Assembly (NCBI GenBank): GCA_015501585.1
Contig: JADNRY010000200.1
Location: forward strand, 50,366-114,365
Direction of reading: 5' to 3'
DNA length: 64,000 nt
Source of the DNA: Rhodocollybia butyracea
Taxonomy: Eukaryota; Basidiomycota; Agaricomycetes; Agaricales; Omphalotaceae
Below, piece after piece: positions 1-64,000 of the stretch. Each line of letters starts with the position of its first letter. Within the stretch, counting starts at the first letter, position 1. The notes beneath the pieces are model-generated. The model saw nothing but the letters and a program-made list of their open reading frames with translations. It made no database searches and had not been told where the DNA came from. A program made the translations under genes and the position numbers.

Positions 1-260
1 AACTGCAAAGCCTCCACTTGAGCACCCCAAGTCCCTCAAGTCATCCCAGGTCAGCCCAGGTCAGCCCAAGGTTGGAGTCCAGCCATTCATTAGCTCCAGT
101 GCACTCAAGTTCACCTTCTTCCTGCCTTAGCACACTCAGGATAAGGAGAGTTTGTAGTACAGGCTTGAGCGTGCTCAGATGTCACCTTAGCTGACTCAAG
201 TATCATCCATTGAAAGCTAGAATTTAAGCAAACTCAACAGCTCTAAGTAGACTCAAGCAG
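1..260. repeat. CTCAAG-rich subterminal-like repeat region
   Basis: The first 260 bases contain repeated CTCAAG(T) words, for example near 34, 107, 197 and 248, among short near-repeats of CAGCCCAGGT type. The reverse complement, CTTGAG(T), is clustered at 11.77-12.24 kb on the same strand. Opposite-facing motif clusters flanking a transposase are what subterminal repeats of a CACTA/Plavaka-like transposon look like. The outer end lies at or beyond the window edge, so no terminal inverted repeat or target duplication can be seen. Confidence 0.4.
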
Positions 261-813
261 TATAAGTAATTGAATTAAACTACCAAAATCAAACATTGAT
301 CACGATCGAAGTCTTATTTTACACACAATCACAATCACAATCGAGAAAGTCAGTGAACAAAAAAAAATCCATAGCATAAAACAACTACGAGTCCTTGTAT
401 ATAGTTTTATAAGTGTAAACAGATAGCCAATTATTAATAAAAAAAGAATAATCAACTGTATCTAAAACATTAGATGAGGTCAAAGCAGAGATATTTTTGA
501 CCTTACGAAAATTTGGTATAATCATGCAGGACTGGCGTATGTTAGATAACGGTATGATGGACCAAGTAAGGGTCCTAGGTTTTTGTATGGATGCCATATT
601 ATGAGTGGTACGTGCAGCATCTGAAATCGTTGGAGAAGTGAACCATTCTATGTAAGCAAGAGCAGTCTTAGGCCAGGCTAAGGGAGCGGAAGACTTGTGA
701 GACCCAATGAGAGAAAGATTAATGGGTAAACAAAAGATAACTTTGATACGACCAATGCGAGTACCTAAAATGAAAAGAATATATCAGCATAGGAATTGTG
801 CAAATGAAATTGA

Positions 814-1557
814 CTAGTAACCTTCAAGACTGACACTCTCAGCCTCCTCACTAGTCATTACAATGACAGTATCAAATCGCCCACCATTCAGTGGTGAGGC
901 TTTCACAACATCTTTCAAGTCAACACCCTCCTCCAGTCGTTCTGGTGAAAACTGGAACAAATAATAAACATCTAAGCATTCAAATGGTAATACCCGAGTA
1001 CATGCCTCACGAACAGAAGCATTGGTGGCGGACGGTTTGAACATTTCAAGATATGCCTTCAGATCTTGCGTGAATGAAGGAACACGATGGGTTTTTTCAA
1101 TGGCTGTTATTAATTTGTTGGGGGCAGTGGGAAACTTGGGAAGAAGGATATTAGATGAGAGTGGGGGAGGTGGTAAGATAGTCAAAGTAGCGGAAGAAGA
1201 CCCAGATGAAGCAGCGGCAAGTGATTGTTGCTCTAGATTCCATGCAAGTTCTTGATTGAAGGACTGGACGTTCTCTTGCCGCGAAAGCCACCGCGTCATC
1301 TGGGGGAACTCATCACGTTTGTTAGAAGCCCTCCATCCTTTCTTGGCAAAATTGATATGGAAACGTTCAAACATCTCGGTGTTGTAATTATCGGTGGTAC
1401 CAAAAAATCGAATAGATTTGAAATATCCACCATGATCATGATGAAATGTTGTAATTGTACAATGATCATGGAGTAAGATTGTAATTGAGTCATGATCACT
1501 GTGATGGTCTGAGTTTTTCCCATGATCACTCTGGAAATGTGCAAAGCCATCTTGCAA
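814..1557 (-). pseudogene. Plavaka-type transposase, C-terminal fragment
   Basis: A 247-codon open frame. From about codon 46 it reads GTTDNYNTEMFERFHINFAK followed by a K-R-D-E-F-x-Q-M-T-R-W-L-x-R-x-E pattern. This is the block seen near the C-terminus of basidiomycete Plavaka transposases (NTE-x2-E-R-x-H-I-D-x-A-K, then KD-x3-QM-x2-WL-x-R-x-E). A proline/serine linker and an acidic tail follow. The first 45 codons (His/Asp-rich, encoded by repeated TGATCA words) do not fit the family and probably come from inserted DNA, so the fragment proper starts near 1430. The N-terminal part of the same protein lies upstream on the same strand at 5098-3985, but the central catalytic region is not found between them. 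The gene is therefore called broken. The Plavaka match is from memory of the family motif. Confidence 0.72.
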
Positions 1558-3970
1558 ATTACCTTATCTCCAAACTTGATGTTAGAAAGTTCTACCTTTC
1601 AATCATGGCTGTGATCATTGTATGGTTTTTCTGATTATTGGTTTTGCGCAGAGAGAGACTAAGACTGTGATTACATATGGATTAATAAGTAGCATGATCA
1701 TTCCAGACCAAATGAATGATAACAGTGGGCTGTGTCATATGGCAGCTACCGTGTACAATTACAGCCATATGCTCTCTGGGCTTGATGAACATTATGCTCA
1801 GGACCCTAGCCTCCATTATAGGGGTGTAGTTGTGAGTGACCTACTAATAACAATGTTTTTGACCAATGACCAATGTGCCAACACAATGAACAAAGTATTG
1901 AGCCTCAGCCCAGCCCTAGCCGGAACTCCTGAGCCCGGTCCCCAGCACCCACTTCACACATTACTACTCAGAATCAGAATTGTACCCACCTCTTAATCGG
2001 GCTATTGAGGGAGTGAACACATATTGTATAGAGTAGTTCAAAGTAATACAGAGTTTTTGTTAAATATAAGCACTGGCTGCTGGTTTGGTTGTAGTGGACT
2101 CAGTGTTTGATACTTTTTGATCTGTTGATCTGCTTTGATGTGGAATATTTTTCCCTCAAAACCTAATTCAATGTTACATGCTTCAATGGACTGGTGCAGT
2201 CCTATGGGCATTGGGGATTGCCCATCAGTATCTGCGTCACAACTGTAACTTGATGCGGTTGACTGTCAGAGCTATAATTAGTAATGATTGTATTGTAGTC
2301 TCTACAGAAACTTTCTCAAGACTGTGATTAGTATGAGTACCAAACTTTTGCCAAATTTGCTGATTGATCATACACTAGTGGGATCCAAAATGCTCAAATC
2401 AACAATCTGGACATGGCTAGGAACCAAGCCATTTGAAGCATACAGTAAGATATGGGTAGCAGCCTTGCAAGGTAGCAGCTGGACTCCTGACTAGTCACTA
2501 CTTACTCTGTACTACTCACTGAAATAGTTCAGCTACTTCTATGGCTTTGAATGTACACAGTTACAGTGTAGATTCTTCCAGGAGGTCCATGTAGTTAGTT
2601 GTTAGAGCACATGCTGTTGCTCGGTAGTCTCGCTACTTACGTACATTACCTAATCTAATCGTTCTTGTTCCTTGACCACCATGTCGTTGCGGTTGTGAGT
2701 GTCGACAGTCTCGTTTGTATCAACATTAGTTGCCTCAGTGCTTCATTTTGAAGTACAACATAATTTGTATTGACGGTATTATGTATACCACACTCCTTCA
2801 GGTGCAGCACTGGATGATGGCACTCAGTGATACCACAAAGGCTATAGGGTTGGGCTAGGTCACAAACCGCTGGAACTGGCTACTAAGCACCTCCTTCATG
2901 GCGTGGATCATGAGTGCCAGGGCTTACCAAAATCCTCAGGCTCATGCAGCTGCCTCATCCCAACGTGTAAGTCCCAAACTTACCCCAGGAAGCTATTGAG
3001 GTCACTGGTCAGTATAAATCAACATGTGGAAGTTGAATACCTCATCTATAGTGTACAAAATTCATATGCTGTGATAGTTCTTGGATTGCCTGTATGCTAT
3101 TAATGTAATGTCGACAAGATATCAATGGCTGTTTGAGCTATTCATGGTGACTAACCATGCCTAGCCGCTAGCTCACAAATTGACCACTGTTAATCAATTG
3201 TGTTGCTAAAGTCTACTTAATATATGTGCGGAATTTGGCCATCTAAATTAGCGCCCTGAGCCCCGGCTCTTAAAAATCTGCTGAGCCCCCATGAGCCTTG
3301 GAGACGGCTCCGGCCAGGGCTGGCACATCACTACTGCTGATTTTCCAGCCCACTAGTAGCCTTCCAAAAGTGTAGGGCTGTTGATGGTACAGTGGACTAA
3401 GTGCTTCTGAATACTCATCACAACTGATCGGCTTCAAATCCCGGGCCGGTTTTCCGAATGTGCAATATTGCACTTTCTTTGTCATCAACACGCACTCCCA
3501 TGCACTCCGGACCATTTTTCTGGTTTGTTGACTTGGGTGCTGGGTTAAACACAGCAGTAACCGTAGTGCAGAATGTGCCATGGAGGTCCAGAGAAGTATG
3601 GTATGAGTCCTGTAGATCATATGGTTCAGTCACAGTGGTAATCCCTAAGCATTGCGGCATCTTTGTATACTAGTTTGAGCAATTAAGATTTAAGAAGAGG
3701 GATTTGGATAGGTCTCCAAATTGGATGTGATAGGCCCAAGTGACTGACTCTCCAAGCTCTTGGTAGGCATTTCTGATGGTGTGTATCCATGTGTCTGGTT
3801 GAGGCGTTGACCTGGAAAGAATACACAAGTCATCTCACTACAAACACAACAGTGTTTTTTCAGATTTGTGTTTGTATTGCGTGATCATTGGCAAATTATG
3901 CACTGAGTATATTATTACATCATCCTGTCATGATCATGGCACAAAGACTAGGGATTCAGTGTGATTATGA
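1440..3970. other. Unexplained 2.5-kb segment splitting the transposase; possible inserted element
   Basis: No supported gene on either strand. The segment separates two halves of a Plavaka transposase. Both edges carry clustered TGATCA palindromes: 1433-1530 on the left, 3879 and 3932 on the right. The right edge read in reverse (from about 3945) begins ccatgatcatga, which resembles the left edge ccaccatgatcatga, suggesting degenerate terminal inverted repeats. Short open frames inside (1622-1996, 2288-2494, 3270-3620) show no recognisable motif. It could equally be decayed transposase introns and exons. Confidence 0.3.
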
Positions 3971-3984
3971 TGGGTATTTCAATG

Positions 3985-5098
3985 TCATGAGCTGCACAAA
4001 CACAATTTACTTTTGTCCAATAAGGACACCCATACACAGTCGCACCGACTGGTAGTTTGTCCTACGACAAGTAAATCAAAATGAACATGTCGGAAGAAAA
4101 ATAGACAAACTTGGGTGAATTGCCACCATTTCCCGGACCACATCTCTGAATATGTTCTCCGTGTGTGCTCCGCATCCTGGAAGATTGACTTGGGGCGGTA
4201 AACCAAGTGTTTAGCAAGGGATGGATCTCCCCACAGGCTTTTAACCATCTCTATGATATCGCGATGACGGAGGATGAACTCTTCATCTGGGTGGTCCATG
4301 AAACTCAACCGCTGGACTTTCCACTCACCAGCCTGGGGCCTGATGGAATCTACACATTTAAGGAGGCCTGCAATGTTGTTATAGGATAAGCCAAGTTTCT
4401 CAACAACCTAGATAAAGTCTGTCAAAAAATTAGCTAGAGAAGGAGTCTAATATACATACACCAGGTATTCCAAGTAAGCGATTTAAAGAATTATGCCCTA
4501 TGTTATCTTTCACGACCCAGTCTGCAATGCGCCAATCCATCTCTGAGGCAAAAGGGGCATAAATATTCGATTGAACATTACTACCGTCCATTGGGGAATT
4601 GTAAGAGAAATCGTGGGATGCACGCCACCGTTCATACAGAGACTTGTCCATAGGAATCCGGGCGCCAGCAGTAGGATGCTCAACTTCAAACATTGTGAGA
4701 TCTTCAGCGTCGAAAGTACAAATCTTGGCTCCAAGTTGACAATCAGCCAGGGAATCTCGATGAGCTTGTGTCGAAGGACCAGGGCCGGCTTGTCCGAGGG
4801 CCACAGGCTCATCATCGTTCATACGAACGAAGTAGAATAGGTCATTCTCTTCCTTGATCTCTTGGAGAAGTTCTCCCGCCTCCCCGTCGCTGATTTCAGG
4901 AGAGATATTGCCGCCAATCTCCCGCTCCATAAACTCTTCACCTAGATCTTGCTGATCTAGCTGAGCAGTGAAGTTCTCGATGGTGGCGGATTTCTGATGT
5001 GAACGATACCACATACAGGAACAAGCCTGATCAAGGTGGCTGTTGAGACTACGGTCGTGGTCGAACCAGCGTCCACAGTCAGCCGGACAAAGAGGCAT
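3985..5098 (-). pseudogene. Plavaka-type transposase, N-terminal fragment
   Basis: The frame starts at the ATG complementary to 5098 and opens with a C2H2-like zinc finger, MPLCPADCGRWFDHDRSLNS followed by H-L-D-Q-A-C. An acidic linker follows, then a block with YAPFASEMDWRIADWVVKDN, the conserved 'PF-x-S-x-x-D-W-x-I-A-x-W' region of Plavaka proteins, ending near 4430. A second frame (4308 to about 4100) gives D-E-x4-R-H-R-D-x-I-E and, at its end, YSEMWSGKWWQFTQ. These match the next conserved region, with an intron or break between the frames. The first three conserved regions are thus present in order; the middle of the protein is missing. An insertion and decay have probably inactivated it. 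It may be the former transposase of a large element spanning 1-12.3 kb. Confidence 0.72.
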
Positions 5099-5384
5099 TG
5101 GGAATGGCTATTTCAAGTAGGGGAGGGAGACTGTTGAAAGAGTGATGGGGAGAGGACGGTGAACAGGATAGCTGCAAAACACAATCAGTTAAAAACAAAC
5201 CAAGAAAAATGACACCATACTTACTTATCGATTAGAATATGGGCGCAAGCACAAAAAAAAGCAGTGCAGAAATCAATAAGGCTAAAACAAACGCAGTCAA
5301 TATTGCTATTCAGAATGTTCGAAAAAAAATCATCCTCACTGGTGGGATTGACAAGACCTGTATAAAGTTGGACAGGAAGATAAG

Positions 5385-6060
5385 AGCAAAGCGCACCAGT
5401 AAGAACGTCAAGTTCTACCTGGGTGCAAAGCGCGTCAGTAAGAACATCAAGTTCTCCAAGGCCACGAAGACAAGATGAGCAATGTGCACCCGTTAGAACA
5501 TTGAGTTCTAACCGGGCGCAGAAAGATGTAGATACGAAGTAGAGTAGCCGACTTGAAAATAAAATGGAATTCCATATCAGTTACATTCTAAGAATGAAAA
5601 CATAAAGACGTACCAAATACTCATAAGTTTACCTTCCAAGCCACATAAGAAGAATCAACAGTGAGAGATTGGTCAGTTTAGCGTATTGAGTTGGGCAAAA
5701 AGGAACGTACGAGGAGATAGGTTTGGCCATTGAGCGACGTGATGCCACTGAATGTCGAGAAAAGTGAGAGATTGGTCAGTTTAGTGTATTGAGCTGGGCA
5801 AAAAGGAACTTACGAGGAGATAGGTCTGGCCATTGCGCGACGCGATGCCGCTGAATGTCAAGAAAAGTGAGACATTGGTCAGTTTAGCCTATTGAGCTGA
5901 GCAAAAAGGAACTTACGGGGAGATAGGTCTGGCCATTGAGCGACGCGATGCCGCTGAACGTCGAGTTCAACAGCATGCAGAAAAAACTGGCTAGAACATC
6001 ATGTTCAAGACCAGAAGAAACGAGACAGCATGAACATCAAGTTCATGCTGTTTGAAGTCG
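5385..6060. repeat. Array of GAAC-x5-GTTC palindromes with a 39-bp tandem repeat
   Basis: The imperfect palindrome gaacgtcaagttc recurs near 5404, 5443, 5497, 5957, 5997 and 6032 (variants gaacatcaagttc, gaacattgagttc, gaacatcatgttc). Two of these sit in a 39-bp direct repeat beginning gcaaagcgc at 5386 and 5425. The short open frame 5239-5478 repeats AKR-x-SKN-x-KF only because of this tandem repeat and is not called a gene. The array lies just upstream of the transposase start and could be a binding-site array, but that is inference. Confidence 0.5.
5661..5966. repeat. Tandem repeat, 103 bp x 3
   Basis: Three direct copies with period 103 begin with gtgaga(g/c)attggtcagttt at 5661, 5764 and 5867. 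Each contains ggcaaaaaggaac and ggccattg(a/c)gcgacg. They differ at only a few positions, so the amplification is recent. The array sits between the transposase N-terminus and the next gene. Confidence 0.88.
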
Positions 6061-6623
6061 TCCATCCAAGTCAATTGGATGGCGACAGCCGACGCTGAGA
6101 ACGATGGTGGTAGTGGAGAAGGCGATGGCCAAGGCTGAGAACGATGGTAGAGGTGGAGGTGGCTGTGAACGATGGTAGTGGTGGAGGTGAAAGTGCAGTT
6201 GGGTGTCAGGTGACCCAAGCCACTCAAGCGGTCCTGAGCGCCCCTGGGCGCTTCGGGCTCAAAAGTTTGGGCACTTTGGACTTGTTAACTCAACCCGCAC
6301 GTGAACCGAAAGGTAAAAACTTCTTTCTTTCTTACTTCTATCACTGACTCCTTTTGTCGTCTTTGCCCATCCTCCTAGCTTTTTCTCTCGCCCGCCGTTG
6401 TAAAGGAACATCCCGACCTCAGTGCTCAATTTGACGTTGACACTGATTCAACACCGCAGATATTCAGCTTGACGCTGTTTATCTTCTGCTTCTCTTGAAC
6501 AACTTTACATTGACAAGAGTATTCGACATCATCGGTCTCAACTTGACGCTGAACCAGGACCCGCCCAAGGTCAGTAATATTTGCTTATCAATAGTGTGGC
6601 GCCCTTTTCTGATATGATCGCAG

Positions 6624-9064
6624 CTCAGGTTCTACGGCAAGACAATCGCTATCCTTCGACGCCCTCACTTGCTGGTAGGTACATTCACACTGTGAAATAA
6701 TTTAAATGTCTCTAACTGCCACAGTTCAAATATCTGTCACTTCCTTACATACGATGGTAAGTCCATAAACTAACGTCGTTTGTTTACGGCTCTGACTGTT
6801 TAAATCAGCCATTGGAGAACGCAATTCTTAAATCATTCAACGGACTGGTGGGCAAGCGTTATCCGGACATACAAGGCGGCCTTTTCATCACTTCCCCAAA
6901 CATGACAACAGTACCACCCTTCGTACTTAACTCTCCGAGCAGCCCCCAACGCGTTCGTCTCCAGAAACAGTTACATTATGGGGAACACGACTTTCTTTTA
7001 AACCCTCAGCCCATCATCTCGACTCTTCCTCACCACACACTCATTTGTTACCCAGGTGCAGGGAATGACACTTACATTTTCTGGGCTCTACCGCAGGAGG
7101 ACGATTTTGAGCCCATCGAGGGCCAGAGATTGTCTGGAGTTCCTCTTGGACATATCTCCTCTATGTTCATCGAGCAGCTCTACGCCGAATACATGAAACT
7201 CTTCAGCTCCTCTGCCTCCCCAAAGTTTGCCACTGATCCTGAGATCAAAACCTTACTCCCTCGAGTTTGCCATCTATTTTCGCAACTCTCCGTCCCCTCG
7301 CTCTTCACGCAGGCTTTAATGAGATGGCGCATAGCTCAGTGCATGATCCTTCTCATTGAAGCAAGGATAACTTGGCTTGTTGAAGTCATGCCAACATTTG
7401 GGGACCCAGATGCGTGGAAGGTTCACTCCCTTCGCAATGTTGTTGGCGCAGTCATGGAGGATTCTCTAGCTGTTGAAAGATTGTATCACGTAAGTCCTCA
7501 CCTCGTATACTCTATGCTCACTGAAACCGAGACATTTGCTCCATAGGCTGGAATACCGGTTTGGTTCTACCGTGGTCTGGAGCTAGCTTCCACCGTCAAG
7601 GTCGTAACCTGGGTGGATGACAACGCCGACGCCTCACGTTTACACTATAGTTGGATCAATTTTGAAGACTCCACCCCTGTAAGCCCAACAGTTTACAACG
7701 GGTCCATCAAAGCATCTCAAGATCAATATCGCAAGATGGCGGTTGAATGTTGGATGATTGCCTTTCCTGCGGCCATCTTTGGCGCAGATATTATTCAAAA
7801 TGATGTTGACTACTCAAGTAACCTCCACTCCGTAGCTTCTTCCCGTACATCGAAAAACACTGTCCGCTCCTTCTACATCTACTGCTGGACCTTCTCATAC
7901 CGCCAGACCTTCTTGTACCGCAGGACCTTCTCAACTGTATGCTGCTTCTTCTCGTCCTTGGTCTCCCGCAAATCCTTCCTCTTCTCAACCTTCAAGTACG
8001 TGACCTTATCCTTCCTGCCTGAGAGATTCCTCCTGACCCATTGATCTCAGAAGAACAGAAAACAGGCAAAAATCCTACTCTGATCAAACGCAATAAATTC
8101 CTTGAGCCTCAATCCCCCATCATGCCACATGCGATTGCAGAATGGGTCGAGGCGGCTGTAGCGGTGTCACACAAATTCACACTTGAGGAGCAGCCTCATC
8201 GCAGGGTAAATCGTGGATATGTCCTTCCTGAACCTGCAGTTTTTGCTAACCACGAAAGCGAGGTATCTCGCCAGCGGTACTTCCTCACATATCTAAAGGT
8301 TTGTGAGGTGTTCATCGCCGCAATCTACCTCCTGGGTCCAATCGTCTGTCAGCGGCCTCCTAAGGACTGGCGCAGGCTACTGTCTCTTGAATTACATGGA
8401 TCTTTAGATGCCCAAACTCGTGAAGGGGCCACTAAGCTGGAGCTGTGCCGAGAGATGAACGACGTTGCTGCGCGCATGGGCAGTTCGTTTGTAAGTTTGT
8501 TTGTTCTTCTTCGAAGATGGGTCCCTCGAGCTAAAGGTTCCTTATTAGTCTGTTGATCTCACCAATCTTGCCCAAGCATCTTCACGCTGGGACAGGATAT
8601 TCTACACGGGACGTCTTCCAGATGATGTACAGAGGGCAATACTCCAGGAGATTTTTGACATCTCCTTCAAGCAGGAGTTCCTTCTGTTGGACCGGTTCCT
8701 GTATATACTCATGCCACAACAAGAAGATGGAGAATTGGAAAACAAATACGACCCATCCATGCGTGAAGACCGGAACTTAATCATCGAAGACGCTCTCTTC
8801 AGCAATGGGCCCCCTGCCTTCGGTCATTCAGATTCATGCTTGCGTCAGGCCGCTCTCCACTCGTTCTTCCAAGTCATGAGGGGATGGTCTCGCCCGGAAA
8901 GCCCCATGTCTACCCAGACCATCCAAGATGGTCAGAGGTTGGGTTCAAGCCATGTTCGCGCGAAGAAGGAGCTGAAGGACACCGAGTTTTACCTAGCCTC
9001 ATATTACATTTATGCATTTGCTGGTTTCTTTCGCAGGGCTCCAACTATGCCCCACTTCGTTTAA
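6624..9064 (+). CDS. Multi-exon gene of an Agaricomycete-specific repeated family, function unknown
   Basis: Long coding stretches interrupted by introns of about 55 bp. Visible exons: 6624-6674 (ends ILRRPHLL), 6725-6756, then 6809-7490 (PLENAILKSFNG... to ERLYH). An intron with donor GTAAGT at 7491 follows, then the exon starting AGIPVWFYRGLELAST. A Ser/Pro/Thr-rich linker lies near 7840-7995. After an intron at 7996-8050 comes an exon rich in family-like residues to 8490, then an intron at 8491-8548, then the last exon ending TMPHFV at 9064. I recognise the architecture (an RFYG..LRRP start, a central GIPVW block, a long C-terminal half) as a hypothetical family repeated in mushroom genomes, with no domain name I can give. 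Two junctions (6756/6809 and about 7800) do not keep phase, so it is either mis-spliced in my reading or beginning to decay. The first exon may lie further 5'. Confidence 0.55.
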
Positions 9065-9267
9065 TCTTTCCTCGTTCTTGTTTCACGGCCATGTCCAGCC
9101 CTGTCCAGCTGAGGGCCCGACTTTGCAATCTGACGGATAGTGCTGAAAATTTTACTACGTTTTTTTTATATCTTGTTTGAATGTTTTAATCTACTAGAAT
9201 ACTATTGCGGCAGTTCCACTCGATTCAGGCGTGAGACTGATACCAATCAGGGTGCCAAAAGGTGGCG

Positions 9268-9373
9268 TATAAAAGGTGTGTCCGCAACCCTGGGCTTTTT
9301 GGTCTTGCTCTTTTCTTTTCTGCTTCCACTCGCTCTTTTTTACACTCGCTCCTTGTCCCTCAAACCAAACCAA
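9268..9373 (+). promoter_or_regulatory. TATA box and CT-rich core promoter of the DUF6532-like gene
   Basis: A TATAAAA box at 9268-9274 is followed by a strongly CT-rich stretch (about 9290-9360) and by caaaccaaaccaaa directly before the ATG at 9374. This is the classic arrangement of a strongly expressed fungal promoter and argues that the gene downstream was functional recently. Confidence 0.7.
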
Positions 9374-11524
9374 AATGCCTGGTAAGTTTTTTCTAGTGTA
9401 TGTATATTTCACCTGCTTACGTTCCTTTCCTAGCTTCTACTGTCACCATTACTCCAAGTAAGTGTCTTAGTATAGTTGCTCTTTCCTGTTGTCTAATTTT
9501 TTTTTCATGTTCTTTTCCTCAATCTAATTAGTTGTCAAGAAGACATGAGCTTCTGCTGCTGCCGCCATGGCCAATTCTGGAGCGAAAACTAGGACTCGAG
9601 CGGCGGCGCAAGTAGTCGGTGCCAATGCTCCTGCCAAGAAGAAGGAGATCAACCTCAAGGCTTTGGCACTTCAACAAAAGAAGGAGGCCCAAAAAAAGTC
9701 TCAGCAAAAGGCTCAACAAGCCCGAGACGCAGGTATGTTTTATTCGTATTTTATTTACTTTGTTCTAACTTCCCTACATAGCCATTTGTGAACATGCTAG
9801 GGCCATGCGAGAGGCCCAAGGTGATGACGATGACGATGACAACACTGCCGGCCAAGACCTTGAAGGACTTGATGGTGGCAATGACCTTGACGGTCAACGC
9901 GATAGCCCAGTTCCTCCTCTTGACGAAGAGGAACAGGATGACCAAGATCTGGATGGTCCTCTTGACGAGGACCCAGATGCTCTGTTATTCCAGGAAACCT
10001 TTGAAGGTATGTGTAACTGTTTTTTTCTACTACCGGACCTTATGCTCTTGTGCAACTTTAGGCAGTGGCTCTGACGATGAGCACTGTCAAGCAGAGCGTC
10101 ATGGCAATGATGAGGACAAGGACAATGATGCCCCTGGCATTGTCGCTGGCCACAACAACAACGACAATATGGAAGTGGATTTGCCGTCCAACCAGGTAAG
10201 TATTCTATTTTTTTGTTACCATATCCATTCTTAAATTAGCTTCAGATACAAGTGTCCTCCCCTCCTTCAACGCCTTCCAAAAAGGCTTTGAACCGCCTTC
10301 GTGCGTGCCTCGTTCTGGGCAGCTCACCCGCCAAAAGCTCTCGCTCTCGTTCCAGTGTCTCTTTGGATCCCCTCACGCCGCCTTCTTGCCGACGAGGTGG
10401 TAAGATCACCGAAAAACACTTTACGCCCAGGACACATCGTTTAGCTATCCTGGGCAAGAGGATGAATTGTTGTGCAACAGCAACTCAGCAACCGTTTCCT
10501 TCGGACAAGCATGGCTACAATATGGAGATACTTCAAGACTTGGCCAAGGACTACAAGGGTGAAGATGATATGGTTGAAGTTTTCGCTAGAGTTCTGGCTA
10601 GTGTTGATACCCAGCAAGAGCTGGTCCAATTTGTGGGTGTATTTTGTTCTCCTTTTCTTAGAAACTCTATTCATTTATCTACAGCTAGGCTACACGCGCA
10701 GTGGGTTTTTTTACCCACTGTATGGCAAAGGCCAGGGAGTGGGTCGCTACTCGCTTTGGATTGCCTGGGAAGATGAATTCCACTGAGGTCAAGCAATTAG
10801 TGGGCTGGCTGTTGAAGGATGGTCATTACAAGTATGGCAAAGTTGACATTCATGTAAGATATTTTACACTGTCTTTTCTTTTCTAACATTTCCTTACAGA
10901 ACAAAACCTGTAATAACAAGCTTCCATTTGGCTGTGAAGGCATTGCCCACATCCTTTGCCTTGAGGTTTTCGCTACCAAAGGTGGTGCCAACATAGAAAT
11001 CTTTAGGGAAATAGTCAATGTGAGAAAGATTGCTCCAACCACAATTGCCTTGATGATTACTTTTGTTATACATTGCTTTCTCTTTTATTGATTTGTACTG
11101 ACATAATTGTAGATTGAGCATTCTTTAAATGAATATGTTGAAGGTGTCTATAGACATGTTGAGTTTTCTGATACAGCTAGACCACGGTATGTTCACTTGT
11201 CTATTTTATTCCTTTGTTGCTGATATGTGCTATAGCTATTGTTTCCATCTTTCTTCCTTCAACTGCATTGCCAACAAAGCTCCTAAATGGGCCAATAACT
11301 TTGCCACTAGTCTGTACAAGCTGATCTTGTAATTGATTGTTTTTTTGTTTAGTAATGTTCTTATAACAGTATCTTGGTAGGACACAGTCAAACAAGGAAT
11401 TTTTGCTTGATGCGGAAGCTGATGACCTCACCGAAGTTGACATGTTGCTGCTCCTGTTGACAATAGAGGTCCTTCACCTCTCCCATCTTCACCACCACCT
11501 CGCTCTTCACCTCTTCACTCTTGA
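9374..11524 (+). pseudogene. DUF6532-like protein gene, broken
   Basis: ATG at 9374 is followed by tiny exons. ATGCCTG joins across an intron to the exon encoding STVTITP, then to VKKT, which ends in an in-frame TGA at 9546-9548. A second ATG at 9567 reopens the frame. Next come an Ala/Lys/Gln-rich basic segment, an Asp/Glu-rich acidic segment (9810-10190), a Ser/Pro segment with TPSKKALNRLR, and then RLAILGKRM and DKHGYNMEIL. Later exons read KAREWVATRFGLPGKMNSTE and KQLVGWLLKDGHYKYGKVDI, then FGCEGIAHILCLEVFATKGG. This order (basic, acidic, then the conserved region with AREWV-x2-xFGLPG and F-LL-x3-H-KYG) matches basidiomycete DUF6532 proteins as I remember them. The C-terminal Pro/Ser tail (about 11440-11524) lies in a shifted frame. 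The premature stop and the shift make it a pseudogene, or a gene restarting at 9567. Confidence 0.6.
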
Positions 11525-11764
11525 GAACTTGGAGTGCTGTGATTTGTTTTGATCAAAACAATCTCTCTTTTTTATAAAACATTGTCACTCTTTTCTTTCT
11601 TTTAATATGTCTTGCTTCTGTATTTATTGGGGGTATCTTAGCTTGTTGCTTTAATCATTATTTAATTTCAGTATGTAGTCAAAGTACTTAGGTAGTTAGA
11701 TGCTGCAATACAATTGTTGATTTTGATTTATTATTTGAGATATTTAATCTTCGGTTTGCTTGCA

Positions 11765-12240
11765 GTGGACTTGAGTATGTTCATGTAAGCTTGTGCTGTG
11801 CTTTAGCTGTACTTGAAGCATACTGAAGCGTACTTCTATTATGCCTGGGCTTACTCATGATTGACTGAGGCAAACTTGAGATGAGCTGGGGACAGACTTG
11901 GGCTTGTCTCAAGTGGACTTTGGTTAACTTGGGATAAACCAAGTGAGACTTGGGTGAACTTGAAGATGCCTTCAGCTTACTGAGGTGGCTTTGAGGTCTA
12001 CCTGAGTAGCACTAGGAGGCCACTCAGGTGCACCTGGTGAACTTGAGTGTGGCCTGAGGTGGCTTTAAAGCCTACCTGAGTAGCCCTAGGAGACCACCCA
12101 GGTGCACTTGGTGAACTTGAGTATGACTTGAGTGACTTGAGTGAGCTTGAGGCCAGCCTGAGTAAAAGTAACCTTGTGAACTCAGTCTCTGGCAGCTCAA
12201 GTGTCCTGTCCAACTTAGAGGCTTTCAAGTCGCTAGAGGA
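11765..12240. repeat. CTTGAG-rich subterminal-like repeat with a 74-bp duplication
   Basis: About ten copies of (A)CTTGAG(T) occur here, four of them crowded at 12115-12155. A 74-bp direct duplication starts at 11981 and 12055, both reading tgaggtggctt, then acctgagtag, then ggtgaacttgagt. The motif is the reverse complement of the CTCAAG words at 1-260. This is consistent with the right end of a transposon whose left end is at the window start. Confidence 0.45.
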
Positions 12241-12332
12241 GCCCTAGCCTCTCTAAGCTTGCTGGAGTAGGGAGGGTATTTTCCTGATGTCCGGCCATTG
12301 CAACTGCAGTCATACCAGGACACTCTCTGCCG

Positions 12333-12635
12333 ATGATTATTTATGCTTCTGCCATTAGTTCTCGATGGTACACAGTGACCAAAGGCCTCAGAGTCGGAGT
12401 ATTCAACTTGTGGTAGGGTACTTTCTAATCTTTACTGGTACCGTTCTCAACCCATGATAACAGGCCTGAAGTCTCTCCTGTTGTTGTCGGTGTATCAAGA
12501 GCTTGTTCACTCCGTCTCTCAACCCGCGCTGCTGCCAAGCAAGCATTCAACAATGCACTTCAACATGGTGATGTCGAAGATTTTGGCCTTGCCAATGCGG
12601 TGACTTCTGACGCAGTGGTGACATCTAGTGCTTGA
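12333..12635 (+). CDS. Mini-gene with RNase H1 N-terminal / viroplasmin-like domain
   Basis: Two exons, 12333-12412 and 12464-12635, join across a 51-bp GT-AG intron with phase kept, giving 83 aa. The protein has RWYTVTKGLRVGVFNLW, then P-E-V-x-P-x-V-V-G-V-S, then the A-K-Q-A-F pattern. That is the W-Y-x-V-x-x-G-x-x-x-G-V-F ... G-V-x-x-A-x-x ... A-x-x-A-F signature of the small domain that binds RNA/DNA hybrids in eukaryotic RNase H1 (Pfam 'Caulimo_VI' / viroplasmin). No catalytic RNase H domain follows. Mushroom genomes carry many orphan copies of this domain. The start at 12333 is chosen because it is the nearest in-frame ATG upstream; a longer upstream exon cannot be excluded. Confidence 0.6.
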
Positions 12636-12890
12636 TATAATGTACCTCAATAATCTATGTTTTGTTTACCACAAAAACTCGCTCTGTAGTATGATGTATT
12701 ACTCCGTAAACAAACATCTTCTGTTTTTCTGAAATGCCTGCAGTGCTGAAAAGTGTATATAATTACAAATTGAAAGATAACAAGTGCATATAAAAGGGTA
12801 GTAAATGCGTACCATAATTGCAAAGGCACAAAGTACTTGGATGGACAAGGGACAAGTGGCAAAAAGCAAGTAAATGTTATAAGGGTGTTA

Positions 12891-13214
12891 TCAGTTCTCT
12901 TGCTGATACAGTAACACCCCACGCTGGTGACGAGAGCTGATTTCATGTGAGTCTTCTAGTGCCCAACACACCAAATCCTCTACCCACTGGACAAGACAGT
13001 GAATTTCAGTCTTGATTTTCCCAACCGTAACAGCTTCATCTGCCTCTGGCCCCATCTCAAACAAGATTTTGCGGTAATATAACATGGCCTTTTCCTGAAA
13101 ATTGTTCAATTCATCAAGTGCATCTTCAAAAACCTTCGATTTGTTCATGCTCATAATATCCTTCAGCCATTGTCGGACTAAGTTGTCGCAGAACTGCTGA
13201 CCCGAGTTTGCCAT
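12891..13214 (-). CDS. Hypothetical protein, 107 aa, uncertain
   Basis: A single open frame with a balanced, helix-prone composition (for example KVFEDALDELNNFQEKAMLY) and no recognised motif. Composition looks more protein-like than the surrounding short frames, but there is no clear promoter or intron support. It may be part of a larger decayed gene. Function unknown. Confidence 0.25.
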   Translation of the reverse strand: MANSGQQFCDNLVRQWLKDIMSMNKSKVFEDALDELNNFQEKAMLYYRKILFEMGPEADEAVTVGKIKTEIHCLVQWVEDLVCWALEDSHEISSRHQRGVLLYQQEN

Positions 13215-14130
13215 AAAATGTTGCAGTTTGGCTTTGAGTTGAAAGGACTTTAGTACCCAATGCTCAGAAGCAGAGTCTGTTTGAGTCTTGTTTGATGATG
13301 AAAGAGCGAGCTGGCGTAGATGTAGGGCTATTTACATTCATTGATGTTTTTCCGTGTAGAATAGAAGGCATACATACCTTGTGGGAACCCTGTTCTTGGG
13401 CTAACTTTGTTTGTGCAATGTTTTGAGTGTTTAGTTCTATATATTGTGAAGAAGGAGTATGATTGGGTGAGCGAAGCAAATCCAATGTTCACACGTGACC
13501 TGAAAAACGAGGACAGCCACAATGAGCGGACACTAAAACGCTTTGGCCGGCTAAAGCGAGCGCGCGGGGCGCCCGACCCAATTTCAGTTATGTATCGAGA
13601 GTTACACAACCGTATGGACATCAAATACTTAGAAGGTATTGCAACCTTGAACAGCTTCTTTTCAATCACTGTTTACGCCTTCAGAACTTAACTTCAAGTG
13701 TAACTACTGTCATATCAATCTTCTTACACAAGATCGCAACAAGATCATTAGTGCCTTGGTTAGTGCACTGATTTCTCATTCCCTGAGTCCTTTTCTTTTG
13801 CAAGGCTGAGCTTAATCTTATACTGTTTATTTGCTGTTAATCTAACATATCATAGCCTGTTGCCATCCTCTTTTTTCTTCTCTTCACTTCCTTCCTGTAA
13901 CCTGTTACAACAAGCCAGTAAGTAGAATGAAAATAATTATATGTAACTGTTAAGCTTTTGTACTGTTTACTTAGTTATCTTTTTCTATAGCTTTTGATTT
14001 GAGTACAGTTGTCAGACCTTTCAGACGGCACAGCTTACCCAGCAGGCCCTCTCTTGAATCATTGGTCCTCTACCAAAACCTGTCCCAATCTCGGTCCCAA
14101 TACTTATATTGAGCCTGAAAATAATGCTAT
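13215..14130. other. No supported gene
   Basis: Low-complexity and AT-rich DNA with one short GC-rich patch at 13,545-13,585 (ggctaaagcgagcgcgcgggg). The frame 13407-13691 shows no motif. I see no RNA gene or recognisable element here. Confidence 0.4.
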
Positions 14131-14138
14131 ACTCCTTA

Positions 14139-14688
14139 TAAAGATGTCCACGAGTCCGGGTCCAGGTAAACCCGGATCCGTTGCACGGGTACCTGTGGGC
14201 CTCAAGGGGCTACCTGTAACCCGCACGGATCCGTGGGAAACGGATACCGGGATCCGCAGGTATATTAACACAGGTACTTGCAGGTACTTGCAGATCCCAG
14301 CAAGTTACTTGTGAGTACCTGCAAGTATTTAGTACTTACAATAATAATGAAATGGGTACTACATGCAAGGTATGAGTGTGAGACACTCAGTAGGTGCTTA
14401 ATACATAGAATAGAGCACAATGTGGGTAGAGAACAGTGGTCCTTGAGTGATACAAGTCACTGAAGTTAAAGAGGGACTATATTTATCATGATTGTATAGT
14501 GTACTACAGTGCATATAGCCACTTGTAACTTGCTACATGCTAGGTGGACACATGAGCTGCTCAGAAAAGGTCTAGTGCATAGAGGAGAGCATATTCCAGC
14601 CCTTATTTGAGCGGAAAAAATTTATTCTAGCCCTCTTCACAAATACTTGCAGGTACCTGCGGATAACTCGGACTCGTGGACATCTTTA
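14139..14688. mobile_element. hAT-type MITE, copy 1, with perfect 8-bp target duplication
   Basis: The element is bounded by perfect 19-bp terminal inverted repeats, taaagatgtccacgagtcc at 14139-14157 and its reverse complement at 14670-14688. It is flanked by the identical 8-mer actcctta at 14131-14138 and 14689-14696. An 8-bp duplication and a TA-x-AG start are hallmarks of hAT-superfamily elements. The interior is non-coding and rich in cttgcaggtac and ggatccg words. A second family member with its own perfect duplication lies at 48459-49125. Confidence 0.92.
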
Positions 14689-14696
14689 ACTCCTTA

Positions 14697-15304
14697 GTCG
14701 TGCTCTTCCTATGAGAGGGCTTCTCCACCTCATCATCTGGTTCAAAGTTGCTGCTTCAAGCAGAGTCCCCTGGCTGTTCCAGCAACCCAAAAAAGTGTAA
14801 CTTATCTTGCTTGCATCAATGCACATGCGCCACCTACAGGCCTCCAAACATCCTCTTATTGTAAAATTGTCTAGGCTATGGTATTTATTCTACTGAGTTA
14901 AATAACACAGGATTTAATTCACTGAGCTCACCCACTCTGCATCACATGGAGCCATAGGCTTGTGATGCAAAACATATTTCAAAATATTTATACTCACTTA
15001 GGCAGTTTGTAAGGAGTTTCTGTAGGTTTGGGAGCTGAATTTGACACATTCCTCGATGGTTTTATCTAAGCTTACTTGGCCAGAGAAATAGAAAATGTAC
15101 CTACGCATAAGAAGCCTTAACTTCAGCATATTGGCTGCAATGTTTCTCATTGATGGTATCTTTGTTTCTACGGCAGGAAACAGCCCGGATTAGTTCAAAA
15201 ATATGCACAATATGTATCACTTACTTTGCATAATGGCTTGCTGCATAACGTCGATTGGCAGCCTTACGCTCGGCATTTGTCTTATACGGTTTGGGACGTG
15301 CCAT
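14697..15304 (-). pseudogene. Small basic protein gene (MARPK-type start), degenerate
   Basis: Exon 1 (15304-15225) starts MARPKPYKTNAERKAANRRY; after an intron, exon 2 (15167-15105) adds N-K-D-T-I-N-E-K-H. This lysine/arginine-rich opening, M-x-RP-x-x-Y-KT-x-x-ER-x-AN-R, is familiar from a repeated Agaricomycete hypothetical family. Further codon-like segments follow at about 15045-14975 (KPSRNVSNSAPKPTETP) and 14780-14700 (FEPDDEVEKPSHRKSTTK), but phases do not connect and stops intervene. The hAT MITE at 14139-14688 lies at the end of the last segment. Function unknown. Confidence 0.4.
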
Positions 15305-16552
15305 GGGTGCTACAGTAGAGAGACTGTATCAGGTATCTTATGCGAGTTTTTGATCACGCTTGTCGTCTAAGGTTTTCCTAATGTCTGAGAATTAGCAGCT
15401 CTTGAGAAAGAAGTCTTATCCCGGTTTGCTTGTGCGAGAAACAGGGAGCACAAGAATGTAAGCCTGTGCTTGTATTTACCAGTTTTGGGCTTCAGACATG
15501 GAGAATGTTCATTGAGGCGGGGTCCATCACAGGCGCTCAGTTTCTGAATTCTAGATAAATTCAATACTATCGACCTTTCTGAGTCAAAAGTGCCTACCTG
15601 GAGTACCTGTAGATGAGGAAAACATAATCAGAAACTACCAGGGGAAAAATCGGGAAGGTCCTTGCATAAGCAAGGAAGAGCAGGCAGAACAACTGTCTTG
15701 CAGATAAGTCTAAGTCTTATACTGTTGATGCTGTTGTCTAAGATTTTACCATCCTTCTAGAACCAAGAGCTCAGTGGCTTGTCTAGTATGTATGGAGTAT
15801 AGGATTGAGTGCCTAACAAAACTTAAGGTTGCGCCTTGATCTACAGAGTTCCTGTTGGATATCACAAGATATCAGTATCATTGTTATGATTGATCAAGCT
15901 CATAGTTATCTCACACTCATTATTGACACGTACTTACACGTACTTATTTCCTATCACCCCCATTACCAGTATATAAGCAGTAGCTAGATATACACTACCT
16001 CATCCGATTGCCCCTCTCTCAGTGCTGTAGGGGGCAAACGGAATATATTGTGCTTTTCACCCTATTCTGCCGTTGTGCTATATATTATCCCGAGTGGTAA
16101 TATCGTGTTCTATTTTATTATCCAACAGTTCCACCCAAGAAAAGGTGTGTTAGGCTGAATCCCGAGATGATGGGCGCTTACTTTCCAAATCCTATCTATG
16201 ATTTTGGAAGTCACTATCTCCCGCACATATATACAATACAGACCTAAAGACTCGAAAGATCTGTCAACCACCAGGCATGCAAAATTAGCTGTATCCATAT
16301 ACACATCCATTAGAGACATTGATTCTAGCGTATATCTAAGACAGTTTCCAGCAAATAATTCTGGATTTCAGGAGAAGAATCACAGATAGTTTATCTATAC
16401 CTACAGTATACAGTCTCTATGGGTAGTGTACCCACCCGAGCAGTCTACACATCAATGCCTGCAGATGATGATCCTAAGTAGTTTTGCGTTGTGATCAGAG
16501 TTCTTGGAGTATCAATAATTCAGATTTCTTTCTCATATTTCTTACTTCATAT
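15305..16552. other. No supported gene
   Basis: Several short frames (for example 15367-15564 minus and 16110-16319 minus) lack motifs or convincing splice sites. No RNA gene or repeat is recognised. Confidence 0.4.
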
Positions 16553-16630
16553 AAAAGGTAATAATCTCATACATTGCCTTTGACAATGTAAGTTTACCGT
16601 ATTGGGCAATGTATGAGACTATTACCTTTT
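16553..16630. repeat. 78-bp near-perfect inverted repeat (hairpin)
   Basis: The 26-bp arm at 16553-16578, aaaaggtaataatctcatac plus attgcc, is mirrored at 16605-16630 with a single mismatch. The spacer is about 26 bp. It may be a tiny foldback element or an end remnant of a larger one; no flanking duplication was identified. Confidence 0.75.
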
Positions 16631-17414
16631 GAGCACATGTTAAGGCCATAATCTGTTGAGGGCGCGATTTTGCCATACTGTTCAATGGGACGGGCCAATG
16701 GAATGGGTATTTTAATGTGTGCCTGTACTCCATCTTGTCTTGTCGACTAAGATGCCTCTCACAAAGTGTTTCCTGTTTCTATTCTGGGTTCCAACGCTTA
16801 TTACTGCAGTAGGCCTTATAAAGTCTCTGCATCTGGTCAAAAATACATTCAACATGCAACTTACTTTTATGGTGATCACAACAAAGATGGTCTAGGACGA
16901 GAATATTGTTGGATATTTGTCCTGGGCTGCTCAATCAAGGCTGTGGACAAACACATATATACAAATGATGTGTAACTACAACCCTTGATAATGATCTAAT
17001 AGTAGTCTTGAACCGCCATCTCAGAGCCATCTCAGAGCCATCTGAGAGTCTAAGAGTCTTTATTAACCAACAAATATGAGGTTGAAAGCTTTGCGCAATG
17101 GTACTATGGGACAGAGCCCAAAATTTGAGCTGAACATATCACTGGTGTTCCCTTGACTTCTCGCTGGAGTGACAAGGTCTATTGTGACACATTGAAGGTG
17201 TGTATTTGGCATTTGAACTATTTTCTGGTGAGTTTCATTACTTTCAGATCTTCCATCTGGAGATGTGTTGGGTGAACTGGTGTCGCGGAGAAGGGCAGAA
17301 AGACCTCCAACCTGTCCAGTTCAGTCACCCACATATTTAGTCTTATTAGGCTACACTTTTGTTACATTGACCTTACTAAAAAGACCCAAAAACCTAGGCA
17401 AAACCCGGGCAGCT

Positions 17415-17670
17415 AGGTCATGACCTTGGGATTTAGGTCACGACCTGAGAATTAGGTCATGACCTTGGGATTTAGGTCACGACCTGAGAATTAGGTCATG
17501 ACCTAGAAAATAGGTCATGACTTAGGTCAGGTTGGTCTTTTCCTGGGGTTGGTAGGTCATGGCCTGGGGTGAGATAGGATATGGTCTATGTGAGGGAGGG
17601 CATGGTCTAGGTGAGGGAGGGTATGGTCTAGGAGGAGGGTATGGTCTAGGAGGGGGAGATATAGTCTAAG
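17415..17670. repeat. AGGTCATGACCT palindrome array (39-bp period) and a GGTCTAGG tandem run
   Basis: A 39-bp unit starting taggtcatgacc repeats at 17415, 17454 and partly at 17493. Each unit contains two aggtcatgacct-like palindromes, one of them with a C change (aggtcacgacct). From about 17575 a second simple repeat, (g)gtatggtctagg with purine spacers, occurs four to five times. The same aggtcatgacc words recur inside the foldback element that follows. Confidence 0.75.
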
Positions 17671-17776
17671 AGGTGTAGGGTGAGAGTGGAGGATGGTGAG
17701 ATAGAGAATATAAACAAGAATGAAATTTTTAGAAACATATTGGGATTTTTTACATATCTGTAGATTATGACAAGAT

Positions 17777-19010
17777 TAAGCTAAGTCACAGTGCCCTGTT
17801 CTGGGTGGTCAGGGAAGCATGGGACTTACCTGACCTAGCTGATTGAGGTCATGACCAGGTCAAAGCTGTTTTTATTACCAAACAACGCACTTTTCAAACA
17901 CCTTAACCGGTTTTATGTTTTTTTAATAGAGTTAGATACATGTGGAAATTTTGCAGTGGATGAGGCCAAAGCTGTTTCCATTGCCTAATTGAGAAGTGAC
18001 AAATTTGCAGTGGATGAGGTCAAAGCTCATTTCATTACTTATTTGAAAAATGACAAATCTGTTGCAGTGGATGAGGTCAAAGCTGTTTTCACTACCTAAT
18101 TAAGAAATGACAAAACTGAACACACAAACTATGTGCACTCTTTCCCTGAGGACAATAGCTTGTGGTAGACATCCAGACCTCAAAAACTCTTTACACTCTT
18201 TCCCTGAGGACAACTGCTTGTAGTAGACATCCAGATCTCTTCTCTATATATAGAACAGGTTGCTCACCACAAATGAAGCCAATGCTGTGGTGGGAAGGGG
18301 TTGGATTGCAAAATATATTTTGGATAACTTTTGATTGTAGTGGATGAGGCCAAAGCTGTATGCCCATAAAAGGAAATCAATGAAAAGTGTTGAGTTTAAA
18401 GATTGCTTGATATAACATGCAGATTGGCATGGATAAGGGTGATCCTTTTCAACCCCTGATACCCTGATATGTTGTCTACCCTTTCCGAGTCTCAGATATA
18501 TTTAGATGGCCCCTGGGAGATCAGTCTTTATTGATCTTTGAACTTTCTCATCAAAAACCCTCATTTTTTCGAAATCAGAGGATAAGTATCAGAGCATCCA
18601 GGGCAGGGTGGGCCACAGGCTTCTAGGACAGTGTACCCTGGTATAATAGGTACATTTCGACGACTCAGGAGTAGCTTATACTGTGCTGGGGGAGCGGGCT
18701 GCAAAAGATTTGTCATTTTTCAAATAAGTAATGAAATCAGCTTTGACCTCATCCACTGCAAATTTGTCACTTCTCAATTAGGCAATGGAAACAGCTTTGG
18801 CCTCATCCACTGCAAAAGTTTTGAAATTGCCTAATTAAGAAATAAAAGTCTATTGAAATAGAATTGCCTAATATAGTAATTTATAAAGTCATGACCTAGG
18901 CTAGGTAGGTCATGATCTAGTAAAAAAGTAGGTCATGACCTGAATCAGCTAGGTCAGGTATGTCCCATCCTTCCCTGACCACCCAGAACAGGGCACTGTG
19001 ACTTAGCTTA
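17777..19010. mobile_element. 1.2-kb foldback DNA element
   Basis: The outer arms match as an inverted repeat: 17777-17862 (taagctaagtcacagtgccc and on through ggtggtcagggaag) against 18930-19010. Inner inverted segments match as well: 17955-18060 (gcagtggatgaggccaaagc) against 18700-18815. The arms are therefore about 300 bp each, around a roughly 630-bp centre. The word gcagtggatgagg(c/t)caaagct also occurs as direct repeats on the left arm. No transposase frame is present, so it is a non-autonomous element. No clear target duplication was found. Confidence 0.75.
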
Positions 19011-19288
19011 GTTCACATATGGTACGTGTATATTCTTTGTGTTTTAGCTCTCGCTGACACTTATTCTTTAGCTTTCACAGAACCCAGTACTGTGTGGATA
19101 TACCCCTAGCCTGACAATTGCTTGGTCAATTCTGTGATCAATTGATGTTTTCTGGTCATATTGTTCTATACATTTTGTACTTAAGCTATTAAAGGAATTT
19201 GTACTACTGAGCTTTCGACAGTGGAAAATTCTGTGAGGGTACAAGTGTATAATACCCAATGGGTACACTGTCATACAACGTCAAAGAA

Positions 19289-19450
19289 GTGATAATAGTC
19301 AACTGGTTAGTAGAATGATAATAACCAATTGGTAAACTGCAAGAGAGATGATAATAGTCAACTGGTTAGTCTGGTACATTGTAAAAGGAATGATAATGGC
19401 CAGTTGGTAGATTGCAAGAGGGATAATAATAGTCAATTGGTACATTGATG
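19289..19450. repeat. Interspersed GATAATA...CAA(C/T)TGGT short repeats
   Basis: The word gataatagtcaactggt and variants recur at 19291, 19316, 19350, 19392 and 19423 with irregular spacing, alternating with attgcaagag(a/g)g. The pattern is minisatellite-like and non-coding. Confidence 0.6.
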
Positions 19451-19636
19451 TGAGAAGCAATAATTGACAACCTCACTTCCTCTTTTTTGTCTTGACCCTC
19501 ATTACTCCCCTCTCATGCAGAACTATAGCGTTCACAGATATGTTGCCAATGTCCTTCAGTTCCCTAATCTAAATATGAAAAAAGCAAGTAATTTTGTACT
19601 CTTTTACCTGAGGCACCACTGAAGATAGTTACGCAG

Positions 19637-20097
19637 TGTGATGGTCAAGACCACAGAATTAGGACTTTGGGAAAGGTTTTAGGCTCTATTCCTGCATGGG
19701 GCGCTGCTGCAGCAGTTCACATGGCCATTACACCCGAAGTAAGTGCCAACAACAGTGTACTTGTAGGGTATGTCACTGATTCCAACATTAGTTATATGGG
19801 CACGCTGTTTGGCCTGAACACATCTATGGTGATCGTCCTGATTTCAACCACCGGAGTGGACTCCTTGCACAAATGCTTCCAAGCTACACAGGTGCTTTGC
19901 AGGTTGATGAAAAAGAGAGCTTTGGAGATACAGCTGTATTGTCTTGGCTTGCGCGATACCCAGAAGATATCACCCCAGGCCGGAAAGAACAGATCAACCA
20001 AACGCAGCCGGCCCACACTCTGGTTTACCCTGATGACTGGCCTCAGACGGAGCTAGAGTGGTTGTCGGATGCAGATCTGCGATACACACCTGAATGA
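19637..20097 (+). CDS. Two-exon hypothetical protein, 3' part of a gene
   Basis: Two frames join cleanly. Exon 19637-19738 (CDGQDHRIRTLGKVLGSIPA ... HMAITPE) and exon 19792-20097 (LYGHAVWPEHIYGDRPDFNH ... DADLRYTPE, stop 20095-20097) are separated by a 53-bp GTAAGT-TAG intron and keep phase. The exon at 19637 is preceded by an AG acceptor, so more exons probably lie 5'. I do not recognise the family. The clean splice and balanced composition make it more credible than nearby frames. Confidence 0.45.
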
Positions 20098-20712
20098 CTG
20101 AAACAACGCAATGCAGTCATCAAAGCTACTCTTAAAGTGTTTCACCAAGTGCATACAGGTCCTTTATTGTCAATATTATTGCTAAGCATTCATATTTAGT
20201 GTAACCTTGTATGGCTACAACTTATGCACAATTTAATTGGTACCTCAGTTCTTGATATATACAAAGGTCTGCTACGCGAGGTATATACCATGTTCTGGTC
20301 TGTCTGGTGCTGTTCTAACTGAAACTGCAGAAAATCATGTCGTTACTTTCCGCGGGATACCAGCTTCACAAGGATACCATTTGAAAAATGGGCGATGCTA
20401 TGAAATGGCGTTCCAAACTTCCAACGGCGCTCTGCTTTTGGGATGTTCACAATATCCTTCCAAAGGTTGCATTTCCATGTTAGTTTGCTCCTGTTCCGAA
20501 GTACATTATCTTTGATTCAAAACCAGATCAGGATAACAACAATGCAGGGCAGGGAGTGCTAAGTCTTCTACTGAGAATATCCAAGAATTAACGCTCCTAT
20601 GCTTGATCTCATTCACATTTCCAAGCTTCACCATGTTGAATTGAAAGATTGTCCCGGGCACCGGCTGTTGTCACCTTCTTCTTAGCAAAAGAGTGTCGCC
20701 TTCTTCTTAGCA

Positions 20713-21059
20713 CATCAGGAAAAGCTGTTTTTGCCTAGGTGACCCAGAGTGGCCTAAAGCAAACTAGTTGACCTATGAATCCTATGGCATCCTAGGAATT
20801 TGGGCTCATACCTTGCCAGTCAAGGCTTTTGAGGATTCCCTAGGCAAGCCTAGGTTTGCCCAAGTTTGCCCAGGTGCTCCTGGGGAACACCTGGCACCTG
20901 GGCAAACTTGGGCAAACCTAGGCTTGCCTAGGGAATCCTCAAAAGCCTTGACTGGCAAGGTATGAGCCCAAATTCCTAGGATGCCATAGGATTCATAGGT
21001 CAACTAGTTTGCTTTAGGCCACTCTGGGGTCACCTAGGCAAAAACAGCTTTTCCTGATG
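20713..21059. mobile_element. Palindromic (foldback) MITE, copy 1
   Basis: The whole 347 bp is a near-perfect inverted repeat starting catcaggaaaagctgttttt and ending with its reverse complement, with the centre near 20886. A second member lies at 45729-46099. The flanks read cttcttagca before and caaaagagtgg after. The nearby sequence cttcttagcaaaagagtg shows what an unoccupied site looks like and implies a 2-bp duplication (CA). It has no protein, although its palindromy creates identical 65-codon frames on both strands. Confidence 0.88.
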
Positions 21060-21452
21060 CAAAAGAGTGGACTTTCCAAGGAGGCTTCAAGGATTGTGGC
21101 TACAATGAAAGGCAGGAAGGACACTGGAGGACTTGCATCAGCTGGAGCAGCGGTTCATTGGTGAGCACTATGTCAAACTTCACCCAGATCCGTTTCCTCA
21201 GGCTTGTCCTTGCTAGTGCGTATCTTCTATGTCTGGGGCAGGGAGAGTCACACCGAAAGTGAGTTGCCTTAGGAAGAGAGCCGGGGAAGTTACAACACTC
21301 TTTCCGTGGACCGCCGCATAATATGGTCTGTCACTCGGAAAGCACGTGAGGTTGACATGCCTAGCTTACCCAAGAAACTCTGTTTATCCTTGTAGTTCCT
21401 ATCAATCTAACAATGTGTATAATAAGTATCTACCGCTATTCTATTACTAGTC

Positions 21453-22107
21453 ATGCAAATAGTTCCATTGCCTCACTTGATGAGTGCAAATGTGAACTTC
21501 TGTCATGCAACAATATTCAACTTGATAGCATGTCGTTCTTTGCATCCACCCACGTCTAAGAGGCTTGGAAGAAAGCATCGTCCCCCACCAGGCACTTTTA
21601 TCTTTGACGCCAATGATAATCAGATTACTACCTCCTCTAGCGTAGACACTCACCAACACTTGAACTATTCAGGTGCGCACCAAAAAACCCAATTCTTCCC
21701 ACTCGAGAATCGCACCACAATGCACCTTCCTTCTACTCTCTTGAGGTCAGCCTCTACATCCACTTACTGTCACCAAGATGAAATCACTGCAAATACAACC
21801 AATTATGTTGCAGAGGAACAGTCATATGGAGTGGATGCATTCATAACTTATTCCTTTGAACAACCGGGCTTAGACAACAACGACAACATGCTTAACAATA
21901 ATCAAACCTCTCAATTGGACCTGAGCGATGATCCCGGTGTTACAAGAAATGTAAATCTTTCCTTGCCTGTCTTGCATATAATCTTTTCTCATTTGTTTCC
22001 AGGAATTAGCAATATGGGCCTCTTTATACAAGAATGCATACATGCAGAACTCACTATGGCATGAAGGTCCAGGATACTGTAGTACTCAGACTCAATGCCG
22101 CTGTGGG
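21453..22107 (+). pseudogene. KDZ/CxC-like protein gene, N-terminal fragment
   Basis: Exon 21453-21950 encodes a hydrophilic region (KRLGRKHRPPPGTFIFDAND and Asn/Thr/Gln-rich sequence). A GTAAAT-CAG intron (21951-22002) leads in phase to ELAIWASLYKNAYMQNSLWH and E-G-P-G, then a C-S-x6-C-x-C start. The W-x3-Y-x2-Y-x5-L ... G-x-G ... C-x-x-C layout resembles the CxC cysteine-cluster region at the N-terminus of KDZ transposase-type proteins. The frame ends at 22107, exactly where a hAT terminus begins, so the gene was cut by that insertion. The KDZ assignment is tentative. Confidence 0.42.
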
Positions 22108-22800
22108 TAGTGCACAAAAAGTCCGGTTCGGTCCGGTTCACACTGATATTTCAAGGACTGAGGACCGAACTTCTGGTCCGGTTCAGAAAAATTTCGGACG
22201 AAAGACTGGACCATTGGTCCGCCGGACTGCGTCCGGTTCAGGTTCTGAACGTGTCCGGACCCTGAACGCAAAATTCATTATAATTAAAATTCTATTACCT
22301 CCTAAATTAATCATCATAGTCAATCCCAAAATCTCCGGTAGATTGTTCAAACTCATAATCATCCAATGCAGCCATAAAATCTACAATATGTTGTGCCGCC
22401 TGCTGGGTTGCCGAAATGTGACCATTGCGATAAGCACTCTTTAAAATTTGGAGTGCTTGGAACATTTCTGGGCTCAGAGAGTTACGCACCTTAGTACCTG
22501 TAAGTGCACCACCTGAAAAAGCCCGCTCGGAGGGTGTTGCTGAGCCTTGAATTGCAAGATAGTCCCGTGCAATACGTGAAAGAGTTGGGTATGCATCTTG
22601 ATGATGCTATGTCAATTGTCAGTATTATCACTATGAAGTAATAGAACAAAAAAACTTACCCCCCACCAACGGACAACATCAAACTGTGCTTCACCCTCGC
22701 AAGGAATAGGAACTTCAAGGGCTTTTCAGGTAACGCTCCAGCTCTTCTTTTGGTGAGGTACTGATTGTACTGATGGATGCTTGGGCTCGGACAGCAGACA
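22108..22800 (-). pseudogene. hAT transposase C-terminus with 3' element end
   Basis: Minus strand. The open part ends KVRNSLSPEMFQALQILKSA and continues to a stop at 22307-22309. Upstream, before an apparent intron, the frame gives IARDYLAIQGSATPSERAFS. This is the conserved hAT dimerisation region (DYL-x-I-x2-S-x3-SER-x-FS ... R-x2-LSP). One apparent frameshift lies near 22720. Beyond the stop, the terminus at 22108 reads tagtgcacaaaaagtccggt with repeated ggtccggttc words, typical hAT subterminal repeats. The 5' half is gone: the sequence meets a gypsy LTR at 22801. Confidence 0.82.
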
Positions 22801-22979
22801 TGTTATGACCCGGATCTAAATCCTATACACCCAATCTTTTTTCTTCTGTAACCAACTATGAACACTATCATTAATACTTCTACTTAACATTTTACATTCA
22901 TTAGTTATTCAACACCATTTGGGTTAATGCTGCACACATTCTTCCAGAACACCAGAATGATCTTTAACAGTCACTGCAC

Positions 22980-23320
22980 AGTCTGCACAGTCATGACATC
23001 ATTCTAGCTCCACAACTATGATGTCATCTTGCTACTCTACAATCATGATGTCATTCCATTGCTCCGCAGTTATGATATCACATCACTGCTCCACAGCTAT
23101 GACATCATTGCATAGCCTCTTTACATCAATGACTCAATATCAGTCATTGCACAGCCAGATATCTGAGTCAACTACGGTTCCGCATACATGACTCAATATT
23201 AGTCATTGCACAGCATTACATAGTCAGACTGACTCATCCGCAGTATTTCCGCAGTTATGACTCAAATCTAGTCATTCCGCAGCATTTCCTAACTAGTACA
23301 CATTGCACAGTATATAAGTA
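22980..23320 (+). promoter_or_regulatory. LTR U3 enhancer-like array (CRE-like and TGACTCA words) and TATA box
   Basis: Words close to TGACGTCA (tatgatgtcat, catgatgtcat, ctatgacatcat) occur between 23020 and 23110. Bipartite palindromes of the form atgactcaata(t)cagtcat occur near 23129, 23187 and 23256, with further TGAGTCA and TGACTCA words near 23164 and 23230. These match binding sites of bZIP proteins of the Gcn4/AP-1/CREB type. TATATAAG follows at 23311. Regulation by such factors is inferred from motif content only. Confidence 0.5.
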
Positions 23321-23416
23321 GTCTAGATTTACCAATGTACGTGAGACGTATTATTTTTCTTAAATCCAAACCCCCACTTGTTTGCTGTTATCACTTGTGT
23401 GAATCACCAGACCAAC

Positions 23417-23820
23417 TCATTGTATCTTGTTGAGCTATCTCCAAGCTACAATACACATTTATACATCTTGTTGAGCTAACTCCGAGTTGTATCCACTAAC
23501 ATTCACCTGTTGAGCTATCTCCTAGTGAATACTTCTTTAATTGCCACTTGTTGAGCTATCTCCGAGTTGCAACTTCCTATTACTTGTTGAGCTATCTCCA
23601 AGTATTAGACATTACACTCACTATTACTTGTTGAGCTATCTCCGAGTATTAGACATCACACTCACTACTACTTGTTGAGCTATCTCCGAGTATTAGACAC
23701 CACACTCACTACTACTTGTCGAGCCAACTCCGAGTATTAGTTCTGATTCATATTACTGCTTGTCGAGCCATCTCCAAGGGTAATCTTATTATTATTTGTC
23801 GAGCTATCTCCAAATAATAA
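23417..23820 (+). other. Array of ten stem-loops with fixed core and co-varying stems
   Basis: Ten units share the core G-T(T/C)-GAG-C(T/C)A(T/A)-CTC-C. Each is flanked by 9-nt arms that pair with each other but differ between units: TTGTATCTT/AAGCTACAA, ATACATCTT/GAGTTGTAT, ATTCACCT/TAGTGAAT, TTGCCACTT/GAGTTGCAA, CTATTACTT/AAGTATTAG, TTATTATTT/AAATAATAA and others. Inside the core, GAG pairs with CTC around a 4-nt loop, leaving a 2-nt bulge (TT or TC). The array is downstream of the TATA box, so it should be transcribed as part of the 5' leader. The 3' LTR carries nine of the ten units at 33317-33677. Confidence 0.85.
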
Positions 23821-24043
23821 CTTCTGTGAGTTTTGTATTACAAACTAGTTACTAACTTTACTTGAGCCTAGTTGTTTGAGTATATATTTTTTGCCTAGCG
23901 GTTTCAACAAACGGAAAGGCTTGCTCTATAATCTCATTAATTTCTCTTATCATTTTTACTGCTGAGTTACGTACTGTGAAGGTTTGGACGAGACTATTGA
24001 TCGAGTCATAACATAATAATACGTCTCCACCCGCCCCCATTAA

Positions 24044-27000
24044 ATGTCTACACAAACAACTAGAACCCGCACAGGGTCTCACCAGAACCCTCAAACATTT
24101 GTTCAAGGATCTAGTATCCAAACTATTCCAACTGGTTTTAATGCTCCAGGATATACACTGGGACAAGACATTTCCAATGTTGGAAATACCAGCAATTGGA
24201 CACCCACTGATATTTCAGAAGGTGAAGTTGTAGTAATGCGGAGAGTTCATATTGGATCAAATGGATCAAATTTCAGTGAAACTGTGGTTCAGGAAGTTAG
24301 AGTGCCTACTACTGCAGAAATTGCCCAGATCTTTGCTCGTCATGATGACCATTCCACCAGTCATTCAGTTGAACGTGGTTCGCGAGGACAACAGCAGCAA
24401 ATTCCTGATTTTGCAACAATTATACCTCTACCTTCTTCATATCATAGTCATTCTGCACAATCTGATGCACACAGATCTCAAAGCGGACAACCTCCAAGGC
24501 AAAGCAGGGATATAATTCAGCTCTCAGAACCAGAACAAAATCCTTCACCTAGCCACCATTCATCACCTGTACCATCAATTAACAGGAATGTATCTCCTCA
24601 AGCAATTGCTCCGAACAGATCAGATACACCAATAATTGAACTCTTTGACTCTTTACATGCACAATATAGAGCTCAACAGTCAACTGTAAGACCAGGTACA
24701 TCACCTGTCAGAGGATCACCAAAGTTGTCTGTAGTTCCTGAGGAAAGCCAAGAGCATTTTATTGCTCCTAGTAACCCACCTCATGGGTCTACACCTTGGC
24801 AATCTCACAATTCTCAGTCAGACCATAATGCTTTAAGTGCCATTAGGAGTTCAAACCAGTCACAAGGACATGAACAATTGCCTGTTCAACCACAAGTTTT
24901 GCAACCAGTTTTAACTGTCAGGAACATCCCATCACCAGGTGGATCTTCCAAAAGCTCAGTAAAAAGCTCAGCAAAACAAGGTTCCCATAAGTCAAGCAAT
25001 AGTGTACCAATTTTGAACCAGCTTCAAAATGAACAAACACAGTTTGACAGACTTAGTCAACAATGCCAAAAATTCTTAGAGTCACTAGGCTATAGAAGCA
25101 GTAGTGCTCAACCTTGGCAATGGGTTCAGCAGTTGGAAAGACTAGGTCAGAGAGAGCTTGCATTACTAAGTCCAAGTCTGTATCAGCGGATATCAGATGA
25201 AAGGAATAGTCAAATGTTAACATACCTATATGATGAGACACAAAGGAATGAAGTTCAAGTTCTACTGAGGGCAAGAAGTAGCACTAGCATGGAATTAGCA
25301 CCTTCTGTTCATATGAGCCAGACGGCCAAAGTACAGGAAAATCCACCAAGTGTTCACACACCAGTGCAAACACCACCAAAAGCAGAAGTTCTGCCAAGTG
25401 CACATGCCCCCATGCAGAGAAATCAATTTATTGAGAACACAAGAAATGTGGAGGAAACTCATGTTCCACTTACAGAAAGGAACTCTAGACAAAATGAAAG
25501 CCCTAACAAGACTGACAGAATTCTTGCCTGGACAAGAAGGGTTCAGCCACCAAGCCCTCAAAATGTTGAGATACCAATTATTCAACCCACAACACATATG
25601 CCATTAGCAACTAATCCTGTTGAAAAAATTGAGCAAGTAGTGAGAAATGAACATCAACATGATCACTCTAGGACTCAATTCCAACGAGATGAACCACCTC
25701 ATGCAAGTGGTAGTCATGTGCTATTGGATCAAGGGAAAAGAAATACCAGACTTAGAAGCAGAAAGGAAAATTTTGCAATACCTACAAAATATGAACCTGC
25801 CCAAGCCTCAACAAGTCAGCAAGTATTTCCTGAGACACAAGTTAGAAAACCTACAATTGATTCTCCTCACATTCCAATGCCTATCCAATCTCCTGTGAAC
25901 CTGGTAGAGCCAACACCATTGCTTACAGAGCATCATAACCAGCTTCCACAGACTCATAAGAACAGTGTACCTAGACCTTTAAGTTTGAATTGGGCTGATG
26001 AAGCAAATGAATTTTTGCCAATCAATGGTTATCCATTCATCCCAAACAAAGGCAAGACACCAGTTCAAGCATCAGGAGGAGTGCCACCATCACCCCCACC
26101 ACCAGATGATCCTGGCAATCATAGTGAAGGGGATGACCAAAGTGGAAGCAACAATAACAGAAACAATTCCCACAGGAATGGCGGACCCAATGGACCCCCT
26201 CCACCACCAAATGAAGGTGGACCTCCAAAAATGCCTTGTGGAAGATCTAATTGTTGCTGTTGTAAAGATGGAAAAGATGGAAGAGATGGCAGGGATGGAC
26301 GTGATGGCAGAGATGCCAATGAACGCGATCCAGAAAGAGAGGAACAGAAAAGAAGGAATGAAGAAGCCACTAGAGCTCTGACAAGAGAGTCAAAACTTGA
26401 CATCAACAAACCAACACCATTTGACGGATCTAACAGAGCTGCTTGGAGAGCATTTTTAAATTCAGTACTGATAATGTTCAATGCAAAGCCAATGACTTAC
26501 TCTACAGATAATTCTAAAATTACATTTGCTGCATCATACCTTACAGGAGCTGCAGCAAAGTACTACAATAATCTAGTAGAACAACAGGCCAATGGAGAGA
26601 ATGAATCCTTCATTCCAGCATTGAATATCTGGTCTGAGTTTGTTAAGTTGTTTGGACGCATGTTTGGTCTCCATGATGAGAAAATGCATGCTCAGTCACA
26701 ACTAGACAAATGTCTACAAGTCCCCAGGGAGTCATTTGCAGACTTTTTAGTCAAGTTTGAAGATATAGCCAATCGCACTACTTACAATGATCCCGCTAAG
26801 AGATGGAGACTTCTGAATCAGATCCGGCCAGATTTGCGCAACCGCCTAACAATGGTTGGGAATTTGCCAGAAACATATCAGGATGTTGTCAATAGACTAC
26901 TAGATATTGATGGTGCACGAGAAGCATTCAATGACTCTGGACTCGGAAACAATTTCAGCAGTGGAAACAATCGAAATACAGCCACCAATAACCAGCCTAT

Positions 27001-27502
27001 TGACCGCAATCAGTCTGGAAATGGTTACCGCACATCTGCAAACACAACTTTCAATCAGAATAATCCACCAAATAATCGCCCAACACAAGTGCAACCACAG
27101 GCAGTCACCACATTCAATAACACACAGACTCAACGACTACCTACTAGAATGAATCAAAATAATTCTAGAAATAATAATGTCAATGAGGCACCAGCTGTAG
27201 TAAGAATGGCATGGGTCACTCAAGAAGAGTATGACCAAAGACGCGCAAAAGGGGCTTGCACTTACTGTGGTGAAATGGGTCATTTTGCAAGGACTGCCCA
27301 CAACGGCGCAATAATGCATCAGGTCGAGCCACATTTATGGACACTTCCAGTGACGCACCCAGCAATATTATGCTTGAAGTTGAAGATGAAATCTTGGATA
27401 TTGACAGCACACTCTTGGAAGGAGGCATTGAAGGGGAGGAATATGAAGATCTCGACCAGGGAAACGCCCCGACGACTCAGGAAGAATAGGGGAAACCTGT
27501 AG
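24044..27502 (+). CDS. Ty3/gypsy Gag with long low-complexity N-terminal extension
   Basis: An open frame of 1152 codons, ATG 31 bp after the LTR. Residues 1 to about 730 are Ser/Gln/Pro/His-rich with no domain. About 731-760 is a Cys-rich patch followed by a collagen-like (G-R-D)n run. About 783-965 is the retrotransposon gag domain ([20 protein letters not shown] ... [17 protein letters not shown]). An Asn/Gln-rich linker follows, then a zinc knuckle start C-T-Y-C-GEMGH at about 1071. The final knuckle cysteine is lost because a base appears deleted near 27291; the other frame continues with D-C-P-Q-R-R and an acidic tail to a stop near 27489. Gag forms the particle and binds RNA. The long extension is unusual for chromovirus Gag. 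Confidence 0.85.
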
Positions 27503-27626
27503 TCAAAATGATCATACCCCAATAAATCTGCTTGCAGTACAAGTAGACACACCACCAGCAATTATTTCTTCAATTTCTCTTCATTCATTTGTTATTCACA
27601 CTAAATTATTCTCTGAAGACTCACAG

Positions 27627-29054
27627 ATGTACCATGCACTTGTTGATTCTGGTGCTTCAAGGTCATTTATTGATGAATCTTTAGCAAAGAAATTTCCTCA
27701 CCATATTCACAAACTTCCATTTTCAATCCCCTTAAAGTTATTTGATGGAGAATATTCATCAGCAGGAAACATTACTTCAGAATTCACTGTAAAATTATTA
27801 TATGAGGATGGATCCAAACATGATCTCACCTTGCTTGTTACTCACCTACATCCAGATGCACCATTAGTTCTAGGATTCCCATGGCTACAGAAGTATAACC
27901 CACAAATTGACTGGGCAAACTTAATGTTCTCATTCAATGGAGGAGTTAAACTTGCAGCAGCAAAAGTCACTGACATTGAAATTCCAAGGCTATCATACAG
28001 GACACACCTTAAACCAACAATTGAGGAAGTTACTGAGCCAGTAGAGAATGTTCAACCAGGACTCGGCCTAGATGACCCACTATTGCTTCATGTGGATGAA
28101 CTAGAAGATTACTTTGTACAAAAGACATTTGGACATATTCAAACAGAACACATTAGAACCAGTTCTCAAAAATCAACTGAAACTCACCTCAAAAATCAAA
28201 AACACAAACAACAAGAGAAACCTATAATACCAGAACCAAACCCAGATTCACCATCAAAACATCCATTTTCCGACAAGAAACCACCGTTGGTTAGTCTTAT
28301 AGGGGCACCAGCCTTTGCAAGATTAATAAAAGATGGATGTCCAACATTTACTCTCAACATCTCACCCACACATGAGATAGTTGACATCCGAGGAGCAGCT
28401 ATGCCAAGCAAACCTGTGGCTAAAGCGCAAGGTCAAACAGAAGTACAACCTAACTCAAAAATTTTATCAGAACAGGAAATGTTGGACAAAGTTGTTCCAA
28501 AAGAATACCATCAATGGGCTAAAGTTTTCTCAGCTGGAGAAGCAAAAGCCTTACCACCCCACCGCCCTTATGACCTCAAAATTGAGACTGAAGAGGGTAA
28601 ACCTTTGCCACCAGCATCAAAAATTTATAATCTGTCTGAGACAGAATTAAAGGCCTTGAAGGACTACATTGATGATATGTTAAGCAAAGGCTTTATTAGA
28701 GCATCAAGCTCACCAGTGGGAGCAGCAGTACTATTTGCAAAAAAGAAAGATGGATCACTCAGAATGTGTATTGACTACCGGGCACTGAACCGCATTACAC
28801 TAAAAAACAAGTATCCACTACCCTTGATTGGAAATTTGATTGATAGATTAAGAAAGGCCAAGAAATTCACAAAACTGGACTTACGCGCTGGATACAATAA
28901 TGTCCGGATTGCAGAAGGACATGAGTGGAAAACTGCTTTCAGAAGCAGATATGGGTCTTTTGAGATGTTAGTCATGCCTAAGGTTCACGGTACCAAATTC
29001 AGGTCTATACAGACCACAACAACCTACAATGGTTCACTACCACAAAGATGCTGA
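27627..29054 (+). pseudogene. Gypsy Pol: protease and truncated reverse transcriptase
   Basis: The frame is open from before 27560; the first ATG is at 27627. The aspartic protease motif [12 protein letters not shown] lies near the start, with V-L-G-F-P-W-L downstream. The reverse transcriptase shows [11 protein letters not shown], then [40 protein letters not shown] and [11 protein letters not shown] (first catalytic Asp). It breaks off at FEMLVMP. The normal continuation F-G-L-x-N-A-P, the YxDD box and most of RNase H are missing. Sequence immediately rejoins an RNase H end (V-Y-T-D-H-x-N-L in another frame) at about 29010. An internal deletion of an estimated 0.6 kb or more therefore removed the polymerase active site. 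The copy cannot reverse transcribe on its own. Confidence 0.85.
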
Positions 29055-30757
29055 GCCGAAGACAAGCCAGATGGGCTGAATTCTTATCTGGATTTGATTT
29101 TGTCATTAACTATAGACCAGGACGGCTGGGAGCTAAGCCAGATGCACTCACCAGACGGGCAGATGTATATCCCAAGAAAGCGGCACAAGCGCTTATGAAT
29201 GAGGGGAATACAAAGATACTCATCCGGCCTGAACAATTGATGGCTTCTGTAATAATGCAAGATGAAATTCATTTGAATAAAATCCGAAAAACTAAGAAGG
29301 ATACATACTGGCTTGAACATGAAAAAATAGCCAAGTCCAAGGATCCAGGACCCTTCAAAGTTGAGAGTCAGCTCTTGCTTCGTGATGGTCTAATATATGT
29401 TCCCAATGATGGAGACTTACATCTGGAAATCTTAAGAATGTATCATGATCACAAACTCAGAGGTCACCCCGGAATTCAAAAAACAATGAAGCTAATCAGA
29501 GAGATGTATTACTGGCCTGGTATGAAGAAAACCGTGAGAAACTATGTACGGACCTGCCATGACTGCCTGCGCGCCAAAGGGAGCAGAAGAAAACCATTTG
29601 GGGGACTCAAACCCTTACCTATAGGTAATAGACCATGGTCATCAATTTCAGTTGATCATATAGTTGAACTACCAGAGTCAAATGGATTCAATGCTATCAT
29701 GGTAGTAGTATGCAGACTCACCAAACAAGCTATTTTTGTACCATGCCACACTACAGACACAGCAACTGAGTTAGCAAAGTTGTTTATCAAGAATGTATTT
29801 TCAAAACATGGCTTACCTACAGACATAATCTCAGATAGAGGAACCACATTTGTATCCACTTTCTGGAGAACTATATGTCAAGCCTTAGATGTGAAGTTGA
29901 ACTTTTCAACAGCCTACCATCCCCAAACTGATGGACAGACTGAGAGAGTCAACCAAACACTAGAACAATATTTAAGATTGTTTGTCAACTATGAACAAAA
30001 TGACTGGGAAGAGTGGTTACCTATTGCAGAATTTGCCTACAACAACACACCTGCAGAAGCAACAGGAGTATCACCCTTCTTTGCAAATAAGGGATTTCAT
30101 CCAAAACTCACTGTTTCACTGAAGTCACTCCCAAATCACCATGCCCAACTAGTTGCAAAGGATCTTCATGAACTTCATCAATTTCTAAGACATGAATTAA
30201 TGACCACCAATGAGATATCAACAAAATATGCAAACCGAAAAAGAGAAGACACACCTGATTGGAAAAAAGGGATGATGGTTTGGTTAAACATGAGAAATAT
30301 AAAAACCAAGAGACCTATGAAGAAATTGGACCATAAGAGAATGGGACCATTTGAAATTCTGAAGAAAGTCTCAACCCATGCATACAAACTAAAGTTGCCT
30401 GTAAACTTTGGTAACATTCACAATGTGTTCCATGTGGACCTACTAACACTGCATGAATCTGAGTCTGATCAATTCCCAAACCGCAAACCACCTCCACCTC
30501 CACCTATTGAGATTGAGGGTGAAAAAGAGTATGAAGTAGAACAAGTACTTAACTCACGGAGAAACAGACAAAGGTTTGAGTACTACATCAGATGGGAAGG
30601 ACACCCGCCTGAGGAAGACACCTGGGAACCATTAGTCAATGTGCTAAATGCCAAGGAAGCACTAAACACATATCACACACTTTACCCAACAAAGCCCAAA
30701 CCAACAGACAGGGAGCTTGAACGTGCTGAAGAGCTCAGAGAGAGGGACAATGGGTGA
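29048..30757 (+). CDS. Gypsy Pol: RNase H end, integrase and chromodomain
   Basis: 569 codons. It begins in the RNase H C-terminal block ([20 protein letters not shown], then [14 protein letters not shown]). The integrase zinc domain follows (H-x4-H ... C-H-D-C near residues 140-176). The catalytic core has SVDHIVELP, then DRGTTF and [17 protein letters not shown], giving the D, D and E residues. Near the C-terminus, [20 protein letters not shown] followed by R-W-E-G-H and D-T-W-E-P is a chromodomain, so the element is a chromovirus, whose integrase is expected to target histone-marked chromatin. The frame is intact here although the upstream pol is deleted. Confidence 0.9.
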
Positions 30758-30962
30758 TCAAAATCAATACATTCAAAGAAAAAATAAATAAATCCTACAA
30801 TGGCAACCCCTAAGAAAAGAAAATAAATTAAAAACAAGGAACAAGAGCTACTTGAGCAAGAGGAAAGAACAGAAAATAATATACAAACAATAACTTAAAG
30901 AGGACAATAAAGGGGGGATAAGCCATAGAAAATCTTACAAAAAAGTGCAATAAAATACAATA

Positions 30963-31900
30963 TCAGTCCAGGTCTGCTAGGCAGATCATTGTAGGGGAAT
31001 GAACAGACACCACCAATGAATCAGAAGAAGATAGTGGAGAAGGGAGATCATGAATGTGTGGAAAGTCGGGAGAGATTTCCCAGCTGTTTGAGAAAGTGAC
31101 AGCAGAGAACTGTGTAGCAAAGCCTACTGGATCGGACACTTCTTCTTTAAACTGCTGCAGGGCACCATAAATCTCATCTGAGGTGTATGATAATTGATCC
31201 TGGATGGTGCTAACCATAGCAAGAACCGCAGAAATCCTCCTAGACCAGGTGTTATCCCTTTCAGAATTAGCTTTATCATGTAGCTCTTCAATCAGAAGAA
31301 AGAGAGAGTATATATCGTCGATGATAGCTTCAAGAAAGGGCTGAACATCAGCCTGTGCATAGCAGGCCAAACCGTTTGCAAGACGCTGGAATCAAACAAC
31401 ATTCATGACATATCAATAACATTATTGGCAGGAAATACTTACTTGACGATCACGAATTAATTTAGCCTGGGTATCAAGAAAATCGGGATATCCGCTTAAT
31501 CTGCGGTCATTCTGAAGATCAGAAATCTCGGTAACCAGCTTCTTGTTGTTCTGTTCAAGACTTTGAGAGTACAGTTGCCAAGCTCTGGCGCTGTCATGAT
31601 GTTCACGGCCATTCTGCATCAACTCAGTGATAGTTCTACCAATAAACCAAGTCAGAAAGATTATTTAACAGGAAGCAATACAACATACCGGTCTCGCTTC
31701 ATTAATTCATCCCTGATCCACCCCAGGAGACCATTGAGGTCAGTTGCAGCTTCAGGTGTTGAAAATTGGGCAAAGAGACGAGAAGCGGCAGGATGCAGAT
31801 ACAATTGTGTAAACATTACCAGCGAGTTTGCGGTGTCATCAATAGGAGAAGGAAATCCAGTAGTAGACAGACTGGAAGGGTTGTTATGTGTGGAAGACAT
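30963..31900 (-). CDS. Spliced antisense gene carried inside gypsy element 1, 275 aa
   Basis: Three exons on the strand opposite to gag-pol, 31900-31689, 31635-31443 and 31385-30963, join with phase kept across introns of 53 and 57 bp (GTATGT-TAG and GTAAGT-CAG). The product is 275 aa (MSSTHNNPSSLSTTGFPSPI ... MICLADLD), mostly alpha-helical in composition, with helix-rich stretches such as LEQNNKKLVTEISDLQNDRR that could form a coiled coil. A TATA-like ctatttaag lies about 45 bp before the ATG, followed by a C/T tract. I do not recognise the family. The location between the pol stop and the polypurine tract means it travels with the element. Antisense extra ORFs are known from some plant gypsy elements; in fungi I cannot name an example. 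Confidence 0.7.
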
Positions 31901-32810
31901 GTTGTTTGAGTTGGAGAAAGAAAGAAAAATTGATACAGCTTAAATAGCAGGGAGTTTTCACACAAACCCAGGACAAGACACAACTTCAATCGATGGGTTT
32001 CGAGCCAACATGGGTTGAAACGGCGAGTCATTAACTCATGCTCACTGATTTTTCCGAAAATACAAACACAAAGTCCCGGAAACCGGAATAAACATGAGAT
32101 TTAACTGCCCATTTAAGTTAGAATGCTCACTAATACACTCGGAAATAGACCCGAAACTCCACAGAGATGATTAGTTTCGAGTCTGCATGAGATTCAACTT
32201 CCATTTTAATATTTATTGCTCAGTAATCAGCTCGGAAATGAACCCGAAACACCAGATGTGGAAATCTCAAAGACACTCCAAACTCGAAACCAATTAATGA
32301 CGCCACAAAATGAAATCTGTGATTAGCTGTGATGCACTCGAAACCTTACTCGACCAATGGCATCAAACACTCCCATGTATCCCACCAATCAGCCGCTACT
32401 CATAATGACCATCATATCATTGATACACGAACAATTCCATACAATCAAACAATCATGATGGCTAAAGTAAATCTGATCCATGGACATAAGGATACCGGCG
32501 GAAACGCCAACACATCACAATCATGATGCCAATGCAACATGTGATTTGCCAAAGTTGGCTTTGACAGTACTCGAGCGGGACAAGCGCAAAATCACACAAA
32601 CCCGGCAATGCCGCCGCTAGCACTGAAATGATGGGCCGCCACACCTGTTCCAATTGACGTGAAATATTCATGTAAACTCGAAACATGAATAACAAGCTCA
32701 AAACTCAACCAATTACATCCAAATAAAATGCCACAGTGACAGAATATTTGCCCAAATCCATAAATGGCCTCAGAGGGTTTCGGCCTTAAGCGGGGGGTAC
32801 TGTTATGACC
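31901..32810. other. Non-coding 3' region of gypsy element 1 with 93-bp repeats and polypurine tract
   Basis: Two imperfect direct repeats start catgagatt(t/c)aact at 32093 and 32186, each containing ctcggaaat(a/g)(g/a)acccgaaac. Related pieces are found before and after. These lie upstream of the antisense gene and could be its regulatory region. A purine-rich tract, aagcgggggg, ends just before the 3' LTR (32788-32807), as expected for plus-strand priming. No gene is supported here. Confidence 0.55.
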
Positions 32811-33869
32811 CGATTCTACACTATAGGCATATACACACTCTTTTTTCATTTATTAACAACCACTACTATCATTAATATTTTACCACTTAACACTATCACA
32901 TACATTCATTACTTATCTTCTCAACACAACTTTGGATAATGCTGCACATTACCATGGAAGCTGCAAAGACCCTTCCACACAGTATTGACTCATTATTAGT
33001 CAACTCCGGTTCCACTAAATGACTCAATATCAGTCATCCATGACTCTACTGAATGACTCAACATCAGTCATCCGCAGTTCCGCTTAAATGACTCAGTAAC
33101 AGTCATTGCACACCATTCCACAGTCATGCTGACTGATCCGCAGCATTTCCGCAGTTATGACTCAAATCTAGTCATTCTGCAGCATTTCCTAACTAGTACA
33201 TATTAAACAGTATATAAGGAAGCCAGATTTACCAATGTACAGTAGACGTATTATTTTTCTTAAATCCAAACCCCCACTTGTTTGCTGTTATCACTTGTGT
33301 GAATCACCAGACCAACTCATTGTATCTTGTTGAGCTATCTCCAAGCTACAATACACATTTATACATCTTGTTGAGCTAACTCCAAGTTGTATCCACTAAT
33401 ATTCACCTGTTGAGCTATCTCCTAGTGAATACTTCTTTAATTGCCACTTGTTGAGCTATCTCCGAGTTGCAACTTCCTATTACTTGTTGAGCTATCTCCA
33501 AGTATTAGACATCACACTCACTATTACTTGTTGAGCTATCTCCGAGTATTAGACACCATACTCACTACTACTTGTCGAGCCATCTCCGAGTATTAGTTCT
33601 GATTCATATTACTGCTTGTCGAGCCATCTCCGAGGGTAATCTTATTATTATTTGTCGAGCTATCTCCAAATAATAAGTTCTGTGAGTTTCGTATTACAAA
33701 CTAGTTACTAACTTTACTTGAGCCTAGTTGTTTGAGTATATATTTTTTGCCTAGCGGTTTCAACGAACGGAAAGGCTTGCTCTATAATCTCATTAATTTC
33801 TCTTATCATTTTTACTGCCGAGTTACGTACTGTGAAGGTTTGGACGAGACTATTGATCGAGTCATAACA
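32811..33869 (+). repeat. 3' LTR of Ty3/gypsy element 1
   Basis: 1059 bp, beginning TGTTATGACC and ending GTCATAACA. TATATAAG is at 33211. Nine stem-loop units lie at 33317-33677. The 3' half is nearly identical to the 5' LTR, but U3 differs: the CRE-like words of the 5' LTR are absent and there are extra atgactca...agtcat repeats. The right flank (ataagcccac) and the left flank of the 5' LTR (cagcagaca) show no shared target duplication and belong to different disrupted genes, so this may not be a simple single insertion. Confidence 0.88.
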
Positions 33870-35118
33870 ATAAGCCCACTTAAGGGCGACGTCATCCCAC
33901 CCTGTCATTGCCGCCAAGGTATTGAATCGGGTGTTATACTTCCAAACCTGTTCATTCTCCTTCATCCGAATATTACCGAGTTTATCTTCGGCTTCACCCT
34001 GGGCATCAAAAAGACCGAAATGGTCTTGAAGTTCCTTCACAAGTGCCGAAAAGGAGTTCATCCATGCCAGGGGGGTTTATCGGGTTCAGATCCAGGATGT
34101 CCGGTACAAACCATTCCCAAGCGGATCCGCTAAGGAAGGAAAGAGCATACATGACCTTTTTCTGGTCAGTGAAGTATGAAGGGCGGTCAATAAAGACAAA
34201 GGAAAGGGAAACGAGAAACTCCTTGAGTTTCCGAGGTTCAGAGCCGTCGAAAACATCGGGCTCCTTGACTTTGGCTTTGCCTTCCGATGGTTCGGTTGAC
34301 TTGCCACCGAGGAGGGTCAAAGCATTTGCGATGGAATCGATAGATCCTCCGAATTTGTCCATTAGTTCCAATACTGCACCGGCATCAGGCTGGCCGTGAG
34401 CATCGAGAAATCTACCACTGCGGTGGGGACCGCCGGGGGGACCACCACCACCACCATTACCTGGGGGAGGGGGCGGAGGAGGACCACCACCACCACCATT
34501 ACCTGGGGGAGGGGGCGGAGGAGGACCACCACCACCACCACCACCATTACCTGGGTCGTCCGGAGATCCAGGGGGTCCAGGAGGATCAGGGGGAGCATCC
34601 CCATCATCACCATCAGGGTTGTTAGGAGGGTCATCGGGAGGATTGTCGGGAGGATTATCATCCGGATTCTCACCTTCATCTGCAAATCCTCCTTCTCCTG
34701 TGTCCTCTGGTTGTTCGACAATCGGAGGCCGGTCGTCACCCGTAGTGGTACGAGATCGGTTTGAGAAGAGAGCTCCTTGGAGCTGTTCGGCAAAGGAAGG
34801 GGAAGGTGCCGAAGCAATCCTTCCGCGACGAGGGGTAAGGACTAGTGCAGTACCACTAGCACTGGGCATTTCCTTAATATTGTATTGGTCGACATTGATG
34901 TTACCTAGAACTGCCTCAGTAGAGACAGAAGTGTTTGGAACAGCTGTTGCGGGTCCGAAGCCACCCGAGCCACGTCGGTGAGGGTTTCCGGCCGCAGAAA
35001 TAGAATCATTGTAAGGCACAAATGACTGAGCATTGGCCACAAAGGGATTAGGAGTCTCGGTTGGCTGGATCCGAGTCTCAGAGACTGTCCGAATTCTAGG
35101 AGGTTTTCTTGGAGGCAT
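33870..35118 (-). pseudogene. Gag of a second Ty3/gypsy element (opposite orientation), truncated
   Basis: The start MPPRKPPRIRTVSETRIQPT is at 35118. A Pro/Asp/Asn-rich region follows, then glycine/proline tandem repeats (PPPPPPPGNGGGGG, encoded by a roughly 60-bp repeat at 34437-34555). Next come VKEPDVFDGSEPRKLKEFLV and the gag domain. In a homopolymer C run near 34072 the frame shifts by one base and resumes as NSFSALVKELQDHFGLFDAQ with G-E-A-E-D-K-L, ending at 33870 where the LTR of element 1 begins. The protein is cut inside the gag domain and no pol remains. The gag type (VFDGS ... F-L ... YALS-x-L-x-G-x-A) is typical of basidiomycete gypsy elements. Confidence 0.82.
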
Positions 35119-35150
35119 TTGTTTAAAAAAAACAGTTTTGTCAGATACGG

Positions 35151-35816
35151 TGTTAACGAGTACAAGTTTAAATATACTGTTAAGATCGTGCAAGACCAAA
35201 GGGACCTGATCGTATCCGAAAGGTATGAATTGACGAAGTAGGTCTCGGACCGATATCAGAGATCAAAGAAGAAGTGGGACGTGCGGTATAGCTATTAGCT
35301 AGACCCTCGTCACGCCGAATAGTCCCGAGATGAAGTTCAAGAGACAAAGATAGATTCGGCTGATGTAACGGCCGACGAGTAAGACGGAAGAAGGATAGAC
35401 TAGGGCGGAACTTAGTCGGACAGAAGGTCTGGTTTATCCAAGTTGATATTTAAACTGAGGACTACTGTACAAGGTTGTACTACTTATATACTAAGAGTCC
35501 GGGGCTTCCGGATCGGTAGAAGACAATAGTCGGAAACGTATACGGAAGACCGAAGTAAGTAATACAATCATAAGACAATAATACTCAATAGATCGGAAAG
35601 GGAATATAATCGAAAGATAATAAGAACCAATTAGAAAGTAATCCGAAAGGTCCAATGGCGGTACGTCATCGGACGAAGATAACAGATAAGATAGGAAGAT
35701 AACGAAAAGAGATAAGATGACAGAAATAGACGGGATGGAATCGGAATGGTGCTGGGATGATAGTAGAGGTGATCCGGCGATGAACCGAGGGATGCCGATG
35801 CGGCATGGTCGTAACA
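35151..35816 (-). repeat. LTR of Ty3/gypsy element 2
   Basis: Read on the minus strand it begins TGTTACGACC at 35816 and ends CTCGTTAACA at 35151, 33 bp before the gag ATG. A TATATAAG box lies near 35484 in the expected orientation. Ends and TATA context resemble element 1 (TGTTATGACC ... TATATAAGTAG), so the two are related, but this LTR does not carry the stem-loop array. The far end was chosen from the inverted match of the termini, not from a second LTR copy. Confidence 0.6.
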
Positions 35817-36704
35817 GATTGTAAAGTTGCAAGGACAGGAATATAGGTGATACAATGGGACTGCAAATATGAGAGTTGCTAAATTTAAAAGAGCAAAATA
35901 CCGTGCATACCCATTGTTAGATAATAGACTGTAAGTATTGTCAAGTTGGAGAGACAAATCTGATATATTGTATGTGTGTTTTTCCGTTCATGCTTGCCAG
36001 CATTTATGAATAGCGGAGCAATTAGAACGGCTTCATCCAAGATATTGAGGCAAGAGAACTGCAGAAGGTAACACGCTGTTTGACAAACTGGACACCTCAA
36101 TCACCAATCAATCACATCAAAAAAAATCCCTTTTGACTTAAGGTATTGCCAGATGCAGCAGAGAGGCAAGGATGCAGGAGATGACATTGATGAAGTAACA
36201 TCCGTTGAGGTTTAGTTTTGAGTCCCAGTTGTGCATTCAGGGGTGTACATTTCCCAAACATTTCCTCGGCGGTCCGGAGGCAAGCTTTAGCTTTCTTGTA
36301 CATTTGGCAGATCTGGTGTGGGTAAAGAATTGGATGGAGAGTGTACCCCATGGTACCGGATAGGAAAGAGGGTGAAGCAACAGCAGAGGTATTGGTAGAC
36401 TGGGGCTAGTACTGTTTGACCGGTACGCGTACTTACTAAAACATCTGGATTTTGGAAGGTGTTGTCTAGGAGCAGTGTTGACTATTGAGTTACTTATTGA
36501 GTTATTGAGCGTATAACTCCATGTTTTGTGTATCAGAATGTAGTGGTTTGGTCAATGGAGAAGAGCTTGCTGAACCGTACTCTTTACTGGGGTCAATACG
36601 TCAATGCAACAGATACAATTATTAGAAACTGCAAGTGAGTACATTAATACACTATGAAAGCCCACCGTGAGCGTGAGCGCCTCACTGCCCTGTCATCTGA
36701 ATGT

Positions 36705-38009
36705 CTAGGTTGGCTTGTATAATTTCTGAAACTCAGCCAAGATTGTCTTCCATTCCTCTGCCATTTTCTCAGCCTTCTCCTTGGCCTTCTCCCCCTCCTC
36801 ACTAGGTTCACCCTTAAAAGGTACAAAGTGGTCCTGACCTGGCTTGCCTTTGCTAATGGCAGTGTACCATTCGTTGGGATCGGGCCTCATGCCCCCTGGG
36901 ACTAGCTTCCGACCCCCATCAGTATACCCATCAAGCAAAGCATATATGTATGAGGAACGCAAGGAAAACCAGATCCCAGCAAGTACTCACCCCGCCTGCA
37001 AACCACCCAAAACACGGATTCGCATCAGTACACTCTACTGGCAGTCCGGTGATTTTGAAATAAACCCATTGCCGGTTGTCTTTTGATGGTGCATATGAAC
37101 CTTTGTAGGCTATTTCGGCCTTCGTATTATCCAAGGCATTGAGCGCTTCGGTCATGCTTGACTCTCTTTTTGATCGGAATTTAGTGTCGCCGGTTCCCTG
37201 CTCTGCACCTGTTATATCAATGAAGGTCACGGTGGCATGCCCCTCGCCCTGACAATATGTGAGTATTAGGTATAATGACGATTCGGCTTGTGGTACCGTT
37301 GATGACAATCCGGCTTGTGGTGCCATAAACTGCAAGTTAAACTCATCCCAAATGAGACCCCATTCCTTATCCTTTGATAACCTGTCTGTCTTAACCTCTG
37401 GGGGTTCGCCCATAATAGATTTAAACCGGTTCCGGCCTGGGGGACCTTTGCTAATGCCCATATACACCGCGCCCAGGGGGCTGCTGCCACCTCTTAGAAC
37501 ATCTAACAAAGCACTTATGAGGAAGACAAGGAAAACAAGATTCTGGAACAAGTGCTAACCCCCATATGCTATCCATCCAAAACATGGATTAGCATCAGTG
37601 CACTCCTTGTGCACTCCAGTGACTGTGAAATAACCCCATTGCCGCCCAGACCCCTTGGGGTTCTTGTCCATAAACCTGAGTCATAGGTTACCTTTCCGGC
37701 CAACGACAACCCAGTTGCCTCCTGGAGCGCGGTGGTGAAGGCCTTTTTCCAACCGCCAACTTCATCAGTTTTCACTTGATTTTACGGGGGTTTACCTGTT
37801 TCGTGATCAATGAAGGTCACGGTGACCTTATTCTAGCAAGATGTGAGTCTTAGGTACAGTATGATTAACCAGCATCAAGCACTTACTTTCCGACGCTGCT
37901 GTATTGCTAGACCCATGGGTCTTTCTGGTCTTTCATCCACCGGTAGAGAGCACACAGCAAGTATTGAGCTAGCAATGAGTGAAAAGAGAAGAGGAGTGGC
38001 AAAGCGCAT
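36705..38009 (-). pseudogene. Secreted protein gene with two tandem modules, first module decayed
   Basis: The ATG at 38009 starts MRFATPLLFSLIASSILAVC, a signal peptide. A module then appears twice. Part A is V-T-F-I-D ... R-Q-W-x-Y-F-x-(I/V)-T-G ... ECTDANPCFGW. Part B is I-S-K-G-x-P-G-x-(N/D)-x-F ... G-E-P. The first copy has a stop soon after VTVTFIDHETG and a frameshift near 37685. The second copy (about 37250-36705) is clean and ends EFQKLYKPT. Introns sit at matching places in both copies (after the CFGW block). A tataaa box lies about 125 bp upstream. It resembles a small secreted protein; function unknown. Neighbours are transposon remnants. Confidence 0.6.
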
Positions 38010-40151
38010 TTTCGATAATTGTATCAAGTGAATGGTGATATTACAGATTGCCAGCAAGCTGTATTCGAGTGGGAGATTGGTGGGAGAGTCACTGAACCTG
38101 CAGAACTACTGGAACATTTCCATTCACAAGCTGCTTTTTATAAAGACCTATAGTGGATATGATTGGTCAAACCCAGACCCACCTGTAAGTCAGCTCGCCC
38201 TTGTGAGTACTGTATGACAGCCCCCCCTGTAAGAATAAGTTCATCATTCCATGGGAATGATTGAGGAATGACTCTGTACACAGGATGGTCCCAGAGCTGA
38301 GTGTTCAAACATTGTTAGATCACAAGCCAATGTTAACGTTGGCAACGTCAGCTGTACAGGGCCTACTACTACAGGCAGTGACTTTGTGACTTGGCAGTTC
38401 ATTTCCGAGCTCAAGAACTTACACATTAGCATAGGGGGGCAATCATAGGTGGCCATAAGGTCTGAGTACTGTTAGCTGCGAATCGCAATTCTATGATGGC
38501 GTGGTGGCAGAAGTGATTAGACGCCAGTACACTGACTTGCCATCTATTTCCATCACATATCTGGCCTTGAGCAGTAGTATACTGACTTGACCTTTCATTC
38601 AAGGAGTAAGTGTCTTGCACTCAATAGTTGTAGTACTAGTTATGGGTTAGGGGTCAGTATTGTTTGATCATTGAATGACTTTTAATTCACTGGAAACACT
38701 TTGAAGAACCGAAATGAAGTTGCTGGATCATCTTCCTTGATCCATCCATTGACAGGCCTCCTGAGTGTAATATATGTTTGTAGACTCGTTATCCTCAATC
38801 AAATGCCCCGAAAGTTGACAAAAGATCGGGCAAGTGAGCTCTTTTTTCCATTCCTCTGAATATTGAATGCTATGTTATATACATAGTAGTTCAAAGTAGT
38901 GCCACCTGTATGGGCATTTAGCGAAATGTTGAGTTATATCTGAGGTGTATGGGGAATTCCTTCTTGACTCTGCCTCGCCGGTTGAGGATGATGAGCATCA
39001 CCACATCATCGGGCCACAGATGTAAAGGATATCGCCGTGAGGAGGTAACATTTACTCCTGATGCCTTTCTGAGGAGTACAGTCCTGGTGTATCTGGAGCC
39101 TTCGCTGAATGAAAGATGTGTCTTTTGTGGGAGACTCGTCACTATGGACGAATGTTACGGTATGTTTTAATTTCTGATTCTTGTTTCAAAGGGTTTGCAG
39201 CTGACCGTTCAGTAGCTTCTGCATAGAGATTTATACACTCTACTTGTGGGACTGCTCTCACTACTGAATCAGCTTTGCTGCCAGTGGGTAGGCTCTTTCA
39301 TCGGATTGCTTTCTAAGCATTCTGACTCTTTCACAAGGACATATAGATGTTATCCATAGTGTGTGGCGGAGATACGCCTGTCATTATTGTTCCAAGAAAT
39401 TTACTTACTTATGCACGGCCAAGTAGCGTCACAAACAAGCAAAAGGCTCCTGGATACGAGGCTACACTTCATTTCCTACTTACGCTGACGAAGTAAATCT
39501 GACTTCAAAGCAATAGAATTGTTCTCGATGTCTCCGGAATCCCTCCTTCCTCCGACAAAGGTCAAAGGCTACAAGAAAGATGCGAGTGACAGGCTAGGAA
39601 ACTTGAAACCGCTGGTCTCCGCTGCACCCCGAAACAGCTACTATAGTAGTTCCAGTGAACCTTGCGGGCGAGAGTTGGTATATAAATTTTTGGGCTCAAA
39701 CATTACTCGAACATATGTATGTATAAGGAATCGTCAAGCTGTTGAGCTCCATACGAGTCTACGTGAGGATCTCGACATTATTAGGTATACTTACAAGGCC
39801 TGAGTAGTAGTTACTTAAAGTAGATACTTATCTAACAGCTCTGGACTTGTTCTATGTAAATTTTCACTTATGAATCTAGTTACCTTTCTATCATCTCACA
39901 GTCTGATTAAGACTACTTCTAATCAATCTTAACTTGTTTATTCCATTCTAGAGGGAGTTTATTTTGTAGAAAAGACTACTCAAAGCCACCAAGGAACTTG
40001 AAGCTACTCCTGCACCAAAAAGCATGAGAGTTTCACATCTGGAGCCCACTGCAAGGGGGGTAAAATCCAGTAAGAGTCTTTTTGTGAATAAATCCCTCTT
40101 CTACAGGCCAATACAGCCCAGCCACGGCGAGAAGGCCTCCGTCCATGTCGA
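38010..40151. other. No supported gene
   Basis: The promoter region of the secreted-protein gene occupies the left edge. Short frames at 38949-39170 and 39519-39803 have no motif, intron or promoter support. No RNA gene or repeat was recognised. Confidence 0.4.
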
Positions 40152-40921
40152 TTGTCTCCAGAGACAGAAGCTCTTCTCACTTCACTCCAGTTGGCCGAGT
40201 TATCCTTCGAAGTCTCAGATTTATTTGAGCTTGTATCGGACAACAAGGCTATTCACAACAACTTATCTTTGATTGATGTCTGTCTTGATAGTCAATCTTC
40301 TCGGTTGAGCTCATCTTGCCAATCATTAGTGTCAAGCTTAACTCGATCACTAAATTTGTCTCCTGTCCAGGAGCCTCGCCTGGATTCGATCTCTTACCCG
40401 GACCTGTCTGCAAATCTATCCTTGAATATGGCTACTACTACTACTCCTCTCCCGTCCTGCAGCGAGCGCAAAGCGCCCAAGTGGGACTGCCAGTACAAAG
40501 AACAACTCCCCACCTTTTTTGAAGAATATGAGACTGTTGCGCATGAAGCCGGCATCTCTGGCGATGACGACAGGATGAAGAAGGAAGTCCTCCGATATGT
40601 TGATGTGCTAACTATGTGCTTTTGGAGAACTTTAGATACTTATTCTGGTGTTGCGAATACATGGGTCAAATTCAAAACCGAGGTTTTGTCTCATTACCCC
40701 GGAGCAGAGAAATTGCCTGAAGCTACTACCGAGGATCTGAAGAAGATCGTTGTTAAGCATGCTAAAGAAGGTGTTTCTAATACTCAATCGCTCGCCCAAT
40801 ACCACAGAGAATTTGCCACTACTGCTAAATCATTGGCAGATCATGATATCCTATCCGCCGTTCAACTTGCTAGCTTCTACTTTCAGGCATTCCCTGATTC
40901 AGTTAGGACCCGCCTGGATAC
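40152..40921 (+). pseudogene. Gag fragment of a third gypsy-type element
   Basis: The open frame has a heptad-rich N-terminal region (LLTSLQLAELSFEVSDLFEL), then APKWDCQYKEQLPTFFEEYE, KKEVLRYVDVLTMCFWRTLD and AQYHREFATTAKSLADHDIL. The A-P-x-W-D ... L-P-x-F-F-E-E-(F/Y)-E ... W ... Y-x-R-E-F pattern is that of a basidiomycete retrotransposon gag. A possible internal start is at 40428. The frame runs into the 2-kb repeat at about 40922 and is cut there; no pol or LTR of this element remains. Confidence 0.72.
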
Positions 40922-43025
40922 TCGTTATTTGGGTATTTACGTGTAGGTGTGTGAAAGGTTCTATAAAACAACCTAACAAAAACACTACCGCACCTAACCA
41001 GACTATCAATATGTAAGGGAGCGAGGGCGGGTTGTCAGAGATTCCCCAAGGGAAAGTTTGATAGTATCGGAGGTATGCACGCGGTTGCTCCAGGTTCAAG
41101 ACCGTTGCGTTAACATGGGTAACTAAGCTTGGACAACTCTTAGAACTGAGTCGAGGGAAGCCCAGCTGGGTGTACATATGTACGAGGGAACATCGGGATG
41201 TCCGAATCAATATAACCAAACCAAAACCAATAATGCGTATGTGTCCAAAACCAAATAATCAAAACCAAAACCAATACAACGAAACTAAGATTCTCCTAGG
41301 CAAACTCTGGCACTAGCTAGAATAGTAACTTCGAGGTTTGTCAACAACCCTAGGCAAGCTCTGGCACTAGCTGCTGTGATGCCGTAAAGTCCTTGACCAA
41401 ACTCTGGGCCAAGCTACAATATTGTGAGTGAACTTAATCACTAGGAACTCATACCACAATCTTAGTGGCTTGCCTAACTTCACAGGGAAGTCGACTAAGG
41501 AACCCTCACTCTGGAGCCGAATAATTCCTTACTAGAAACCGTCCCCTCTAAGGAAGCAACTAGATTTAAGGTCGATCTGGAGTTCGAGGGAACTCACATG
41601 CTCAAGACTCGATCAGATTCTCAAGTGGGCCAAAGGAAGTTTGTGAAATTCTATTACAGGCCAAATTCTGCCGAGCAAGTAATATGACAGTAAATCAAAC
41701 TCCTTGAAGAAACTATCAGTCACTCTGCGGTAAAGCGTCGAGACTGGCTAACAACTTCGTGAAGCAACTAACACTTCTCCGCGGGAACACGTAGAGAGGT
41801 GACCAGCTACTTACTAGGTGAAGAAACTAACAACCAACTCGTAGTTAAGTAGAGAAGTGTCACGCTACTAGTCCCGAGGACGTTCTACGGAGCTCACTTC
41901 CTAACATACAAATTGAGGGAAAGATCCTCTGAGGTGAAGGAACACAACCAATCTCGTACAGGGGAGGTGGCAAGTAACTTCTCTTATTGAATAAATATAT
42001 CTGGCTTATATACTGAGTAGAGAGAGTTTAATACAAAAAATAGATGAAACAGATACAGAGAGAGACGGAAAGAGAGTGGAACAGAGGAATCTGGCTCGGA
42101 AAGGAAACTCCAGCCTATATATGGTACACACAATAAAGAAATAGTCCATTCTTGGGTATATATCAGAGGTAAAATATGATTTCATGAGGATTAACATAGT
42201 TTTAGAGTGTTTTGATCCGAGCAAGGTTTCTCCAATTACTCCACAATTCTCCGGGGTCAGGAGTACCTTTACGCTTCATGATCACTCGCCGCCCGGTTTC
42301 CATTGGGTGAGTTTCATTCTATTCCTCAGATAGTTTTGTCCATCCTGAGTGTGATTAACATTCTCTCAGAAGGCCAGTTGTCTAGCTTTCCAACGGCACC
42401 ACTTATGATAGTCTTGAGCAACTGCACTGAGTATGTACAAGTGATTCCCAATAGTCGGCTTTAACGGATAAGACCTTCCGTGTATGATTTCTAAGATCAA
42501 ATGTTTCGATTTGCCAAGGCTATCCCGGTGCGTAGCTTTCCATAGGACCGCTAAGCATGTTTCTACCGTCCTCACGGTTACGACCGGTGCCGTGAATAGA
42601 CTTCTACGGTTTCCTCGGGATCGTTCTGGTCCATTGTTACAGACTGTAAAGTCCACATCTTAACATAGCTCATTGGGGGTCTTAGTGCGAGGGATGCCTT
42701 CCCTCATAATTCCTTCCTCGAGTAACACATTGGCTTAGTACTTATCCGCTTCGAGATGTCCTGTAGTTTAGAGAGTATGCACTCTTGGGTATAACTAGAT
42801 TGACGATCTAGCGTTACATCTCCGGGCAGCCCAGGTATCCTTGCTAGCTTGGCTCTAGGCTACGCTTGTGGGCGTACCTTCACAGCTTGCTGAGTATTAT
42901 TGTTAAGTTCTTTGCCTCGGCAACAGCTATCATGCTCGGGCTCCGTATAACTCTCTTATTGCATTGTATAACGCATACAAAATGTCAAAATGTATGGTTA
43001 CATGCCTTAGGCCAATATTAGGCCT
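40922..43025. repeat. 2-kb non-coding interspersed repeat, copy A
   Basis: Starts near tatttgggtatttacgtgta and ends near ttaggcctaata; the same sequence recurs at 49418-51258. It contains no protein that survives comparison of the two copies. It includes TATA-like atatatctggcttatatac and long AC-rich stretches. Left flank is a gypsy gag, right flank a copia gag, with no matching target duplication, so this copy sits at a recombination junction. Class unknown: LARD-like, Helitron-like (ends CTAA before T) or other. Confidence 0.7.
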
Positions 43026-43763
43026 AATAACGCCTCTGCCGTTGACCGGGCTGCTGTTAGACGTGATCACAGGGAGGATATGCGATCCTACGAGGAATCA
43101 ATTACTTGTAATGACAAGGCTATTGGGATCATCAAAGAGCACCTTGCGCCGGAGCAGCTTCTTCTCATTGAAAAGCTCACATCCGCCAAGGACGTCTGGA
43201 CTAAGCTTAAGGAAGCTCATGCTGGCACCACCGCTGGTCTTGAAGCCTTCTATATCAAGTGTGGTATGATGGATAAACGGTATGAGCATGGTGATAACAT
43301 GCAGGATCACATTAACTTATATGCTCTCGAGAACAAGAAGCTCTCTGACACTGACGCTTTTGGAGACCAGTTCCTTGCGGAACTTATGCTCACTTCTCTT
43401 CCTCGTACTATTGATGACTCTCCTAACACTTGGGAGACGTTTACCATTGTCACTCTTGCTGCCGTTACTCAAACAAACAAGCTCACCTCTTCTTTTGTCA
43501 CCTCCCGCCTCATTGCGGAGTATCGATGTCTCACTTCCGGTGATGATTCTTCTGAGGCGGCTAACGCTGCCGCTGTTAGAGGGAAATCTAAACCAAAGAA
43601 GAAACCCAAGAAAGGTCTGCTCTGTTCCTACTGTCACAAAGGTCCTCACCTTGTCGAAGACTGTAACCACAAGAAGCGAGATGAGGAAGCATCCCGCCGC
43701 ACTGCGTCCACTCCTAGAAGCAGTGGGAGATCTAGTAGGAAGCCTACTGCCGCTGCCGCCTAA
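43026..43763 (+). pseudogene. Ty1/copia Gag, 5' truncated
   Basis: The frame is open from the repeat boundary (NNASAVDRAAVRRDHREDMR), so the N-terminal part is missing. It continues with KEHLAPEQLLLIEKLTSAKD and VWTKLKEAH, characteristic of copia gag (UBN2 type). The zinc knuckle CSYCHKGPHLVEDC (C-x2-C-x4-H-x4-C) lies near 43620. It ends with TAA at 43761-43763, and the pol frame continues in the same phase directly after. Whether the TAA is natural readthrough or decay cannot be told. Confidence 0.82.
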
Positions 43764-45728
43764 CACTCTGATAGCGATAGCTCATCAGATGAGGAGGTCA
43801 GTGCAAAAGTTGCTTCCACCTACTCAGAATTTCCCTCTGTCTGTCATTCAAGTTCTGATTCTGTCCATGTCTTTATCTCCACTGATGTTGCCACCTTCCT
43901 TGCCAAGACAAGCAACAATGAGAGTTACATTGACTCTGGGTGCTCTTGCCACCTAAGTCCACGTCATGACTGGTTCAAACATAGTTTGTACACCAAACTC
44001 GACAAACCTGTCCCCATTCATCTTGGAGATGCATCTACCATTTACGCTGTTGGTAAGGGTACTCTTCAGTACCTCATGGATACGCCAGATGGAATCATCA
44101 CTGGTTTTCTACCCAATACGCTACACGTCCCAGATCTCGCCGCCACTCTGATTTCTGTCTCTCAGCTCACTGACAAGCGCAAACACACCATTCTCTTTGA
44201 TGGAGAGGAGTGCTTTGTCAAAGCTCGAAGCTCCGGCCGGTGCGTTGCGTCTGGTCGCAAGACCAAAGGAGGTCTTTACCTTCTTCATGCCCGTCCGCTG
44301 AAATCCCAAGAGTACGCAAATCTTGCTACCACATCCCGCTATATCGACATTAATCATGCTCACCGCTGCCTAGGTCATCTCGGTCAAGACAACATAAAAC
44401 GTCTGATCGCAAAAGGCATGGTAACGGGCATTGATGAAGTGGGAGGTCAAATAGAGTTCTGCGAGTCGTGTACAGCCGGTAAACAGCATGTATTTCTGTT
44501 CCCATCATCCAATAAAAGGGCCTGTTGGAAACTAGATTTAGTTCACTCCGATGTTTGCGGTCCATTACCCAACTCTATCAATGGTGGCTATAGGTATTTC
44601 ATCACCTTCATAGATGATAACACCCACCACTGCTGGGTTTATTTCCTCCATCACAAATCGGAAGCGTACCGATGCTTCCGCGAGTGGAAGGCTATGGTAG
44701 AGCTCGAGACTGGGCTTAAGCTCAAGGTTTTTTGTACAGATAACGGTGGAGAATATACCTCTGATCAGTTCGAGGATTATCTCCGTAACCTTGGTATTAT
44801 CCATGAAACCACAGTCCCTCACACCCCACGGCAGAATGGCGTTGCTGAATGCTTCAACCGCACTATCGTTGAGCATGCCAGATGCATGATGCATGATGCT
44901 AAATTTACTGCTGGGTTTTGGGTCTTCGCCGTCATTATTGCCATCTATCTCATTAACCGCTCACCTACCTCACGGCTTCCTAATTCTACTCCACACGAAG
45001 CTTGGTCTGGCATAAAGCCTTCACTCAAGGAACTCAAACCTTTTGGCTGTCCCGCCTATGCTCATATCCCCAAATCAAAGCGTACAAAGCTTGACTTTAA
45101 AACTCGTAAGTGCATCTTTCTTGGTTACAAAGTGCACACCAAGGGTTACCTTCTGTGGGATCCGAAGAAGCGAAAAACTTTTGTTTCATGAGACGTCATT
45201 TTTGATGAACGTCCTCACCCTCCTGGCCCGCCTTTACCCATTCCGGATCTTTCGCAGATCCTTTGCAATGGTGAGGTGCCTGGAGATGGCCTACCTGGCT
45301 TTTCTTGAGTGGGAGATGCGTGGAAAGATAACTCTCCCCCTGTGACTCCAGCGGTTCTGCATCCTCCTGCTCCATCTTCTGAGGTTGATTCTGAGGATAA
45401 CGTCGGTGACTCTCGCCCATACTCCCCTGATCTTCCTCCTCCCAATGACCCTCCACCGGCTCCACCTGCTCGCCATCGTTGTACAGAACTTGAACTTCTT
45501 GGGCCTGTTCCAGAAGTAGATGGTCCACGTGCTCGTCGCCTACCTGCCCGCTTCCGTGAAGAACCTGACATTGTGCCAGATCCTCCTGAAGCTGCACCAG
45601 GCAATAGACCAGATGTTGCAGAAGGTGTCGCCATGGCCTTTGTGGCCACTGTCCATGCTCAGGGAGTCTCAGAGCCCCGCACTCTGCAGGAAGCACTCCA
45701 CGGTCCTGACTCCGCCTCTTGGCTGAAA
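43764..45728 (+). pseudogene. Ty1/copia Pol part 1: protease, integrase
   Basis: Same frame as gag. Protease motif YIDSGCSCHLS is near 43930. The GAG-pre-integrase HRCLGHLGQ ... CESCTAGKQ is near 44360-44480. The integrase core has the three acidic residues in DLVHSDVCGPLP, CTDNGGEYTS and PRQNGVAECFNR. The frame is stopped by TGA at 45189-45191, where the family has S-R-D-V-x-F (an arginine CGA to TGA change fits), and again by TGA near 45307. It continues as a Pro-rich linker to TLQEALHGPDSASWLK, the start of the reverse transcriptase region. Here it is split by the palindromic element at 45729. Confidence 0.85.
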
Positions 45729-46099
45729 CATCAGGAAAAGCCGTTTTTGCCTAGGTGACCCCAGAGTGGCCTAAAGCAAACTAGGTGGCCTATGAATCCT
45801 ATGGCATCCTAGGAATTTGGGCTTGTCCCTTGCCAGTCAAGGCTCTTGAGGATTCCCTAGGCAAGCCTAGGTTTGCCCTGGGTTTGCCTAGGATACCCTA
45901 GGGAATCCTCAATTCCCCAGGTGTTCCCCAGGAGCACCTGGGCAAACCTGGGCAAACCTAGGCTTGCCTAGGGAATCCTCAAGAGCCTTGACTGGCAAGG
46001 GACGAGCCCAAATTCCTAGGATGCCATAGGATTCATAGGTCACCTAGTTTGCTTTAGGCCACTCTGGGGTCACCTAGGCAAAAACAGCTTTTCCTGATG
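45729..46099. mobile_element. Palindromic (foldback) MITE, copy 2, inserted in copia pol
   Basis: 371 bp, inverted-repeat ends catcaggaaaagc(c/t)gttttt, long arms matching copy 1 at 20713-21059, with some extra sequence at the centre. Left flank ends ggctgaaa and right flank starts aagctgtag. Removing the element and one AA restores the copia reading ...WLKAVDNELKSL. This shows a clean insertion with an apparent 2-bp target duplication. It interrupts pol between the integrase linker and the reverse transcriptase. Confidence 0.92.
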
Positions 46100-47644
46100 A
46101 AGCTGTAGACAACGAGCTCAAGTCTCTCATTGATATGGGAACTTTTGAGTTTATTGACAATTTGCCTAAAGGTTGCCGTGCTATTAGCTCCAAGCTTGTC
46201 TTTAAGATTAAGCGCCTCCCTGATGGGACCATTGAGCGGTACAAGGCACGCTTAGTTGCTCGAGGTTTCTCCCAGATGCCTGGTTTAGACTTTGACGACA
46301 TATTTTCCCCTGTGGTCAAACTTACCTCCATTTGTGTCCTTTGCGCCCTCGCCGTGCATCTAGGCCTTCACTTCCACCATCTAATGTTGATACCGCATTT
46401 CTCAATGGTGAGTTGGAAGAGGAGCTCTATATGCGCCTCCCGAACGGCATTAGTGAACATTCTGGTAAAATTGTTCGTCTCCGCCGCTCTATCTATGGCC
46501 TCAAGCAGGCCTCCCATGTCTGGAACAAACTTCTTGATGCAGAGCTTGAGAAACTTGGCTTCCGTCGTATCCATGCTGACTACTGCATTTACGTCCTCCA
46601 ACATGGCAAGTCCATCTGCTTTATTGCTGATTACGTTGATGATATTGGGATTTTATGCGATGATCTCAAATTCATGCAGGAGATCAAGCACCGGATTGGC
46701 CAACAGCTTTAAGATCAAGGATCTTGGTGTTATCTCACAGTTGCTTGGCATTGCCATTGACTATGACCAAGAAAAGTGTGTCCTTCGGCTCTCTCAGACC
46801 AGATACATTGAGGAATCACTCAAACGTTTCCACTGTGATGATGGCATCACACGTCGCACCCCCTTATCATCTGGAGTTAAGCTTTCTAAAGCTGATTCCC
46901 CATCCACAGATGCCGAGAAAGAGGCTATGGCTGACAGACTCACGCTATACCAGGCTCTCATTGGTACTCTCATGTATGCCATGCTTGCTTCACGCCCAGA
47001 TATTGCCTTTGCTGTAGGTATTTTGAGCCACTACTGCTCAAATCCAGGTGAGATTGATTTAAATGAAGCTCTGCATTGTCTTTCGCTACTTGGGTGGTAC
47101 CAAAGACTGGGTTATTGAGTATGATGGCACAATCATAGATGAACTCATCTCCCTTATCCTTGAATATTCTGATTCAGATTGGGCTGGTGATGTGGATACT
47201 CGACGATCCACTAGTGGATATGTTTTCCTCATGTGCGGAGCTGCTATTAGTTGGAGCAGCAAACTTCAAACCTCCCCAGCACTCTCTTCTACTGAAGCTG
47301 AGTACATGGCTCTTACTCGTACAGCACAGGAAGCTATTTGGCTTCGTCAACTCCTTGAACAGCTAGGTTTTCAGCAAACCAAGCCTACTCGCTTGTTGGG
47401 TGATAATATGTCATCTATTGCTCTTTCCAAGAACCCTGCTGATCATCCCCGTACAAAGCACATTCAACTTCGTCACCACTTTATTCATTTTGCAATCTCT
47501 GATGGCCAGATTGATCTGGACTATGTTCCAACTGCCCAACAAGCTGCTGATGGATTTACAAAGGGATTATCTGGTGAGAAGCACTTGGCATTTGTGCGCA
47601 TGCTAGGTATGAAGCCACGCCCAAGTGGGAGTGTTAAAAGTTGA
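46100..47644 (+). pseudogene. Ty1/copia Pol part 2: reverse transcriptase and RNase H
   Basis: Reverse transcriptase segments run in order across three frames: LVFKIKRLPDGTIERYKARL and VARGFSQ (46190-46280), NVDTAFLNGELEEELYMRLP (about 46385-46445), SIYGLKQASHVWN, and ADYVDDIGIL with the YVDD box near 46630. After further frame changes near 46700 and 47060, RNase H follows with YSDSDWAGD, STSGYVF and SWSSKLQTSPALSSTEAEYM, ending at 47642-47644. At least three one-base shifts make it inactive. Domain order PR-INT-RT-RH is diagnostic of Ty1/copia. Confidence 0.85.
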
Positions 47645-47990
47645 TGATATCTTATCTACTTATGTTATCTATACATTCGTGGACTTTTACCTCATGGGCA
47701 CATGACATTTGCGATCCAGCTCGCAAATGTCACCTGACCACTAATTCAGATGTACGTTACCTTACATACATTACGTGTATCACATTCTTTTTAGTTTTTA
47801 CATAGATATTAGCACCTCAGCGTCGTTCTACCACTGTCGCTGAGGTTAGTACTTACATTCTTTGTTTCTTTACTCTATTTACTGACTGTGTACCTAGAAC
47901 TCTCTTTTATTTCAATAGGTACATAATATAGCGTCGTTCTACCACTGTCGCTGAGAACTCTCTTTTATTTCAATAGTTTCAATAACTTAT
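47632..47990 (+). repeat. Copia 3' LTR (5' boundary clear, 3' boundary uncertain)
   Basis: A purine tract (aagtgggag) is followed by TGTTAAAAGTTGATG at 47632, overlapping the end of the pol frame as is usual for copia. A short palindrome gacatttgcgatccagctcgcaaatgtc lies at 47704-47731. The word gcgtcgttctaccactgtcgctgag occurs twice (47820 and 47932). The 5' LTR is lost, so the right end cannot be fixed by comparison. Confidence 0.5.
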
Positions 47991-48239
47991 ACTGAATGCT
48001 AAAGAGCAGATACGTCCCCCATATTTATTAGTACCGACTGATGATGAATCCTTCAGACAGGTGGCCCTAGAGTCTTTATGATAATGGTGGGAGAAGGTGC
48101 AGGCGTTGGGGGTCTGGGCCGGGAGGCGTTGGGAATAGGTCCATCAGAGTCCAGGGAACTTGACCACTATTGTCCAAGTTGCAAGCAGATTATTGGTTGA
48201 ACCAGGTGAAAAGGATGCATACCTTGAGCCGGGGGAGGA

Positions 48240-49330
48240 GATTTGTGCATGCCGGCAGTGCATGATGGTGCGTGCATGCGTGTTGGTGCGTGTAGCATAA
48301 GTACATGTTACTATATGTTGGTGCGTGTTAGTGTTGCTAAGTTAACTTCAAAGTTGCTTTTCAAGGTAAAATAAGGGCTTCCCATGGCTCAATGACTTGT
48401 ATGTCACTGCAGGTAGGTCTACAAGAAGCCACTATGTATATAACTCTAAGATCCTCCCTAGAGATGTCCACGAGTCCAAGTCTTCACAAGTACTTGCAGG
48501 TAAGATCCGTGGGAAAACCTGCAAGTATGTGACTCGCGGATCCCAGGATCCGTTTCCCGCGGGTCAGGCGCGGGTCACAAGTCAGACATTTGCAATTTTC
48601 GGTTGACTTGCAAGTACTTGTGTGACTTGTGCAAGCAATATGAAATCAAATATTTGTTGTTGGTGATCAAAACTTACAGTAATTAATAGTATCATATTTA
48701 TTATAGTACTTATCAAGTACTGCCACACATGTTTGAGGTTGTAGACAGCTCACAGCGAGTGAGCGCTTATTTTAGCGCCCAATCGCCGTAGGCTGTCTAC
48801 AATCCAAAGCCTAACTGTCAGTACATTTTTACTTCATACCATAGTATGAAATTAGTGTAACAAGTAAAGTACAGGTTTTTAATAGCATTATACACTGTAC
48901 AATCACTGTATGCAAGTAAATAATGGTAAATACTTGTGAATATAGCTGTAACTACTTGATTAGTGTGTGGATCCACAAGTACTTGTGAGACCCGCAAGTA
49001 ATACTTGCGAGTCAGTGACCCGTTTCCCACGAGTCAGCCGCGGGTCACGAGTCAGGCCTTTTAGGCCACAAGTACTTGCGCTCCGGATCCAAGTATACTT
49101 GGATCCGGACTCGTGGACATCTCTAATCCTCCCCATATTTATCAGAATAAATACTTTTTGTACTTTGCATACACGCACCAGACATGCACCTGTTGACACG
49201 CACCACGCACTGACATGCACCCGTCACGCACCACTTTCACGCACACGTGTCAGCCCAGCACGCACCCATGTGCACGCACTGATCTTACACTGCACGCACG
49301 CACGCATCAACACGCACCATTGGTCACATG
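48240..49330. repeat. TGCGTG / CACGCA facing clusters around the second hAT MITE
   Basis: TGCGTG words cluster at 48260-48335 and the reverse complement CACGCA clusters at 49175-49320. A further CACGCA cluster occurs at 51990-52100. The two facing clusters could be subterminal repeats of an older element, into which the MITE at 48459-49125 later inserted. No terminal repeat is defined. Confidence 0.35.
48459..49125. mobile_element. hAT-type MITE, copy 2, with perfect 8-bp target duplication
   Basis: Terminal inverted repeats tagagatgtccacgagtcc at 48459 and the reverse complement ending at 49125, flanked by the identical 8-mer atcctccc at 48451-48458 and 49126-49133. Same family as 14139-14688, differing by one base in the inverted repeat and longer inside (667 versus 550 bp). 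The interior has palindromic ggatcc and caagtacttg words and no protein. Confidence 0.93.
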
Positions 49331-49417
49331 TCACACTTTATTTCTATAATGACTACGAGAGACTTACCTTACTGTTAATTATCTGAATTTTGGATGTATC
49401 TGGTACCAGTGTATCTC

Positions 49418-51258
49418 GGTATTTGGGTATTTACATGTAGGTATGCGAGAGGTGCTATAAAACAACCTAACAAAAACACTACCGCACCTAACCAGACTAT
49501 CGATATGTAAGGGAGCGAGGGCGGGTTGTCAGAGATTCCCTGGGGGAAAGTCTTGTAATATCGGATGTACGCGCGCGACTGCTCCAGGTTCAAGACTGTA
49601 GCGCTAACGTGGGTAACTAAGCTTAGACAACTCTTAGAACTAAGTCGAGAGAAGCCTAGTTGGGGTGTACAAGTGTACGAGGGAACCAGGTGTGTATGTC
49701 CAAATCAATTAACCAAAACCAAAACCAATACAACGAAACTAAGATTCTCCTAGGCAAACTCTGGCTCTAGCTAGAATAGTAATCTCGAGGTTTGTCAACA
49801 ACCCTAGGCAAACTCTGGCACTAGCTGCTGTGACGCCGTAAAGTCCTCGACCAAACTCTGGGCCAAGCTACGATATTGTGAGTGAACTTAATCACTAGGA
49901 ACTCGTACCACAATCTTAGTGGCTCGCCTAACTTCACAGGGAAGTCAACTAAGGAACCCTCACTCTGGAGCCGAATAATCCCTTACTAGAAGCCGTCCCC
50001 TCTAAGGAAGCAACTAGATTTGAGTTGATCTGGAGTTCGAGAGAACTCTACACACTTAAATTCGATCAAGATATAAATGGGCTTTGCGAAGCGCGTGAAG
50101 TTTATTACTTTCTTAAGATAACCAAGTCAGGAGGCGTCACGCTACTGATCCCGTGGGGACGTTCTACGGAGCACTGGTCTTAGCAGTCAAGTCGAGGGCA
50201 AGAAACTTGTCTTATTGAATAAATATATCTGGCTTATATACTGAGTAGAGAGAGTTTAATACAAAAAATAGATGAAACAGATACGGAGAGAGACGGAAAG
50301 AGAGTGGAACAGAGGAATCTGGCTCGGAAAGGAAACTCCAGCCTATATATGGTACACACGATAAAGAAATAGTCCATTCTTGGGTATATATCAGAGGTAA
50401 AATATGATTTCGTGAGGATTAACATAGTTTTAGAGTGTTTTGATCCGAGCGAGGTTTCTCCGATTACTCCACAATTCTCCGGGGTCAGGAGTACCTTTAC
50501 GCTTCATGATCACTCGCCGCCCGGTTTCCCTTGGGTGAGTTTCATTCTATTCCTCGGATAGTTCTGTCCATCCTGAGTGTGATTAACATTCTCTCGAGAA
50601 GGCCTGTTATCTAGCTTTCCAACGACACCACTTATGATAATCTCGAGCAACTGCGCTGAGTATGTACAAGTGATTCCCGATAGTCAGCTTTAACGGATAA
50701 GACCTTCCGTGTATGATTTCTAAGATCAAATGTTTCGATTTGCCAAGGCTATCCCGGCGCGTAGCTTTCCGTAGGTCCGCTAAGCATGTTTCTACCGTCC
50801 TCACGGTCGCGACCGGGGCCGCGAATAGATCTCTATGGTTTCCTCGGGATCGTTCTGGTCCATTGTTACGGACTGTAAAGTCCACATCTTAACATAGCTC
50901 GTTGGGGGTCTTAGTGCGAGGGATGCCTTCCCTCATAATTCCTTCCCTCGAGTAACGCGTTGGCTTAGTACTTATCCCGCTTCAAGATGTCCTGTAGTTT
51001 AGAGAGTCTACACTCTTTGGGTATAACTAGATTGACGATCTAGCGTTAAATCTCCGGGCAGCCCAGGTATCCTCGCTAGCTTGGCTCTAGGCTACGCTTG
51101 TGGGCGTACCTTCACAGCTCGCTGAGTATTATTGTTAAGTTCTTTGCCTCGGCAACAGCTATCACGCTCGGGCTCCGTATAACTCTCTTATTGCATTGTA
51201 TAACACATACAAAGTGTCAAAATGTACGGTTACACGCGTTAGGCCGATTTTAGGCCTA
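49418..51258. repeat. 2-kb non-coding interspersed repeat, copy B
   Basis: Matches copy A (40922-43025) along its length apart from an internal deletion near 50080-50120. It starts near tatttgggtatttacatgta and ends ttttaggcctaata. The flanks share TCGGT (left ...atctcggt, right ...atatcggtc), a possible 5-bp target duplication, although a Helitron-like A|TC ... CTAA|T reading is also possible. No conserved protein. Confidence 0.72.
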
Positions 51259-52701
51259 ATATCGGTCTGTCTGTATAATTATGAGTGATTCAATACTTAC
51301 ACTGCTAATATATCAATAAAAATAGTACCATTTCGATAAATTGGGATAAGCTCAAGTCCCCGATGGCGATTATTTCCAGTGTTGTCTAAGCTGTTCTGCT
51401 CTTCAGGTCTGCGCTTTTTGGGTACTCTTTTTCTTTCATCCTTGGAACTGGAACCAGCGAATACGGACATCAGCGTGTCAAGCCCGCAATAAAGTACCTT
51501 TCTACACTTTTTCTAGGGGACACAAAGAACATGTTAGAAATATTACATGAGATTTTGAGTGCACGAAAAAACGATGCATAAATTGAACTACTTAGGCTCT
51601 CAGAGAAATATTAGAAGCTTTGTTAGGGAGATTCAGATGATAGATGGTTTACATCTGAACGTTTAAAGGCCGGATTTTCATGGGGCACTGCACACTAATT
51701 TGTAATCTTCGGGCACACATATGTCAGGACCCATATGCGCGCACTGCAGTCAGACGTGTTCGGGTACATCGGGACGCCGTGAGTTGGTCGCGCTGTGTGC
51801 CATCATTGCAGTCAGAACTGTTTTTTTTGGTTCCGATTTGATGGCTGTACACATTTTCGACTGCTTTATTTGGCAGGAAATTGGGATAGTTATCACTGAT
51901 TACAGAACACACTGCCTTAGCTTAGATATATGTTATAAAGCAGAAATACTTATAAGCAAAAAGGTAGAAGATTATGAATACAAAGTCACAGACACGCATG
52001 TCACGCTCGCGCACTATATACGCTGACACGCACGCACGCACCTGCTTATGCGTGTCATAGGTGACACGCACTCACGCACGGACTACACGCACAATTCTAC
52101 GTGCCCCTTGAGCCCAAGAGAAGGATGAATCATTGTATAGTATTGAAAAATAATAAGAAAATGCCACCATGCAGTAGCTGTTTCTCTCGAATACCCTGGC
52201 TGGGAATTGAACCCAGCTTTCGCGTGGTTTATAAATAGAGATTTCAGGTTTTGCAATCCATGTCAAGTGCGTGATATGATATGATATGAGTGTACTAGCC
52301 GATATACTACCAGGGAGTTCATACTCGTACAATTGACTTTGGTGTGGAGAATATCAAGAAATCCCGGTAGTTTGTGAAAATCAGAACGATATAGAAAATT
52401 GCCTAGTCACTTACAGCTTCCAAGGTTTATTGATGTGGTGACTAGACACTGGTTCCACACGAGGATGTATAGACGGTCTCAACGGTGGATGATAAAAACG
52501 GCGGGAGAAGTTAAAAAACTTGGAGAATCTGGAGCCTCGCTGGGAGTAGTTCGGAGTACCTGGCGTGTATCATCTGATCCGCAGATAGAAGTCAGTAAAC
52601 GCCACTGGAGCAGTTGAAGAATATTTATGACTCAGTACACGATGCAAAATCATCGTTGCGGTTACCAATGAAGAAACATACATAGTGGGAAGAACGATTA
52701 C
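51259..52701. other. No supported gene; CACGCA cluster and a tRNA T-arm-like motif
   Basis: A CACGCA-rich stretch lies at 51990-52100. On the minus strand at about 52192-52208, ctgggttcaattcccag forms a perfect 5-bp stem and 7-nt loop, identical in form to a tRNA T-arm and to an RNA polymerase III B box. No acceptor, D or anticodon arm could be completed around it, so it is not called a tRNA. A tRNA-derived SINE remnant is possible. Otherwise nothing is recognised. Confidence 0.35.
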
Positions 52702-52977
52702 TTACACGACATCATATCTGGTCCGCTCTGGTGCTTCACGTAACTTACTTTGATTATAACAGTCTTCGTGATTATCACCAAAACGATCTCCCAAAACACT
52801 TGCCCTTCCATCCCCAACAGCAAGACTAACAAGCGTCGTTGGCATCGAATCAAACACGCAGGGACATTGTTGAAGCAAGGGCGTTGGCATTCGAAGATTG
52901 GTGGTTGGCGTGGTGCAGAAGAAAGCACTGAAGTTCGAGACGGAAAGATCGAGGACTGGGTCGTAAGGAAGGGACAA
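52702..52977 (-). CDS. Hypothetical protein exon, uncertain
   Basis: The open frame starts MSLPYDPVLDLSVSNFSAFF and continues to RTRYDVV, where the sequence gtgtaagtaa offers a good splice donor, so it may be the first exon of a gene reading toward 52400. No downstream exon could be joined with confidence. The overlapping plus-strand frame 52750-53061 is equally long. Family unknown. Confidence 0.25.
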   Translation of the reverse strand: MSLPYDPVLDLSVSNFSAFFCTTPTTNLRMPTPLLQQCPCVFDSMPTTLVSLAVGDGRASVLGDRFGDNHEDCYNQSKLREAPERTRYDVV

Positions 52978-55110
52978 GTGCTAATGACGAACGAGGCTCA
53001 AATATGGGCAACTCCCTCCGATGATTCAATATTTGTGCCATGTGTCGTGCGGCGAGCCTAGAAAGACGCCAAAGCAACGTGAACGTTGATGAAGAAAATA
53101 CCGTTGAAGGGCAAAAAACATATCTCTGCAGCCATTCCCGACACCTTTGCCAATGTCGAACATCCCCGGCACCCGCCAATTCGACACCGACGCTCCGTCT
53201 ATTCATACGTCCTTTACCCTTATATCTGAGGTCTGGTTTCTGACCAGCTCCAGTGTTCAATTGAGCTCGAGGCGGATGCTGCTGGTGAAACGTCTTCCTA
53301 CATCCTCCTTCCATGATTCTTCGGATGTGATGCAATTGACAGGAGAACGCGAGAGGTGGGGAGAGGTGGAGAGGTGACGCATGATGTGGGATATCAGTTT
53401 GTTTGTGGACATTCTGTTGATGGTTTGCTACTAGTCCTAGCTTTTGTCGAGGACGCGTAGAAGGAGAATAGACACCGAGAGACTTGTCATGGCATTAGAA
53501 AATAGTCAAGCTCCGAGCTTCAATCTGTTGTATGTGGTCGTTCAGTTGCGACATGTCCAGTCTTGGTTGAAAAGGAATTATTGTTTATAAGTTTATAATG
53601 CACTGGATAGCACGACTAGATAAAGGCCATATCAATTCAGAACCAAAACTTGGCAGATTGAAGGAAGACGCACCGGACCCATATCTAGTACAATATCCCC
53701 TGACTTTTTCCTCTATTCTTGTAGACAACAACAGTTGGTGATTGTACTGGGATCCTTTGATAACAGAAGCAGAACAGACAAAGACGCCGAGTTCAGTGAT
53801 CATGACTCTTCCTGGGAGAGTTTGACTTTGCGTATAACACGATGATGCGGACGTCCCGGTATTACTGGAAAGATTATGCCCATGACGGAGTATTTTTTGA
53901 AGAAATAAACGAGCCGGAGGCAGAAGGGAAAGAGTCGTCAACTAGCGCTGGTCTGGGCGTTTGAGGGCTCTTGAGGGTCTGATTTCTCCATATTTGCGCT
54001 GTCCTCTCTCCCTGCCATATCGAGAACTTCAACCGCTTGTCAACCAGTATCTCTTCGCTCTAACACTGCTCACGACAACCCGACCACTCGTCTCCGCCAT
54101 CCCGACCTTCAACAGATCATCGTCTTGAAGTTGCATCTGCAAGTCGTCAGCCGAGTTGACTATTCCCACTGCCAGTACGTCAAGAACGTGGTAGAGTGCA
54201 ACCTACTCCGCTGCGCAGTGCTGACCGATCCCGTTGATATGTTTCTCCGCCGCCTTCTGAGCATGGGCGAGACTCTCGCGCTGAAGATCGTGCTGATAGA
54301 AGCAACAGAGAAGCGGGAGTGTCTTACAGGAAGGAGTCACGCCGTGGCTAGTTGTATTTGACGCCAAGGACGTACGCAAGACCATGAAGATGGACGTAGT
54401 GCGGAGAGAAAGTGACGAGGGTCATTGTTACATTAGCCTCCAGACCAGCTTACATCCGCCATTTCGACACTATGCTCCACAGCTTCAGTGTTCGACATTT
54501 CATCGTTTATGTTTATATGCAATCCACTACTAGCGGGGCATCCATTTAATGCAGAGTTCTCTCGTCTGAGCTCTTAGCAACATCAGTAAACAGGCCCGAC
54601 AAAGTATAGAACGGAACTAGCCCTATGATCGATTCACTAGTCTGTCCCCGGATGCACTGGAAGCAGTAGACCGCTGGAAATTCAACCGTTTCTCGGGTAT
54701 TGAAGAGACTCATAAACATTCGCTTTACCTCAACTCTACCGAAAACACTCTCTGCAAAACAGTGCAACGCGTATCCACCAGACTACTGTCTGAGCTGCCA
54801 GCCATCGTTCCTGCTCTGACCTTCTCGATCTTCGTTCATTCTTTTTCTCAAATTTTCTCTTCTCTTTTCTTCATTGGCTTCGGGCCTCAGCTATGCTATC
54901 TGGCTTGTTGAGACACTCTGTCCGTCTGACGCACTGATGGCTTGAAGGTATAAACTTTCGATCGGGCCTCATGGCATTAAGTTCTCGATGTACGTACAGA
55001 CTTTACCTTTCCTACTGCGAAATAGTTACATTACCAAGACCCATATCTATTAGAAACAACTTCCCGTACTCGAACTGAATTGTAGACTGTAGTGCAACAC
55101 TGAGACCAGT
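52978..55110. other. No supported gene
   Basis: Mixed-composition DNA with short frames on both strands (for example 53585-53941 minus and 54125-54361 plus) that lack motifs and clear splice signals. No RNA gene or repeat recognised. Confidence 0.35.
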
Positions 55111-55852
55111 CTATAACTTCCACTCCTGTGGAATATGATCAAAGTATGAAGGCCCCCACATTGGCCGAGGTTCGAGGGTAAAAGGAGGTTCGACAACCGA
55201 TCGAAGCCCGATATTGCCTTGAGGACAAATTGGAGTTATACTAGGACCACCCGAACCCATGGTTCCTGAGTCTAGTTTGTCAAGCTCGATGCTGAATGAA
55301 GGCAAAACCATTGTATTCTTATCTTCTGTAATGTTATGATTGAGACAAATTTGTATATCATGCGTTGTTAACTGACCTTCACCACTACTCAATGCAGCAA
55401 CAGTGTTGGCCGCCAACCTTCGACCTGCAAAACACTCTGTAAACGTTGTATCTAACACAGCTATTTTTTAACTCACCTGAACTGGCATGCCCTTTTTCTA
55501 TCGCTTTCCTCTGTGCGTATCTCCGATTCTGCCATAACTTCATCAACTTGCTATTAAGAATCATCGAAAAAGTCAACATACTCTAAACCATATCTGTTTT
55601 TCAAAACGTCAATAAATTATAAAGCAACGCAAGTCAGTTTACGCACTTTAACTCGTCCCATATCCATCTGTACAAACTGCAAGATCTTCGCAATTTCAGA
55701 AGCCGCAGGATTAGCGTTCTGTGCCAGAATCATGACTGGTACATCAGAACGAGTGGCGTTCAACATACCTGAGAAAAGAACGCATTCAGATATCTTCTAT
55801 CCTGTTGGGAGGGTTGACGGATAAACTGTGGTCGATTTGTTCTTTTAGCCAT
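55111..55852 (-). CDS. Homeodomain protein, 160 aa, six exons
   Basis: Exons 55852-55769, 55718-55647, 55593-55582, 55528-55477, 55424-55377 and 55325-55111 join with all phases kept (483 nt, 160 aa). Introns of about 50 bp have GT-AG ends. Residues 4-66 form a homeodomain: KRTNRPQFIRQ at the N-terminal arm, Q-Q-D-R-R-Y-L-N-A-F-F for helix 1, N-P-A-A-S-E-I-A for helix 2, and RVKIWFRNRRYAQRK for the recognition helix. The W-F-x-N-R-R signature is complete, with R where Q is most common; N51-type Asn and the following Arg pair are present. The WF and NRR halves lie in different exons (exon 3 is only 12 nt). The remaining 90 residues are acidic/proline-rich without a second domain. It is a likely nuclear DNA-binding regulator, transcribed divergently from the MFS gene 468 bp away. 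Confidence 0.82.
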
Positions 55853-56089
55853 TCACCAACGTCCGTGGTTCAATCAAGAAATCAGAATGGTGTCCACGGT
55901 TGCGAAACGGAGAAAGTTGAGCACCCAACAACGGTCACAGAGTCTCCTGAGATTTGTGCCGTAACATTGATTAACTTACGTTGTCCTCCTGAGCATGTTC
56001 TCAGCATAATCATTGACTACTGCCGTCACTCTGCCAATCCGATGGCCTTCACTCTTCAAGCATCAAGCGGGCCAAGCGATCCACAAATT

Positions 56090-56319
56090 GTCAAAGCTGA
56101 GGATTTCATCCCATATATGGTAAGGCTCCGGCAATTACCGATGTTTCTCTCGGCTGTACCGCCTGGCGATGTCCTCGCTACCTGGTGACGTTCTCGCCGC
56201 CTAACAATGTCCTCACCTCCTCCAACCATGCATTAATCACCAACTTATTCAGTGCCCGCGTAGCGGCGTTTTATAAGTGGCCTGAGTCCCTTCCAGGCTC
56301 GCAAACTCCTACATCCACT
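56090..56319 (+). promoter_or_regulatory. Promoter of the MFS transporter with TATA box
   Basis: TTTTATAAG at 56269-56277 lies 43-51 bp before the ATG at 56320. The block from about 56091 (gtcaaagctgaggatttc) to the ATG is duplicated before the second MFS copy, where part of it is further expanded into an 82-84 bp tandem repeat. The region is shared with the divergent homeodomain gene, so co-regulation is possible. Confidence 0.6.
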
Positions 56320-58086
56320 ATGGAGAAGCAATTGTCCATTACAGACGACACCGCTCTCCCACAATCTACTTTCACTATGGAGAAGCAAGCATACGCATTG
56401 GGCGACAAACCATTCAGCTCAAGTTCCCAGCAAAATATGTCTCCCTCAAAGAAGCAGCCATTATCTTCCGTGGGTGACAGAACACTCGAAAGCCTTTCGG
56501 ACGAACAAACCGCCGTGATCGATCCCGGTGAGCTTCCTGAAGGTGGCCTAGACGCATGGCTCGCCGTGATTGCTGTCTTCCTCCTCACTTTCGTATCCTT
56601 AGGCACGGGAAGCATATGGGGAGTCTTCCAAAGTGCCTATGCCATCAACCCATCCTCCCGATTCCAACAAGACAGTACACTCAAATTCGGATATGTCGGC
56701 GGCTGCAGTATTGGGTTTGCTTTTATGATAGGACCCTTTTCTAATCTCCTCATCTCCAAGTTCGGTATTCATTCGCCGATTATACTGGGTGTTGGGACTA
56801 TAGCGGTTGCGCTGATGCTGGGATCAATTGCAAAGACTTATTGGGAACTTTTGCTTTCACAGGGGATTATGTTCGGGTAGGGCTTTTTGTTGTTATCATA
56901 CTTATTTGGAATCCTGATCAACATTGATTTTCTGAACAGAATTGGCTGTTCTTTCACGTATGTACCTGCCATCGGCCTTCCTGCGCAACGGTTTAAAAGG
57001 AAGAGAGCTCTTGCAACAGGCATTGCTAGTGTATATTTTCCAACGCTTTTTTTTTTGTTAGTATATCTGATTGATCCATCGAACTATATTCTTTTTTTCT
57101 TCCAGGCAGGAGCATGTGCAGGCGCAGTCATCCTCGCACCCGTCGTTCAATCCTCCATCGACCATCTCGGCATCCCCTGGGCCCTGCGCATCCTCAGTTT
57201 CATAACTCTAGCACTCGGTTTCACAGCAATATGCTGTATCCGCAAACGAGCGGCGACCAAGAAAATTGTCCAGTACAGACCTTTCGATCCAAGTCTGTTT
57301 AAGATTCCTGGATACCCTCTATACCTTGCGTTCGCATTTTTGCAGTTGTTTGGGCATCAGATCCCGTTGTTTTTTATTCCGAGTAAGCGATGGCGTTGTT
57401 GGGTTTCCTCATCAAAAATTAGACTGACTATCTTATCTGAATTATTACTACAGGTTATTGTACGACGATAGGAATATCACCTGTTAACGCCTCGGCGGTT
57501 CTATCTGTTGCCTCATCGGTAAGTTTTATTGGGCGAATCATGGCAGGGATGACGGCGGATAAATGGGGGACAATCAATGTCCTTATTTTATTCACCTTTT
57601 TTTCGGGGCTGGCATGTCTTGTTATATGGATATTTGCGAAGAGTCTTGGGGTTATGATGGTGTTCGCTGTGTTTTGGGCTTTTTTCAGCGGTGGTGAGTT
57701 CTATGATTCATTGAGCTGATGAAAAATCATAACTTTGATTTTGATTTGCTTCCTCCCTCCGCGTTTTCCCTGTTTTTGTTTTGTTTCCTCACAAAAAAGT
57801 GTACTGGGCCCTGTCCGTCCCAGCCTCTGCCAAAATCGTCGGCGTGGAAAAACTCGGCTCAGCAGTAGCCATCCAGTTCTTGACGAATGTCCTCCCGGCA
57901 ATATTCGCTGGGCCCATTGGGTCCCAGATAATCGTCGCTTCTGCTGCTAATGCGGGGATCTCAATAGATAATGTTGCGGCATATAGGTTTCTTACTGTTT
58001 GTGCTGGGTTGGTGTCGATTGTGTCTTCGTTGATTTTGGTGCAGGTGAGGCTGGGCTTCAGTAGGAAGTTGTTGGAGAAGGTGTAG
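56320..58086 (+). CDS. MFS transporter, monocarboxylate-transporter-like, 483 aa
   Basis: Exons 56320-56876, 56940-57030, 57106-57382, 57454-57693 and 57800-58086 join with phases kept, giving 483 aa. An 80-residue polar N-terminus (two METEK-like segments, MEKQLSITDD and MEKQAYALGD) precedes LPEGGLDAWLAVIAVFLLTF, the D/EGG-x-x-A-W start of TM1 in fungal MCT-like permeases. Next come FGIHSPIILGVGTIAVALML, then YVPAIGLPAQRFKRKRALAT with GIAS, a typical TM4-5 loop. A central polar loop (RKRAATKKIVQYRPFDPSLF) separates the two halves. The second half has VSFIGRIMAGMTADKWGTIN, the MFS G-R-x3-G-x3-D-x-W loop. About 12 helices are expected in the plasma membrane. The substrate is probably a carboxylate or similar small molecule, by family only. 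Confidence 0.85.
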
Positions 58087-59166
58087 AGGGAGTGGGAGAG
58101 GGAAGGGAGAGAGGGAAAGAGCGGTCGCTGCATTATTGCATAGGTTGTGTTTTGTTGCATACATATGATATGATGATCTTTTCTTTGAATGGTTGCTACA
58201 CAAAGCATCTTTTTGCATTTATCTTATCTTAGAATTTGGCATGATGCATGCTACTATATGTTGGAACATGGTATTGTCGATTTGTGGGCCAGCTTGAATG
58301 AGATCTTAGATGCGGGGGTATTCTTGAAATTCCTGTTTACCCCCCGCTTCAATCTGGATTGATCCCGAGGTGATCGTGGAAGCGTACAGATAGCAAAAGT
58401 AAAGTTGGGTCCAAATCGAGGGGTCGAGTTAAATACTTTTCCCTATATGTGAAGAGTCCTGCATTTGAATCATGTCGAAAGGCGGATTGTATAATTCTTA
58501 CACTCAAACGCCACACAACACAAAGCATTTTGCATTTAACCATCATTAGAAGATAGTTATGTAAAGTCGGAACTCAGGCCATAAGCCAACTTTAGACCAA
58601 CTTTAGACCCACGTGTCAGGACTCAGCACCTAAATATTTAAATACCCCTTGGATGAAGCACTAGTCATTAGAACCAATATAGAGAGTGTGTTGTACCAGG
58701 ACTGTGCTGAGTACTTGTTGCGTTAGGATTTGACATTACAAGCTTACGTAGTTCCGAAATTGTAGACAGCGGATGCTCCTGTATTTTGTCTCTCTCTTCT
58801 GACTGTCATGGAGAAGACAACCGGAAATATACTCATTGCTGCCTTTTTAGCCTCAGGAACTTATCACAACAGTACTGGCCTAATATACTACAGTACAACT
58901 ATTTCTGGGGGATTTACGGGGTACAAGTAGCTGAGTAATCGACATCGGATCGGTTGGTTGCTATGGTCCCAACTACAACAGTTGGGTTACTCATCAATGA
59001 TGATCAAGCTATCTTTGACAGTTTTTTGTTTCATGATGGAATTCATTGGGCTTTGCAAGTATAAGAAGCGAAGACATCAGGCCCTTGATCAAGCTATTGC
59101 TCTATCAGGTTGCTACTATCAGGTATCATAGCAGAGTTGCGATTCACGTTAACTTCTTTCAGTTGT
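58087..59166. other. Intergenic region, no supported gene
   Basis: Contains the 3' end of the MFS transcript and probably the promoter of the membrane protein gene. A frame from 58809 (MEKTTGNILIAAF) stops at 58929 and was not joined to the downstream exons with confidence. No repeat or RNA gene seen. Confidence 0.4.
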
Positions 59167-60414
59167 ATGACATCAGCAGAGCAAGAACAGTTTTTTTTTT
59201 CAGGATTTTATTGCTATGCCAATATAATCGGTGCTGTGATTTTCGCGATTGCTGATGGTGAATATCTACTTCTTGACTGTGGGCTGAGACCTTGATATAA
59301 TCATTCATGCTATTTTTAGGAATTGCTACACTGGGGATACTGATTGTCATCCGGCTGCTACAGTGAGTATTTTCTGATGTTCACTAATATCTCTGTACTT
59401 AGCGACTGTGACTAAACACTGATCAGAGTCAAAACCTGGAGAGAACCCAAAGCAATACAGCTTCTGTGCTGTGTTCTTATTTGGCTTTGTTTAATAGGGC
59501 AAACAATTCTTTTAGCATTGACAATCTTTGGTCAAATAAGGCAGGTTGAGGGGATCCCAACGCCTATAAATTTCATCATCATCAACAACATCAAGGATGC
59601 TTTATGCACAGTAATGGTGAGATTTAGGCATACTTGGTGGCTGAATAATTTTACCTGGATTTCAGATTTTAGCTGGTGATCTTGTGCTCTGCTGGAGAGC
59701 CTGGGTGTTATTACCACATGACAAATCTTGGCGGTTTGTGCTAGCAATAATGATGATTTGCAATATAGGTATGCATTACAATTTGCAATTCTTGTTGTGA
59801 CGTTTATGACAGTATGACTCATGTGGTGACAGGGCTCAATATTGCAGACCTAATTTCTGATGAGATTGCCGTCGTTAAATCCACATCCACTCCTGTCCTG
59901 GATTCAGTTGCCATAGCCACTTCACTGGCAGTGAACATGACAGCAACATCATTGATTGGTTGGAAAGCTTGGTGGAAACATTTCCCGGCATCAGGTTGTA
60001 TATTATGTTCTAACCAAGTTTTAACCTTAGGGCCTATCACAGAACAATGAGAGAAGTTTCAGTCTGGAGGAAAAGTCGTGCTCTAAAAGTTCTATTTTTT
60101 TTGATAGAATCCGGGGCAGTTTTTCTGGTTATGCAATTGTTGTCATTGATTGTACTGTCCATTGATGTGTCTCCACTACTGATACCAAACTTGAAAAGTC
60201 TGGAAACCATTACCTTTGGTACAGATGCCAGTGTGCAAGTGTGGCAGGCTTCAGCAGTAAGTCTGTTTTCATTTTTTAGTCCAGGAACACCTTGGTTAAA
60301 ATCTTTCAGGCACTTTATCCAATTGCCATAATAATTATAATCCAATCGAACCATTCGCCCATTGTAGAAACACTTCATTTAACTGCTCAAACCCCAACTC
60401 TCAGTGTTTCATAG
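59167..60414 (+). CDS. Seven-helix membrane protein of an Agaricomycete multicopy family
   Basis: Exons 59167-59257, 59320-59362, 59427-59616, 59666-59768, 59833-about 60005, 60031-60256 and 60310-60414 encode successive hydrophobic segments. These include CYANIIGAVIFAIADG, IATLGILIVIRLLQ, the exon from LLCCVLIWLCLIGQTILLAL, then GDLVLCWRAWVLLPHDKSWR, AVNMTATSLIGWKAWWKHFP, VLFFLIESGAVFLVMQLLSL and ALYPIAIIIIIQS. The G-D-x-x-x-x-W-R-A-W-V-L-x-P, (A)T-S-L-I-G-x-K-A-W and L-x-x-E-S-G-A blocks, with a final YP-x-I-I-I-I, are those of a large mushroom family of predicted seven-helix proteins of unknown role. All junctions keep phase except the one at about 60005/60031, which is one base off unless a later acceptor is used. 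It may therefore be intact or freshly broken. Confidence 0.62.
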
Positions 60415-61907
60415 AGCATGATGTGTTGAAGATACTCAGTATCTAGTAGTAGAATATCCCTTGCTTTAACATTACCTATTGTTTCTATCAAGCTAGTGAA
60501 TACAATCTCAGGATTTACTTTGAGAGAACTTGGGGTGCTCACAACACCTTGTATGTTGGTGATGGATGGGGCACTGCTTGATCTAGTATTGTAAAGTCTA
60601 TGTGTCCTGGGTGTAACAACTACGGCCCTCCGGCCCCCTACCCCCCTTTGCAAAGTGGCGTTCATATTACCTAATGACGCTACTCTTACCTCGTACCACC
60701 CGTATTTCGTCTATTTCTGTAATAGAACCAGATCTTGCTCATGGTCTGAGGGATTTAGAGCCAGAGGTGTTACACTGGGATCCTGTAAGTCTCTTATATT
60801 GAGATAGAAGTGTAGTAGTAGGGCTAGACTGCCCTCTCATCAATAGTTCACTTACTGTCACTTTCACTAGTATTCTATTTCATTTACAGTATATTGGCCA
60901 GGATGGGACCTAGATACTGGATTATGTTGTATAAGCTACAGAGCTTTGTCCACTCTGGAGTCCGTTAGCTGGTGTTGGGGGAATCCGCCAAGCGCCGGTA
61001 TGCCGATCCTGCTTGCTGATTGAGGATCTCAGGGAATCGATTGGACCGACTCGAGGTTAATTAACTTTCTTTTCGATCGCTTCATCATTGTACTTCTTTT
61101 CTTTGTTTATTTATATTTAGTACCTACTTCTCTGTCATATAAAGTACTTTTCCCCCCTTTATTCGGAACTGTCATCTATCAGAGGCCAACGAGCCAACCT
61201 TTTGAGTGTTCCGTCGTTGTCTACGGTGTAGCGACACGGATACAATAATCAAAGTTAAGTGTTTGCTTACCGTTATCTCCGTTACTCGCTACTTGATAAG
61301 ATTACGCGCTCTAGACGCGTCGTCTTCTTTCTTTTACGGCTAGACGACTTTCCCTGACCCGACTGACTACCCTTGAGTCTATCAGCAGACTCCTTATCTC
61401 GTATACAGAAGTAAGTTGATAGAGGAGGAATAGGGATGAATTGTAGTGATAGAAACCTGTAACCCCGGTCGAGATCCTCGCGAAGAGGGGCTGGAGTCGT
61501 TACCAGTGTGAGTGTCGACGTCGCGCTTGCCTCAACATGTCTAGGCTTAATTAAATTATAATCCATTATTTTGATGATCGGCTGGAAGGGAGTGTGCTAA
61601 TGGCTACAAACAGATGTATGCTACTGATATGCTTTCATCCCATGCCCTGGACACCTCCAGAGTCGAAGCAATTTGGAAGGACAATAGTGTTCCTCTGTGG
61701 CCGCAGAGCGAAGTATTTCATGAGGTTGGTAGTTCCGCAAGTCGTTTAAAGTGTGTGTAATATATAACTTAGTAGAGAGAGAGACTTCAAAGAATCTTAA
61801 TGCAAATGACAATACTTACGTCGACGAGATATTATAGAGATTGATATATATTGAACCGAAAGGAGTTCCTGAGTCCCCTTGCCCAGGTCAATGGTCCGAA
61901 AGGATGC
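60415..61907. other. No supported gene
   Basis: The minus-strand frame 60387-60665 overlaps the end of the membrane protein gene and has no motif. The minus frame 61282-61566 ends in a basic Ser/Arg/Lys-rich segment (SSSRKRKKTTRLERV) and might be a remnant, but nothing supports it. No repeat or RNA gene was recognised. Confidence 0.35.
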
Positions 61908-62000
61908 GTCAAAGCTGAGGATTTCTTCCCATCTATGGCAAGGCCCGGCAGTTGCCGAAGAGCGGGCCAAGACCGCCGAGTTATACTTTTTTGACTCGCC

Positions 62001-62230
62001 GTCTGGTGATGTCCTCACCTCCAACCATGCATTCACCACCAACTTATCCAGCCCCCGCCAAGTTAGACTACTTTGGCTCACCGCCTGGCGATGTACTCAC
62101 CTCCTCCAACCCATTCACCACCAACTTTATTCAGTACCTGCGCCAAGTTAGACTCTTTTGGCTCACCTCTGGAAATGTCCTCACCTCCCTCCCCGTGTAT
62201 TCACCACACTTATCCAGTGCCCACGCGGAG
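62001..62230. repeat. 82-84 bp tandem repeat in the promoter of the second MFS copy
   Basis: Three units start (g/t)(t/c)ctgg(t/c/a)(g/a)atgt at 62001, 62083 and 62167. Each continues with ctcacctcc ... attcaccac ... ttatccag or ttcagt, and the first two end in gccaagttagact with ggctcacc. The first MFS copy has only about one to one and a half units (56160-56260), so the expansion followed or accompanied duplication. TTTTATAAG is at 62234-62242. Confidence 0.7.
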
Positions 62231-62283
62231 GCGTTTTATAAGTGGCCTGAGTCCCTTCCCTCTCCCCAAACTCCTACATCCCC

Positions 62284-64000
62284 ATGGAGAAGCAACCGTC
62301 CGTTGCAGACGACACCGCTTCCCGCAATCTGCTTCACTACGGAGAAGCAAGCATACGCTTCGGACAGCAAACCGTTCAACTCCACTTCCCAACAAGATAC
62401 GTTCCCCTCAGAGAAGCAGCCATCATCTTCCGTGCACGACAGAGCACTTGAAAGTGTTACTGACGATGGCAGTCAACGAACCGACGTGATCGATCCCGAT
62501 GAGCTTCCTGAAGGTGGCCTAGGCGCCTGGCTCACCGTTCTTGCTGTCTTCCTCCTCACTTTCGTATCCTTAGGCACGGGAAGCGTGTGGGGAATCTTCC
62601 AAAGTGCCTATGCCACCGACCCATCCTCCCGATTCCAACAAGACAGCACATTCAAAATTGGATTTGTCGGCGGCTGCAGTGGGCTTGCTTTTATAATCGG
62701 ACCCTTTTCTAATATCCTCATCTCCAAGTTTGGTATCCATGCGCCGATTATACTGGGTGTTGGGACTCTAGTGGCTGCGCTGATGCTGGGATCAATTGCG
62801 AAGACTTATTGGGAACTTTTGCTTTCACAGGGAATTATGTTTGGGTAGGATTTTTTTTGTTGTTATCATACTTATTTGGAATCCTGATAAATGTTGCTTT
62901 TTTGAACAGAATTGGTTGTTCTTTCGCATATGTACCTGCCATCAGCCTTCCTGCGCAACGGTTTCAAAAAAAAGAGCTTTTCGACAGGCATTGCCAGTGT
63001 ACATTTTCCGACACTTCTTTTTTTGGTATATCTGACTGATCCATCGAACTGTATTTTTTTTTCTTCAGGCAGGAGCATGTGCAGGCGCAGTCATCCTCGC
63101 ACCCGTCGTTCAATCCTCCATCGACCATTTCGGCATCCCTGGGCCCTGCGCATCCTCGGTTTCCTAACTCTAGCACTCGGTGTCACAGCTATATGCTGTA
63201 TCCGCCAACGAGGGGCAACCAAGAAAATCGTCCAGTACAGACCTTTCGACCCTAGTCTGCTTAAGATCCCTGGATATCCTCTATACCTTGCTTTTGCATT
63301 TTTGCAGTTTTTGGGCATGAGATACCATTGTTTTTTATTCCGAGTAAGCGATGGCGTTGTGGGTTCATCAAAAATTATACTGGCTGTCTTATCTGAACTA
63401 TTACAGGTTATTGTACGACGATACGAATATCCCCTGTTAATGCCTCGGCGGTTTTGTCTGTTGCGTCATCGGTAAGTTGTATTGGGCGAATCATGGCAGG
63501 GATGATGGCGGATAAATGGGGGACGATCAATGTCCTTATTTTGTTCAAATTTCTTTCGGGGCTGACATGTCTTGTTATATGGACATTGGCAAAGAGTCTT
63601 GGGTTATGATGGCGTTTGCTGTATTTTGGGGTTTTTTCAGTGGTGGTACGTCTTATGATTCATTGAACTGATGGAATTTTGATCTTGATTTATACTTTTT
63701 GCTCCCCCCCTCCTCCGCTTCTTTCCCTCCTTTTTTGTTCTTCACAAAAAAAGCATACTGGGCCCTGTCCGTCCCAGCCTCTGCTAAAATCGTCGGCCTC
63801 GAAAAACTCGGCTCAGCAGTAGCCTCCAGTTCCTGACGAATGTCCTCCCGGCAATATTCGCTGCGCCATTGGATCCCAGATTATCGCTGCTACTGCTGCT
63901 AATGCGGGGATCTCGATAGATGATGTTGAGGCATACAAGTTTCTAATTGTTTGGGCTGGTTGGCATCGGTGGTGTCTTCGCTGATTTTGGTGCCTGTGAG
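62284..64000 (+). pseudogene. MFS transporter, second copy, frameshifted and running off the window
   Basis: Starts MEKQPSVADDTA at 62284 and follows the first copy (56320-58086) exon by exon, including intron positions (62847-62909 matches intron 1). Compared with the first copy it has a 2-base loss near 62325-62340, a shift in an A run near 62970, and a loss in GGCATCCC(C)TGGGCC near 63140. More one-base losses lie near 63603, 63823 and 63865. Between these the protein is well preserved (GGLGAWLTVLAVFLLTFVSL, FGIHAPIILGVGTLVAALML). The end lies beyond 64000. It is either a recent pseudogene or a sequence with uncorrected indel errors. Confidence 0.78.

Follow-up and report, generated by a model that had tools for sequence, protein, structure and literature searches.

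The long terminal repeats (LTRs) of a retrotransposon in the basidiomycete Rhodocollybia butyracea carry a tandem array of about ten short hairpins whose paired arms co-vary around a common core. The element lies within a window of 64,000 nucleotides, the whole stretch of DNA that was analysed. From comparisons among copies and related families, both the structure of the array and its location, in the leader of the genomic RNA between a putative self-primer and the primer-binding site (PBS), appear well supported. It belongs to a known kind of feature, the structured leader RNA that acts in cis in LTR retroelements, and has an unusual tandem form. An earlier note had described the hairpins; the self-priming, the sister families and the variable number of units presented here were absent from it.

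The array-bearing element

The element is a Ty3/gypsy chromovirus with a C-terminal chromodomain. Pfam matches above cut-off were obtained for Retrotrans_gag, RVT_1, rve, Integrase_H2C2, SH3_Tf2-1 and Chromo, and protease models scored below cut-off. The window copy is broken, its coding sequence being spread over several frames, and its main parts are as follows.

22801..24013, + strand: 5' LTR (TGTTATGAC...GTCATAACA), direct repeat with the 3' LTR; ends read from the sequence
24044..27502, + strand: gag open frame (Retrotrans_gag)
27627..29054, + strand: pol fragment, protease-like segment and start of reverse transcriptase; copy broken
29048..30757, + strand: pol fragment, integrase, SH3_Tf2-1 and chromodomain
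32801..33869, + strand: 3' LTR, direct repeat with the 5' LTR

The LTR end gave 363 first-look candidates in the genome (95.6 Mb), of which the 40 that were scored are 97–100% identical over nearly the whole query; one further match is only 36 nt long. Integrase copies of at least 94% identity were found on seven contigs among the 77 of 811 candidates scored. These counts suggest that most copies of the family are probably non-autonomous or solo LTRs around a few full elements. The sequence after the PBS aligns with the window gag start at 75–100% in all 24 distinct sequences read there, over a stretch confined to 264 and 62 nt in L033 and L041, respectively. The two LTRs of the window element differ in U3 type (22801-23343 versus 32801-33243) and are about 90% or more alike in their primer-to-PBS parts, so that the element looks like a mosaic.

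Several other features were observed. At 20743-21028 the window has a perfect inverted repeat, its arms 135 nt long and its spacer 16 nt, and a long palindromic stretch, seen by eye, lies 3' of another chromovirus integrase in the second half of locus L110. A Copia-type pol fragment (gag_pre-integrs, rve, SH3_retrovirus) is found at 43986-45191, and a retrotransposon-gag-like frame matching DUF4939 adjoins the 3' LTR (34006-35199, - strand). Among viral contigs, an exact 16-mer search returned 19 stretches and a 14-mer search at least 120, with one match in each of the 19 and in each of the 80 listed from the second search; both sets were taken as chance, and no relative of the integrase was found in these contigs.

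Structure and covariation of the hairpin units

The array comprises ten units of 32 nt in the 5' LTR (23420-23820) and nine in the 3' LTR, the same numbers as counted in the earlier note. They share the core G-T(T/C)-GAG-C(T/C)A(T/A)-CTC-C, and units 5–8 are near copies spaced at 44 nt.

23420..23451, + strand: hairpin unit 1
23461..23492, + strand: hairpin unit 2
23500..23531, + strand: hairpin unit 3, two mismatches near the apex
23541..23572, + strand: hairpin unit 4
23577..23608, + strand: hairpin unit 5
23621..23652, + strand: hairpin unit 6
23665..23696, + strand: hairpin unit 7
23709..23740, + strand: hairpin unit 8
23753..23784, + strand: hairpin unit 9, unequal internal loop
23789..23820, + strand: hairpin unit 10, no mismatch
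33320..33676, + strand: nine-unit array in the 3' LTR

The core pattern TTGTYGAGCYAWCTCC, with one mismatch at most, has 1710+1421 matches in the genome versus 6+8 for the reversed control. A covariance model (R1) built from units of the window family (family A) recovered 15 of the 19 units in the window plus a single chance site; missing from its listing, perhaps through overlap of neighbouring matches, are units 4 and 9 and the equivalent units of the 3' LTR.

Complementarity of the arms was assessed with 14 aligned A units (13 distinct). At the true register 88.2% of cells are paired, versus 39–49% after a slide of one to three columns. None of 500 shuffles matched the observed percentage paired, number of double-change cells or covariation score; the two remaining measures are weaker or flat, being matched by 7/500 shuffles (pairs changed on both sides) and 318/500 (further pair types). 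For the seven unit types that are unlike in both arms, only 4 of 5040 arm permutations pair as well as observed, and swapping the 3' arms weakens the hairpins, with a mean energy of -3.9 instead of -7.8 kcal/mol, the matched mean being reached by 2 of 42 swaps. The proposal that the structure is under selection is supported in family A by shuffles, slides, permutations and swaps, and it is also supported by covariation, with other arms, in the sister families described below. Individual hairpins are weak (-6.4 to -9.7 kcal/mol).

The details of the fold depart in part from the uniform stem with one mismatch that had been proposed, which fails for units 3, 9 and 10 as listed above. Likewise, ViennaRNA prefers a GAG/CTC inner stem beside a two-base pyrimidine bulge in just two units, both with a CYAA loop, the other 8 of the 10 favouring GA/UC with a 2x2 internal loop. 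Covariation is silent on the GAG/CTC stem because these bases are invariant among units. Across six unit types with 43–44 copies each, variable sites number 0/36 in GAG/CTC, 1/24 in the loop, 2/12 in the bulge, 7/48 in the inner stem, 8/84 in the outer stem and 5/18 in the flank, and several of the inner-stem changes preserve pairing as G-U.

In family A the number of units ranges from 4 to 18 among 46 distinct arrays, 33 of which have 9 or 10, and arrays cut by the end of a locus may be undercounted in this tally. The leader lengthens with unit number, measuring 512 nt with six units, 582 with eight, 624–631 (once 662) with nine, 669–674 with ten and 713–717 with eleven. One fetched leader of 1025 nt holds 18 units, showing that the array can nearly double in length.

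Such variation, together with the near-copy units 5–8 and the existence of an array-free relative (family C), could conceivably reflect a neutral or self-spreading tandem repeat, in which an old palindrome was multiplied by slippage or recombination and has no present function. However, the seven unit types that differ in both arms still pair, the B families show covariation too, and GAG/CTC is invariant in the copies read; we consider this explanation very unlikely.

A role at the level of DNA, with the palindromes acting on transcription or chromatin as protein-binding sites or cruciforms, seems highly improbable. The units do lie near the promoter and both LTRs carry the array, but the sense strand folds better than 100/100 shuffles (z -3.4) and the antisense strand does not clearly do so (14/100 shuffles fold as well; z -1.1). 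Moreover, the inner stems use G-U pairs, and the conserved block begins at the presumed RNA 5' end rather than at the promoter. The array core read in antisense also has what we take to be a likeness to the tRNA A-box. This candidate was rejected, as four stretches were scanned and their antisense strands showed no B-box, and as B1 and B4 have not retained the motif; in the same scan the sense strand of A gave a single B-box-like match.

Probable self-priming and the position of the array

The window element appears to prime its own reverse transcription in the manner of Tf1. The sequences on which this reading depends are the following.

23311..23318, + strand: TATA box TATATAAG, read from the sequence
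23344..23355, + strand: self-primer AGACGTATTATT, probable 5' end of the genomic RNA, from PBS complementarity, conservation boundary and sister-family compensation
24015..24026, + strand: primer-binding site AATAATACGTCT, one base past the LTR, reverse complement of AGACGTATTATT
33244..33255, + strand: self-primer sequence in the 3' LTR

A PBS complementary to the first nucleotides of the element's own mRNA is described for Tf1, Tj1 and relatives in the accessible parts of the literature (PMC4600332, PMC7175516). The same relation is found here, with the 5' end of the RNA placed by inference: the 12-nt self-primer begins 33 nt below the start of the TATA box, and its complement forms the PBS. 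All 31 distinct 5' LTR ends read are followed by the PBS, a count biased by the fetching of most of these loci with a query that included it, and 28 of the 31 have a primer recognised by pattern.

The pairing is maintained by compensatory change in sister families. In family B4 the leader carries AGACTTCTTATT and the PBS is AATAAGAAGTCT; the sequence ACATAATAAGAAGTCT occurs at 16 exact places in the genome, with 30+37 matches at one mismatch or fewer versus 2+1 for the reversed control. For family C, the leader sequence AGTCTCTATATT led to the prediction of ACATAATATAGAGACT as PBS, and the genome has this predicted sequence at 21 exact places, with 39+48 matches when up to one mismatch is allowed versus 2+0 for the reversed control. 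The primer differs between A and B at two positions and between A and C at five, every one of which is matched in the PBS. One B1 copy (L117) retains only the first 8 nt of the PBS.

Because of the pairing between self-primer and PBS, the array would fall in the leader of the genomic RNA, and the probable RNA 5' end near 23344 lies upstream of it. The earlier note had proposed this leader placement, and it agrees with the compensated pairing, the conservation boundary at A23344 and the lack of ATG in the leader. A transcription start below 23820, the case that the note had set against its own proposal, is made unlikely by the sequence evidence for an RNA 5' end near 23344.

In the unforced minimum free energy folds of the A and B4 leaders, the primer closes on the PBS and most hairpins stay as branches (z -4.7 with 20 shuffles and -3.1 with 100, respectively). 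The folded B1 stretch stops short of its PBS and is uninformative on this closure. From primer to LTR end the lengths are 670 nt (A, window), 525 (B1), 410 (B4) and 325 (C).

These folds raise the possibility that the hairpins are only a scaffold for self-priming, compacting a long leader so that the primer meets the PBS and RNase H frees the primer, with the apex serving the priming complex and not packaging. The array lies exactly between primer and PBS, and Tf1 priming is described, in the accessible part of the report, as requiring RNA structure around these two sites (PMC7175516). On the other hand, compaction alone does not demand an unvarying apex, and family C manages with a 325-nt leader that has no array. 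A U5-IR-like clamp stem of 8 bp beside or inside the primer duplex was not established, being marginal in A (shuffle frequency 0.034) and not significant in B4 (0.387), B1 (0.38) or C (0.122). A role restricted to priming seems rather unlikely to us, albeit worth serious consideration.

Conservation of the leader and absence of ATG

When 25 distinct copies carrying the exact primer are compared with the window, variation largely stops after a cluster of changes at 23341-23343 (seen in 8, 12 and 16 copies). Between 23344 and 23420 four positions vary, in 4, 1, 2 and 1 copies, the first falling inside the exact primer and probably representing a gap placed in a T run. Since this set was chosen by exact primer, conservation of the primer is by construction and the comparison tests its flanks.

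The 29 loci that have a 5' LTR and PBS show the same pattern on a larger scale. In 29/29 the 61 nt preceding the array match the window exactly, and the 189 nt after it are 97.9–100% identical, a range biased by the fetching query. In the outer U3 (22801-23060) the loci fall into types at 77–83% and 98–100% identity, and at the gag start identity runs from 61 to 100%. Both flanks have diverged and the leader has not in L033, L035, L036, L038 and L048. The conserved block, from RNA 5' end to PBS, would be the span copied by minus-strand strong-stop DNA; its constancy could be due to selection on the leader, to strong-stop DNA passing from one RNA to another, or to the two together.

The window leader, 700 nt from 23344 to the gag ATG, contains no ATG, where base or dinucleotide content would predict about 10; the U3 contains 15. 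Among 49 distinct A leaders whose primer was recognised, four LTR ends without such a primer having been excluded, 47 are free of ATG and two have a single one. None occurs in the B1, B4 and C stretches (6.4, 6.4 and 4.5 expected), and the 251-nt piece of B2 has one (3.7 expected); the shuffles made for these sister stretches were crude, with bases dealt out again in pairs. The array thus probably sits in a 5' UTR that is scanned by ribosomes, which speaks against an internal entry site. With weak hairpins and no ATG in the leader, scanning ribosomes could still reach gag.

Arrays in sister families

The comparison covers one genome and the leaders of A, B1, B4, C and, in part, B2, those of B3 and D being left out. 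Family B1 (C1149; 60% integrase identity) has eight hairpins (L116, 257-587) and family B4 (C521; 59–65% integrase identity) has five (L118, 112-326). Their arms are unlike those of A, and the apex is mostly of the TG-AGCNNTTC-CA type. In the 13 B units, 80.8% of cells pair versus 29–60% when slid, and no shuffle out of 500 equals the observed values for covariation score, percentage paired or double-change cells; two other measures fail to separate (82/500 and 250/500). Paired changes are seen between corresponding units, such as ACTTACTG/CAGATAAGT in B1 versus ACTTATTG/CAATTAAGT in B4. LTRs related to B1 (73–85% identity) were found at 29 further places among 40 of 52 candidates scored, 11 of the scored candidates being at 97–100%. 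The pattern CTGAGYNNTTCCAG gave 62+52 matches versus 22+10 for the reversed control, a weaker contrast than that of the A core.

The A and B arrays likely share an origin, to judge from their sequences: GAGC and a UCC end are common to the apices of both (A GAGCTATCTCC, B2 GAGCTATTCC). The covariance model from A units found no B unit. Dimerisation through Ty1-type kissing loops formed by AGCU was rejected; AGCU is present in A apices, and B1 apices read AGCG, AGTG, AGTA and AGCC. Pairing of the apex with the interior of the element was likewise rejected, five of seven 8-mers being absent and two overlapping ones occurring once each, at 24670-24671.

Family C (L115; 64% integrase identity, and so roughly as near to A as the B families are) has no such array in its 325-nt leader, of which one copy was read in whole; the leader folds with z -2.2, 1/100 shuffles being as good. 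As family C appears by sequence to self-prime, the self-priming signature does not need the array. The 2.6 kb 3' of integrase in five other elements are free of arrays, but this stretch is too short to be evidence of absence: LTR starts lie beyond or near its end in L113 and L114, and the LTR start is not settled for L110, L111 and L112.

Between pol and the 3' LTR, the window element has an antisense, coding-looking and apparently intron-bearing sequence (30963-31902, - strand), which is also present in L113, L111 and L114. Identity between antisense frames is 25% over 113 aa for A versus B1 (E 5.6e-5) and 29% over 170 aa for C versus D (E 8e-12); the window frame has no Pfam match above cut-off. 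By its sequence it looks like an accessory gene kept in this chromovirus group.

Candidate function of the array

Our leading explanation, held tentatively, is that the array forms a multivalent platform in the leader RNA, most likely for Gag/nucleocapsid, which also compacts the leader so that the primer meets the PBS. The hairpins would act as tandem RNA stem-loops in the R-U5 leader of a chromovirus with Tf1-type self-priming, their repeated apex (GAGCYAWCUC beside two pyrimidines, and AGCNNUUC-type in sisters) being bound many times over by a protein. Binding would mark full-length RNA for particles and would assist folding of the leader with its 5' 12 nt annealed to the PBS. Many copies of a constant apex, each carried on a stem that may change but stays paired and all located in an RNA leader, are consistent with repeated sites for an RNA-binding protein. 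Compaction is likely a second role in the models, as the unforced folds close primer on PBS with the hairpins as branches, and the hairpins would shorten the effective distance between these two ends.

As to the binding partner, we infer that it is most likely the element's own Gag/nucleocapsid. We favour this partner because the block occupies the very segment of the RNA that is involved in priming and because there is a precedent in the 5' RNA domain of Ty1, which serves translation, packaging and priming according to the accessible part of that report (PMC5454406). The presence of a Retrotrans_gag domain in the window element fits this reading, and the position and structure of the array fit a retroelement packaging signal, Gag binding being a prediction. 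Alternatively, the partner could be an RNA-binding protein of the host, with the array governing how the element RNA is exported, stabilised or translated, for instance by withholding it from ribosomes or the reverse. The fixed apex again suggests recognition by a protein, and an ATG-free 5' UTR is a place where translation could be tuned. The apex differs, however, between A and B families in one host, which partners belonging to the elements themselves fit at least equally, and we think a host partner unlikely.

A broader reading of the Gag platform is that it represents a new retroelement cis-module: a hairpin array of variable copy number in the leader of a self-priming element, movable as one block among subfamilies. 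We put this forward as a possibility that is itself somewhat doubtful. Since the array is wholly inside minus-strand strong-stop DNA, it could be moved as a block by strand transfer between co-packaged RNAs, and the subfamilies receiving it can differ in promoter (U3) and gag.

To our knowledge, the recognition by LTR retrotransposons of their own RNA, and the way in which a self-priming 5' end reaches the PBS, have been little mapped outside yeasts. In this one genome the leaders of related elements range from array-free through five, eight and about ten hairpins to as many as 18, so that dose and need are readable in natural copies. With apices that stay the same while the stems change, one would predict a protein that recognises the hairpins by sequence, and the constant block from RNA 5' end to PBS, with its diverging flanks, is a clear test case for strong-stop DNA exchange between co-packaged RNAs.

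Comparison with known systems

The earlier note knew of no described fungal LTR feature like the array. The literature titles and abstract openings searched describe no array of tandem stem-loops in the leader of a retrotransposon or in an LTR, subscription papers being mostly outside that search, and Rfam 15 covariance models gave no match at E up to 1 in window 22700-34000. The HIV-1 TAR hairpin likewise has a pyrimidine bulge beside a GAG/CUC-type stem near the RNA 5' end. It is a single hairpin with another loop, from another virus group, and the likeness is one of resemblance only.

Tf1 and Tj1 are, like the window element, chromodomain gypsy elements with a PBS complementary to the start of their own RNA (PMC4600332, PMC7175516). 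The complementary nucleotides number 12 in the window element versus 11 in Tf1/Tj1, and the former has tandem co-varying hairpins between primer and PBS, none being mentioned for Tf1/Tj1 in the accessible text of these papers. Ty1 also has a structured leader in which the 5' end pairs near or beyond the PBS and hairpins lie in enclosed loops (PMC5454406, PMC4974528). In contrast, it is copia-type and tRNA-primed, and the accessible parts of these reports describe single unlike hairpins and kissing loops, with no tandem array. Plant Retand-type arrays sit between pol and the 3' LTR, with no RNA stem covariation described in the part of the report available (PMC11963269), whereas the window array is in the leader. 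The Retand-type elements resemble the present one in having short tandem repeats of variable number inside the element and an antisense ORF between pol and the 3' LTR (PMC11963269, same part).
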